Shown here: one piece after another, positions 1 to 47,126 of the stretch
How positions within the stretch are numbered: position 1 is the first letter of the stretch
How the letters are laid out: every line of letters starts with the position of its first letter
From: Oxalobacteraceae bacterium
GTDB lineage: Bacteria > Pseudomonadota > Gammaproteobacteria > Burkholderiales > Burkholderiaceae_D
DNA length: 47,126 bases
NCBI GenBank assembly: GCA_027485795.1
Contig: JAIXQK010000068.1
Coordinates: 1-47,126, forward strand
Direction: 5' to 3'
Notes under the pieces: generated by a model
What the model was told of the DNA's origin: nothing
The model's input: the letters and a program-made list of their open reading frames with translations, nothing else
The model's database searches: none
Position numbers and translations under genes: made by a program

Positions 1-355
<355 letters not shown>

Positions 356-623
356 TCTCTGTGGTTGGCATTTCTGCCAAAGCCCTTTCGGGCTTCGCTC
401 ACTCAAAATACTGACAGGATAAGCTCTTGCGAACTTACCTATATTTCTTTGTGAGCACTTGATTACTTTAGCTTTCGAAAGCGCCGAAGCACTTTCGCTG
501 CACGCCATCAAGCGCCCACACTTATCGGCTGTTAATTGTTAATGAACTCGGGTTTTCGGCACCAGACCGAGGTCTTGCGCCTTGTTTGCAGATCGTCGTG
601 TCTGCAAACAGCAAAGGAGCGAG
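356..623 (-). other. rrn leader with processing hairpins
   Basis: This untranslated stretch lies between the tandem rrn promoters and the 16S 5' end. Just outside the mature end are two perfect hairpins: TTGGCA/TGCCAA with a 4-nt loop (365-380) and AAGCCC/GGGCTT with a 4-nt loop (380-395). They probably belong to the RNase III/antitermination leader structure. I see no convincing open reading frame here. A GTGCTCACAAAG segment on the minus strand is a possible but weak boxA. Confidence 0.6.
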
Positions 624-652
624 ATTATGAGTTGCTTGGACAATCTCGTCAA
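624..652 (-). promoter_or_regulatory. rrn promoter, proximal (P2)
   Basis: On the minus strand TTGACG (-35, 647-652) is followed by a 17-nt spacer and CATAAT (-10, 624-629), then a C-rich stretch (CTCGCTCC). The orientation is towards the 16S gene. The match to sigma-70 consensus and the spacing are near ideal. Confidence 0.85.
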
Positions 653-723
653 CTGCTTCGTTGCTTGTCTCTTGCTGGCCGGCTAATTCGCTAGGAACCG
701 CGCGTGATCAGCAAAGAAGCGGA

Positions 724-752
724 ATTATGAACGATTCCTGAACTTGCGTCAA
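724..752 (-). promoter_or_regulatory. rrn promoter, distal (P1)
   Basis: On the minus strand TTGACG (747-752), a 17-nt spacer and CATAAT (724-729) repeat the P2 architecture exactly 100 bp upstream. Sequence around both -10 boxes is similar (CAGCAAAGRAGCG on the plus strand), which suggests the two promoters arose by duplication. P1 is 123 bp beyond the stop codon of the enoyl-CoA hydratase gene. Confidence 0.85.
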
Positions 753-874
753 CCGCTCCTTCAAATGCGGTTCAAGAGGCGGCAAATCGAAGGAGCGCCA
801 AGCATCCGGCCAGCGCCGAGGCGTAGGATTACGATGTGAGTTTTTTGATAATAAAGCGGCGGCTTGGATGGCGC

Positions 875-1651
875 TTACTTATCCTCGAAGTTGGGCTGGC
901 GCTTTTCCAGGAAAGCTTTCATGCCTTCCTTTTGGTCGTCGGTCCCGAAGGTGCTGTGGAACATGCGCCGCTCAAACAAAACCCCCTCAGTCAAGGAAGA
1001 CTCGTAGGCTCTATTGACCGACTCTTTAATCATCATTACCGTTGGCAGCGACATGGTCGCAATCACGCTGGCCGCCGCCAGCGCCTCGTCCACCAGTTTG
1101 TCGGCACTGACCACCCGCGACACCAAGCCGGCGCGCTCTGCCTCAGCGGCATCCATCATGCGGGCTGTCAGGCACATATCCATGGCCTTGGACTTGGACA
1201 CCGCACGTGGCAGACGCTGTGTTCCGCCTGCGCCGGGCATGATGCCCAGCTTGATCTCGGGTTGACCGAACTTTGCGGTATCGGAGGCAATGATGAAGTC
1301 GCACATCAGCGCCAACTCGCAACCACCGCCCAAAGCAAATCCCGAAACAGCCGCAATCACCGGCTTTCGGACCTGGCGAATCTTTTCCCAATTACGCGTG
1401 ATGTAATCACCTTTAAATGCATCCATGTAGCTGTAGTTAGCCATGGCACCAATATCGGCGCCAGCAGCAAACGCTTTTTCGCTACCGGTAATCACCATAC
1501 AGCCGATTTGATGGTCTGCATCAAAGGCCAGTAGCGCGTGCCCGAGTTCATCCATCAATTGGTCATTCAGCGCATTCAGCGCTTTCGGGCGGTTTAGCCT
1601 TACCAGACCGACCTTGCCATGGGTCTCTACCAGAATGTTTTCGTATTGCAT
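875..1651 (-). CDS. enoyl-CoA hydratase (crotonase family)
   Basis: This 258-aa protein is a full-length short-chain enoyl-CoA hydratase, which adds water to trans-2-enoyl-CoA in fatty-acid or aromatic-ring degradation. Visible motifs are RPKALNALN (21-29), AGADIGAMA (63-71), [11 protein letters not shown] (105-115, first catalytic Glu at 112) and [16 protein letters not shown] (128-143, second Glu at 132). Both catalytic glutamates and the glycine-rich oxyanion loop are present. The ATG at 1651 is chosen because AAGGAG stands 7 nt upstream; the open frame runs further but has no crotonase similarity there. No other beta-oxidation gene adjoins it, so the exact substrate (paaF-type or general) is unresolved. 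It reads towards the rrn promoters. Confidence 0.93.
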
Positions 1652-1888
1652 ACCAGACTCCTTGGTGAGTTTCAGATTCTTACGAGAAATTGTATCCCTT
1701 CTGATTATCACGCTAAGCGCTTCTGGTTTCGATGGATCCTTGCGCTCGATCGAAGGTCTACTCAGAGGCTCCAGCAAAATATCACCTACGGTGCTTGTAG
1801 CGTCTTGCTACACGGCGAGTGCTTTCTGCAGCACCCTGTATGTGGGTCATCTCTTCGCACTACCCACTACTCGGAAGAGATTCACTTT

Positions 1889-1901
1889 TGATGCTTCATC
1901 A
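1889..1901. promoter_or_regulatory. short palindrome upstream of the hemerythrin-like gene
   Basis: TGATG-CTT-CATCA is a perfect 5-bp inverted repeat 20 bp before the hemerythrin-like start. It resembles half of an FNR/CRP-type site, but the spacing is wrong for the TTGATnnnnATCAA consensus. It could be an operator or a small hairpin. This rests on the palindrome alone. Confidence 0.25.
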
Positions 1902-1921
1902 GCTATTACCACTTAAAAACT

Positions 1922-2338
1922 ATGTGTGAACAATTAACGCAAATCAGCGAAGCAGAGCAGTCACTGCATGAAATGGTCTATCGGCTACAGCAATGTCCCG
2001 ATATCAATGTTCCCGATGCCTACCACGCCGTGATGCGGACCACCGAGCATCTGTTCTGGTTAGAGCAGGAATTGATGGAGACCTACGATTTTCCATCGCG
2101 ACAGACCCACCTCGAGCAACACGCGCGGGTACTGCGTGGTTTGCATTGCGCCCACAGCGCAGTGTTGAGAGGTTCGGCAGAGCACGGACGGCATGCCGGC
2201 GGTAAATTACTGTTGGAGTGGCTTGCTTTGCACCGCGACACCATGCATGCGGTATTGACGATCTGGGTGAGTTATTGCGAGAGCGGGCTTGTCGACAACA
2301 AAATCCGCCCCCAAAGGCCCGTGATTAACGCGCACTAA
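1922..2338 (+). CDS. hemerythrin-like protein with altered metal ligands
   Basis: This 138-aa protein fits the bacteriohemerythrin four-helix fold. MET..FPSRQTHLEQHARVL (52-71) matches the Mxxx.YPxxxxHxxxH helix, with His63 and His67 in ligand positions. LLLEWLALHRDTMH (97-109) matches the WLxxHxxxxD helix, with His104 conserved. By my manual alignment the ligand His before the LFWLEQE helix is shifted or replaced (His43-Leu44, Glu48 kept), and the final Asp is His109. It may bind a different or incomplete metal centre. The ATG has no clear Shine-Dalgarno site; Met18 is an alternative. Its end overlaps the convergent mltA by 14 bp. Confidence 0.6.
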   Translation: MCEQLTQISEAEQSLHEMVYRLQQCPDINVPDAYHAVMRTTEHLFWLEQELMETYDFPSRQTHLEQHARVLRGLHCAHSAVLRGSAEHGRHAGGKLLLEWLALHRDTMHAVLTIWVSYCESGLVDNKIRPQRPVINAH

Positions 2339-3635
2339 GGGCCAATGGGGTTGGCAGCAGTACCCACATCTGGACCGACTGCTTCATCTTGCCCGCCAAC
2401 TCACCTGCATCTTTGCCAAAGCCCCAAAAAAAGTCGGCGCGTACCGGATTACGAATCGCACCACCGGTATCTTGTGCCAGCATCAGCCGACGCAAAGGCG
2501 CAGTGCTATTGGGTAGCGTGGTGGACAAGAACACCGGCGCCCCCAGCGGGGTGAACTGCGGGTCAATCGCGATTGAGCGCTGCGCGGTCAGCGGCACGCC
2601 GAGCGCACCTTTAGGTCCAATGCTGGGATCGCTGATTGTCTCTTCTTTGAAAAAAACATAGCTGGGATTCGCATCCAGTAGCTCCTTGAGACGGCGAGGA
2701 TTACTCGCAGCCCACGCCTGTATGCCCTGCATCGAAGCTTGCTCCATCATCAACTCGCCACGGTCGACCAAATAACGACCAATCGAGCGGTAGGGGTGCC
2801 CATTTTGATCAGCATAGGCAAGGCGTACTGTTTCGTTCGCGTCCGTAAGAAACACGCGCCCAGAGCCCTGCACCTGCAAGAAAAAAGCCTCGATCGGGCT
2901 GTCCACCCACAGCAACTCTGTGCCGGCTAGTGAGGCCTGCGTGTCCAATTCGGAACGGGTGAAATAAGGCACAACCTTGTTGCCCACCACGCGCCCACGG
3001 AGACGGAAATTTTTTAACTCGGGATAAAGCCCCGCCAAGTCAACGGTCAGCAAATCAGAAGGGGGTTTGTGCAGCGGCGTCTGAAAAACACCGCCACGCT
3101 TACGTGATCCGCGCAGTAGCGGCTCGTAGTACCCGGTCACCATTCCTTGCGTACCGCCATCCGAGTTGCGCAACTGGTGCGGAACGAAGTGAGACTCGAA
3201 GAATTGGCGTACCGCCGAGACGTCTGCAACATCGACCGACGCTGTAGCGGCGCAGGCCTGTTTCCATTCCGGCTTGGCGGCAAGTACGCGACAAGATGCC
3301 AGTAGCGGCGCCCATGCTTCGCGCTGATCATCTTCGCTCCAGCCGAGGATATCCGCGAAGCTAACGCGCTGCAGGTAGTCGGCTGGGCGCGGCATAACTG
3401 TCGCAGCCGGTGCCGATGGTACGGCTGGCGCCGGCACGACCGGCACCGTGCCGGGGACTGAGGCAGCGGGCGCGGGGGGTACAGGGGTTGGTGGCTGAGC
3501 CGACTTGGTCGCACAAGCCGCCATAAAACTGACCAACAGTAGCACCGTCAGCAGGCGGTTAGTCGCGGGTAATTGACCGCGCGTGATTCTGAGCTTGATG
3601 TGTTGCAATGGCTTCAATTTGGTAGGGTCACTCAA
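2325..3635 (-). CDS. mltA: membrane-bound lytic murein transglycosylase A
   Basis: MltA cleaves the MurNAc-GlcNAc bond of peptidoglycan from the outer membrane, giving 1,6-anhydro-muropeptides. A lipoprotein signal ends in LLLVSFMAAC (lipobox Cys41 from the first possible start), followed by a Pro/Ala-rich linker (about 48-85). The MltA barrel begins around GYYEPLLRGS. The C-terminal 3D domain has AQDTGGAIRNPVRADFFWG with the catalytic Asp region, then GKDAGELAG. The longest frame begins with TTG and has no good ribosome site; a start closer to the signal peptide is possible, so the first ~20 residues are unsure. It is followed downstream by the convergent hemerythrin-like gene and lies 3' of apaG on the same strand. 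Confidence 0.92.
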   Translation of the reverse strand: MSDPTKLKPLQHIKLRITRGQLPATNRLLTVLLLVSFMAACATKSAQPPTPVPPAPAASVPGTVPVVPAPAVPSAPAATVMPRPADYLQRVSFADILGWSEDDQREAWAPLLASCRVLAAKPEWKQACAATASVDVADVSAVRQFFESHFVPHQLRNSDGGTQGMVTGYYEPLLRGSRKRGGVFQTPLHKPPSDLLTVDLAGLYPELKNFRLRGRVVGNKVVPYFTRSELDTQASLAGTELLWVDSPIEAFFLQVQGSGRVFLTDANETVRLAYADQNGHPYRSIGRYLVDRGELMMEQASMQGIQAWAASNPRRLKELLDANPSYVFFKEETISDPSIGPKGALGVPLTAQRSIAIDPQFTPLGAPVFLSTTLPNSTAPLRRLMLAQDTGGAIRNPVRADFFWGFGKDAGELAGKMKQSVQMWVLLPTPLALSAR

Positions 3636-3690
3636 ATTTTCAATCTAACGCTGCGATTCGACCCCAGCCGAAACGGACACCCGCATTTGA

Positions 3691-4065
3691 CTAATGCAGG
3701 GTGCGGGGTAACGAGAGTCCGAACTCGGGAATCGGCACCTCGAAGCGATGTCCATCTTCGGCCACACAGAAGTATTCGCCGCGCATAGTTCCGTGAGGCG
3801 TCGCCAATGAGGTGCCGCTGGTGTACTCAAACTGCTCGCCGGGCTGCAACAAGGGCTGATGACCCACCACGCCCAAACCGCGTACTTCCTGCACCTTGCC
3901 GCTGGCATCGGCGATCACCCAGTGCCGCGCAATCAGCTGGGCTGGAATCGATCCGGTGTTCTTGATCGTTACTGCGTAAGCGAACACGTAGTTCGATCGG
4001 TCCGGTTCGGATTGCTCCTCCAGATACTGCGTCCTCACGCTAATGCTCATTTCGTAAACAGCCAT
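3691..4065 (-). CDS. apaG: ApaG-domain protein
   Basis: The 124-aa product matches ApaG along its whole length. It is a small fibronectin-type-III-like beta-sandwich linked to Co2+ resistance and diadenosine tetraphosphate metabolism in enterics; its biochemical role is not settled. Typical motifs are YVFAYAVTIKNTG (46-58 region), ARHWVIADASGKV, EVRGLGVVGHQPLLQPGE and the GTMRGEYFC strand. ACGGA lies about 7 nt before the ATG. It is back to back with rpe, the usual betaproteobacterial neighbour, with about 120 bp between them for divergent promoters. Confidence 0.93.
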   Translation of the reverse strand: MAVYEMSISVRTQYLEEQSEPDRSNYVFAYAVTIKNTGSIPAQLIARHWVIADASGKVQEVRGLGVVGHQPLLQPGEQFEYTSGTSLATPHGTMRGEYFCVAEDGHRFEVPIPEFGLSLPRTLH

Positions 4066-4188
4066 GGTGATCCGTCATGCTTTCGGTTAGGTTAAGGCGC
4101 GATTGCACACGAATTCAGCGGCGGCCGCAAGCCGGTTTAACAGCGCAGCCGGTTAGAATGGATGCGCTACTTCGAAGGAAGCACCACC

Positions 4189-4854
4189 ATGAGTACCTAT
4201 CGCATCGCCCCCAGTATCTTGTCCGCCGACTTTGCCCGCTTGGGCGAAGAGGTTAAAAACGTGGTCGCCGCCGGCGCAGATATTATCCATTTTGACGTGA
4301 TGGACAATCACTACGTGCCTAATTTAACTATCGGTCCGCTAGTGTGCGAAGCCATACGTCCGCACGTACAAGTACCGATTGATGTGCACTTGATGGTGAA
4401 ACCCGTCGACCGCATCATTCCCGATTTCGCTAAAGCGGGTGCCAATATCATCAGCTTCCATCCGGAGGCCAGTGAACATATCGACCGCACGCTGCAGCTG
4501 ATCCACGATCAAGGCTGCAAGGCCGGGCTGGTATTCAATCCCGCGACACCGCTTCACTACCTCGAGCATGTCCTCGACAAGCTCGATCTGATCCTTATCA
4601 TGTCTGTTAACCCAGGGTTTGGTGGCCAGTCTTTCATTCCGCAAGCGTTAAAGAAGATCGCCGCAGTAAGGCAAATGATTGACGCCAGCGGCCGCGAGAT
4701 CATGCTGGAGGTCGATGGCGGCATCAAGGTGGAGAATATTGCTGACGTCGCCAGGGCCGGCGCGGATACCTTTGTTGCGGGCTCCGCGATTTTCGGCAAA
4801 CCTGACTACAAGTCCGTCATTGATGCCATGCGCAGTCAGCTTGCTGCTGTTTGA
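4189..4854 (+). CDS. rpe: ribulose-phosphate 3-epimerase
   Basis: The 221-aa TIM-barrel enzyme interconverts ribulose 5-phosphate and xylulose 5-phosphate in the pentose phosphate and Calvin pathways. [16 protein letters not shown] is at the N-terminus; [17 protein letters not shown] carries the metal-binding His and Asp; [14 protein letters not shown] is the phosphate-loop signature; VDGGIK holds the second catalytic Asp. The ATG at 4189 is preferred over one 27 bp upstream because GAAGGA precedes it and the epimerase similarity starts there. In most betaproteobacteria gph follows rpe; here the next gene is the trp leader and trpE. Confidence 0.95.
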
Positions 4855-4923
4855 TGGCTCAAATACCGCCGTCCGGCATGATTGCTGTCGTGACTCAGTC
4901 CCAGCTTTGAGCGCGTGCGGTGG

Positions 4924-4929
4924 TATATT
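4924..4929 (+). promoter_or_regulatory. possible -10 box of the trp leader transcript
   Basis: TATATT is the only good -10 hexamer between rpe and the leader peptide, 49 bp before the leader ATG. The expected -35 position (near 4901-4906) reads CCAGCT and is poor, so this promoter is weak or needs an activator. Confidence 0.3.
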
Positions 4930-4977
4930 TGCGGCCTTGACGTTCAATGCCTCTCACCCGAGGCGCACGCTATTCCA

Positions 4978-5061
4978 ATGTTTCTCGTTAATAAACCAAA
5001 GCTGATCCCGCAAGGTGCATTTGAGGCCTGGCTGTGGCGACGCTGGCACTCGCCGATCTAA
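4978..5061 (+). CDS. trpL: candidate trp operon leader peptide
   Basis: This 27-codon frame starts with ATG at 4978 and ends with TAA at 5061, 86 bp before trpE. It reads MFLVNKPKLIPQGAFEA and then WLWRRWHSPI. Three Trp codons fall within six (W-L-W-R-R-W) near the end. Such Trp clustering just ahead of trpE is the hallmark of ribosome-mediated attenuation leaders. The ribosome site is weak (GAGG about 13 nt upstream). The following RNA can form competing hairpins (see next entries), though I do not see a classic terminator with a long U run. Recognised by composition and position, not by homology. Confidence 0.6.
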   Translation: MFLVNKPKLIPQGAFEAWLWRRWHSPI

Positions 5062-5065
5062 GCTG

Positions 5066-5096
5066 ATCCAGTGTCAACAGCCCACTAGGGCTGGAT
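5066..5096 (+). promoter_or_regulatory. trp leader alternative hairpins
   Basis: Two structures cannot form together: CAGCCC/GGGCTG with a 4-nt loop (5078-5083 and 5088-5093), and ATCCAG/CTGGAT (5066-5071 and 5091-5096). GGCTG inside the Trp-codon run (5030-5034) could also pair with CAGCC, as an antiterminator would. The downstream tail is only GATGGTTTAT, so termination efficiency is doubtful. Inferred from hand pairing only. Confidence 0.35.
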
Positions 5097-5113
5097 GGTT
5101 TATAGAACATGGC

Positions 5114-5143
5114 GCCGCCACACCCCTCCTGGCGGCCGGAGAG
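5114..5143 (+). promoter_or_regulatory. hairpin abutting the trpE ribosome binding site
   Basis: GCCGCCA (5114-5120) pairs with TGGCGGC (5130-5136) around a 9-nt loop that ends in CCCTCC. The trpE Shine-Dalgarno GGAGAG (5138-5143) follows after one base. The loop CTCC is complementary to that GGAG, so an alternative fold could hide the ribosome site. This is a candidate for translational control of trpE. Confidence 0.35.
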
Positions 5144-5147
5144 AAAC

Positions 5148-6644
5148 ATGACCGAACTCGAATTTCGATCGCTGGCCGCGCAAGGCTACAACCGAATCCC
5201 GCTTATCTCCGAGGCGCTTGCCGACCTCGAAACGCCACTCACGCTTTATCTCAAGCTTGCGCAACCGCAACATCAAGGTCGCAACACCTTCCTGCTTGAA
5301 TCCGTCGTCGGTGGCGAGCGGTTCGGGCGCTACTCCTTCATTGGCCTGCCGGCCAGCACGCTACTCCGCAGCTTCGGTATGCACACAGAAGTCGTAAAGC
5401 ATGGTGAGGTAATAGAAACATCCGAGCAAAACCCGCTTGATTTCATTGCCGAGTTTCAGGCCCGCTACAAGGTCGCACTCAGTCCCGGAATGCCACGCTT
5501 CTGCGGCGGTCTGGCCGGATATTTCGGGTACGACGCGGTTCGCCTCATCGAGCGCAAACTGGAACACAGCGCGCCACCGGACACGCTGCAGTTACCCGAC
5601 ATACAACTGCTGCTAACCGAAGAGCTAGCGGTCATCGATAACCTCTCGGGCAAGCTCTATCTGATCGTTTACGCAGACCCAAACCGCGCCGAGGCCTACA
5701 GCAGTGCTAGACAGCGGCTGAAAGACCTGCGCGCAATGCTGCAACGTCCGGTCGATGTGCCAGTGACCTCGGCCTCGGTCCGCACCGAAGCAATTCGAGA
5801 CTTCAAAAAAGAAGATTTTCTACAAGCCGTACTGAAGGCCAAGGAATACATCATGGCCGGTGACCTGATGCAGGTACAAGTAGGCCAACGTATACGTAAG
5901 CCCTATGTCGACTCACCCTTGTCACTTTATCGCGCACTGCGCTCGCTGAATCCTTCGCCCTATCTGTATTTCTATAACTTCGGTGATATGCAGATCGTCG
6001 GTAGCTCGCCTGAAATTTTGGTGCGTAATGAAACGAATCGAGATGGCCAGCGCAAGGTCACGATTCGTCCGTTGGCGGGCACCCGGCCACGCGGTGCAAC
6101 GCCCGAGCTAGACGCCAAGCTGGCCGATGAATTACTGGCAGATCCCAAAGAAATCGCCGAGCACGTCATGCTGATCGATCTTGCACGCAATGATATTGGT
6201 CGCATCGCCGAAATCGGTAGCGTGCAAGTGACCGATAAGTTCGTCATCGAAAAATATTCACATGTGCAGCATATCGTGTCGAATGTCGAGGGAACGCTGA
6301 AAGATGGCATGAGTAATCTCGATGTACTGCGTGCCACCTTCCCGGCCGGAACCTTGTCTGGCGCACCCAAAGTGCGGGCAATGGAATTGATCGACGAACT
6401 CGAACCGGTAAAGCGCGGCATCTATGGTGGCGCCTGCGGCTACATGTCGTTTGGTGGCGAAATGGATCTCGCTATCGCAATCCGTACCGGCGTCATCAAA
6501 GACGGCATGCTCTATGCACAAGCCGCTGCCGGCATCGTCGCCGACTCCATCCCCGAAATGGAATGGTTGGAGACAGAAAACAAAGCGCGCGCCGTGTTAA
6601 GGGCTGCGGAACAGGTACAAGACGGCCTCGATGGGGAACTGTGA
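5148..6644 (+). CDS. trpE: anthranilate synthase component I
   Basis: The 498-aa subunit aminates chorismate and eliminates pyruvate to give anthranilate, using ammonia from TrpG. The N-terminal tryptophan feedback site is recognisable as LLES (49-52) and the paired SPYLYF region. The chorismate domain shows [59 protein letters not shown] and AIRTGVI. GGAGAG lies 4 nt before the ATG at 5148; the longer frame upstream lacks similarity. Its last 22 codons (6576-6641) recur three more times downstream. The stop TGA shares its A with the ATG of the first repeat-encoded small frame. It is the first enzyme gene of trpEGDC. Confidence 0.97.
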
Positions 6645-6793
6645 TGGTAACTCACCCTAAAGCGCGCTTTGTTTCGGTGAAGGCTAACCTGCACTTAGTG
6701 CAGGTTAAGCGCAGCGGCCGGAACCAAAATAAGTCCTGCGCCGTATTGCGTGCGGCGGAGCAGGTACAAGGCGGTCTTGATGGGGAACTGTGA
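6644..6793 (+). CDS. repeat-encoded small frame 1 (49 codons), trpE-tail end
   Basis: Open from the ATG that overlaps the trpE stop (TGATG) to a TGA at 6791-6793. The N-terminal 27 residues ([20 protein letters not shown] and on) have no similarity I know. The C-terminus [20 protein letters not shown] copies the TrpE end. GGGGA in the trpE tail is placed as a ribosome site about 7 nt upstream. Translation is possible by coupling, but the unique part differs from the next copies only by amino-acid-changing substitutions, so a conserved protein role is not shown. Confidence 0.35.
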   Translation: MVTHPKARFVSVKANLHLVQVKRSGRNQNKSCAVLRAAEQVQGGLDGEL

Positions 6794-6942
6794 TGATCAC
6801 TCAATCTTTAGCGTGCTTTATTTCGGTGGAGGCTAACCTGCACGTAGTGCAGGTTAAGCGCAGCGGCCGGAACCAAAATAAGTCCTGCGCCGTATTGCGT
6901 GCGGCGGAGCAGGTACAAGACGGTCTTGATGGGGAACTGTGA
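6793..6942 (+). CDS. repeat-encoded small frame 2 (49 codons), trpE-tail end
   Basis: This frame starts with the ATG overlapping the previous stop (TGATG) and runs to 6942. It begins [20 protein letters not shown] and ends in [17 protein letters not shown], identical to the true TrpE terminus over those 17 residues. The same GGGGAACTGTGATG junction precedes it. It is one link in a chain of one-base-overlapping frames between trpE and trpG. Expression is unproven. Confidence 0.35.
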   Translation: MITQSLACFISVEANLHVVQVKRSGRNQNKSCAVLRAAEQVQDGLDGEL

Positions 6943-7091
6943 TGATCACTCACCCTTTAGCGCGCTTTATTTCGGTGGAGGCTAACCTGCACGTAGTGCA
7001 GGTTAAGCGCAGCGGCCGGAACCAAAATAAGTTCTTCGCCGTATTACTAGCGGCGGAGCAGGTACAAGATGGCCTGGACGGGGAGATCTGA
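6942..7091 (+). CDS. repeat-encoded small frame 3 (49 codons), trpE-tail end
   Basis: The third frame starts at the TGATG overlap (6942) and ends at TGA 7089-7091, one base before the trpG ATG. It begins [20 protein letters not shown] and ends [17 protein letters not shown]. Its tail is the most diverged of the four, yet six of its eight codon changes from the preceding copy are silent. The last codons contain GGGGAG, the ribosome site used by trpG, so passage of ribosomes through this frame could influence trpG. Confidence 0.35.
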
Positions 7092-7092
7092 C

Positions 7093-7656
7093 ATGCTGCT
7101 AATGATCGATAACTATGATTCGTTCACCTACAACCTGGTGCAGTATTTCGGCGAACTCGGTGAAGATGTTCGCACCTACCGTAACGACGAGATCACTATC
7201 GAGGCAATCGAGCAACTCAAACCTACGCGTATCTGCATTTCGCCAGGTCCCTGTACACCGCACGAGGCGGGCGTCTCAGTCCCGGTACTGCAACACTTCG
7301 CTGGCAAGGTGCCGATCCTGGGCGTTTGTCTCGGGCATCAAAGCATCGGCGCCGCCTTTGGTGGCAAGGTAATCCGAGCGAAACAGGTCATGCATGGCAA
7401 AACCTCGCCGATCGAGCATACCGGCACCGGGGTGTTCAAAGATCTGCCGAGTCCCTACACGATTATTCGCTACCACTCACTCGCCATTGAGCGCGAAACG
7501 CTGCCAGACTGCCTGGAGGTGACCGCTTGGACTGAGGATGGCGAGATCATGGGTGTACGTCATAAAAACTTCCCGATCGAAGGCGTGCAGTTCCACCCCG
7601 AGTCAATATTGTCCGAGCATGGCCACGATCTGCTCAAGAACTTCCTCACTAGCTGA
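7093..7656 (+). CDS. trpG: anthranilate synthase component II (glutamine amidotransferase)
   Basis: The 187-aa class I glutaminase feeds ammonia to TrpE, and in many betaproteobacteria possibly also to aminodeoxychorismate synthase. It has [19 protein letters not shown] at the start, [11 protein letters not shown], the nucleophile loop GVCLGHQ (Cys79), the HGKTS signature (101-105) and FHPES with catalytic His168 and Glu170. GGGGAG, inside the last repeated trpE tail, stands 7 nt before the ATG at 7093. An in-frame ATG 24 bp upstream lies in the repeat and is unlikely to be used. trpD follows after 11 bp. Confidence 0.96.
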
Positions 7657-7667
7657 CGGAGACGAAG

Positions 7668-8702
7668 ATGACACTCAGCCCGCAAGAGGCATTGCTGCGA
7701 TGTATTGAGCATCGCGAAATCTTCCCTGATGAGATGCTGACCTTGTTTCGTCAGATCATGGGGGGCGAGATGTCACCCGTGATGATCGCTGCCTTAACCA
7801 TGGGGCTGCGCGTCAAGAAAGAGACCATCGGGGAGATCGCAGCGGCCGCCCAAGTGATGCGCGAATTCGCAACCAAGGTCGAGGTAGCAAACCCTGAAAA
7901 TCTGGTTGATATTGTTGGCACGGGTGGGGATGGCGCACACACCTTCAATATCTCGACTGCATCGATGTTCGTTGCCGCCGCAGCCGGCGCACGGGTGGCA
8001 AAACATGGCGGCCGAAGCGTCTCCTCATCTTCGGGAAGTGCCGATGCGTTAGAAGCGCTTGGGGTCAATATCAACCTGAAGCCTGAACAAGTTGCGCAAA
8101 CGATTGCCGAGACCGGTATCGGCTTCATGTTCGCACCCAATCATCACGCCGCAATGAAGCATGCCGCTCCGGTACGCAAAGAGCTGGGCGTGCGCACAAT
8201 TTTCAATATCCTCGGGCCATTGACGAACCCCGCTGGCGCGCCGAACATCATGATGGGTGTGTTTCATGCGGACTTGGTCGGCATTCAGGTACGCGTACTA
8301 CAACAACTCGGTGCAAAACATGCGCTAATCGTCTGGGCACGAGACAACATGGATGAAATCTCACTCGGTGCAGCAACCATGGTGGGCGAATTAATTGATG
8401 GCGAGATTCGCGAGTACGAGATTCACCCGGAAGATTTTGGTTTACAGATGAGCTCAAGCCGTAACTTGAAAGTGGCGAGTGCTGCAGAATCAATTGCCAA
8501 GATTCGTGAAGTACTCGACAACCAAGCAGGGCCAGCACGTGACATCGTTCTACTTAACAGTGGCACTGCGCTGTACACGGCAGGCGTCGCGAGTAGCATC
8601 GCGGAGGGCGTTGATCGTGCACGCGAGGCTGTTGCCTCTGGTGCAGCGCGCGCAAAACTCGAGCAGTTTGCAAAGCTGACTCGCACCCTCACATCAGCTT
8701 AA
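7668..8702 (+). CDS. trpD: anthranilate phosphoribosyltransferase
   Basis: The 344-aa enzyme transfers the phosphoribosyl group of PRPP to anthranilate. The GTGGDG motif (about 85-90) and [20 protein letters not shown] (the PRPP/anthranilate loop) are intact; [11 protein letters not shown] and the RDNMDE region follow. GGAGACGAAG precedes the ATG at 7668. Its stop codon is immediately followed by the AAGGAG ribosome site of trpC. Length is normal for the family. Confidence 0.97.
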
Positions 8703-8713
8703 GGAGTCAACCA

Positions 8714-9514
8714 GTGGCCGATATCCTAGATCAGATTCTGTCAGTCAAAGCAGATGAGATCGCTGCGGCAAAAAAATGGCAAGACTTCGCGAGCCTGCGC
8801 CGAGAAGTGGAGCATGACGCTGAAGCACGTGCGCAAATCCGTGGCTTCGAAAATAGTCTGCGCCACAACATCGCGGCCGGTAAGGCAGGCGTCATCGCTG
8901 AAGTAAAAAAAGCATCGCCCTCCAAGGGTGTACTGCGCGAAGATTTTCGGCCTGCCGAGATCGCTAGCAGTTATGCCAAGCACGGCGCTGCCTGTTTGTC
9001 CGTGCTGACAGACGAGCGATTCTTTCAGGGGGCGCCCGACTACTTGAAGCAAGCCCGCGCTGCCTGCAGCATTCCGGTACTGCGCAAAGATTTCATCATT
9101 GACCCCTACCAGGTCTATCAGGCGCGCGCATGGGGTGCTGATTGCATCTTACTGATCGTCGCGGCGCTCGACCATGGCTTAATGCGCGAGCTGGAAGCCT
9201 GCGCACATGAAATCGGTATGGATGTGCTGGTCGAGGTGCATGATGCCGATGAGCTTGAAGCGGCGTTAAAACTCGACACTGCGTTACTCGGCATAAATAA
9301 CCGTAACCTGCGTACCTTTGAAACCACGCTCGACACCACGATTCAACTACTGCCGCGAATTCCCGAGAACAAGCTGGTGATTACTGAGTCGGCTATTCGA
9401 ACACGTGATGATGTGCAGCGTATGCGTGATCATGCGGTCCATGCATTTTTGGTTGGCGAGGCATTCATGCGCGCGCAAGATCCGGGCGTGGAATTGGCCC
9501 ATCTCTTCAACTGA
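8714..9514 (+). CDS. trpC: indole-3-glycerol phosphate synthase
   Basis: The 266-aa TIM-barrel enzyme closes the indole ring from carboxyphenylamino-deoxyribulose phosphate. [19 protein letters not shown] carries the first catalytic Lys and Glu; [46 protein letters not shown] and ITESAI complete the active-site set. It starts with GTG at 8714, fixed by AAGGAG (8701-8706) 7 nt upstream. It ends the trpEGDC operon; trpF, trpB and trpA are not in the window, which is usual in betaproteobacteria. No strong terminator is visible in the ~100 bp before the convergent mnmC. Confidence 0.96.
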
Positions 9515-9618
9515 TTCAATAGTTCTAGACCCTGGCCTGGGCTGCAGTGACGCTTTTTGGATGACCCGCTCGGTTCAAGTCATGACGGCGTAGGCGTAGA
9601 TTCAGAGTGCTCGACTTT

Positions 9619-11448
9619 TTATTCAGCGACATCATGTGCCATGCGCATGGGATCAAGACGCTCGACCCACTCAGCTCCCAGCGGTAAGGGCTCGTCGCAA
9701 ATCATCGCCGCCAGAAACTCCCCGCACAATGGCGCGCACGTAATGCCACGCGCGCCATGCCCCAAGCTGGCATACAAACCCGGCGCCAACTTGCCGACAA
9801 GCGGGAGTCGATCCTGCGTCGTCGCGCGCCAACCGACGCGGCCGCTGATTAGCGCCGATACGCCATCGGCAAATCCCGGCAGTAGTCGATGCAAGCGTGC
9901 AAGGTTTTCGAGATCATCAGCAGATCGTGCAGCAGAATCCTCATCATCATGCTGCAAGGTGGCGCCCACCGTATGCATGCCGTCGACCGCAGGCGACACG
10001 TAACCTTCACGACACACCACCATCTCAAGTGGGAAATCGGCGCGTGCAGGAAGTTGAGAGAGCTGTCCGCGTGCGCGTCCCATCGTCAGTCGTGTATCGC
10101 TGAGACCAGTATCAAATGCAGTGGTAATCAAGACGAGGGGCGCATCTATCCGCGAACCATTCTCAAGTTCCACACGCCAGCCGTTCGTTTGCGGCAGGAG
10201 ACTTCTGACTGCCGTACCGCTGCGCACGGAGATCAGTGGGTGCTCTAGCATGGCGCTCACTAATGCCGGTGGCGCAACCCAACCAGCCTCGGCGAGATGA
10301 AAGCCCTCTGCCGCAGGGGGCCAACCACATAACTGCGCTGCCGTGGTGACATCAACAGCTTTCAGCCAATCCTCGCTGACCGTGGTCGCTTGCTGTGTCA
10401 TTTTGTCGTGCTTGCGCGCATCGCGCGCAATTCGCACTACACCGCACCAAGCATGGGGCACCGAAGCCGCTTGACGTCCAATCCACCGGCGCAGCCAGCT
10501 CGCCCCCGCTGACGTGATCTCGGTCACCGGATTACCAATCGCGCCCAGCTCGGGGCGCACAATGCCCACCGGATTACCAGAGCCGCCAGCCGCAGGACGC
10601 TCACGCTCGATCAACTGCACTGTAATGCCGCGTCGAGCAAGTTGACGCGCCGCGCTTGCCCCCGCAACACCGGCGCCAATCACGATAGCCGATGCCGGTG
10701 GCTTGATTACCTGGCCGCTATTCAGCGGCCAACGCGCCGACAGCGCATCACGTTTCATACCAAAGCCCGCACGCTTCTCAACAATGAAACCTGCATCAAC
10801 CAATGAACGCCTAACCGAACCTGCAACGCACCAGCTAGACAGTTGCGCAGCGGGTGCTGCCAACGTCGCCAAATATGTAAGTACCGTTGGCGACCACATC
10901 TGCGGGTTGCGATCTGGCGCGAATCCGTCCAGAAAAAAAACATCGAAGTGTCCGCGAATCGCTGGTAGCGCCTCCGCAATATCGGCGAATACCAGCGTTA
11001 GCGTGACTTGCTCATCCAGTTCGAGTACATGAAAGCCCGCCATCATCGGCGGCCACTGTGCAATTAGACGTTCGGCCAAGGCTTGTAGCAATGGCCGCTG
11101 CTGCTCATCGGTATCACTAAGTGCATGGTCGAGTGCGAAGCGGAGATCATGCTGCGTGAAAGGATGCTTCTCGATCGAGACATAATGCAAACGCGCTATA
11201 CCCTGGCTGGACCGCAGGCTGTGCCAGGTCGCGAGAAAATTGACGCCCAAGCCAAAGCCTGTCTCCAGCAGACGCACGCAGGTTTGCTTGTGCCAGCGCG
11301 CAGGTAGCCCGCTACCGTCGATGAACACATGCTCGGCCTGTCCCCAGGCGCCACTGCGACTGGCATAGGAATCACCAAACTCGGGGGCAATCAAGTGGCC
11401 GTCCTCGCCGCAGCGCCAATTCGCTGGTTGAAGCTTGGTATTGAACAT
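9619..11448 (-). CDS. mnmC: bifunctional tRNA mnm5s2U synthesis protein MnmC
   Basis: This 609-aa fusion finishes the 5-methylaminomethyl-2-thiouridine wobble base. The N-terminal half (about 1-235) is a SAM-dependent methyltransferase with LLETGFGLGVNFL and VFFLDGFAPDRNPQMW. The C-terminal half (about 255-609) is an FAD oxidoreductase with the dinucleotide motif VIGAGVAGASAARQLARRG and a closing YASLGHGARGI segment. Both domains look complete. It converges on trpC and diverges from the adhesin-E-like gene, with 120 bp between the two starts. Confidence 0.95.
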   Translation of the reverse strand: MFNTKLQPANWRCGEDGHLIAPEFGDSYASRSGAWGQAEHVFIDGSGLPARWHKQTCVRLLETGFGLGVNFLATWHSLRSSQGIARLHYVSIEKHPFTQHDLRFALDHALSDTDEQQRPLLQALAERLIAQWPPMMAGFHVLELDEQVTLTLVFADIAEALPAIRGHFDVFFLDGFAPDRNPQMWSPTVLTYLATLAAPAAQLSSWCVAGSVRRSLVDAGFIVEKRAGFGMKRDALSARWPLNSGQVIKPPASAIVIGAGVAGASAARQLARRGITVQLIERERPAAGGSGNPVGIVRPELGAIGNPVTEITSAGASWLRRWIGRQAASVPHAWCGVVRIARDARKHDKMTQQATTVSEDWLKAVDVTTAAQLCGWPPAAEGFHLAEAGWVAPPALVSAMLEHPLISVRSGTAVRSLLPQTNGWRVELENGSRIDAPLVLITTAFDTGLSDTRLTMGRARGQLSQLPARADFPLEMVVCREGYVSPAVDGMHTVGATLQHDDEDSAARSADDLENLARLHRLLPGFADGVSALISGRVGWRATTQDRLPLVGKLAPGLYASLGHGARGITCAPLCGEFLAAMICDEPLPLGAEWVERLDPMRMAHDVAE

Positions 11449-11568
11449 CGGAATAATGAACAGCGCTTGAATGACGCTTACTGACAGGAGCGCAGATCAT
11501 ACAATGCAAGTGATCGGATAGTACTTTCGGAATCTCTGGCACACTGCAGTCTAAATCTACCGAAAGCA

Positions 11569-11955
11569 ATGGCTATGAAAAAAATCGCCGCCGTGTTAAT
11601 GCTACTGACCACGCTTCCCGCTTGGTCACAGGCATGGATACGCTATGCACAAACTGATAGTGCAACGCTGTATTTCGATAGTCTTCGCACGCGCAAAATG
11701 GGTGACACTGCTTTTGTATGGGACCTGCATGATCTGAAAGCGCAAGCCAAGGACACCTCGGGGCGAACGTATCGTTCAGTGATGCACGCTACCGAGTATC
11801 AGTGCCGCATTCGACAGCGTCGCGTACTCAGTGTATTGCTGCACGAAGGGTCGATGGCAACGGGCGCTGCGGTCGAGGTTTTGAGTAGCGGTGGATGGGA
11901 AGCGACCCCACCCGACACACTCGCTGGCGAGTTGTTCAATCATATTTGTGAGTAA
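11569..11955 (+). CDS. secreted protein of the surface-adhesin E type
   Basis: The 128-aa product has a Sec signal peptide (cleavage after about TLPAWSQA). The small domain that follows fits the adhesin_E pattern: W-x-R near the new N-terminus, ATLYFDSLRTRK, a VWDLHDL strand, YRSVMHATEYQC and a C-terminal C residue that could form a disulphide. In Haemophilus the family founder binds host proteins, but most betaproteobacterial members are uncharacterised periplasmic proteins, so an adhesin role should not be assumed. It may be co-transcribed with the regulator 33 bp downstream. Confidence 0.7.
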   Translation: MAMKKIAAVLMLLTTLPAWSQAWIRYAQTDSATLYFDSLRTRKMGDTAFVWDLHDLKAQAKDTSGRTYRSVMHATEYQCRIRQRRVLSVLLHEGSMATGAAVEVLSSGGWEATPPDTLAGELFNHICE

Positions 11956-11988
11956 GCGTTAATTACCATCGATACCGCTCGTCGCGCC

Positions 11989-12699
11989 ATGCGTATCGCC
12001 ATCATCGACAGCGACCCCAAGCAGCGGTCCCGCATGACCGAGGCACTACGTGCCGCGCAATACAACTGCGTATCACTCACAAATGTCGAAAAACTCATTT
12101 CAGACGCTGCTGCCGATATCGATCTTCTGATCTATCACTGGTCGCCAACGGCGGCAGCACAGCGACAGCTGGCAACACTACGTCAAGCGCGGCCGATGCT
12201 CCCGATGTTACTGGTGACCGGTCACTCGCTAGATCATGCGCTGAACAAGCTTCTGGAAGATCCTCGCAATGACTATCTGATCAAACCCGTGCGCGCTCAT
12301 GAGCTGGTCTTACGGGTCGCGCTATTGCTCGCGCGCTTCGCGCCAGAGGAAACATCTTCAGTGCCGTTACGATTTGGGCGCTTCACCTTTGAGCCACACA
12401 GCACACAAGCTTGGCACGATGACAACCCCATCACGCTGACCCGGAAAGAGTTCGCGCTCGCCCTGCTATTTTTTCGTCATCTTGGCAGGCCGTTGTCACG
12501 CGCCACCATTCATGAGGCGGTGTGGCCCAGGGAAGCGGAATTCAACTCCCGCAGCTTGGACACCCATGTCTCCAGGGTGCGTGCCAAGTTCGGGCTGCTC
12601 CCCGAGCACGGCTACCGATTGGCTCCGGTCTATGGTTACGGCTATCAACTCGAGTCGCTTGAATTTCCTAGGCAAAACCCCCTAGTTCAGCAGGTATAA
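11989..12699 (+). CDS. OmpR-type response regulator lacking the phosphoacceptor Asp
   Basis: The 236-aa protein has a receiver domain (1-115) and a winged-helix DNA-binding domain (about 125-228: [20 protein letters not shown], then [16 protein letters not shown] and YGYGYQLE). The acidic pair is Asp7/Asp9, the switch Thr is at 77 and the conserved Lys at 99 in DYLIKPV. The residue expected to be the phosphorylated Asp is His50 (DLLIYHW). It is therefore probably not regulated by ordinary phosphotransfer. No histidine kinase is adjacent. It stands 32 bp before hemA, so it may act locally or respond to a ligand. Target genes cannot be deduced. Confidence 0.85.
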
Positions 12700-12700
12700 T
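12695..12700 (+). promoter_or_regulatory. possible -10 box for hemA
   Basis: A perfect TATAAT overlaps the stop codon of the upstream regulator gene and lies 31 bp before the hemA ATG. No good -35 hexamer stands 16-18 bp upstream, so it would be an activator-dependent or weak promoter. Confidence 0.35.
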
Positions 12701-12731
12701 CCGGTACGACGTTCCCAGGGGACTCCCAAGG

Positions 12732-14015
12732 ATGCAACTGCTCGCCGTCGGGCTCAACCACACCACGGCTCCCGTCTCGCTCCGCGAGAAAGTGGCCTTC
12801 CCCGCCGACCAACTCGGTCAGGCGGTAGCTTCAGCTTGCGCCTGGTTCGGCAACGTCAATCAGCGACCCTTCGAAAGCGCCATCCTCTCCACCTGCAATC
12901 GCACCGAGATCTACGGCGCTAGCGCGAATGATGGCGATATCGAAGCAATCATTGATCAGACCGCCCATTTCGTCGCCGATTTTCATAAGCTGCCCTACGC
13001 CGAGCTACGGCCCTACTTGTATGCATTGCCGCAGGATGGCGCGGTGCGCCATGCGTTCAGGGTAGCCTCGGGACTGGATTCGATGGTGCTGGGCGAGCCG
13101 CAGATTCTCGGTCAGATGAAAGACGCTGTGCGTCAGGCCGAAGCAGCAGGTGGTCTCGGTACCTATCTTCATCAAATGTTCCAGCGCACCTTTGCCGTGG
13201 CGAAGGAAGTGCGCTCAACCACCGAGATCGGTGCCCATAGCGTATCGATGGCCGCCGCCGCGGTTCGTCTGTCACAACGCATCTTTGATGATCCCTCGCA
13301 GCAGCATGCGCTGTTCATTGGCGCCGGTGAGATGATTGATTTGTGCATCACTCACTTCGCTGCCCAGCACCCGAAAAGCATCACTGTCGCGAATCGCACC
13401 ATGGAGCGCGCAGAAATACTGGCGCACCGCTTCGGTGGTCAGGCTATGCGGCTGGGCGAATTGCCCGAGCAACTGTCGCGCTTTGACGTGGTGGTCTCGT
13501 GTACCGCCTCATCATTACCGATCATCGGGCTGGGCATGGTCGAGCGCGCGATCAAGGCGCGCCGCCGCAAGCCAATCTTCATGGTGGATCTGGCCGTGCC
13601 GAGAGATATCGAGTCCGAGGTCGCTCGCTTGAATGATGTCTTCCTGTACACCGTTGATGACTTGGGTGCCGCCGTACAAATCGGTGTCGAGAACCGGCAA
13701 TCCGCAGTTGCGCAGGCCGAGGCCATTATCGAGACCCGTGTTCAGGCCTTCATGCACTGGCTAGGTAGCCGCACGATTGTCCCCATTATTCAAGATCTGC
13801 AGGAAAGCGGCGAGCAAATGCGTCGCGCCGAACTTGAGCGCGCGCGCAAGCTGATCGCCAAAGGTGAGGATATCGACACTGTGCTGGAAGCACTGTCGAA
13901 AGGCTTGACCGCGAAATTCCTGCATGGTCCGCAGCAGGCGCTGCATAGCGCCGACCCTGATGGTCGCGCCCGACTCGCGCAACTACTGCCACAGCTGTTC
14001 CGCACCAAGCGCTAG
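12732..14015 (+). CDS. hemA: glutamyl-tRNA reductase
   Basis: The 427-aa enzyme reduces glutamyl-tRNA to glutamate-1-semialdehyde, the first step of C5-pathway tetrapyrrole synthesis. [17 protein letters not shown] is at 7-23; the catalytic Cys55 is in [29 protein letters not shown] follows; the NADPH-binding domain has [11 protein letters not shown] and [10 protein letters not shown]. The C-terminal dimerisation helix is complete. The start is fixed by the conserved N-terminus. hemA-prfA-prmC is a classic bacterial linkage. Confidence 0.97.
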
Positions 14016-14086
14016 CGGGCAAGTCTGCCGTTGACGCTCGCGGTCACGCACGACCGCACCACCTCCTTTAGGTATCGCAGCCCCCA

Positions 14087-15172
14087 ATGAAGCCTTCATT
14101 ATTAGCCAAGCTTGAGCAGCTCAGCGATCGGCTTGAAGAAGTCAATGCGCTGCTGGCGCAAGAAAATGCCACCGCTGACATGGATCAGTATCGCAAGCTG
14201 ACTCGCGAGCATGCCGAGCTTGAGCCGCTGGTGGCCGTCCATGCGCAGTGGCTGCAGGCGCAAGAAGACATACGCGCCGCTCAGGACATGATGGGCGATG
14301 CGGAAATGAAAGTGTTCGCGCAGGAGGAACTCGAGGCTGCACAGTTACGCACCGAGGCGCTGGCACTTGATCTACAAAAAATGATGCTGCCGAAAGACCC
14401 GGATGACGAGCGAAATATTTTTCTCGAAATTCGTGCGGGTACCGGTGGTGACGAGTCCGCCTTGTTCGCGGGTGATCTGCTACGCATGTATACCCGCTAT
14501 GCAGAACGGCAGCGCTGGCAAGTGGAAATGGTATCAGCCTCGCCGTCTGAGCTGGGCGGCTATAAAGAGGCGATCGTTCGCATTATTGGCCAGGGCGCAT
14601 ATGCCCGACTGAAATTCGAATCCGGCGGCCATCGTGTACAACGGGTACCGGCGACTGAATCACAGGGACGTATCCATACTTCTGCGTGCACGGTAGCCGT
14701 GATGCCGGAAGCTGACGAGATTGCCGATGTGCACATCAATCCGGCCGACTTGCGCATTGATACCTTCCGCGCCTCGGGCGCGGGTGGTCAGCATATCAAC
14801 AAGACCGATTCTGCCGTGCGTATCACTCACCTGCCAAGCGGTATCGTGGTGGAATGCCAGGACGATCGCAGCCAGCATAAAAACAAAGCGCAGGCGATGA
14901 AAGTACTCGCCGCTCGCATCAGAGATGTTCAGTTGCGTGAGCAGCAAACCAAGGAAGCAGCGACACGTAAATCGCTGGTAGGCTCCGGTGACCGCAGTGA
15001 GCGCATTCGCACCTATAATTTTCCGCAAGGTCGATTGACTGACCACAGAATCAATTTGACGCTGTACAAACTCGATTACATCATGGATGGCGACCTGGAT
15101 GAGTTGATGTCGGCGCTCAGCTCAGAGCATCAGGCTGATCAGCTCGCCGCGCTGTCGGATGCCGTGCAATGA
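14087..15172 (+). CDS. prfA: peptide chain release factor 1
   Basis: RF1 (361 aa) reads UAA and UAG stop codons. The tripeptide anticodon PAT is at 188-190 within [17 protein letters not shown], and the universal GGQ at 233-235 sits in the peptidyl-transferase loop ([16 protein letters not shown]). Its Gln235 is the methylation target of PrmC, encoded two genes downstream. The last codons overlap dsbB by 4 bp (ATGA), which implies translational coupling. Confidence 0.98.
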
Positions 15173-15660
15173 AGATTAACCAACTGAGCAAACCGCTGCT
15201 GCTGTTGATCGCGCTGGCCTGTACCTGCATGCTCGCGGTGGGACTGTACTTGCAGCTGCAGCTGGAGATGCTGCCCTGTCCGCTGTGTATTCTGCAGCGG
15301 TATGCTTTTGCTGCCGTGGCATTACTAGCGCTGGTCACAGTAGCGCTGCCCGCGCGACTCGTACGTATCGGCGCAGCCTTGACCAGCGTTGCGGGGCTGT
15401 GCGGTGCTGGCGTGGCGATCAGGCATCTGTGGGTGAAGGCGCATCCTAGTGTCTCTTGCGGCATCGATCCCTTGGAGACATCGCTCAACGAGATACTCAC
15501 CGCGCGCTGGTTCCCGTCGCTATTCCAAGCGGATGGGCTGTGCACCACCGAGTATGAGCCAATCCTAGGACTTTCGATTCCGAGTTGGGCATTACTCTGG
15601 TTTATCGTGTTTGCTGTGCTGTCGGCACTGATCGCAATGTCTCGACAATCTCGCGCATGA
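15169..15660 (+). CDS. dsbB: disulphide bond formation protein B
   Basis: The 163-aa inner-membrane protein reoxidises DsbA and passes electrons to quinone. Four transmembrane segments are seen at about 8-28, 42-60, 66-86 and 138-157. The first periplasmic loop has the CPLC pair (Cys37, Cys40); the second has Cys97 (VSCGID) and Cys125 (DGLCTTE). It overlaps prfA and prmC by ATGA at both ends, so it is embedded in the release-factor operon rather than next to dsbA. Confidence 0.92.
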
Positions 15661-16481
15661 ATATCGAGGCGCTGCTCAAGCTGTCACTGATCGATCCGCT
15701 CGAGGCGCAGGTATTGCTGGCACACGCGCTGAAATGTACCCGGGTTCAGTTGGTTATTCGCAGCAAAGACGAACTCTCGCCGCAGCAAGTCACCGACGTC
15801 AGCGCCTTGTTCATGCGGCGCATGCAGGGCGAGCCGATTGCCTACCTGACTGGCGAGCGCGAGTTTCATGGTTTGCGTTTCGAGATCACGCCCGATGTAC
15901 TGATCCCGCGCCATGAAACCGAGTTACTGGTAGAACTCGGCATGGCAAAACTGCCCAAAGGCGGCAGCATCCTCGACCTCGGCACAGGCTCGGGCGCGAT
16001 TGCCGTATCGCTGGCGCACGCTCGGCGTGATGCGCAAGTGACGGCCAGCGATATCAGCCCGGACGCGCTGTCGCTGGCGCGTCGAAACGCAGCGGCTCAT
16101 GCGGTGGCGCTGCAATTCGTGCAGAGCAACTGGTTTGAACAGATCGAGGGCAAGTTCGATCTGGTTATCAGTAATCCGCCGTATATCGCTGCCAGCGATC
16201 CCCACCTGATGCAAGGCGATCTCCGCTTCGAGCCACGTGCGGCGCTGACGGATGAGGCGAATGGCATGATGCATATCAGCACCATCGTTGATGGTGCGGT
16301 GCGGCACCTCAAGCCCGGGGGCTGGCTATTGCTGGAACACGGCTATGATCAATCCGCCGCCGTCCGAGCCCTGCTGCAAAAGTCCGGCTGGCAGCAGGTT
16401 CAGAGCTGGAAGGACCTGGCGGGTATCGAGCGCGTTAGCGGCGCGGTGCTTGAAGGCAACCACCCCGGCAAACCCCTATAA
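15657..16481 (+). CDS. prmC: release factor glutamine methyltransferase
   Basis: The 274-aa SAM-dependent enzyme methylates the GGQ glutamine of RF1 and RF2. It has the N-terminal helical RF-binding domain, GEREFHGLRFEITPDVLIPR, the SAM motif ILDLGTGSGAIAVSLA and the catalytic NPPY (VISNPPYIAASDP). The start at 15657 overlaps the dsbB stop (ATGA); the longer frame upstream reads antisense into dsbB and has no PrmC similarity. grxD begins 39 bp after its stop. Confidence 0.96.
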   Translation: MNIEALLKLSLIDPLEAQVLLAHALKCTRVQLVIRSKDELSPQQVTDVSALFMRRMQGEPIAYLTGEREFHGLRFEITPDVLIPRHETELLVELGMAKLPKGGSILDLGTGSGAIAVSLAHARRDAQVTASDISPDALSLARRNAAAHAVALQFVQSNWFEQIEGKFDLVISNPPYIAASDPHLMQGDLRFEPRAALTDEANGMMHISTIVDGAVRHLKPGGWLLLEHGYDQSAAVRALLQKSGWQQVQSWKDLAGIERVSGAVLEGNHPGKPL

Positions 16482-16520
16482 TGGCGGCTCATTTGTTTCG
16501 AGCATAAGGGAATTTCGGCT

Positions 16521-16832
16521 ATGAGCGATGTACAAGCGTGGATCAAGGAAACGGTGACGACTCACCCGGTGGTGCTTTTCATGAAAGGTACCGCACAATT
16601 TCCCCAATGTGGGTTCTCCGGTCGCGCGATCGAACTGCTGAAGTCGGTCGGCGTGGACAACCTAGTGACCGTCAATGTGCTGGAAGATGACGAGGTACGC
16701 CAAGGCATCAAGGATTTTTCCAACTGGCCAACCATCCCCCAGCTATACATCAAGGGTGAATTCGTTGGCGGCGCGGACATTCTTAACGAGATGCACGAAT
16801 CCGGCGAATTAGCAGCGCTGATCAAGGGTTGA
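16521..16832 (+). CDS. grxD: monothiol glutaredoxin (CGFS type)
   Basis: The 103-aa Grx4-type protein carries or transfers [2Fe-2S] clusters, usually with BolA-family partners; a BolA homologue is encoded at 38.4 kb. [15 protein letters not shown] holds the CGFS motif with Cys30. The glutathione-binding [18 protein letters not shown] segment is intact. GGGAA precedes the ATG. It is followed 4 bp later by ubiX. Confidence 0.96.
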
Positions 16833-16836
16833 GCAC

Positions 16837-17415
16837 TTGAAGCGCCTGATCGTCGCCATCACTGGCGCATCAGGCGCACGCTACGGCGTGCGGCTGTTGG
16901 AGTTGCTGCGCGCAACTGAAGGCATTGAGACACATCTGATGATCTCCGATGCTGCCGCCCTCAATTTACATCACGAACTCGACGTCAAGCGCAAAGATAT
17001 TGAGGCGCTTGCTCATCATGTTCACAGCGTGCGAGATATCGGCGCATGTGTCGCCAGCGGTTCGTTTCGTGCGGACGGCATGGTAATCGCGCCCTGCTCC
17101 ATGAAAACGCTAGCCGCAGTGGCGCATGGAATGTGCGACAACCTGATCACCCGCGCAGCTGATGTCACCCTGAAGGAAAGGCGTCGTCTCGTGCTACTGG
17201 TGCGAGAGACACCGTTCAACCTGGCTCATTTGCGCAACATGACCGCGGTAACAGAGATGGGGGGCATTGTTTTCCCGCCATTACCCGCGCTCTACCAACG
17301 ACCCAAAACGATTGACGAGATGATCGACCATACGGTGGGTCGAGTGATGGAGATGCTGGGCCTCGAGCAATCACTCGCACCCGAGTGGAACGGGCTAAAG
17401 CCCGCACAAAGCTAG
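16837..17415 (+). CDS. ubiX: flavin prenyltransferase
   Basis: The 192-aa flavoprotein makes prenylated FMN, the cofactor of the UbiD decarboxylase in ubiquinone synthesis. Motifs are VAITGASGARYGVRLLELL, VIAPCSMKTLAAVAHGMCDN, RAADVTLKERR and VRETPFNLAHLRNM. It starts with TTG at 16837, 4 bp after the grxD stop; AAGGG at the end of grxD is the ribosome site, and the family N-terminus (KRLIVAITGASG) agrees. It converges on the secreted unknown with one base between their stops. Confidence 0.94.
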   Translation: MKRLIVAITGASGARYGVRLLELLRATEGIETHLMISDAAALNLHHELDVKRKDIEALAHHVHSVRDIGACVASGSFRADGMVIAPCSMKTLAAVAHGMCDNLITRAADVTLKERRRLVLLVRETPFNLAHLRNMTAVTEMGGIVFPPLPALYQRPKTIDEMIDHTVGRVMEMLGLEQSLAPEWNGLKPAQS

Positions 17416-17416
17416 C

Positions 17417-17989
17417 CTAGATCTTCTTGATCTCGATGTCCGTGGGTACGGGATCGCCATCCGGCACTTGTTCGGGTGCCGGTGAAGCCTCTGCCCCCTG
17501 TGACGGCTGATTCTTACCTTCCAGCAATACACCCACCATGCGTCCGATAGCCTCGTTGTATCCCGCCATTGAAAATACATTGGTCCGGAAATGTCCGCTC
17601 GTCAGCGGGAATGCAAAGCCCACCGATTCCGAACGTGAAAGTGCGTCGTTGAGTTGCGCAGATTCGCTAAACCAATACAGCATGACTTCGCCGTTCGCGG
17701 TTTCCATGGGCTCACACACGGAGTCAAGCGCAACAGCGCCCGCCTTGGTGGTCAGCATCATGGGGTAGTTGTTCCCGGGTTCGCATGGGGTGCCGTTAGC
17801 GAAGTAGTAGCGACAAACCCGATTTGCGCACAGCATGCCAAACATGGCCTTGCCATTGTCGTGGGTAGAAGCTTCGCCCATACCTTCACGGAACTGAGAA
17901 GCCCAATCGCCGTGCTCAACCCTGTCGTCCGCGTTGGTCAACGCAGAGACGCCAAACACAAGTACCAGCAGCAATAACAGTCGTCGCAT
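17417..17989 (-). CDS. secreted protein of unknown function
   Basis: The 190-aa product begins with a signal peptide (MRRLLLLLVLVFGVSALTNA). I chose the ATG at 17989 because AGGGGTTGGA precedes it; a start 36 bp upstream is possible. The mature part has four cysteines (CANRVCRYY, TPCEPG and DSVCEPM), which suggests disulphides. A Pro/Ala/Glu-rich tail (SQGAEASPAPEQVPDGDP) ends in a charged DIEIKKI. I do not recognise the family. It is probably periplasmic. Confidence 0.7.
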   Translation of the reverse strand: MRRLLLLLVLVFGVSALTNADDRVEHGDWASQFREGMGEASTHDNGKAMFGMLCANRVCRYYFANGTPCEPGNNYPMMLTTKAGAVALDSVCEPMETANGEVMLYWFSESAQLNDALSRSESVGFAFPLTSGHFRTNVFSMAGYNEAIGRMVGVLLEGKNQPSQGAEASPAPEQVPDGDPVPTDIEIKKI

Positions 17990-18408
17990 TCCAACCCCTA
18001 GCAATGAATGATGAGAATTTAGCACGGAGCCAGATGCTCGGTTGCTGACAGCAATCTCGTCGCTCGAGCACGGGCTGAGCCATACAAACCCATGTTAATT
18101 TTCAAGCAAGTTTCGATTGGGGCAGATATGCAGCTGCCCATGACTGTCATTGGGTAATTGAAGAATGATTTTTTGATGCATTACGACTGAATTTTTCATG
18201 CCAAAGCCGCAAAAAATTGCCTGTATATCAAGGCTATAATTCGAGGCGTTAATAGTTTGAACAGGCTTTGCGATGAGCAGTCGGCCGTGCGCATGATGCA
18301 GCGGTTGTGGCGCCATCTCGAGGCACAAAACAAGTCGCTTCACATCGCACAAGCAAAATTTGTCTGAGCAATGCCATGCTGCAGGCATTCAGTTATCGGA
18401 GGTACTTC
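17990..18408. other. intergenic region upstream of cstA
   Basis: No gene is visible in these 419 bp. The middle is AT-rich (18150-18240), with a TATAAT at 18235-18240 facing cstA but no good -35. A hairpin GGGCAG/CTGCCC (about 18121-18140) has no T run. Divergent promoters for the secreted unknown and cstA must lie here. I see no CRP-like or riboswitch motif I can name. Confidence 0.5.
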
Positions 18409-20472
18409 ATGGGATCAATCGTCAAACAAGCCGGATGGGTGGTGCTGGCTTTACTCGGCGCATTTGCGCTTGGCACTATCGCGCTGGCGCGTGGAGAAAC
18501 GATCAACGCCCTGTGGATCGTGGTGGCGGCGATCGCGGTCTACATGATCGGCTTTCGCTTTTACGCGCAATTCATCGCAAACCGCGTCATGCAGCTCGAT
18601 GCAAATCGTGCGACCCCTGCCATCCGGCTAAATGACGGTCTCGATTTCGTACCCACCAACAAGCACGTGCTGTTCGGCCACCACTTCGCGGCGATCGCCG
18701 GTGCGGGCCCCTTGGTCGGGCCGGTGCTGGCCGCACAGATGGGCTATCTGCCCGGCATGCTGTGGCTGCTGGTCGGCGTGATCCTAGCGGGTGCGGTGCA
18801 AGATTTCATGATCCTCTTTGTCTCTACCCGTCGCGATGGCCGCTCGCTGGGCGATCTCGTGAAGAGCGAACTTGGCATCGTACCGGGTGTGATCGCGCTG
18901 TTCGGCACCTTCATGATCATGACAATCTTGCTGGCAGTTCTAGCGCTGATCGTGGTGAAGGCACTCGCTGAAAGTCCGTGGGGTACTTTCACTGTTGCGG
19001 CAACCATCCCGATCGCGTTTTTCATGGGTATCTACAGCCGCTATATACGGCCAGGAAAAGTCGGTGAAGTGTCCATTATCGGCTTCGTGTTGCTGATGGC
19101 ATCGATTGTGTACGGTGGCCACATTGCTGCCGATCCTTTCTGGGGTCCTGCTTTCACCTTCAACGGCAAGCAGCTGACCGGTATGCTGTTGGTCTACGGC
19201 ATCGTGGCATCGGTACTGCCAGTTTGGCTGCTGCTGGCCCCACGCGACTATCTCTCAACCTTCCTGAAGATCGGTGCGATTGTCGCGCTAGCGATTGGCA
19301 TTCTGGTGGTGGCACCCGATCTGAAAATGCCAGCGATGACGAAGTTCATCGATGGCACTGGCCCTGTGTGGTCGGGCACCCTGTTCCCGTTCTTGTTCAT
19401 CACTATTGCCTGCGGCGCAGTATCAGGGTTTCACTCGCTGATTTCATCAGGCACCACGCCCAAGCTGCTCGAGAACGAACGCCACATGCCCTACATCGGC
19501 TACGGCGGCATGCTGATGGAATCGTTCGTTGCCATCATGGCGCTGGTCGCCGCGTCGGTGATCGAGCCGGGTGTTTACTTTGCGATGAATAGCCCGGCTG
19601 CGGTTCTCGGCACAACGCCGGAAACGGCCGCTGCTGCCATTAGCCAATGGGGCTTCGTGGTCACACCCGAGATGCTGCGGCAGACGGCGCAGGACGTTGG
19701 TGAGGCCACCATCATCTCGCGTACCGGTGGTGCGCCGACGCTGGCGGTTGGTATGGCGTACATTTTCTCGGAGATGGTCGGTGGCAAGGCGCTGATGGCC
19801 TTCTGGTATCACTTCGCGATCTTGTTCGAAGCCCTGTTCATCCTGACCGCTGTGGATGCAGGCACGCGCGTTGGCCGCTTCATGTTGCAAGACTTGCTGC
19901 GCACGCTGATACCCCCTTTCCGTGCAGTGCCCGATCTGGCGTCGAACATCCTCGCCACGCTGCTATGTGTCGGCGCCTGGGGCTACTTCCTTTATCAAGG
20001 CGTGGTGGATCCGCTGGGTGGTATCAACACATTGTGGCCACTGTTCGGGATTTCTAACCAAATGCTGGCGACGGTCGCGTTGATTCTTGCGACAGTCGTG
20101 CTGTTCAAGATGAAGCGCGAGAGATTTGCCTGGGTCACCGTGGTGCCGACCGCCTGGCTGCTGATCTGCACCATGACAGCGGGCTATCAGAAGATCTTCC
20201 ATGAGAACCCGAAGATCGGCTTCCTGGCGCATGCTGCCAAGTTTCAGACCGCTGCATCGAATGGCGAGGTGTTAGCTCCCGCCAAATCGCCAGAGCAAAT
20301 GCAGCAAATCATTCTGAACGACTATATCGATGCAACGCTGGCAGCGATCTTTATCGCGGTGGTCTTATCTATCCTGGCATTCGGAATCCGCTCCTGCCTG
20401 CAAGCACTCAGGGAGCGCGAGCCCACCACCGTTGAGGCAGCTGCAGTGCCGATCAACACCGTATCCGCTTGA
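18409..20472 (+). CDS. cstA: CstA-family carbon starvation transporter
   Basis: The 687-aa polytopic membrane protein belongs to the CstA/BtsT family, whose E. coli members import peptides or pyruvate. Family motifs include GHHFAAIAGAGPLVGPVLAA, PGMLWLLVGVILAGAVQDF, GAVSGFHSLISSGTTPK, and GISNQMLATVALILAT near the C-terminus. About 16-18 hydrophobic segments are present. The ATG at 18409 has GGAGGT 5 nt upstream; the longer open frame is not supported. The small YbdD partner gene follows after 17 bp. The substrate cannot be fixed from sequence. Confidence 0.95.
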   Translation: MGSIVKQAGWVVLALLGAFALGTIALARGETINALWIVVAAIAVYMIGFRFYAQFIANRVMQLDANRATPAIRLNDGLDFVPTNKHVLFGHHFAAIAGAGPLVGPVLAAQMGYLPGMLWLLVGVILAGAVQDFMILFVSTRRDGRSLGDLVKSELGIVPGVIALFGTFMIMTILLAVLALIVVKALAESPWGTFTVAATIPIAFFMGIYSRYIRPGKVGEVSIIGFVLLMASIVYGGHIAADPFWGPAFTFNGKQLTGMLLVYGIVASVLPVWLLLAPRDYLSTFLKIGAIVALAIGILVVAPDLKMPAMTKFIDGTGPVWSGTLFPFLFITIACGAVSGFHSLISSGTTPKLLENERHMPYIGYGGMLMESFVAIMALVAASVIEPGVYFAMNSPAAVLGTTPETAAAAISQWGFVVTPEMLRQTAQDVGEATIISRTGGAPTLAVGMAYIFSEMVGGKALMAFWYHFAILFEALFILTAVDAGTRVGRFMLQDLLRTLIPPFRAVPDLASNILATLLCVGAWGYFLYQGVVDPLGGINTLWPLFGISNQMLATVALILATVVLFKMKRERFAWVTVVPTAWLLICTMTAGYQKIFHENPKIGFLAHAAKFQTAASNGEVLAPAKSPEQMQQIILNDYIDATLAAIFIAVVLSILAFGIRSCLQALREREPTTVEAAAVPINTVSA

Positions 20473-20489
20473 TCTGAGGAGCCGAGCAT

Positions 20490-20690
20490 ATGTTCAGCGA
20501 ACTTGGAAAATTCGGTGCCTACCTCGGCCAGACGGCAAGGCTGATGGTCGGCTTGCCGGATTACGACAACTACCTGAATCATATGCAGGCCAATCACCCA
20601 GACCAGACCGCGATGAGCTACGAGGAGTTTTTCCGGGAGCGGCAAGAGGCGCGCTATGGCGGCAATGGCAAGATTGCACGCTGCTGCTGA
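20490..20690 (+). CDS. ybdD: YbdD/YjiX-family small protein
   Basis: The 66-aa protein matches the DUF466 family encoded next to cstA or btsT in many proteobacteria. Characteristic are [20 protein letters not shown], a HMQANHPDQ segment and [12 protein letters not shown] with a C-terminal CC. GAGGAG stands before the ATG. The function is unknown; the constant pairing with CstA suggests a role in that transporter. A strong terminator follows directly. Confidence 0.93.
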
Positions 20691-20695
20691 AAATA

Positions 20696-20721
20696 AAAAC
20701 GCCCGGTCTCCCGGGCGTTTT
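20696..20721. terminator. bidirectional rho-independent terminator
   Basis: AAAACGCCCGG and CCGGGCGTTTT form a perfect 11-bp stem with a 4-nt loop (TCTC). T runs flank it in both directions (TTTTTT on plus, TTTTTATTTT on minus). It ends cstA-ybdD from the left and tRNA-Thr from the right. Confidence 0.93.
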
Positions 20722-20743
20722 TTACGATGTCTTGAAGAAACCG

Positions 20744-20819
20744 TGGTGCCGACTGCAGGACTCGAACCCGCCACCCCATGATTACAAATCAAGTGCTCTA
20801 CCAGATGAGCTAAGCCGGC
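20744..20819 (-). tRNA. tRNA-Thr (anticodon TGT)
   Basis: A 76-nt cloverleaf with the CCA end encoded. The acceptor arms GCCGGCT and AGTCGGC pair with one G-U. The D-arm is AGCTCATCTGGTAGAGC; the anticodon loop is CTTGATTTGTAATCA with anticodon TGT; the T-arm is GGCGGGTTCGAGTCCTGC. It closely resembles E. coli thrU. It lies 18 bp downstream of sspB on the same strand. Confidence 0.97.
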
Positions 20820-20837
20820 GACGGCGTGGATTATACG

Positions 20838-21323
20838 TTATTTGATTCTGGTGAGCCTCGGGCGACCGCCGTTTTTTGGCGGTGGCTCGTCGCCACCTTG
20901 ATCGGTTTCGTCGCTTGATTTTGGCGTCACTGCCGACAGCGGCGTCGCCTTGGTCGGGGTCGGCTTGAGTGCGGGCTCGCTCGACTTTTTGCCATCGGCC
21001 GCTGCTTCACCACGCTTCACCTCGAACGCCATGCCCTGCCCGTTCTCCCGGGCGTAGATAGCGCTGACATTTTCGACGGGGATTTCTATCTCGCGAGATA
21101 CACCACCAAACCTGGCCTTGAACGTGATCAGATCATTGTCCATCTTCAGATTACCGGTGGCCTCGAAGCTGATATTCAGCACGATCTCACTGTTCTTGAC
21201 GAACTCCATTGGGACCCGCGTGTACGCATCGACAGCAACCACAATGTAAGGCGTGAAACCGTTATCCGTACACCACTCATACAGCGCACGGAGCAGATAG
21301 GGCTTGGTAGAAGTTTCGCTCAT
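20838..21323 (-). CDS. sspB: ClpXP adaptor SspB
   Basis: The 161-aa adaptor delivers ssrA-tagged peptides to ClpXP. The substrate-binding domain (about 1-115) has KPYLLRALYEWCTDNGFTPY, VNISFEATGNLK-like strands (VLNISFEAT) and FGGVSREIEIPVENVSAIYA. A Pro/Ser/Thr-rich flexible linker follows (about 116-150). The end, GGRPRLTRIK, matches the ClpX-binding tail of E. coli SspB. It is 17 bp after sspA, as usual. Confidence 0.94.
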   Translation of the reverse strand: MSETSTKPYLLRALYEWCTDNGFTPYIVVAVDAYTRVPMEFVKNSEIVLNISFEATGNLKMDNDLITFKARFGGVSREIEIPVENVSAIYARENGQGMAFEVKRGEAAADGKKSSEPALKPTPTKATPLSAVTPKSSDETDQGGDEPPPKNGGRPRLTRIK

Positions 21324-21340
21324 TGCCAGTGAGGGCTGGG

Positions 21341-21952
21341 TCAGCGGCGCATGACCTTCTCGGAAGGCGTCAGCGCCTCAATGTAGGCCGGGCGAGAGAA
21401 GATGCGCTCAGCATACTTCAGTAACGGTGCGGCCGTCTTCGACAAATCGATACCGTAATAGTCCAACCGCCACAGCAGTGGAGCTATCGCAACATCGAGC
21501 ATCGAGAACTCTTCACCCAGCATGTACTTATTCTTCAAGAACAAGGGTGCCAACTGAGTAAGACGATCGCGAATCTCTTGCCGTGCCTTCTCGTGCGCCT
21601 TCTCAGCCGCACGGGACTTTTCGTTCTCCAAGGTATGAACGTGTACGAAAAGCTCTTTCTCGAAATTGAATAACATCAGACGAGCACGTGCGCGCATCAG
21701 CGGATCAGCCGGCATCAGCTGAGGATGCGGGAAGCGCTCGTCGATGTATTCGTTGATGATGTTTGACTCGTACAGCACGAGCTCGCGCTCGACCAGAATA
21801 GGCACCTGACCGTAGGGGTTCATGGTCGAGATATCTTCCGGCTTGTTGAACAGGTCAACGTCGCGGATCTCGAAATCCATACCCTTCTCGAAGAGTACCA
21901 AGCGGCAGCGTTGCGAGAACGGACAGGTTGTGCCCGAGTAGAGAACCATCAT
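21341..21952 (-). CDS. sspA: stringent starvation protein A
   Basis: The 203-aa glutathione-S-transferase-fold protein binds RNA polymerase and supports stationary-phase and acid survival in E. coli. The N-terminal thioredoxin-like domain has LYSGTTCPFSQRCRLVLFEKG, NPYGQVPILVERELVLYES and YIDERFPHPQLMP. The C-terminal helical domain is complete. ATG at 21952 (or the adjacent ATG at 21949) has AAGGA about 9 nt upstream. A terminator-like hairpin stands between petC and this start. Confidence 0.94.
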   Translation of the reverse strand: MMVLYSGTTCPFSQRCRLVLFEKGMDFEIRDVDLFNKPEDISTMNPYGQVPILVERELVLYESNIINEYIDERFPHPQLMPADPLMRARARLMLFNFEKELFVHVHTLENEKSRAAEKAHEKARQEIRDRLTQLAPLFLKNKYMLGEEFSMLDVAIAPLLWRLDYYGIDLSKTAAPLLKYAERIFSRPAYIEALTPSEKVMRR

Positions 21953-21970
21953 GATCACTGTTCCTTGAAA

Positions 21971-22001
21971 CAAAAGGGTGAGACGGCAACCGCCTCACCC
22001 T
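21971..22001 (-). terminator. terminator-like hairpin between petC and sspA
   Basis: On the minus strand AGGGTGAG pairs with CTCACCCT; after one mismatch CGG pairs with CCG around a 3-nt loop. The stem is followed by TTTTGTTTC. It would stop or reduce pet transcription before sspA, whose start is only 19 bp beyond. Confidence 0.75.
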
Positions 22002-22073
22002 ACGTGGGGATACTCCGCACTCTCTGCCACTGAGCAAATCGCTCAGCGGTCGCGGCAGAACGTACGGAACCGC

Positions 22074-22838
22074 TTACTTGACCTCTCTCCAGAATGACGC
22101 GTTCAATCGCCAGGTCAGCAGCACCAGGAAGGCCATGAGTAGCAGCACCCAGAAGCCAATGGCCTGTCGCTTTGCCTTGACCGGCTCGGACATCCAATCC
22201 ATGAACGCGACCAGATCGCCGATTTGAGAATCGAACTCATACTGGTTCAACTTGCCCGGAGTAACTTGTTGGAAACCGGCGAACCGGTGAACAGTTTTAC
22301 CCGCTTCATGCGGGTCTTTTTCTTCGACAAACTTGGCCTTACGTACACCTTGCAACTCCCAGAGCACATGCGGCATACCGACGTTCGGATAAACCAAGTT
22401 GTTCCAACCCGTCGCGCGACTATCGTCCTGATAGTAGGTGCGCAAGTAGGTGTATACGTAGTCAGCACCAGAGCCCTCGGAGGACGACTTCGCGCGAACC
22501 AGCACCGACAGATCCGGTGGTACTGCGCCGAACCACGCTTTGGCATCCTTTTCGGTCATCGCGGTCTTCATCAGGTCGCCTACTTTGTCGCTGGTAAAGA
22601 GCAGATTCTCGCGGATTTGCTGTTCAGACAAACCGATATCGCGCAAACGGTTGTAGCGAACCAGCGAAGCTGCATGGCAATTCAGGCAGTAGTTCACGAA
22701 CAATTTGGCACCATTTTGCAGTGCAGACAGCTGACGCGAACGGTCTGGCGCGTGGTCAAGCGGGAACCCACCTTCCGAAGCTTGCGACAGCAAAGGAAGC
22801 AACGCCAGCACGATGAGCAGTTTCTTCATGAGTTTCAT
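22074..22838 (-). CDS. petC: ubiquinol-cytochrome c reductase, cytochrome c1
   Basis: The 254-aa haem subunit of the bc1 complex passes electrons from the Rieske protein to cytochrome c. The signal peptide ends near LLSQA (residue 20). CLNCH at 51-55 binds haem c; the distal Met ligand is in the C-terminal half (PNVGMPHVLWELQG). A membrane anchor (AIGFWVLLLMAFLVLLTW) ends the protein. AAAGGA stands 8 nt before the ATG. It follows petB after 17 bp. Confidence 0.96.
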   Translation of the reverse strand: MKLMKKLLIVLALLPLLSQASEGGFPLDHAPDRSRQLSALQNGAKLFVNYCLNCHAASLVRYNRLRDIGLSEQQIRENLLFTSDKVGDLMKTAMTEKDAKAWFGAVPPDLSVLVRAKSSSEGSGADYVYTYLRTYYQDDSRATGWNNLVYPNVGMPHVLWELQGVRKAKFVEEKDPHEAGKTVHRFAGFQQVTPGKLNQYEFDSQIGDLVAFMDWMSEPVKAKRQAIGFWVLLLMAFLVLLTWRLNASFWREVK

Positions 22839-22855
22839 TGTTTTTCCTTTGCGGC

Positions 22856-24259
22856 TCAGTGCGGCTTGAAGTTCACACGAACAGGCACTGGCCTGAATTC
22901 ACCCATCTTGCTCCACCATGGCATCAGCAAGAAGAAGCCGAAGTAGATGACGGTGCAAATCTGCGCTACCAGCGTACGGCCAGCGGTTGGCGCTTGAACA
23001 CCCAAGTAGCCCAAGATCAGGAAGCAAATGCCGAACGCGATATATACCCACTTGTGCCATTCTGGACGGTAGCGAATCGATTTGGCTGGTGAGTGATCAA
23101 TCCAAGGCAGCAAGGCGATGATCAGCACGGACACGCCCATCAAGACCACGCCCCAGAATTTGGCATCGAACACCAACATCAAAATCGCTACCACGACAGA
23201 AATACCCATCGCCGCTTGCTTCTGGCGCGATGGTAGTTGGGTTTTCAGCGCGATCAATGCACCATACGCCAGCACGCCGATGATCAAGGCATACATGAAC
23301 TGCGAAGTCGTTGCACGCAAAATGGAATAGAACGGCGTGAAGTACCAAACCGGTGCAATGTGTGCAGGCGTCTTCAGCGGATCAGCCGGAATGAAGTTGT
23401 TGTACTCGAGGAAGTAGCCACCAAACTCAGGCGCGTAGAACACCACCGCGCTGAAGATGAAGAGGAAGCAGGCAACGCCAAAAATATCCTTGGTGGTGTA
23501 ATACGGGTGCGATGGAATCGTATCGACGCCATGCCCATCAGGACCCAGATTCTCCTTCACCTCGACACCATCTGGATTATTCGAACCGACCTCGTGCAAG
23601 GCGATCAAATGCGCGACGACTAAGCCGAGCAGCACCAAAGGGATCGCGATCACATGGAAAGCGAAGAAGCGGTTCAGCGTCGCATCTGACACGACGTAAT
23701 CGCCACGAATCCATAGCGACAGATCAGGGCCGATGAATGGGATGGCACCGAACAAGTTCACGATCACCTGTGCACCCCAATACGACATTTGGCCCCACGG
23801 CAGCAGGTAGCCGAAGAAAGCCTCCGCCATCAGGCACAGGAAAATACCCACACCAAACAGCCAGATCAATTCACGTGGTTTGCGATACGAACCGTACAGA
23901 AGGGCGCGCGTCATGTGCAGGTACACCACGATAAAGAATGCCGAAGCACCGGTGGAATGCATATACCGCACCAACCAGCCCCAAGGCACTTCGCGCATTA
24001 TGTACTCAACCGAAGCGAACGCAAGGTTGGCATCCGGCTTGTAGTTCATGACCAGGAAAATCCCGGTAACAATCTGGATCACCAGCACCAATGCTGCCAG
24101 CGAACCAAACAAGTAGAAGATGTTGAAGTTCTTCGGGGCATAGTATTTGCCCCATTGATCGTTCCACAGCTTGGTTAGCGGGAAGCGATCATCGACCCAG
24201 GCAAGTGCCTTCTGCGCAGCCGGCGCGTCGGCCGGCAGTTTAGTTTCATGGAACGCCAT
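22856..24259 (-). CDS. petB: ubiquinol-cytochrome c reductase, cytochrome b
   Basis: The 467-aa core subunit carries haems bL and bH and both quinone sites. VRYMHSTGASAFFIVVYLHM has the first His pair region; GYLLPWGQMSYWGAQV and the Qo-site PEFGGYFLEYNNF (PEWY-like, here PEFG) are visible. FFAFHVIAIPLVLLGLVVAH has the second His pair. Eight or more hydrophobic segments are seen. The frame lies 2 bp after petA. Confidence 0.96.
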   Translation of the reverse strand: MAFHETKLPADAPAAQKALAWVDDRFPLTKLWNDQWGKYYAPKNFNIFYLFGSLAALVLVIQIVTGIFLVMNYKPDANLAFASVEYIMREVPWGWLVRYMHSTGASAFFIVVYLHMTRALLYGSYRKPRELIWLFGVGIFLCLMAEAFFGYLLPWGQMSYWGAQVIVNLFGAIPFIGPDLSLWIRGDYVVSDATLNRFFAFHVIAIPLVLLGLVVAHLIALHEVGSNNPDGVEVKENLGPDGHGVDTIPSHPYYTTKDIFGVACFLFIFSAVVFYAPEFGGYFLEYNNFIPADPLKTPAHIAPVWYFTPFYSILRATTSQFMYALIIGVLAYGALIALKTQLPSRQKQAAMGISVVVAILMLVFDAKFWGVVLMGVSVLIIALLPWIDHSPAKSIRYRPEWHKWVYIAFGICFLILGYLGVQAPTAGRTLVAQICTVIYFGFFLLMPWWSKMGEFRPVPVRVNFKPH

Positions 24260-24261
24260 TT

Positions 24262-24870
24262 TTAGGCCTCGCCTTTCTCGTCTTTACCGATCACGATGCG
24301 GGAATCACTGGTGAACATGTGACGTGGGACCTGCAAGTTATCAGGGGCAGGCTTGTTCTTGAAAACTCGCCCGGCAAGATCAAACGTCGAACCATGGCAT
24401 GGGCACAAGAACCCGCCCTGCCAATCGCTCGTTAGCGATGGCTGCGCCCCGGCCTCAAGCTTCGGCGATGGCGAGCAGCCCAAGTGACTGCAGATGCCGA
24501 CAGCGACCAGAAACTCGGGTTTGATCGAGCGGTGCTCATTGCGTGCATACTCGGGTGTTAAATCGTCGGCGTTACGCTCTGATTTGGGATCAGCAAGGTC
24601 GCCGCCGGTTTTTTTCAACGACGCCACCATTTCCGGCGTGCGACGCAAAACCCAAACCGGCTTGCCGCGCCATTCAACCGTTTTCATCTCACCCGGCTTC
24701 AAATCAGCCACGTCAACCTCGACTGGTGCTCCAGCCGCTTTCGCACGCTCAGATGGCTCGAATGTGGCCACGAAGGCACCAGCACCAGCCACGCCAGCAA
24801 CGCCTCCCGCCGCAGCGGTCGCGACCAAAAGGCCACGCCGGCTCGAGTCGACTTGATTCTCGTCACTCAT
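24262..24870 (-). CDS. petA: ubiquinol-cytochrome c reductase, Rieske iron-sulphur protein
   Basis: The 202-aa subunit holds the [2Fe-2S] cluster. A twin-arginine signal-anchor begins SSRRGLLVATAA (9-20). Cluster ligands are in CSHLGC (Cys127, His129; Cys132 disulphide) and CPCHGS (Cys156, His159; Cys158 disulphide). The ATG at 24870 is preferred over one 15 bp upstream, since the conserved N-terminus starts there and GGGG precedes it. Its Tat signal fits with the tatABC genes at 28-30 kb. Confidence 0.95.
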   Translation of the reverse strand: MSDENQVDSSRRGLLVATAAAGGVAGVAGAGAFVATFEPSERAKAAGAPVEVDVADLKPGEMKTVEWRGKPVWVLRRTPEMVASLKKTGGDLADPKSERNADDLTPEYARNEHRSIKPEFLVAVGICSHLGCSPSPKLEAGAQPSLTSDWQGGFLCPCHGSTFDLAGRVFKNKPAPDNLQVPRHMFTSDSRIVIGKDEKGEA

Positions 24871-25207
24871 GACAACCCCAATCAAAGAAATTGCAAATCA
24901 AAACGCTTCAAATTCGTCGTGAAATTCGTTGCGGGCAATCGCCACCGCAGAGATCTCACAGCAAAACACGCTGGACAGCGACTTTGGCGTCCAGGGGAAC
25001 TTCCAGCAACCTTCCATTATATCGGAGCCGAGAATGAACCGTAAGAAGCGCCACCAGCATTGGAGCTGACCGACAATGATTGTCAATTCAATAATCTGGT
25101 TGGGGGCAAAACTGCTTTGGGAGGTGCGGAAAGCAATGCAAGCTCGAGAATTGTTGACTTGATAATTAAAGAGGCTTGAATTGCCCATCACGACTGCTGC
25201 AGCCGGG
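24871..25207. other. intergenic region between the NarL-type regulator and petA
   Basis: About 337 bp without a credible gene; both short open frames lack family features and ribosome sites. It holds the pet promoter candidate (next entry). No clear terminator for the regulator gene was found. Confidence 0.5.
25016..25044 (-). promoter_or_regulatory. candidate petABC promoter
   Basis: On the minus strand a perfect TATAAT (25016-25021) follows TTACGG (25039-25044) with a 17-nt spacer. The -10 is ideal and the -35 is poor. The start of transcription would be about 140 bp before petA. Confidence 0.4.
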
Positions 25208-25900
25208 TCAAATCCGTCGAGGATGAATTGAGATCAGTCCGAGTCGCTGCGCTTCGATAATCGCTTCAGTGCGGGAATGAACACCTAACTTGGCGTAAAC
25301 ATTTTTTATGTGGGTTTGTACAGTGCCAATCGACAAACCAAGTGCTTCAGCGACCTTCGCATAGCTGCCCCCGCGAGAGATGGAATCCAGAATGGAGAAC
25401 TCTCGTCGTGTTAACAAGGTAGATTCGCCCTCGCCCGCATCCTCTGCGGTACGGGTCACCCCACGCATACAGGTCAACACCTTACGCGCGACCATTGGGC
25501 TAATCGGTGAGCCGCCTGCACGCAAATCGATAATCGCATCCAATATTTTCAACTGCAAAGACTCCTTCAGGACATAGCCGGCAGCACCGGCTTCTATGCA
25601 GGCAAGTATTTGCTCTTCTTCGCTAGACATCGTAATCACCAAAATATCTGCTCGCGGCCTGAGATGACGACAATGCCGAATCACGCTAACACCCGATCCA
25701 TCCGGCAAACCAAGGTCGGTCAGTAACAAATCGATGGAACACTTCGCCAAGTAATCTCGCGCCTCACGCACGGTACCAACGGCGGCGCAAAGAATGAGAG
25801 AGGGCTCGCGCTCAATCGCGAGGCAGAGCAGGCGTCGTGTCACGAGGTCATCCTCGACGACCATCACCCTGCAAGGCTTTGGGAAGCCAAACGCTGACAT
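25208..25900 (-). CDS. NarL/FixJ-type response regulator
   Basis: The 230-aa regulator has a receiver domain with the acidic pocket VVEDD (14-18), phosphoacceptor Asp62 in LLLTDLGLPDGSG, Thr90 and Lys112 (YVLKES). A LuxR-type helix-turn-helix follows (about 163-223: LTRREFSILDSISRGGSYAK, then LSIGTVQTHIKNVYAKLGV). All phosphorylation residues are present. The ATG at 25900 is my choice because the receiver starts there; the frame is open for 46 more codons to a TTG, but without a ribosome site. No sensor kinase is adjacent. It interrupts the usual NIF3-petA linkage. Confidence 0.88.
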   Translation of the reverse strand: MSAFGFPKPCRVMVVEDDLVTRRLLCLAIEREPSLILCAAVGTVREARDYLAKCSIDLLLTDLGLPDGSGVSVIRHCRHLRPRADILVITMSSEEEQILACIEAGAAGYVLKESLQLKILDAIIDLRAGGSPISPMVARKVLTCMRGVTRTAEDAGEGESTLLTRREFSILDSISRGGSYAKVAEALGLSIGTVQTHIKNVYAKLGVHSRTEAIIEAQRLGLISIHPRRI

Positions 25901-26131
25901 TTTGGATGCTTGAAACAATCTAACAAACGCTTCGTCGGTGGAGATTAGAAGCGCCGAGTTCCGAGCATCCGAACTAACAAATGATCCGGCCCATAGCAAA
26001 AGCAACTCGCCGGCATCTAAAATGCCCAGTAGGCTCAAAGACCGAACACAATGACCACACTAGAGACTTGGACTTTATTCGCAAACAAATCCTTACCGCT
26101 TCTCGCCGTACGTCATCTTGGCTAGCAGCTT

Positions 26132-26899
26132 TCAAACAGGATTCGCAATATCAATAAACTGATGATCAATACCAAAGCAGCTCGACAGATAGTCGCCAAG
26201 TGCTTGCACACCAAAACGTTCAGTAGCGTGATGGCCGCAAGCAAGGTAAGCAACGCCCGACTCGCGGGCCAGATGAACTGTCTGCTCGGAAATCTCTCCG
26301 CTGAGATAGACGCTCGCACCTGCTTCGATCGCTTGCTCAAACGAATTCTGAGCAGCCCCGGTACACCAAGCCACTCGGCTGACCGCTTGGTCAGGTTCAC
26401 CAATCAGTTGTGGCTGACGCCCCAATTCGCGGTGCACAACCTCTACTAACTCAGCAACGCTTTGAGCAGCGCACTTGCCATACCAACCCAAGTCTTGTTC
26501 GCCAAAACGGCCCTCGGCCTCGAACCCAAGTCGGACTGCCAGTTGTGCATTGTTACCAAGCTCGGGATGGGCATCCAGCGGCAAGTGGTACGCATACAGA
26601 TTGATCTCATGATCAAGCAGCAACTTCAGCCTGTTGCGGCGGTTGCCAACGACACGCGGGTCCTCGCCACGCCAAAAATAGCCATGATGCACTAGCACCG
26701 CATCTGCATTGACCTCAATCGCCGCCTCCAGCAATGCGAGGCTGGCCGTCACACCCGTCACCAATCGCCGAATGCGTGGCTTGCCCTCGACCTGTAATCC
26801 GTTTGGGCAGTAATCACGAAACCGGTTAATATCCAGCGTCTCGGCGAGATGCTTCGCCAGTGTTTCACGTTCCAAGCCCTGCTCGCTCGTATCCATCAT
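26132..26899 (-). CDS. NIF3-like dinuclear metal protein
   Basis: The 255-aa protein matches the NIF3/YbgI family of hexameric two-metal proteins. Metal ligand motifs are [14 protein letters not shown] (paired His), [15 protein letters not shown] and the C-terminal [12 protein letters not shown] with His and Glu. [11 protein letters not shown] is the conserved N-terminal signature. The start is the ATG at 26899 (the adjacent ATG at 26896 is equally possible); the longer upstream frame is antisense to the protease gene. The physiological substrate is uncertain. It is divergent from the protease with 13 bp between the starts. Confidence 0.92.
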
Positions 26900-26912
26900 T
26901 AGTTGATCTGTT

Positions 26913-28088
26913 ATGCGTCGTCTGTGGTTGTTGTTCGCGCAAACTGTCACCGTCGCACTCGCGCTGTGGTTCATTGTAGCGACCTTGAAGCCAGAATGGC
27001 TTGGCCGCACCTCGGGTGGCGGACGACTGCTCTCGTCAACTGTTACGGTACGCGAGGCGGACGGCTCAGGCGCGGTACTGCACAATACCTACCGCGACGC
27101 CTCGCAACGAGCAATGCCGACCGTGGTCAATATCTACACGACCAAGGCTGGAAAACAACCCGCGCACCCGTTCGATAACGACCCCTTCTTCCGTCGCTTC
27201 TTCGGTGACAATTTTGGCGCCCCGGATGAACGACAGTTCAGCCTTGGGTCTGGTGTGATCATCAGCCCGGATGGCTACATCCTGACCAATAATCATGTGA
27301 TCGAGTCTGCAGACGAGATAGAAATTGCGCTGGCGGATGGTCGCAAAGTCAAAGGCAAACTGGTCGGCACAGACCCAGAGACCGATCTCGCCGTGCTCAA
27401 GGTCTCACTGAATAATCTACCCTCGATCACGCTAGCCAAACTCGACAACACCAAAGTCGGCGATGTGGTGCTGGCGATTGGCAATCCATTTGGCGTTGGT
27501 CAAACCGTGACCATGGGCATTGTGTCTGCACTCGGTCGTAATCATCTGGGTATCAACACGTTTGAAAACTTTATCCAGACAGACGCTGCGATCAATCCTG
27601 GCAACTCCGGTGGCGCATTAATTGATACCGAAGGCCATCTGTTGGGTATCAACACCGCAATCTACTCGCGTAGCGGTGGTTCGCTGGGCATTGGATTCGC
27701 GATACCGGTCACGACGGTAAAAACCGTGATGGAATCGATCATCAAGAACGGTCAGGTCGTACGGGGCTGGATTGGCGTAGAGCCACAAGACATTACGCCC
27801 GAGTTAGCCGAAAGCTTTGGGCTGCAAAAAGCCTCAGGCACCATCATTGCCGGCGTGCTCAGAGGTGGTCCCGCCGACAAGGCTGGCATCAAGCCTGGCG
27901 ACATTTTGCTGTCGGTGGGCGACAAGCCGGTCTCTGACACGGTGTCGATGCTGAATATAGTCGCGCAATTGACGCCGGGAGAAAAAATCGCGCTGACGGT
28001 CATGCGGAAGGCGAATAAGACCGAACTCAGTGTCGTGGTCGGAAAACGACCGCGAATGAAACAGCAGCCAACCCAAGACGGCGAGTAA
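26913..28088 (+). CDS. membrane-anchored DegS/HtrA-like serine protease
   Basis: The 391-aa protein has a single N-terminal membrane segment (about 4-23) without a cleavage site, a trypsin-like domain with triad His128 (TNNHVI), Asp158 (PETDLAVLK) and Ser232 (NPGNSGGAL), and one PDZ domain (about 285-375: [20 protein letters not shown]). One PDZ plus an anchor is the DegS/AlgW layout, whose members cut anti-sigma factors in envelope stress. No rseA/mucA gene is nearby. The ATG has no obvious ribosome site. Confidence 0.93.
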
Positions 28089-28230
28089 AGTTCTCAGCTG
28101 GCAGAAGGTAGGTGACTCGTTGTACCCGCGTAAACATCCAAGTATCTTGGACAATGCAGCTTACGATGCGCCGCCTAGACGGGCCTACCGCTGCATTCGC
28201 CAGATGCCACAGCAAAGCGTGAATCCGGAA

Positions 28231-29004
28231 TCAGGACGACTCAGTTGACTCCTCCGGTGCCTGCGTCGCCTTGGCGAATAGGGGCGCGAGCAAGATCCCG
28301 ACTTCATACAGCAAGCACAACGGGATCGCGAGGAACAGTTGGCTCATAACGTCGGGCGGCGTGACGATTGCCGCAATCACGAATGCGCCGACAATTACGT
28401 ATGACCTGATCGCTTTCAGTTTTTCGACTGACACGATACCCATCCGCACCAGCACAATCACGACCACCGGCACCTCGAAGGTCAGGCCGAACGCAAGACA
28501 CATCATGAGCACGAAATCGAGATAATTCTCGATGTCGGGTGCAACTGCTATGGATTTCGGCGCAAAGTCACTGATGAATTTAAACACCGTACCAAACACG
28601 AAGTAGTAGCAGAAAGCCACGCCGAGGACAAACAGGGCCGTCGACGAAATAATCAGTGGGGCCACCAATCGCTTCTCGTGCATGTACAAACCAGGCGCGA
28701 CAAACGCCCACGCCTGATACAGAACCCAAGGTAGCGAGATCAATAACGCCGCCACCATGGTGATCTTCATGGGAACCATGAATGGCGTGATGACGCCAGT
28801 GGCAATCATTTTCGAACCTTCGGGTAAAGCGTGCAGCATTGGCTGCGCCATGAAGTCGTAGAGAACCGATGCACCGGGCCACACGGTGAACAGGACGATG
28901 AAAACCACTAGCACCACCGCCGACGCGCGTACCAAGCGGTTGCGCAACTCGATCAAGTGCGAGATGAAGGTTTCCTGAATACCTGAAGTCTTGTCGTCGG
29001 ACAT
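28231..29004 (-). CDS. tatC: Sec-independent translocase subunit TatC
   Basis: The 257-aa six-helix membrane protein recognises twin-arginine signal peptides. The N-terminal FISHLIELRNRLVRA is the TatC signature; the first-loop Glu region and PGLYMHEKRLVAPLI and FGLTFEVPVVVIVLVRMGIV are typical. The C-terminus ends in a short charged tail. It is 4 bp downstream of tatB and converges with the protease gene. Confidence 0.97.
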   Translation of the reverse strand: MSDDKTSGIQETFISHLIELRNRLVRASAVVLVVFIVLFTVWPGASVLYDFMAQPMLHALPEGSKMIATGVITPFMVPMKITMVAALLISLPWVLYQAWAFVAPGLYMHEKRLVAPLIISSTALFVLGVAFCYYFVFGTVFKFISDFAPKSIAVAPDIENYLDFVLMMCLAFGLTFEVPVVVIVLVRMGIVSVEKLKAIRSYVIVGAFVIAAIVTPPDVMSQLFLAIPLCLLYEVGILLAPLFAKATQAPEESTESS

Positions 29005-29008
29005 GGGC

Positions 29009-29539
29009 TTAATGGAAAAACTTCACGCTCTTACCCGACGCCGGGCGATAGCGTGCTACCCGCGCAGCGCCAGATTGAACGCGCGTCTTGAGACCATGCT
29101 GTCGCTTGTACCAGAGGGGCAGCATGCTGGTATGCGACATGCGCTTGCGACGGAACTCACGACGCTTGGCGTCAAATTCCCAGAGCGCAGGAACGCTAGG
29201 GCTGAAATTATAGGTGTCGTCGAAAGACTGATGCGCCTCATTCAGAGAGTCCGAGAGTTCCTTGCCAGCCTCATCGACCTCCTTGCGAACCTCCGACGCC
29301 TCTGAGGTGATCGTCAAGTTAAGCTTGGAGGCCGCCTCAACGATATTGGTCTGCATTTTTTGCAGCTCTTCCATCTGCATCTCGCGGCTGACCTCAGCCT
29401 TGACATTATTGATATAGCGCTGAGCGCGACCAAACAAGGTACCCACCATACGAGCAACAGCCGGCAGCCTTTCCGGGCCGATCACAACAAGCGCGACCGC
29501 ACCGATCAGCGCGAGTTTGGAGAGACCAAGGTCAATCAT
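29009..29539 (-). CDS. tatB: Sec-independent translocase subunit TatB
   Basis: The 176-aa protein has the TatB N-terminal helix with VIGPERLPAVARMVG, then a long amphipathic helix (RAQRYINNVKAEVSREMQ) and a helical, acidic middle. The tail is basic (RREFRRKRMSHTSMLPLWYK). The N-terminal membrane helix carries the conserved Glu/Pro hinge. It follows tatA after 59 bp and is immediately before tatC. Confidence 0.95.
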   Translation of the reverse strand: MIDLGLSKLALIGAVALVVIGPERLPAVARMVGTLFGRAQRYINNVKAEVSREMQMEELQKMQTNIVEAASKLNLTITSEASEVRKEVDEAGKELSDSLNEAHQSFDDTYNFSPSVPALWEFDAKRREFRRKRMSHTSMLPLWYKRQHGLKTRVQSGAARVARYRPASGKSVKFFH

Positions 29540-29598
29540 GGGGGGCGAGGAACCAGGCAGGCGCGGCGAACCGAATCAGTCCGCCGGGATGGACAGGA

Positions 29599-29817
29599 TC
29601 AGCTCTTGGCTTTTTCCTTGGCTTCGACGTCGATGGTGGACTTGTCGGCCACCTGCTGTGCAGGCGGCGAAGGCTCCTCGGAACCCTTCACACCATCTTT
29701 GAAACCCTTGACTGCCTTACCCAAGTCAGCGCCGATGTTGCCCAGCTTTTTGGTGCCGAACACCAACATCACGATGACCAACACAATGACCCAGTGCCAA
29801 ATACTGAACGAACCCAT
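29599..29817 (-). CDS. tatA: Sec-independent translocase subunit TatA
   Basis: The 72-aa pore-forming subunit has a short membrane helix ([15 protein letters not shown]), the [14 protein letters not shown] hinge and an amphipathic helix ([12 protein letters not shown]), then an acidic tail. AGGAG is positioned before the ATG. First gene of tatABC here, just after hinT on the same strand. Confidence 0.97.
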
Positions 29818-29871
29818 TGCAATCTCCTAGCGACCTTAAAGCCGTCAACTTCTGTTTACACCGAATCAACG

Positions 29872-30234
29872 CTACCCGCGCCATGGACGCGGACCACCCA
29901 TCAAATGAAGATGGAGATGGTACACCTCCTGACCGCCGTCAGGACCGGTGTTGATCAGGGTTTTAAAGCCCCCGGTTGGACCATCGGCGCCGTTTTGGTA
30001 CCCGCCGCCGTGTTCCTTTGCCAGCTTGGGGGCGATTAGCAACATTTTACCCAACAACGCCTGATGCCGATGGTCGCTATCGGCCAGAGTCGCAATATGC
30101 TCTCGCGGCACCATCAGCAGATGCATGGGCGCTGCCGGATTGATGTCGTGAAAGACAATCAGGTCTTCATCCTCGAATACTTTTTTTGAGGGAATCGCGC
30201 CGGCGACAATCTTGCAGAAAATGCAGTTATCCAA
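29872..30234 (-). CDS. hinT: HIT-family nucleotide hydrolase
   Basis: The 120-aa protein is a HinT-type purine nucleoside phosphoramidase. The N-terminal CIFCKIVAGAIPSKKVFED and the catalytic triad HLHLH in VYHLHLHLMGG identify it. Two N-terminal cysteines may bind zinc. It lies between hisE and tatA, a conserved betaproteobacterial position. Confidence 0.96.
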   Translation of the reverse strand: MDNCIFCKIVAGAIPSKKVFEDEDLIVFHDINPAAPMHLLMVPREHIATLADSDHRHQALLGKMLLIAPKLAKEHGGGYQNGADGPTGGFKTLINTGPDGGQEVYHLHLHLMGGPRPWRG

Positions 30235-30309
30235 AGTTTCTCCCCGATACTCAGCGTCGTTGGATTGTTTATTCCAGCGTCAGTAACCCATCACTGGGCG
30301 TGCACGCTT

Positions 30310-30678
30310 CTACCTGCCTGCTTCGTCCTGCTCCCGCAGCTGCAGTTTGCGATTCGCTTTTTCTTCAATACCCGAGATACCTTCGCGACGCGCCAACTCA
30401 TCCAGTACCTGCTGCGGCGTAAGGTTGAACTGCGCCAGCATGATCAGCGAATGGAACCAGAGATCGGCGCACTCATACACGAGCTTGCTGGCGTCGGCAC
30501 CCTGGCGCACATCCTTGGCGGCCATCACCGCCTCGGTTGCTTCTTCACCGATTTTTTTCAGGATCGCATCATCACCCTTGGCGAACAAGCGAGCAACATA
30601 AGAGCTCTCAGGATCACCACCTGCAGCAGGCTTTCTTGTCTCGATGATTTGCGCCAGGCGTTGCAGGGTGTCGTTCAT
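30310..30678 (-). CDS. hisE: phosphoribosyl-ATP pyrophosphatase
   Basis: The 122-aa enzyme hydrolyses PR-ATP to PR-AMP in histidine synthesis. [20 protein letters not shown]-type helices ([20 protein letters not shown] region) contain the metal-binding EExxE pattern, followed by [14 protein letters not shown]. The start ATG (30678) is one base after the hisI stop (TGAGATG); a start 21 bp upstream would overlap hisI. Here hisE and hisI are separate genes, unlike the fused enteric protein. Confidence 0.94.
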
Positions 30679-30679
30679 C

Positions 30680-31087
30680 TCATTTTTTGTAAATGTCATC
30701 CGGATCTTTCAAGACCGGCTCGACATCGACCCAGCCCATTGCGCCATCATTGTTCTGCAGCTCATGGAAAAAACAGTGGTGTCGGCCGGTGTGACACGCC
30801 ATACCACCGACCTGCTCGACCTGAAGCAGCAATACATCATCATCACAATCAAGGCGAATCTGATGCACTTTCTGGAAGTGACCGGACTCCTCACCCTTGT
30901 GCCACAACTTGCTACGCGATCGACTCCAGTACACCGCTTGGCCACACTCCACCGTGCGAGCCAGCGACTCGCGATTCATCCACGCGACCATCAGCACCTG
31001 GTTACTGCCAATTTCCTGAGCAATGGTGGGCACCAGACCATTGTGGTCCCATTTGATACGATCTAGCCACTCCGTCTGCTTGATCAT
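30680..31087 (-). CDS. hisI: phosphoribosyl-AMP cyclohydrolase
   Basis: The 135-aa zinc enzyme opens the adenine ring of [39 protein letters not shown] and [20 protein letters not shown] followed by [10 protein letters not shown] provide the metal ligands. It overlaps hisF by 4 bp (ATGA). Confidence 0.96.
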
Positions 31088-31848
31088 GCAAGCCTCACCG
31101 GTATGCCTTGGGCGGCCATATACGCCTTGGCCTCCTGCACGGTGTGTAGCCCGTAATGAAAAATACTCGCTGCCAGCACCGCGTCGGCTCGTCCCTGAGT
31201 CACGCCGTCGGCCAGATCCTGCAATCCGCCTACGCCACCCGAGGCAATTACGGGGATCCCCACTGCATCCGAAACAGCTCGCGTCAGCGATAGATCGAAA
31301 CCATCCTGCGTGCCATCGCGATCCATACTGGTCAGCAGTATTTCACCTGCACCCAGCGATTCCATTTTGCGCGCCCAATCGACCACATCCAAACCGGTTG
31401 GCTTGCGACCACCATGTGTGAAGACCTCCCAATGACCACCGGGAGCGCGTTTGGCATCAATCGCAACCACAATACATTGCGATCCGTACTTGCCTGCCGC
31501 ATCCGCCACTAACTGGGGGTTAGTTACCGCAGAGGTGTTGATGCTGACTTTGTCCGCACCCGCATTCAGCAGGCGACGCACGTCATCGACTTGGCGTACC
31601 CCACCACCAACGGTGAGCGGGATGAACACCTGTGAAGCGACGTCTTCAATGATGTGGAGAATCAGATCGCGGTCGTCGGAGGAGGCGGTGATATCCAGGA
31701 AGGTAATTTCGTCAGCGCCTTGCTGATCATAGCGACGCGCGATCTCTACCGGGTCACCGGCATCACGCAGTTCGACGAAGTTCACGCCTTTCACCACCCG
31801 CCCTGCGGTCACATCCAGGCAGGGGATGATGCGTTTTGCGAGGGTCAT
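31084..31848 (-). CDS. hisF: imidazole glycerol phosphate synthase, cyclase subunit
   Basis: The 254-aa TIM barrel uses ammonia from HisH to form imidazole glycerol phosphate and [22 protein letters not shown] has the first catalytic Asp; the [16 protein letters not shown], and [13 protein letters not shown] segments complete the barrel. The ATG at 31848 stands one base after the hisA stop; an upstream start would overlap hisA more deeply and lacks similarity. Confidence 0.97.
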
Positions 31849-31849
31849 G

Positions 31850-32629
31850 TCAGTCGGCGTCTCGCTGGCCCGACAACACATCCGCGCGCTCTTGCGCGGT
31901 ACTTAGATCCAGCGTGCCCTCGTAGATCGAACGTCCGCAAATCACGCCCTCGATCCCTTCGTCTTGCACCGCGCACAAGGCCTCGACATCATCGATGGTG
32001 TGAACGCCACCTGAGGCAATCACCGGGATCTTCATGCTCTGCGCCAGCCTGACAGTAGCGTCGATATTCACGCCTTTCATCATGCCGTCGCGACCGATAT
32101 CGGTGTAAACAATGGCCTCGCAGCCGTAGTCTTCAAATTTCTTTGCGAGATCGATGACCTCGTGTCCAGATAACTTGCTCCAGCCATCGGTGGCGACCTT
32201 GCCATCTTTCGCATCCAAGCCAACGATGATCTGACCAGGAAACGCGCCGCAGGCGTCATGCAAGAAACCGGGATTCTTCACCGCGGCGGTGCCGATAATC
32301 ACGTAGGAGATGCCGTCGTCGAGGAAGCGCTCGATGGTATCCAGATCGCGAATGCCACCACCCAGTTGCACGGGAATTTCTTCGATCTCGAATTCTTCCG
32401 CGAAATCGCGCACGGCGGCAAGAATCGACTTGATCGCCGGCTCATTTTTCGGCTTGCCGGCAAACGCGCCATTCAAGTCCACCAAGTGCAAGCGTCGCGC
32501 GCCCCGCTCCAGCCAATGCCGCGCCATGCGCGCGGGATCGTCGGAGAACACAGTCGCCTGATCCATGTCGCCCTGTTTGAGGCGCACGCAGTGGCCATCC
32601 TTGAGATCGATAGCAGGTATCAGCAGCAT
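31850..32629 (-). CDS. hisA: phosphoribosylformimino-AICAR ribotide isomerase
   Basis: The 259-aa isomerase is a HisF-like barrel. [20 protein letters not shown] has the catalytic Asp8; [13 protein letters not shown] and [15 protein letters not shown] follow, with the second Asp. The C-terminal tail (SGQRDAD) is slightly long. The region between it and hisH holds the inverted-repeat element, so it is 183 bp from hisH while all other his genes are close together. Confidence 0.97.
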
Positions 32630-32704
32630 GACGGCAGTAAAGAGATTCGAAAGAGATGGTTGGGTGGTCGAAGCGAGCGCCTAAGCCGGCACGCAAAGTC
32701 GGTA

Positions 32705-32817
32705 CTTAGAACCTGTTTCGTTAGGTCGATCGCGAGGTGGCAGCACCGCAAACAGTCCAAGGCATACAGCATAGGTACCGCCAACGCCGCAAGCGGACTA
32801 ACGAAACAGGTTCTAAG
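32705..32817. mobile_element. 113-bp element with 20-bp perfect inverted ends (MITE-like)
   Basis: CTTAGAACCTGTTTCGTTAG (32705-32724) is repeated in exact inverted form at 32798-32817. The 73-bp centre has no open frame of note. The ends are typical of a small non-autonomous insertion element; no clear target duplication is visible. It fills the hisH-hisA gap, and its left-hand terminal repeat provides the hisH stop codon (TAG). A long stem in the his mRNA would result. No second copy is in the window. Confidence 0.65.
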
Positions 32818-33451
32818 GGTTCCAATGTACAAAATTTTTATACAGCTGCAAACCAGCGGCTGCGCTTTTTTCAGGGTGGAATTGCGTAGCGAATATATTA
32901 TCCCGACCCGCGGCACAGCAAAAGGTGACCCCGTAATCGGTTTCGCCATACAAATGCGAGGGATTGTCGGGTACCGCATAGTAGCTGTGTACGAAATAGA
33001 AATAACTTTCGTCCGGCACGTCGGCCCAGATCGGGTGGGCGCCACGCTGTCGCACACGGTTCCAGCCCATTTGCGGCACCTTGAAACGAGCGCCATCCGG
33101 CTGCAGACGATCCTCAAGCTGAAAACGAATCACCCGGCCCGGCATCAGCGACAGGCAATCCGCATCACCTTCTTCGCTCCAGTCGAACATCATCTGCTCA
33201 CCCACGCACACACCCAGCAGGGGTTTGGACTGCGCCGCTTCCAGCAAGGCCTCCAGCAGACCGGATTCGCGAAGTGACCGCATACAGTCTGGCATCGCAC
33301 CCTGACCTGGCAGGACGATACGGTCTGCGGCACGGATGGCTTGCGGGTCACCACTGACACGAACTTCCGCCTCCGGAGCAACCCGCATCAGCGCCTGCGC
33401 TACCGAGCGCAGGTTGCCCATCCCGTAATCAACAACGACGATCCTATTCAT
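32813..33451 (-). CDS. hisH: imidazole glycerol phosphate synthase, glutaminase subunit
   Basis: The 212-aa class I amidotransferase delivers ammonia to His[18 protein letters not shown] is the N-terminal signature; [11 protein letters not shown] forms the oxyanion strand; the nucleophile is Cys82 in [11 protein letters not shown]; the His-Glu pair is in TQFHPEKS. The last codons (HWNP) and the TAG stop run into the inverted-repeat element at 32813-32817, so the C-terminus may have been changed by that insertion. Confidence 0.96.
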
Positions 33452-33502
33452 GGGTCAATGACGGCAGCGAACCAAGACACCGGTCCTGTGCTGAGGAATG
33501 GA

Positions 33503-34099
33503 TCAGAGGCTGCCTTTGGTCGACGGGATAGTGCCAGCGGCGCGCGGATCCAGCTCTGCCGCCATGCGCAGCGCACGACCAAACGCCTTGAACACGGTCT
33601 CGCACTGATGGTGCGCGTTGTCGCCACGCAGATTGTCAATATGCAGTGTCACCAGCGCATGGTTGACGAAACCCTGAAAGAACTCATGCGTCAGGTCGAC
33701 ATCGAACTGGCCGATCATGGCGCGCGTGAATGGCACGTGAAACTCAAGACCGGGCCGGCCGGAAAAATCAATCACCACGCGCGACAGCGCCTCATCAAGG
33801 GGGACGTAAGCATGACCGTAACGTCGGATGCCTTTTTTGTCGCCCATGGCTTTCGCGAGCGCCTGCCCTAGCGTAATACCGACATCCTCCACCGTGTGGT
33901 GAGCATCAATGTGCAGATCACCTTTGGCGCTGATATCGAGGTCAATCAGGCCGTGTCGCGCTATCTGATCGAGCATGTGATCAAGAAAGGGAACGCCGGT
34001 ATCGAGTTTTTGCTGGCCGGTGCCATCAAGATTGAGCGCGACCCGAATTTTGGTCTCGCTGGTGTCTCGCACCACCTCTGCTTTACGTTGGATCGACAT
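33503..34099 (-). CDS. hisB: imidazoleglycerol-phosphate dehydratase
   Basis: The 198-aa manganese enzyme dehydrates IGP to imidazole acetol phosphate. Paired His motifs are present: [24 protein letters not shown], and the later [10 protein letters not shown] and [12 protein letters not shown]. It is the single-domain form without the histidinol phosphatase domain of the enteric fusion. Confidence 0.97.
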
Positions 34100-34111
34100 G
34101 TTTGAAGGGCA

Positions 34112-35209
34112 TCAGGACATAAGGCTGGATTGCAGCGCGGCAAAAAACACCGCATTCTCCTGCGGCGTGCTGACGGTGACGCGCAGGCAGTTCGCCAGCA
34201 GCGGGTGCATTTTACCGACATTTTTGACCAGCACCTTCCGCTGCAACAGCCGCTCGAACACCTCCGCGCCGCTAAGTCCTGCATGGTGAATGCGCAGCAG
34301 GATGAAATTGGCGGCTGAGGGGAAAGCTTCTACCCCCGGTAGTGCGGCCAGTGCTTCAGCCAATCTGGCCCGCTCGGTGCAAATCGATTCCGCCTGCGCA
34401 TCAAGCACATCACCGTGCTCGAGTACAAACTGCGCCGCCGCCTCGCTCAAGACGCTGACGTTGTAGGGTGGCCGCACTTTGTCGAATTCGGCCAGCAAGG
34501 CACTCGACGCCGACAGGTAACCGAGGCGAATCCCGGCCAGCCCGAGCTTGGACACCGTGCGCATCAGCACCACATTTGGAAATTCTGGCAAGCGCGACAG
34601 AAAACTGGTGCCGGCAAACGGTTGATAAGCCTCGTCCACCACCACGAGACCGGTTTCACCGACCTCATGAATAATCGCCAGCATTGCGTCCAAGTCGAAC
34701 AAATTGCCGGTTGGATTGTTCGGATAGGCGAGATAAGTAATCGCCGGGCGCTGCGCCCGGATGGCCGCGAGCATGGCATCCAGATCCAGCGAGAAATCGG
34801 CAAGCAAGGGCACACCGATGAAGTCCAGACCAGCGAGTTGCGCTGACATGGCATACATCACAAACCCCGGCACTGGTGCGAGCACCTTGGCACCGGGCTT
34901 GGCGCACGCGGTCGACACGATGCTTATCAGCTCATCGGAGCCATTGCCGAGGATCACATCGAACCCGGCTGGAATACGCATGTTGGTGCGAATCGCGGCC
35001 TTAAGCGACGCGTAGCTCGGCACCGGATAACGATTCAGCGCCAATGCACCGAGTCGCTCGCCTAATTGCTGCTGCAACTCGGGAGGCAGAGTGTAGGGAT
35101 TTTCCATCGCGTCCAGCTTGACCAAGCCAGAGGCATCCGGCACGTGGTAAGCGGCCAAGGCGCGTACGTCATCGCGCACGATACTGAGCTGAGGCGACAT
35201 ATCGCTCAC
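34112..35209 (-). CDS. hisC: histidinol-phosphate aminotransferase
   Basis: The 365-aa PLP enzyme transaminates imidazole acetol phosphate. [47 protein letters not shown] and the PLP lysine Lys221 in [15 protein letters not shown] are intact. It overlaps hisD by 4 bp. The first ATG or the one at codon 4 may be used. Confidence 0.96.
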
Positions 35210-36519
35210 TCGAGTCGCATCTCGGCAGAGCGTGCGTGCGCCTGCAGGCCCTCGCCGTAGGCCAGTTCTGCGGCCACCCTGCCGAGCGTTTGCGCACCAG
35301 CGGCACTGACATGAATGATGGAAGAACGTTTCTGGAAGTCGTAGACGCCCAGTGGTGATGAAAAACGTGCAGTGCGTGAGGTAGGCAGCACATGGTTCGG
35401 TCCGGCGCAGTAATCACCTAGCGACTCGGATGAAAAGCGTCCGAGAAACATCGCACCGGCGTGACGTATTTTGTCGGCCCATTGGGTCGGCTCTGCCGCG
35501 GAAATCTCGAGATGCTCGGCAGCGATCAGATTCGCAATCTCGCAAGCCTCGTTCATATCGCGCACCTTCACCATCGCGCCGCGGTTGGTGAGCGACGTAC
35601 GAATCACTTCCTTGCGCGGCATCTCATCAATCAGCCGGTTCACACTGGCGGCTACCTGATCCAGATACCCGTCATCCGGGCAGACCAGAATGGATTGCGC
35701 TAACTCGTCATGTTCGGCCTGCGAGAACAAGTCCATGGCTACCCAGTCCGGCGGCGTACTGCCATCGGCCAACACCAGAATCTCACTCGGGCCCGCAATC
35801 ATGTCGATACCGACGATGCCGAATACACGACGCTTGGCGGCAGCGACATACGCATTTCCGGGACCCACAATTTTGTCGACCTGCGGTATGGTGGCAGTAC
35901 CGTACGCCAGCGCGCCAACCGCCTGTGCCCCACCCACGGTGAACACCCGATCAACGCCGGCGATCTCTGCCGCCGCCAGTACTAAGGGATTCTTCACGCC
36001 GTCAGGTGTCGGCACCACCATAATCACTTCACCGACCCCGGCTACCTTCGCGGGTATGGCATTCATCAGTACCGACGATGGGTAGGCCGCTTTGCCTCCT
36101 GGGACGTAGATACCTACTTTGTCGAGTGCCGTCACCTTTTGGCCGAGCACAGTGCCGTCGGGCTCGGTGAAGCTGAAACCATCGGAGCCGCATTCCTGCT
36201 TCTGGCGCTCGTGGTAGGCGCGCACCCGGTCAGCGGCTTGTTGCAGCGCCTGACGACGCTGTGGACTAAGCGATTCAAGTGCCGCCTGCAGCTCGGCGCG
36301 TGGAATTTCGAGCGCGCCAACGCTGCTGGCAGCGAGTCGATCAAATTGATTGGTGTAGTCAAGTACCGCGGCGTCACCACGCGCTTTGACTTCGGCAAGT
36401 ATGCCGGCCACCGCAGTTTCAATCGCCGCATCTTCGGTGGCTTCGAACGCGAGCACGGCCATCAGCGTGGCGCTGAAATCTGCATCGGTGGTATGGAGTC
36501 TTCGGATTTGGACTGACAT
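35206..36519 (-). CDS. hisD: histidinol dehydrogenase
   Basis: The 437-aa zinc enzyme oxidises histidinol to histidine in two NAD steps. [62 protein letters not shown] (zinc ligands) and [10 protein letters not shown] with the catalytic His are present. It begins 3 bp after hisG (TAA TTT ATG), without a ribosome site of its own, so translation is probably coupled. Confidence 0.97.
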
Positions 36520-36522
36520 AAA

Positions 36523-37176
36523 TTATTGCTTCAACGACGCAGCGCGTTCGAAGGCTTCAATGATAGGTTGGAGTTTCTCGCGCTTGGTTTTAAGCGCTGC
36601 ACGGTTCACCACCAGACGCGAGGAAATATCCATGATCTGTTCGACCTCGACCAGATGGTTCGCACGCAGTGTGCTGCCGGTCGACACTAAATCGACAATC
36701 GCATCGGACAGACCGACCAAGGGCCCCAGTTCCATGGAACCGTAGAGCTTGATCAGATCGACGTGCACACCTTTGGCGGCAAAGTGCTCGCGCGCGACAT
36801 TGACATACTTGGTCGCGACCCGAAGCCGCGCACCCTGACGAACCGCACTGGCGTAGTCGAAGCCCGCCGACACCGCAACCGACATCCGGCACTTTGCGAT
36901 GTTCAGATCGACTGGTTGATACAGTCCCTCACCGCCATGCTCGAGCAAAACATCTTTGCCCGCCACGCCAAAATCAGCTGCACCGTATTGCACATAGGTC
37001 GGCACATCGGATGCGCGTACGATCACCACACGAATCACTGGATCACTGGTGGGCAGAATCAGTTTGCGCGACTGTTCGGGATCGTCAGAAACGGTGATAC
37101 CCGCCGCCTCGAGTAGCGGCAAGGTTTCGTCAAAAATACGGCCTTTGGACAGCGCCAGTGTCAAACTCTGGTTCAT
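36523..37176 (-). CDS. hisG: ATP phosphoribosyltransferase, short form
   Basis: The 217-aa protein catalyses the first step of histidine synthesis. [20 protein letters not shown], the [17 protein letters not shown] loop and the PRPP motif [15 protein letters not shown] identify it. It is the short form without the C-terminal regulatory domain, which needs HisZ for activity and feedback. No hisZ is in the window. murA ends 2 bp upstream. Confidence 0.97.
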
Positions 37177-37178
37177 CG

Positions 37179-38429
37179 TTATCTAATTCTTTGAATGTCG
37201 GCGCCAACGGCGGATAGCTTGGTCTCCATCCGATCGTAACCTCGATCGAGATGATAGATGCGGTCGATCTGCGTTTCGCCCTCGGCCGCAAGACCCGCAA
37301 TCACCAGCGACGCTGATGCGCGCAGATCGGTTGCCATCACCGGCGCGCCGACCAGCTTGTTAACACCATGTACCACCGCCGTATGACCATCCACCTCAAT
37401 CGACGCACCGAGCCGGTTCAGCTCCTGAACATGCATGAAGCGATTCTCGAAAATCGTCTCAGTGACGCGACTACTACCCTCGGCAATACAGTTCAACGCC
37501 ATCAGCTGTGCTTGCATGTCGGTCGGGAAGCCCGGGTACTCGGTAGTACGAGCACTGACCGATTTCGGGCGCCCCGCCATTTGAACCCGGATCCAATCAT
37601 CACCCGAGGTAAGCACGGCACCCGTCTCCCGCAACTTATCGAACACTGCGTCGAGTAGATCAGCACGTGCGTTTTTCAGGATCACATCACCACCGGCCGC
37701 GGCAACGGCACATAAAAATGTACCTGTCTCGATCCTATCCGCTATCACGGGATGCGTCGTACCATGCAGCGCAGGCACGCCGGTCACCACCAAACGATCA
37801 CTGCCAATACCTTCGATCTGCGCACCCATCGCCACCAGTAGATTTGCCAGATCACTGACTTCGGGTTCGCGCGCGGCATTCTCCAGTACCGTCACACCAT
37901 CGGCGAGTACTGCCGCCATCATCAGGTTCTCGGTACCGGTCACAGTGATCATGTCCGTCACAATGCGCGCGCCTTTCAGCCGCTTTGCCTTGGCATGAAT
38001 GTAGCCCGCCTCGATATGGATCTCGGCGCCCATTGCCTGCAAACCTTTGATGTGCTGATCCACCGGCCGCGAGCCAATCGCGCAGCCGCCGGGCAAAGAA
38101 ACCTTTGCCTCACCAAATCGCGCCAGCAGCGGACCCAACACCAAAATCGAGGCGCGCATGGTCTTGACCATTTCGTACGGCGCCTCCAGCTTGGACACAT
38201 CGCGACCACACAGCTCGAGTACCGCGCCCTTCTCTTCAATCGCCAGCCCCATCTGCCGTAATAGCTTTTGCATGGTGGCCACGTCCTGTAGCTTGGGGAC
38301 ATTGGACAGCGCGAGCGTGTCGGCGGTCAGCAGTCCGGCGCACAGGATGGGCAGCGCGGCATTTTTTGCGCCCGCGATCTCGATCTCGCCAGCCAGTCGA
38401 CGGCTACCGCGGATCAGTAACTTATCCAT
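37179..38429 (-). CDS. murA: UDP-N-acetylglucosamine 1-carboxyvinyltransferase
   Basis: The 416-aa enzyme starts peptidoglycan precursor synthesis by adding enolpyruvate to UDP-GlcNAc and is the fosfomycin target. The catalytic Cys116 is in [16 protein letters not shown], so the normal sensitive form. [17 protein letters not shown] is at the N-terminus. The start overlaps the ibaG stop (TGATG). Confidence 0.97.
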
Positions 38430-38665
38430 CAGGCCTGATACTCCTCGGGCGTCAAGGTCTTCATCGACAGCGCATGGATCTCCGCCTTCATACGGTCGCC
38501 GAGCGCGGCATACACCAGCTGATGACGCTGTATCAGGCGCTTACCTGCAAACGCAGGGGAGACGATCAGCGCAGTAAAGTGCTGTCCGTCACCCTCGACC
38601 TCGAGGTGAGTGCATTCAAGGCCGGCAGCAATGTAGTTCTTGATCAGATCAGGTGTGGGCAGCAC
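38429..38665 (-). CDS. ibaG: BolA-family protein IbaG
   Basis: The 78-aa protein has the BolA KH-like fold: [20 protein letters not shown], then [20 protein letters not shown] with the conserved His, and [18 protein letters not shown]. Family members work with CGFS glutaredoxins in iron-sulphur handling; grxD is at 16.5 kb. It starts with GTG at 38665, supported by GAGG upstream, and overlaps murA by one base. Confidence 0.93.
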
Positions 38666-38705
38666 GATTCAACCTCATGAGAAAAACTAATTTTGTTCGA
38701 GACTT

Positions 38706-39461
38706 CTAGTGACGCAACTTGTAGCCCCGCTTTAACAGCGTGACCGCAATGGATGACAACACAATAAAAAACACCAGCACAATCGCCAGACTGGTCAGCG
38801 GTGCCACATCCGAGTGGCCGAAGAAACCATAGCGAAAACCGTCAATCATGTAAAAAAATGGATTGGCATGCGAGATCGCTAGCCAAAATGGCGGTAACGA
38901 GTGCACCGAGTAGAACACACCGGCAAGAAAGGTTGCGGGCACGATCAGGAAATTCTGGAACGCTGCCAGCTGATCAAATTTTTCTGCCCAGATACCTGCG
39001 ATCAGCCCCATGGTACCGAGTATCGCAGCGCCAAGTAGCGCAAACACAATTATCCACAGCGGGGCAACAAAGCTCAGCTTGGCGAACCAGAGCGTAATCA
39101 TCAGCACACCCAATCCCACCATGAAGCCACGAATCATGGCTGCCAGTACGTAGGCACTGAACATCTCCCAGTGCGACAAGGGTGTCAGCAGGATGAATAC
39201 CAGGTTACCGGTGATCTTCGACTGAATTAATGAAGAGGATGAGTTGGCAAAAGCATTTTGCAACACACTCATCATCACTAAACCCGGCACCAAAAACGCG
39301 GTATAGGAAACACCCGGAAATACTTGCACGTGCGCTTCCAGCACATGGCCGAAAATCAGCAGGTATAGCATCGCCGTCACGATTGGTGCGGTCAGCGTCT
39401 GGGTTGCCACTTTCCAGAATCGCAGCAGCTCTTTGTAAAGCAAAGTGCGGAAGCCTGTCAT
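38706..39461 (-). CDS. yadH: ABC-2 type transporter permease (YadH type)
   Basis: The 251-aa inner-membrane protein has six hydrophobic segments and the ABC-2 pattern (YLLIFGHVLEAH, PGLVMMSVLQNAFANSSSSL, and FLAGVFYSVHSLPPFW). It overlaps its ATPase gene by 4 bp. The conserved position between mlaB and ibaG is common in betaproteobacteria; the substrate is unknown, likely an envelope component. Confidence 0.93.
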   Translation of the reverse strand: MTGFRTLLYKELLRFWKVATQTLTAPIVTAMLYLLIFGHVLEAHVQVFPGVSYTAFLVPGLVMMSVLQNAFANSSSSLIQSKITGNLVFILLTPLSHWEMFSAYVLAAMIRGFMVGLGVLMITLWFAKLSFVAPLWIIVFALLGAAILGTMGLIAGIWAEKFDQLAAFQNFLIVPATFLAGVFYSVHSLPPFWLAISHANPFFYMIDGFRYGFFGHSDVAPLTSLAIVLVFFIVLSSIAVTLLKRGYKLRH

Positions 39462-40369
39462 TGCTCGGCTCCCATAACCTGAATGAATACATCTTCCAGA
39501 TCAGCCTGATGCAGCTGTAGATCCTCAATAACAAGTCCCGCCTGACGAATCTTCGCGAGGATACGCTCTACCTCGTCATGCTGCGTCACGCGTAAGGTGT
39601 ACTGGCGTCCCGCCGTCAACTCGTCGGGGTGAGGCAACAGACGGTGCAACTCAGTCGGTAAAACACCTTCAGCCAGACGTACCACCAACTGTGAGCCGGA
39701 GATACGCTTGAGCAGCGCTGCGGTCGAATCCAGCGCAACAACCGACCCTGCCTTCAGCATCGCGATGCGGCTGCAAAGTGCCTGCGCTTCTTCCAGGTAA
39801 TGGGTCGTCAACACCACTGTATGACCTTCGCGGTTGAGTCGCCCAATGAAACCCCACAGCGTCTGCCGCAGTTCGACGTCGACGCCTGCGGTTGGCTCAT
39901 CCAGCATGATCACCGGTGGTTTATGCACCAGTGCCTGTGCCACCAACACCCGGCGCTTCATCCCACCCGACAGCGCGCGCATATTGGTATCCGCCTTCGT
40001 GGTTAAACCTAGCTCATGCAGGATCTCGTCAATCCAGGCGTCATTACCTGAGATGCCGAAGTACCCGGATTGCATACGCAAGGTCTCGCGCACCGTGAAG
40101 AACGGGTCGAACACCAGCTCCTGCGGCACCACACCGATGGCGCGACGCGCGGCGCGAAAATCATTCACCACGTCATGCCCAAGGATGCTGACACTGCCAT
40201 GATCTGCACGAGCGAGTCCGGCAATGATCGAGATCAGCGTGGTCTTGCCGGCGCCGTTCGGGCCCAGCAGGCCGAAAAATTCGCCGGTGGCGATATCAAG
40301 CGACACGCCGTCGAGCGCTTGCAGCGCGCCGAAGCGTTTCTTGACTTGGTCAATCCGGATGGCAGCCAT
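39458..40369 (-). CDS. yadG: ABC transporter ATPase (YadG type)
   Basis: The 303-aa ATPase has Walker A GPNGAGKTT, the signature LSGGMKRRVLVAQAL, Walker B VIMLDEPTAGVD and a switch His in TTHYLEE. A C-terminal domain (about 225-303) extends past the core. It forms an exporter with the overlapping permease. A TATAAT at 40421-40426 on the minus strand lies about 50 bp upstream. Confidence 0.95.
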   Translation of the reverse strand: MAAIRIDQVKKRFGALQALDGVSLDIATGEFFGLLGPNGAGKTTLISIIAGLARADHGSVSILGHDVVNDFRAARRAIGVVPQELVFDPFFTVRETLRMQSGYFGISGNDAWIDEILHELGLTTKADTNMRALSGGMKRRVLVAQALVHKPPVIMLDEPTAGVDVELRQTLWGFIGRLNREGHTVVLTTHYLEEAQALCSRIAMLKAGSVVALDSTAALLKRISGSQLVVRLAEGVLPTELHRLLPHPDELTAGRQYTLRVTQHDEVERILAKIRQAGLVIEDLQLHQADLEDVFIQVMGAEQ

Positions 40370-40420
40370 GTTGGCGAGGAAGGGTGACGCGCTAGCGCGC
40401 CGAGAGGCGCAAAGTCCTTG

Positions 40421-40426
40421 ATTATA
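40421..40426 (-). promoter_or_regulatory. possible -10 box upstream of yadG
   Basis: TATAAT on the minus strand, about 52 bp before the yadG ATG; the expected -35 (CGAGTT) is weak. GC-rich hairpins (GCGCC/GGCGC) follow in the leader. Confidence 0.3.
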
Positions 40427-40457
40427 GGGGATTTACCGCCGGAAACTCGGCGACAAC

Positions 40458-40715
40458 TTAGCGCGGCAGCAACTGATCGACGCCGTACAGCTTGGCCAGG
40501 CTATCCAGACCGGGGGGGTGCTGGGTGACATGAAGCGTTTTACCCAACTTGGTAGCCGCGCGCTGCCACGCCAGCAGGGTGGCCACTGCCGCCGAATCGA
40601 AATGCTGTAATGCGCCAAGATCAATCTCGGTATCCCCGGTCGCAATCGCTTGCAGTCCTTGCGCCAGAACCGCTTCTGCCTCGTGCATGGTCAAGGTGGT
40701 GGGTGCAAAAGGCAT
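40458..40715 (-). CDS. mlaB: MlaB STAS-domain protein
   Basis: The 85-aa STAS protein stabilises the MlaFE ATPase complex in phospholipid transport. IDLGALQHFDSAAVATLLAW holds the STAS loop with the conserved Asp-Ser. The ATG at 40715 is one base after the mlaC stop; the longer upstream frame overlaps mlaC and lacks similarity. Confidence 0.88.
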   Translation of the reverse strand: MPFAPTTLTMHEAEAVLAQGLQAIATGDTEIDLGALQHFDSAAVATLLAWQRAATKLGKTLHVTQHPPGLDSLAKLYGVDQLLPR

Positions 40716-40716
40716 G

Positions 40717-41376
40717 TCAGCTCTTGGCGGCCGGCTTGGCAGGATCTGCAGATAGTTGCTTGTTACGCTCATTGAGCGCCTTGATAAGCCCGTCAATACC
40801 GCCTTTCTGGATCTCCGCCGCAAAACTATTGCGATAGGTCTGAACCAACCAAGCGCCAAGAATGTTGACATCCACAATCTTCCAACCGTTTGGGCCCTTC
40901 TCCAGTCGATAGTTGAGCTGAATCGGGTCGCCACGCGATTGAATCACCGCTGTACGAACCTCAACCTCGGTATCGTCGGGGGTAGCGCGCATCGGCTTGA
41001 ACTCGAGCGTTTGATTGCGGATCTGGGCAACGGCTCCGGCGTAGGTATACACCAGTAGCGTCCTGAACTCATTCGTCAGCGCCTGCTGCTGTTCCGGCGT
41101 CGCTTCCCGCCAGTAGCGCCCCGCCGTGAGTTGGGTCATTCGCTGGAAGTTTATGTGGGGCAGGATCTTGGCCCTCACAACTTCCATGATCCGCTCCTGA
41201 TTACCGGCTTGGACCTGTTTATCCGTCTTCGCGATCGCCAGAATTTCCTCGCTCACGCGCTTAACCAAGGCATCCGGGGCCTCTTGCGCCCAAGCAGTAC
41301 CAAGTTGCAAGGCGATGACGGCAACGGGGTAGGCGACAAGACGCTTAAGAAGCGTCGTCATTGAACATTTGGACAT
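40717..41376 (-). CDS. mlaC: MlaC periplasmic phospholipid carrier
   Basis: The 219-aa protein has a signal peptide (ending near GTAWA) and the MlaC fold: EEILAIAKTDKQVQAGN, INFQRMTQLTAGRYWREATP, LLVYTYAGAVAQIR and GPNGWKIVDVNILGAWLVQT. It ferries lipid between MlaA at the outer membrane and MlaFEDB. The start is either this ATG or one 15 bp inside; neither has a strong ribosome site. Confidence 0.94.
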   Translation of the reverse strand: MSKCSMTTLLKRLVAYPVAVIALQLGTAWAQEAPDALVKRVSEEILAIAKTDKQVQAGNQERIMEVVRAKILPHINFQRMTQLTAGRYWREATPEQQQALTNEFRTLLVYTYAGAVAQIRNQTLEFKPMRATPDDTEVEVRTAVIQSRGDPIQLNYRLEKGPNGWKIVDVNILGAWLVQTYRNSFAAEIQKGGIDGLIKALNERNKQLSADPAKPAAKS

Positions 41377-41477
41377 CTGGTCGCGATCGGTTAGAAAGGG
41401 TTATTGATGATAACCAAATTTTGTTCAGCCCGGCCATATCATCCGATGGGTGGCTCAGCCCTTATTGGGCGTTCAGA

Positions 41478-42182
41478 TCAACGCGGGGATTCGCCGTCGA
41501 GTACTTTCAACTCGCGCCGCTGGAGATAGGCATCCCGAACGAACTGGTAAGGGTCGAGCGCCACGCGCTCGATCATATCGGTTGCGGGCAGCAAGCGGGC
41601 CCGATCATCTACCAGCCGCAGTGCGCGTAGTGAGTTTTCAGCGACCGAGGGCTCCACTAAATTCAAGGGATCCGCATACAAATCCAAGGGCTTGGCAAAA
41701 GTATCTCGCATGGTGCTCGGGCCAAACACGGGCAGCATGACATAGGGGCCGGGCTTGATGCCCCATACGCCCAGTGTCTGCCCGAAATCTTCGTCATGCT
41801 TGGCTAAACCGAGTTTGCTCGCCACATCGACCAAACCAGCAACGCCCAGAGTGGTATTGACCAACACGCGACCGGTGTCTTGAAACCCATCGCGCGGCTT
41901 CATCTGGAAAAAGTTGTTCAGCGCGGTCCAGACATCAGCAATGTTGCCGAAGAAATTACCGACAGCAGACTGCACAAAGTCCGGGACGTAGTTGGAGTAG
42001 CCTTTTGAAACCGGCTTTACCAGCACTTGGTCAAATACTTGGTTGACCGCAAACACCTTACGATTAAAATTTTCATAAGGATCGCGCGGGTCGGAACGCT
42101 GGCTAACCGGCGTGGCGCAGCCGCCTAACGAAAGGAGAATTACCAAAATACCCAGACGGCGGGCGGCTCGGGTTGTCTTCAT
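41478..42182 (-). CDS. mlaA: MlaA (VacJ) outer-membrane lipoprotein
   Basis: The 234-aa lipoprotein removes phospholipid from the outer leaflet. The lipobox is LLSLGGC; DPYENFNRKVFAVNQVFD is the family signature, and GLAKHDEDFGQTLGVWGIKP and YVMLPVFGPSTMRDT follow. It lies inside the mla operon, overlapping mlaD by 4 bp, unlike in E. coli where it is separate. Confidence 0.95.
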   Translation of the reverse strand: MKTTRAARRLGILVILLSLGGCATPVSQRSDPRDPYENFNRKVFAVNQVFDQVLVKPVSKGYSNYVPDFVQSAVGNFFGNIADVWTALNNFFQMKPRDGFQDTGRVLVNTTLGVAGLVDVASKLGLAKHDEDFGQTLGVWGIKPGPYVMLPVFGPSTMRDTFAKPLDLYADPLNLVEPSVAENSLRALRLVDDRARLLPATDMIERVALDPYQFVRDAYLQRRELKVLDGESPR

Positions 42183-42655
42183 TTTTCGGCTTCCTTGCTA
42201 CCCTCGGCGGCTTTGCTGAACAAGAATTGGCTTATCAAGTTTTCAAGCACAATCGCCGATTGCGTGATCTTGATGCGGTCGCCCTCACCGAAATTTTTTT
42301 CATCTGCGCCTGCGTCAAGACCAATGTACTGCTCACCTAGCAAACCAGAGGTCAGAATTTTCGCTGAACTGTCGCGCGGGAACTTCACATCGGCCTGCAT
42401 CCGTATCGTGACGGTCGCCTGAAAAGTGCGGTCATCAAAACCGATTGAATCTACCCTGCCCACCACCACGCCGGCACTTTTGACTGGCGCACGTGGCTTC
42501 AGACCGCCAATGTTATCGAAGCGCGCCACCAGCGTGTAGCCCGGGCCAAAACTCATCGCACCAAGGTTGCCGACTTTGAGCGCCAGAAACATGAGCGCTG
42601 TCGCGCCGATCAGCACGAACAGGCCAACCCACACGTCCAAGGATTTACGTTGCAT
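42179..42655 (-). CDS. mlaD: MlaD MCE-domain protein
   Basis: The 158-aa protein has an N-terminal membrane anchor (VWVGLFVLIGATALMFLALK) and an MCE domain (about 38-120: YTLVARFDNIGGLKPRAPVK, then GVVVGRVDSIGFD and SSAKILTSGLLGEQYIGLD). It forms the hexameric channel with MlaFE. Confidence 0.95.
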   Translation of the reverse strand: MQRKSLDVWVGLFVLIGATALMFLALKVGNLGAMSFGPGYTLVARFDNIGGLKPRAPVKSAGVVVGRVDSIGFDDRTFQATVTIRMQADVKFPRDSSAKILTSGLLGEQYIGLDAGADEKNFGEGDRIKITQSAIVLENLISQFLFSKAAEGSKEAEK

Positions 42656-42667
42656 CCTTTTTCCTCT

Positions 42668-43444
42668 TCAAGAGAACATCAGTGCTGTTAGCAGAAAATC
42701 CAGCCACAGCACCATCAATGATCCAATTACAACTGTGCGCGTGGTCGCTCGCGCCACGCCCTCCGGAGTCGCAGCCGCGATATAGCCTTGGTAAAGCGCG
42801 ATGAACGTCACCGCCACACCAAATACCACGCTTTTGAGCACACCATTACCGATGTCAGCCCACAGCTCGACACCGCCTTGCATCTGCGACCAAAATGCAC
42901 CCTCATCAACGCCAATCAGCAGGACACCGACCACATAGCCACCCAGCACACCGACCGCCGAGAACACCGCCGCCAACAGGGGCATCGCAATCACACCTGC
43001 CCAAAAGCGCGGGGCTAATACACGCGTCAATGGGTTAACCGCCATCATCTCCATCGCCGCTAATTGCTCGGTGGCCTTCATCAGACCAATTTCAGCCGTG
43101 AGCGAGGTGCCCGCTCTTCCTGCAAACAGCAGCGCTGTTACTACAGGTCCCAACTCGCGCACCAGTGACAAAGCGACAAGCAGCCCGAGCGCCTGCTCCG
43201 AGCCATATTTGTTGAGTGTGTAATAGCCTTGCAGGCCAAGCACAAAACCGACAAACAAGCCCGAGACCGCAATGATCACCAGCGAGTAATTGCCGATGAA
43301 ATGCACCTGATCCGTGACGAGTCGAAAGCGCCGTAACAAGCCACCACTCGCCAACAACATTGCAACAAAGGTTCGCAGCTGCAGGCCGAAATTGGCCAAC
43401 CCGCCCCGCACCTGACTACCAATATCGGCGAGCCAGTCGATCAT
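42668..43444 (-). CDS. mlaE: MlaE permease
   Basis: The 258-aa permease has the MlaE family motifs GFVLGLQGYYTLNKYGSEQA, ELGPVVTALLFAGRAGTSLT, EIGLMKATEQLAAMEMMAVN and PRFWAGVIAMPLL. It has five or six membrane segments. The start overlaps mlaF by 4 bp. Confidence 0.95.
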   Translation of the reverse strand: MIDWLADIGSQVRGGLANFGLQLRTFVAMLLASGGLLRRFRLVTDQVHFIGNYSLVIIAVSGLFVGFVLGLQGYYTLNKYGSEQALGLLVALSLVRELGPVVTALLFAGRAGTSLTAEIGLMKATEQLAAMEMMAVNPLTRVLAPRFWAGVIAMPLLAAVFSAVGVLGGYVVGVLLIGVDEGAFWSQMQGGVELWADIGNGVLKSVVFGVAVTFIALYQGYIAAATPEGVARATTRTVVIGSLMVLWLDFLLTALMFS

Positions 43445-44244
43445 GCGTCGCCCCCCAGGCCGAGCAGTTCGTCAATCGGTCGCCCCGGGTAATGAAAGGG
43501 TACGGGTCCATCGGCTTGTGCGTTTACAAACTGCTTCACATACGGATCGGACGAAGCACGCATCTCTTGAGGTGTACCGTGCGCAACGATGCAGCCCTGC
43601 GAGAGAAAATAGACGTAGTCAGCGATCAAGAAAGATTCGTTTACGTCATGTGACACCACAATCGAGGTCGACCCCAGTGCATCATTGAGCTTACGGATCA
43701 AATTCGCCGTAACGCCCATCGAGATCGGGTCCAAGCCCGCAAACGGCTCGTCGTACATGATCAGTTGAGGATCCAGCGCAATCGCACGTGCGAGCGCAAC
43801 GCGTCGCGCCATACCCCCTGAAATCTCGCTCGGCTTGAGGGAGGCTGCATTTGATAAGCCGACTGCGTGCAACTTCATCAGGACTAGATCACGGATCATC
43901 GACGCTGGTAAAGCCGTGTGCTCACGCAAAGGGAATGCCACATTGTCAAACACCGAGAGGTCGGTGAATAAGGCGCCATGCTGAAACAGCATACCCATCC
44001 GGCGGCGCAATCGATACAAGCTGGCCTGATCCAGTGCAGCCAAGTTCTGACCATCCACCGTCACGCTGCCGGACTGAGCAGCGATCTGCCCACCAATTAG
44101 CCGCAGCACGGTGGTCTTGCCGGACCCGGAACCACCCATCACGGCGATGACCTTGCCACGCTCAAATTGCATCGTGAGCCCGGCAAGAATTGGCCGCTCG
44201 TTGTAGCCGAAGTTCAAATCGCGGATATCGACGAGGTGAGACAA
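43441..44244 (-). CDS. mlaF: MlaF ATPase
   Basis: The ATPase has Walker A GGSGSGKTTVLR, signature ISGGMARRVALARA, Walker B LIMYDEPFAGLDP and switch His in VSHDVNE. Similarity begins at VDIRDLNFGY. I place the start at TTG 44244 because the longer ATG start (44382) would add ~46 unrelated residues and would overlap the divergent gene at 44370. A TACAAT (44276-44281 on the minus strand) may be its -10. No clear ribosome site is visible, so the start is uncertain. Confidence 0.88.
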   Translation of the reverse strand: MSHLVDIRDLNFGYNERPILAGLTMQFERGKVIAVMGGSGSGKTTVLRLIGGQIAAQSGSVTVDGQNLAALDQASLYRLRRRMGMLFQHGALFTDLSVFDNVAFPLREHTALPASMIRDLVLMKLHAVGLSNAASLKPSEISGGMARRVALARAIALDPQLIMYDEPFAGLDPISMGVTANLIRKLNDALGSTSIVVSHDVNESFLIADYVYFLSQGCIVAHGTPQEMRASSDPYVKQFVNAQADGPVPFHYPGRPIDELLGLGGDA

Positions 44245-44369
44245 GAGGGTGCTCGGAGACGAAGGAAACGCCCATTGTAAAACATGCGCCCGGAATAGCT
44301 CAGCGATCGTGGCTGAGGCCGCGCTAACTTGGGGTGGTATAAACGCATAACTCTGGCCACGATCACCGC

Positions 44370-44756
44370 ATGAAATTGACACTTCAGCTGCTGACGCTCG
44401 TATTTGGCATCAGTCATGCCGGCTTGGCAACGTCGCTCAATATTGCCTGTGATGCTGAATACGGCGGGAAAGCAGAGCGGATCATCGTTCGACCTGCTGC
44501 AGATGCATTCTCTTTTCAATCCGTTTCACTCGAAGACCGTTTCCGTTTTCAAGCGCAGTGGCTGCCGCAGCGAAGCAAGCTGAAAACTTTTCTTTACGAG
44601 CGGCGCGGTCGATCGTTTGTATTGCTGCATGCATCGGAGTACCCTCTGCCACCGAGCGCATGCCCCAAAGAAGGTCTTGATTTCGGCTTGAACAAAGTCT
44701 ACGCATCCGAGCTGGAGCGAGAAGTTCTTTACCAATGCCGAATGTACTGTGAGTAG
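44370..44756 (+). CDS. small secreted protein of unknown function
   Basis: The 128-aa product starts with a signal peptide (LTLQLLTLVFGISHAGLA). The mature part has four cysteines (NIACDAEYGG, PSACPKEG and YQCRMYCE) and a FRFQAQWLPQRSKLKTFLYE stretch. I do not know the family. It is 3 bp before the CapA-like gene and probably co-transcribed. Together they separate mlaF from gltD. Confidence 0.7.
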   Translation: MKLTLQLLTLVFGISHAGLATSLNIACDAEYGGKAERIIVRPAADAFSFQSVSLEDRFRFQAQWLPQRSKLKTFLYERRGRSFVLLHASEYPLPPSACPKEGLDFGLNKVYASELEREVLYQCRMYCE

Positions 44757-44759
44757 AGA

Positions 44760-45707
44760 ATGCTAAGGCGGCTCGGTCTTTTATTGATGATTGTTTGGGC
44801 TAGTCAGGGGCCGGCACTTGCCCAAGGTTCTGACATCAGGGTGGTATTCGCCGGTGATGTCATGCTGGCGGATGGGCCGGGGCGATTGATCCGCTCCGGG
44901 AAAGACCCGTTTCGTCATGTGGCGGCGGTGCTGAAAGATGCAGATATCGCGATCGGCAATCTCGAATGCGTCATTGCCTCCAGCGGCAAGCCTGAGCCCA
45001 AGCCTTATACCTTCCGTGCGCCGAAACAATCACTTCGTTTGCTGAAAAAATATTTCAGCGCCGTGTCGCTAGCGAATAATCACTCGGGTGATTTTGGCAA
45101 AGGCGCATTCAGCGAGATGCTGCAACTGCTCGAGCGGCATCAGATGCCTTATTTTGGTGGCGGGCGAAATCTGCGCGCTGCGCATCAGCCCTACATCCGA
45201 GAAGTCCGTGGCAAGCGGATTGCCATCCTCGGCTATAACGGTTTCTTCCCACGCAGCTTTGAAGCACTTGAAGACGCGCCTGGTATTGCCTGGCTGGATG
45301 AGGACATGGTGGTGGAGGCAATCCAGCACACCAAACAGATACTAGGCGTGGATTTTCTGATCGTCTACCCGCACTGGGGCTGGGAGTATCAGAAACTCGC
45401 CTCACCCCGGCAGCGCCAACTGGCGCGCCTGATGATCGACAGTGGCGCTGACGCGGTGGTCGGCGGTCACCCGCATGTGACCCAAGACATCGAGGTTTAT
45501 CAGGGCAAGCCGATTTTTTACAGTCTGGGTAATTTTGTTTTCGATGGCTTCAGCGATCGCGACACGCGGACCGGCTGGCTACTGGAACTGACTTTGAAAC
45601 AAGCAGGCGGGATGAGCTGGCGAATTAATGAAGTCAGTATCGATGCCAAAGGTGTGCCGCGTCTCTCCGGCCGAGTCGAGCAAACTACAACGAGTGAACC
45701 ACACTAG
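44760..45707 (+). CDS. CapA/PGA-synthesis-like metallophosphatase-fold protein
   Basis: The 315-aa protein has a signal peptide (to about ALAQ) and the PGA_cap family motifs FAGDVMLADG, GNLECVIASSG, SLANNHSGDFG, HWGWEYQ, VGGHPHVTQDIE and YSLGNFVFD. Bacillus CapA works in poly-gamma-glutamate capsule export. No capB, capC or other capsule gene is near, so another envelope role is likely. It ends in a long hairpin terminator. Confidence 0.85.
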   Translation: MLRRLGLLLMIVWASQGPALAQGSDIRVVFAGDVMLADGPGRLIRSGKDPFRHVAAVLKDADIAIGNLECVIASSGKPEPKPYTFRAPKQSLRLLKKYFSAVSLANNHSGDFGKGAFSEMLQLLERHQMPYFGGGRNLRAAHQPYIREVRGKRIAILGYNGFFPRSFEALEDAPGIAWLDEDMVVEAIQHTKQILGVDFLIVYPHWGWEYQKLASPRQRQLARLMIDSGADAVVGGHPHVTQDIEVYQGKPIFYSLGNFVFDGFSDRDTRTGWLLELTLKQAGGMSWRINEVSIDAKGVPRLSGRVEQTTTSEPH

Positions 45708-45765
45708 AAAAGGGCCGATCAGAACACACTGCAATTCGGTGTGTTTTGATCGACCCTTTTTCTAG
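45704..45765. terminator. long bidirectional terminator between capA-like gene and gltD
   Basis: CTAGAAAAGGG...CGATCA...AACACAC pairs with GTGTGTT...TGATCG...CCCTTTTTCTAG, an almost perfect stem of about 24 bp with a short loop near 45730-45737. T runs are present on both strands. It serves the convergent CapA-like gene and gltD. Confidence 0.9.
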
Positions 45766-45773
45766 CGCGCAGA

Positions 45774-47126
45774 TTAACGCGGCAATACAGATTCGCCCAT
45801 CAGGAATTCATCGACGGCGCGCGCGCATTGCCGACCTTCGCGAATTGCCCACACCACCAGCGACTGGCCACGACGCATATCGCCCGCAGCGAACACTTTG
45901 GGCACCGACGTCTGGTAACAGCCGTCGCCATCCGTCGTTGCCTTGGCGTTGCCGCGAGCATCCTTGTCGACACCAAAGGCGTCCAGTACCGGACTGACGG
46001 GCGAGACAAAACCCATCGCCAGCAGTACCAAGTCGGCTTTCAATTCGAATTCGGAATCTGGTACTTCAACCATCTTGCCGTCTTTCCATTCGACTCGCGC
46101 AGCAATCAACTTCTCGACCTTGCCATTTTTACCTTCGAGGCGCTTGGTGGCAACTGCCCAGTCGCGTTCACATCCCTCTTCGTGCGACGAGGATGTGCGC
46201 AGCTTGGTTGGCCAATACGGCCAGACCATCGGTTTATTTTCTTGCTCCGGTGGCATCGGTAGCAATTCGAACTGGGTGACCGAGGCAGCACCGTGACGAT
46301 TCGAAGTACCGACGCAGTCCGAACCCGTATCACCACCACCAATCACCACAACGTGCTTGCCGCTTGCCTTGATCTGCTGCTTGAGACTATCGCCCGCATT
46401 CACGCGGTTTTGTTGCGGCAGAAAATCCATCGCGAAATGTACTCCGTCCAACTCGCGGCCCGGCACTGGCAAGTCACGCGGCTGCTCGGCGCCACCCGAG
46501 ATGATCACGGCATCAAATTCTTGCTGCAACTGATCCGGTGAAATTGTTTCTTTCGCCAGACTCATGATTTGTTGGGGGAAGTCTTTACCGATGAGAACAC
46601 TGGTCCGAAAGTGCACACCCTCGGCCTTCATCTGTTCAACCCGACGATCGATATGCGACTTCTCCATCTTGAAGTCGGGAATACCGTAGCGCAGCAATCC
46701 GCCGACGCGATCATTCTTCTCGAACAGGGTCACATCATGACCCACACGCGCCAACTGCTGCGCAGCTGCCATACCGGCCGGACCCGCACCGACCACTGCC
46801 ACCTTCTTGCCGGTCTTCACCGATGGCAGCTGTGGTACTACCCAACCATTCTCCCAGCCTTTGTCGATGATGAAGTGCTCAATCGACTTGATACCCACAG
46901 GATCATCGTTAATGCCGAGCGTGCATGCTGACTCGCAAGGCGCAGGGCAAATACGGCCGGTGAACTCCGGGAAATTATTGGTGGAGTGCAGGACATCGAG
47001 GGCTTCGCGGTAGTTACCGCGATATACCAAGTCATTCCAATCCGGGATGATGTTATTGACCGGACAGCCCGTATTGCAAAACGGAATACCGCAATCCATG
47101 CAACGTGCGCCCTGCGTTTTTGCATC
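45774..47126 (-). CDS. gltD: glutamate synthase small subunit, 5' end beyond window
   Basis: At least 450 residues are present; the frame is open to the edge. [17 protein letters not shown] gives the N-terminal iron-sulphur cysteines; [20 protein letters not shown] and [15 protein letters not shown] form the FAD site, and [20 protein letters not shown] the NADPH site. [18 protein letters not shown] is near the C-terminus. It passes electrons from NADPH to GltB, whose gene should be just outside the right edge. The ATG at 47099 is internal (MDCG), not the true start. Confidence 0.97.

Follow-up and report, generated by a model that had tools for sequence, protein, structure and literature searches.

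The window (the whole stretch of DNA analysed, 47,126 nt) belongs to a draft genome of an Oxalobacteraceae bacterium (G000; 3.24 Mb in 183 contigs) and carries trpE and trpG on the forward strand, separated by a tandem array (Table 1). The contig starts with a partial 16S rRNA gene (1-353, reverse strand), and a tRNA gene is located at 20747-20819, also on the reverse strand. A 498-aa TrpE query matched 55 of the 56 genomes searched, including this one. TRF reported a single array in the window, at 6606-7084, with a period of 149, 3.2 copies, 91% matches and 0% indels. A preliminary description had proposed that the end of trpE occurs four times here, with an exact period of 149 bp and a common hairpin in each unit, and these three points were borne out: the stop codons end at 6644, 6793, 6942 and 7091, the repeat copies found begin at the starts of the three units with a spacing of 149 and 149, and three hairpins with the stem TAACCTGCAC/GTGCAGGTTA are present at 6685-6707, 6834-6856 and 6983-7005.

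Table 1. Features of the trpE-trpG region, in positions of the window
Feature	Position	Strand	Remarks
trpE	5148..6644	+	From the ORF list; last codons inside unit 1; in-frame ATG at 5109 upstream also possible
Insertion point, G/AAAAC (G then AAAAC), in Glu-Asn codons of trpE	6576..6577	+	Motif from 55 unique upstream contexts; empty site in the near relative G002
Unit 1	6577..6725	+	Begins directly after G; x1, trpE tail, stop 6644, linker, x', T-shaped hairpin
x1, partner of x'	6578..6590	+	13 nt, 100% complementary to 6662-6674
x' of unit 1, guide-like arm adjoining the hairpin foot on its 5' side	6662..6674	+	13 nt, 13/13 complementary to x1; counterparts 6811-6823, 6960-6972
T-shaped hairpin of unit 1	6675..6725	+	Copies 6824-6874, 6973-7023; covariation on 36 copies
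Unit 2	6726..6874	+	93% identical to unit 1
Unit 3	6875..7023	+	88% identical to unit 1
Last trpE tail	7024..7091	+	GGGGAGATCTGAC junction with trpG resembles that of uninserted relatives
Bridging small ORF 1	6644..6793	+	49 aa from ATG; GTG at 6641 also possible
Bridging small ORF 2	6793..6942	+	
Bridging small ORF 3	6942..7091	+	Ends 1 nt before the trpG ATG
trpG	7093..7656	+	ATG at 7093

The unit borders were set by comparison with relatives. Each unit starts with A(A/C)AA at the head of a trpE tail with its stop codon, followed by a linker, a 13-nt arm (x') and a T-shaped hairpin of 51 nt. In the fold of unit 1, a long stem formed by x' and the first bases of the unit (x1) stands beside the hairpin, and this fold beats those of shuffled sequences both as DNA (z -3.78) and as RNA (z -2.89). 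Moreover, each unit is an open ORF of 49 codons, and neighbouring ORFs overlap as TGATG. An assembly artefact, which the preliminary description had considered, is unlikely because arrays of one, two or three units are also found in other genomes; in addition, the units of this array are not identical to each other. The number of units differs between sister species, with three in G000 and one in G020.

A dispersed family of hairpin elements at gene ends

The trpE-trpG repeat is built from a short hairpin element, present in three copies, which belongs to a dispersed bacterial family located at many gene ends and appears to carry the trpE end along with it. The hairpin is composed of an outer stem, a GNA/GNA loop, GGC/GCC, a main hairpin and a lateral GCGNAGC mini-hairpin. 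Within the window, the covariance model (R1) matches at 6668-6732, 6817-6881 and 6966-7030. Among 36 diverse copies, 91.4% of the cells are paired and 12 of the 22 pairs show double changes, with 89 double-change cells compared to 32.0 (sd 4.2) in shuffled alignments (0/500); base pairs included in the search pattern cannot vary and are uninformative in this respect. By sequence reading, the lateral mini-hairpin forms a variable hairpin of its own in the genus, which supports the T-shaped fold.

A search of the own genome for the exact hairpin motif found one place outside the locus, with 3 mismatches, and the covariance model identified six further structural relatives. The nine copies recovered by the model are distributed as three at trp, two at ftsW-murG (contig C157), three after gap (C164) and one at nuoC-nuoD (C59), and those at ftsW-murG, gap and nuoCD also adjoin duplicated gene ends. 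At the genus level, 15 of the 21 genomes have model matches at E<=0.01, some of them weak. A pattern with a free loop matched 29 of 399 genomes of the order, including this one, and its reversed control gave no match; in a sample of the class, this genome was the only one matched among 274, with 0 of 271 outside the order. In a sample of the phylum, the covariance model matched 5 of 299 genomes, four from the order (the own genome included) and one from elsewhere in the class, and the two richest genomes contain at least 17 copies each. Scanning of named genomes gave at least 119 stretches with the element. One viral contig of the collection also harbors a copy, which lies within an open frame of 220 aa (L232:9351-9388).

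No Rfam covariance model matched the element between 6500 and 7150 at E<=5. An earlier description of the hairpin family was not found among the best-ranked matches listed from the open-licence literature, and the pertinent passages of PMC3733652, PMC5934647 and PMC8266576 contain none.

A direct repeat clearly flanks the hairpin in 49 of 160 non-redundant copies; the 111 copies with no detectable flanking repeat count against the explanation that we favor below. Stop codons of open stretches of at least 100 aa on the same strand peak 11-40 nt upstream of the conserved core (59/104), compared to 16 of 71 in the opposite orientation. The genes read from the tails include ftsW, trpE, glmS, smpB, gap, metK and argF; they were named mostly by sequence reading, FtsW being confirmed by Pfam at one locus. 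The anatomy of the trp array is repeated at three other loci of the own genome and at many genes. At nuoD and in one further pair the copied end is, by reading, a 5' end.

Several individual loci display particular arrangements. In the own genome, the ftsW-murG junction carries a tandem family array with a period of 131 at a contig end (L283, C157:8200-9465), the three units after gap have a terminator-like stretch between each hairpin and the next gap tail (L284/L305, C164), and the element at nuoC-nuoD is oppositely oriented and accompanied by a copy of the 5' end of nuoD (L285, C59:16566-16637), as also seen in L296 and L297. At L290, L291 and L302 the element is situated within or behind a cysH-like frame, and a cysD-like start comes next; the element is read as a C-terminal extension of the cysH-like frame in L290 and L302, and the tail is repeated in L290 and L291. 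At L292 and L298, the element lies between two genes and the first codons of the second are copied upstream of it. Copies L052 and L065 of G050 occur within longer repeats whose flanks have inverted ends resembling GAAACGCTGAA/TTCAGCGTTTCC, a different and MITE-like setting. Finally, in L051 (G053) serS is followed by a hairpin relative and then by a strongly diverged second serS end.

Target site, pairing arm and mosaic tails

The insertion point corresponds to the motif A(A/C)AA. Of 55 unique upstream contexts, 47 have A at position 0, 47 have A or C at +1, 49 have A at +2 and 45 have A at +3. Among the 43 contexts that lie outside array interiors, 34 have a G directly before the insertion point (-1). 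The relationship of x' to this site could be analysed in 42 of 63 mapped copies (31 first copies and 11 array-internal ones), the other 21 being dropped as duplicates, for lack of a starting A or for being too close. In the 31 first copies, the reverse complement of x' matches the native target x1 at 9.65 of 12 positions and the downstream copy at 7.58 of 12; x1 is the better match in 19 copies and the worse in 2. The notion of long inverted arms facing the downstream side in every copy proved too strong, such pairs of 8/10 occurring in 7 of 44 copies with flanking repeats (0.9 expected), and it was dropped, the arm fitting the upstream native copy better. Two observations count against our preferred explanation: array-internal units show poor pairing with the tail that directly precedes them (6.09/12, 11 rows), and the downstream target copy, as seen in the rows, keeps its first bases and is altered at about positions 6-13.

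The arm covaries with its target. At ftsW, 91.6% of x1:x' cells are paired over 11 distinct rows and 8 of the 13 pairs show double changes, with 30 double-change cells compared to 10.0 (sd 2.6) after shuffling (0/500). These rows include Methylotenera, Cupriavidus and Paraburkholderia records, and leave out four of 15 (L153 and L162, which were not picked up, L093, which gave no match, and L195, identical to L226 and merged with it). At trp and gap, the same synonymous changes (AAT/AAC, GAA/GAG) are read on both the x1 and x' sides.

The presence of the insert is patchy within the genus, where the trp insert is absent from G002, G003, G010, G012, G013, G014, G015 and G019. On a tree of the trpE body (20 rows), the insertion requires 5-6 changes, and its scatter resembles that of shuffled labels (172/500). 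Mosaic-looking tails are observed at some loci. For example, G017, which has one unit, and G002, which has an empty site, differ at 15/500 positions in the trpE body, at 7/47 in the first tail, too divergent at a P value (5e-4) that, like all those given here for tails, comes from small samples, uncorrected and with comparisons chosen post hoc, and at 4/47 in the last tail; the last tail and trpG junction of G017 resemble the empty site of G002. In G002 itself (L022), trpG breaks off about seven codons in, downstream of the empty trpE end, by an assembly break or a real disruption. Two of the other filled/empty pairs, those of G018 (P 0.036) and G007 (P 0.008), likewise have an excess of divergence in the first tail. 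Evidence counted against our explanation comes from G008, one of the four pairs, whose first tail shows no excess (P 0.87), from G007, where the excess extends to the last tail (P 9e-4), and from the own trp array, whose first tail differs from that of G020 at 6/47 positions with a P value of 0.061 only, although its next two tails differ from that same tail at just 3/47 and 2/47.

A similar pattern is present at gap. The gap body of G000 is nearest to that of G020 (30/900), and its tails 1-3 are at 7/51 from G020 (P 0.0015 for tail 1) and 3/51 from G005; its last tail is at 2/51 from G020. Within G020, the second gap tail differs from the first at 10/51 positions (P 6e-6), all synonymous by reading. 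Several first tails at trp and gap look foreign, judging from their divergence, and last tails look native; in the window, we infer that the last trpE tail is the native copy. Tail-to-tail differences at codon positions 1/2/3 amount to 10/1/57 at trp, 18/15/27 at ftsW and 17/14/46 at the other loci, some of which have bridging ORFs. This third-position bias suggests that the tails come from two coding lineages rather than from decay. Exchange of tails by homologous recombination or gene conversion could also produce such mosaics, without transposition.

Small open reading frames across the units

At trp, all 18 units tested, in 13 of 13 loci, are open and have a start overlapping or adjoining the previous stop, leading to trpG. 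The criterion was an ATG, GTG or TTG within -14..+8 of the previous stop, and the 18 units comprise 16 full ones, one with a 21-nt deletion (G006) and a 59-bp remnant (G009), both deletions keeping the frame. At ftsW, a start overlapping the ftsW stop and reading through the element is present in 11 of 11 loci, a count that leaves out L093; in seven of these, the bridging ORF runs 4 nt into the following long ORF before it stops, and in the other four that ORF was not recognised. With the 8 of 8 testable ftsW-murG units of the genus, two more at contig ends being left out, the total for ftsW-murG is 19 of 19 bridged. The cases at trp and ftsW are related and do not count as independent of each other. 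At gap, none of the 10 units has a bridging ORF. Elsewhere, the same loose criterion gives bridging in 25 of 55 rows (24/52 at other genes and 1/3 at glmS), so that gap provides the strongest contrast.

These patterns support the view that the trpE-trpG insert has been kept readable, and the bridging ORFs, with their stop/start overlaps and frames that stay open up to the next gene, fit selection for translational coupling. A functional peptide is unlikely to be the point, because the frame in which the element is read differs between trp and ftsW-murG; coupling is the likelier reason for the open units. In Escherichia coli, the end of trpE has a UGAUG stop/start overlap through which translation is coupled to trpD(G). 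The same overlap is found at the trpE end here, but, unlike in E. coli, the coupling would run through one to three small ORFs placed in between.

Origin of the array and comparison with known systems

The explanation that we favor, with moderate confidence, is the guide-paired insertion of a single-stranded, tail-carrying unit, combined with selection for reinitiation at trpE-trpG and ftsW-murG. The array would then represent three head-to-tail copies of a non-autonomous mobile unit of 149 nt, inserted between G and AAAAC in the last codons of trpE, and insertion would restore the gene because each unit brings a spare trpE end. The 13-nt x' arm, complementary both to the first bases of the unit and to the target site and followed by the T-shaped hairpin, would pair with the target while the unit passes from one genome to another in single-stranded form, and an enzyme acting in trans would cut between G and A, in the manner of the guide and cleavage site of IS200/IS605. 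Renewed insertion, or recombination between tails, could add units to an array. Selection for ribosome reinitiation at trpE-trpG and ftsW-murG would keep each unit open, with a start that overlaps or adjoins the previous stop, and ribosomes that reach the end of trpE would pass through the bridging ORFs to trpG.

In IS608, according to the passages of PMC5934647 on this mechanism, a guide lying immediately 5' of the foot of the hairpin base-pairs with the cleavage/target site and insertion occurs at a short motif, and the same layout is observed here. However, the present guide is about 13 nt long and differs per gene, whereas that of IS608 is a fixed tetranucleotide; moreover, the hairpin is T-shaped, and the unit lacks a transposase and contains the end of a host gene. 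The likeness to the IS200/IS605 guide lies in the complementarity and covariation of x1 and x', and its extension to the cleavage side is by analogy. IS200/IS605 elements insert without duplicating their target, and agreement with them on this point would hinge on the first tail being carried in and not duplicated. A 149-nt unit has no room for a TnpA Y1 transposase, and Y1_Tnp (PF01797) is present in just 4 of 8 high-copy carrier genomes outside the own genus; the stretches around the 8 Y1 genes of these genomes contain no family hairpin and two weak half-matches. A resident enzyme near the copies was also looked for by clustering 751 ORFs from 120 stretches, the largest cluster, among the 40 largest, being present in 8 loci. 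Of nine representatives of recurring clusters scanned against Pfam, eight belong to ordinary host families and the ninth matches none, which leaves no candidate among these nine.

The main rival, though rather unlikely, is target duplication. A T-shaped palindrome would insert with a long and variable direct duplication (~25-110 bp), x' would be 10-18 nt of target copied by snap-back or target-primed synthesis, only insertions that regenerate a gene end would survive, and tails would become mosaic later by recombination. This scenario accounts for the order x..y - x' - hairpin - x..y and for the start of x' exactly at the insertion point, and it agrees with tails that are identical over the compared stretch in glmS (L073, L209), gap (L270, L301) and trp (L102). 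However, the foreign first tails and the third-position bias of tail differences would need a second process, and the target-primed form has against it that RVT_1 is absent from 11 of 14 carrier genomes. With RVT_1 in 3 of these 14 genomes only, insertion driven by a reverse transcriptase was rejected.

The preliminary description had also offered a REP-like insertion that was then amplified, and this is partly borne out, the hairpin being a dispersed palindrome and the number of units differing between sister species. A simple local history, in which a single REP/MITE-like element entered after trpE and then multiplied through tandem duplication and unequal crossing over, is improbable. The variable number of units and the likeness of units within a genome are in its favor, but it leaves unexplained the complementarity and covariation of x', the recurrence of this anatomy at unrelated genes, the target motif and the patchiness, and plain amplification fails to explain why some first tails at trp and gap look foreign. 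REP/REPIN sequences with their RAYT (TnpA_REP) are, as here, small dispersed palindromes without a gene of their own and often near gene ends. The present family differs from them in its few copies in the own genome (nine, the richest genomes notwithstanding) and in the absence of the family hairpin beside the Y1 genes checked, and its tag is not that of REP, being GCAG in 58, GAAG in 44, GGAG in 31, GTAG in 25 and other in 2 of 160 copies. A REP/RAYT identity was rejected because of this tag and the patchy occurrence of the Y1 enzyme. The passages on REP/REPIN in PMC3733652 and PMC8266576 do not mention gene-end copies or an x' arm.

A MITE with terminal inverted repeats and a short target duplication of fixed length does not fit, the flanking repeats varying in length and including gene ends. 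Some genomic islands integrate at gene 3' ends and supply a replacement end, the native end being displaced downstream. The same arrangement would hold here, but with units of ~131-192 nt that contain no integrase gene. Integron attC sites are folded single-strand sites with variable terminal hairpins and occur in arrays, features shared by the present element, and their boxes have the consensus R'' RYYYAAC and R' GTTRRRY. By inspection, the GGCTAAC ... GTTAAGC of the element misfits R'', and the layout differs.

That the array is chiefly regulatory, maintained by selection on the TrpE:TrpG ratio or on mRNA stability with mobility incidental, is highly improbable: open bridging ORFs in the tested trp and ftsW-murG units and the stable fold from x1 to the hairpin would agree with it, but the trp insert is missing from the eight genomes of the genus listed above and the same element occurs at gap without bridging ORFs. 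Tuning of TrpE:TrpG stoichiometry, proposed in the preliminary description, is likewise not supported as the reason for the array, because the same anatomy is found at gap, glmS, smpB and other genes.

Guide-paired insertion of a tail-carrying unit would, more broadly, define a minimal class of homing elements, which we put forward tentatively. Its members, of ~130-190 nt and without a gene of their own, would combine a replacement end of a host gene, a 13-nt guide to this gene and a T-shaped hairpin, rely on a trans-acting enzyme that recognises the hairpin, spread among related bacteria into the same codon pair of ftsW, trpE, gap, glmS and smpB, stack there, and have a guide that tracks its target. 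If this is true, the target of a mobile element would be chosen by a 13-nt complement of a housekeeping gene, and the element would bring a working gene end as the price of its entry. Such elements would represent a natural gene-specific insertion system bearing its own guide, with the enzyme to be found, and would also provide conserved operons with small in-frame ORFs. Finally, the family provides a natural experiment on translational coupling, the element being readable in every tested case at trpE-trpG and ftsW-murG and in none after gap.
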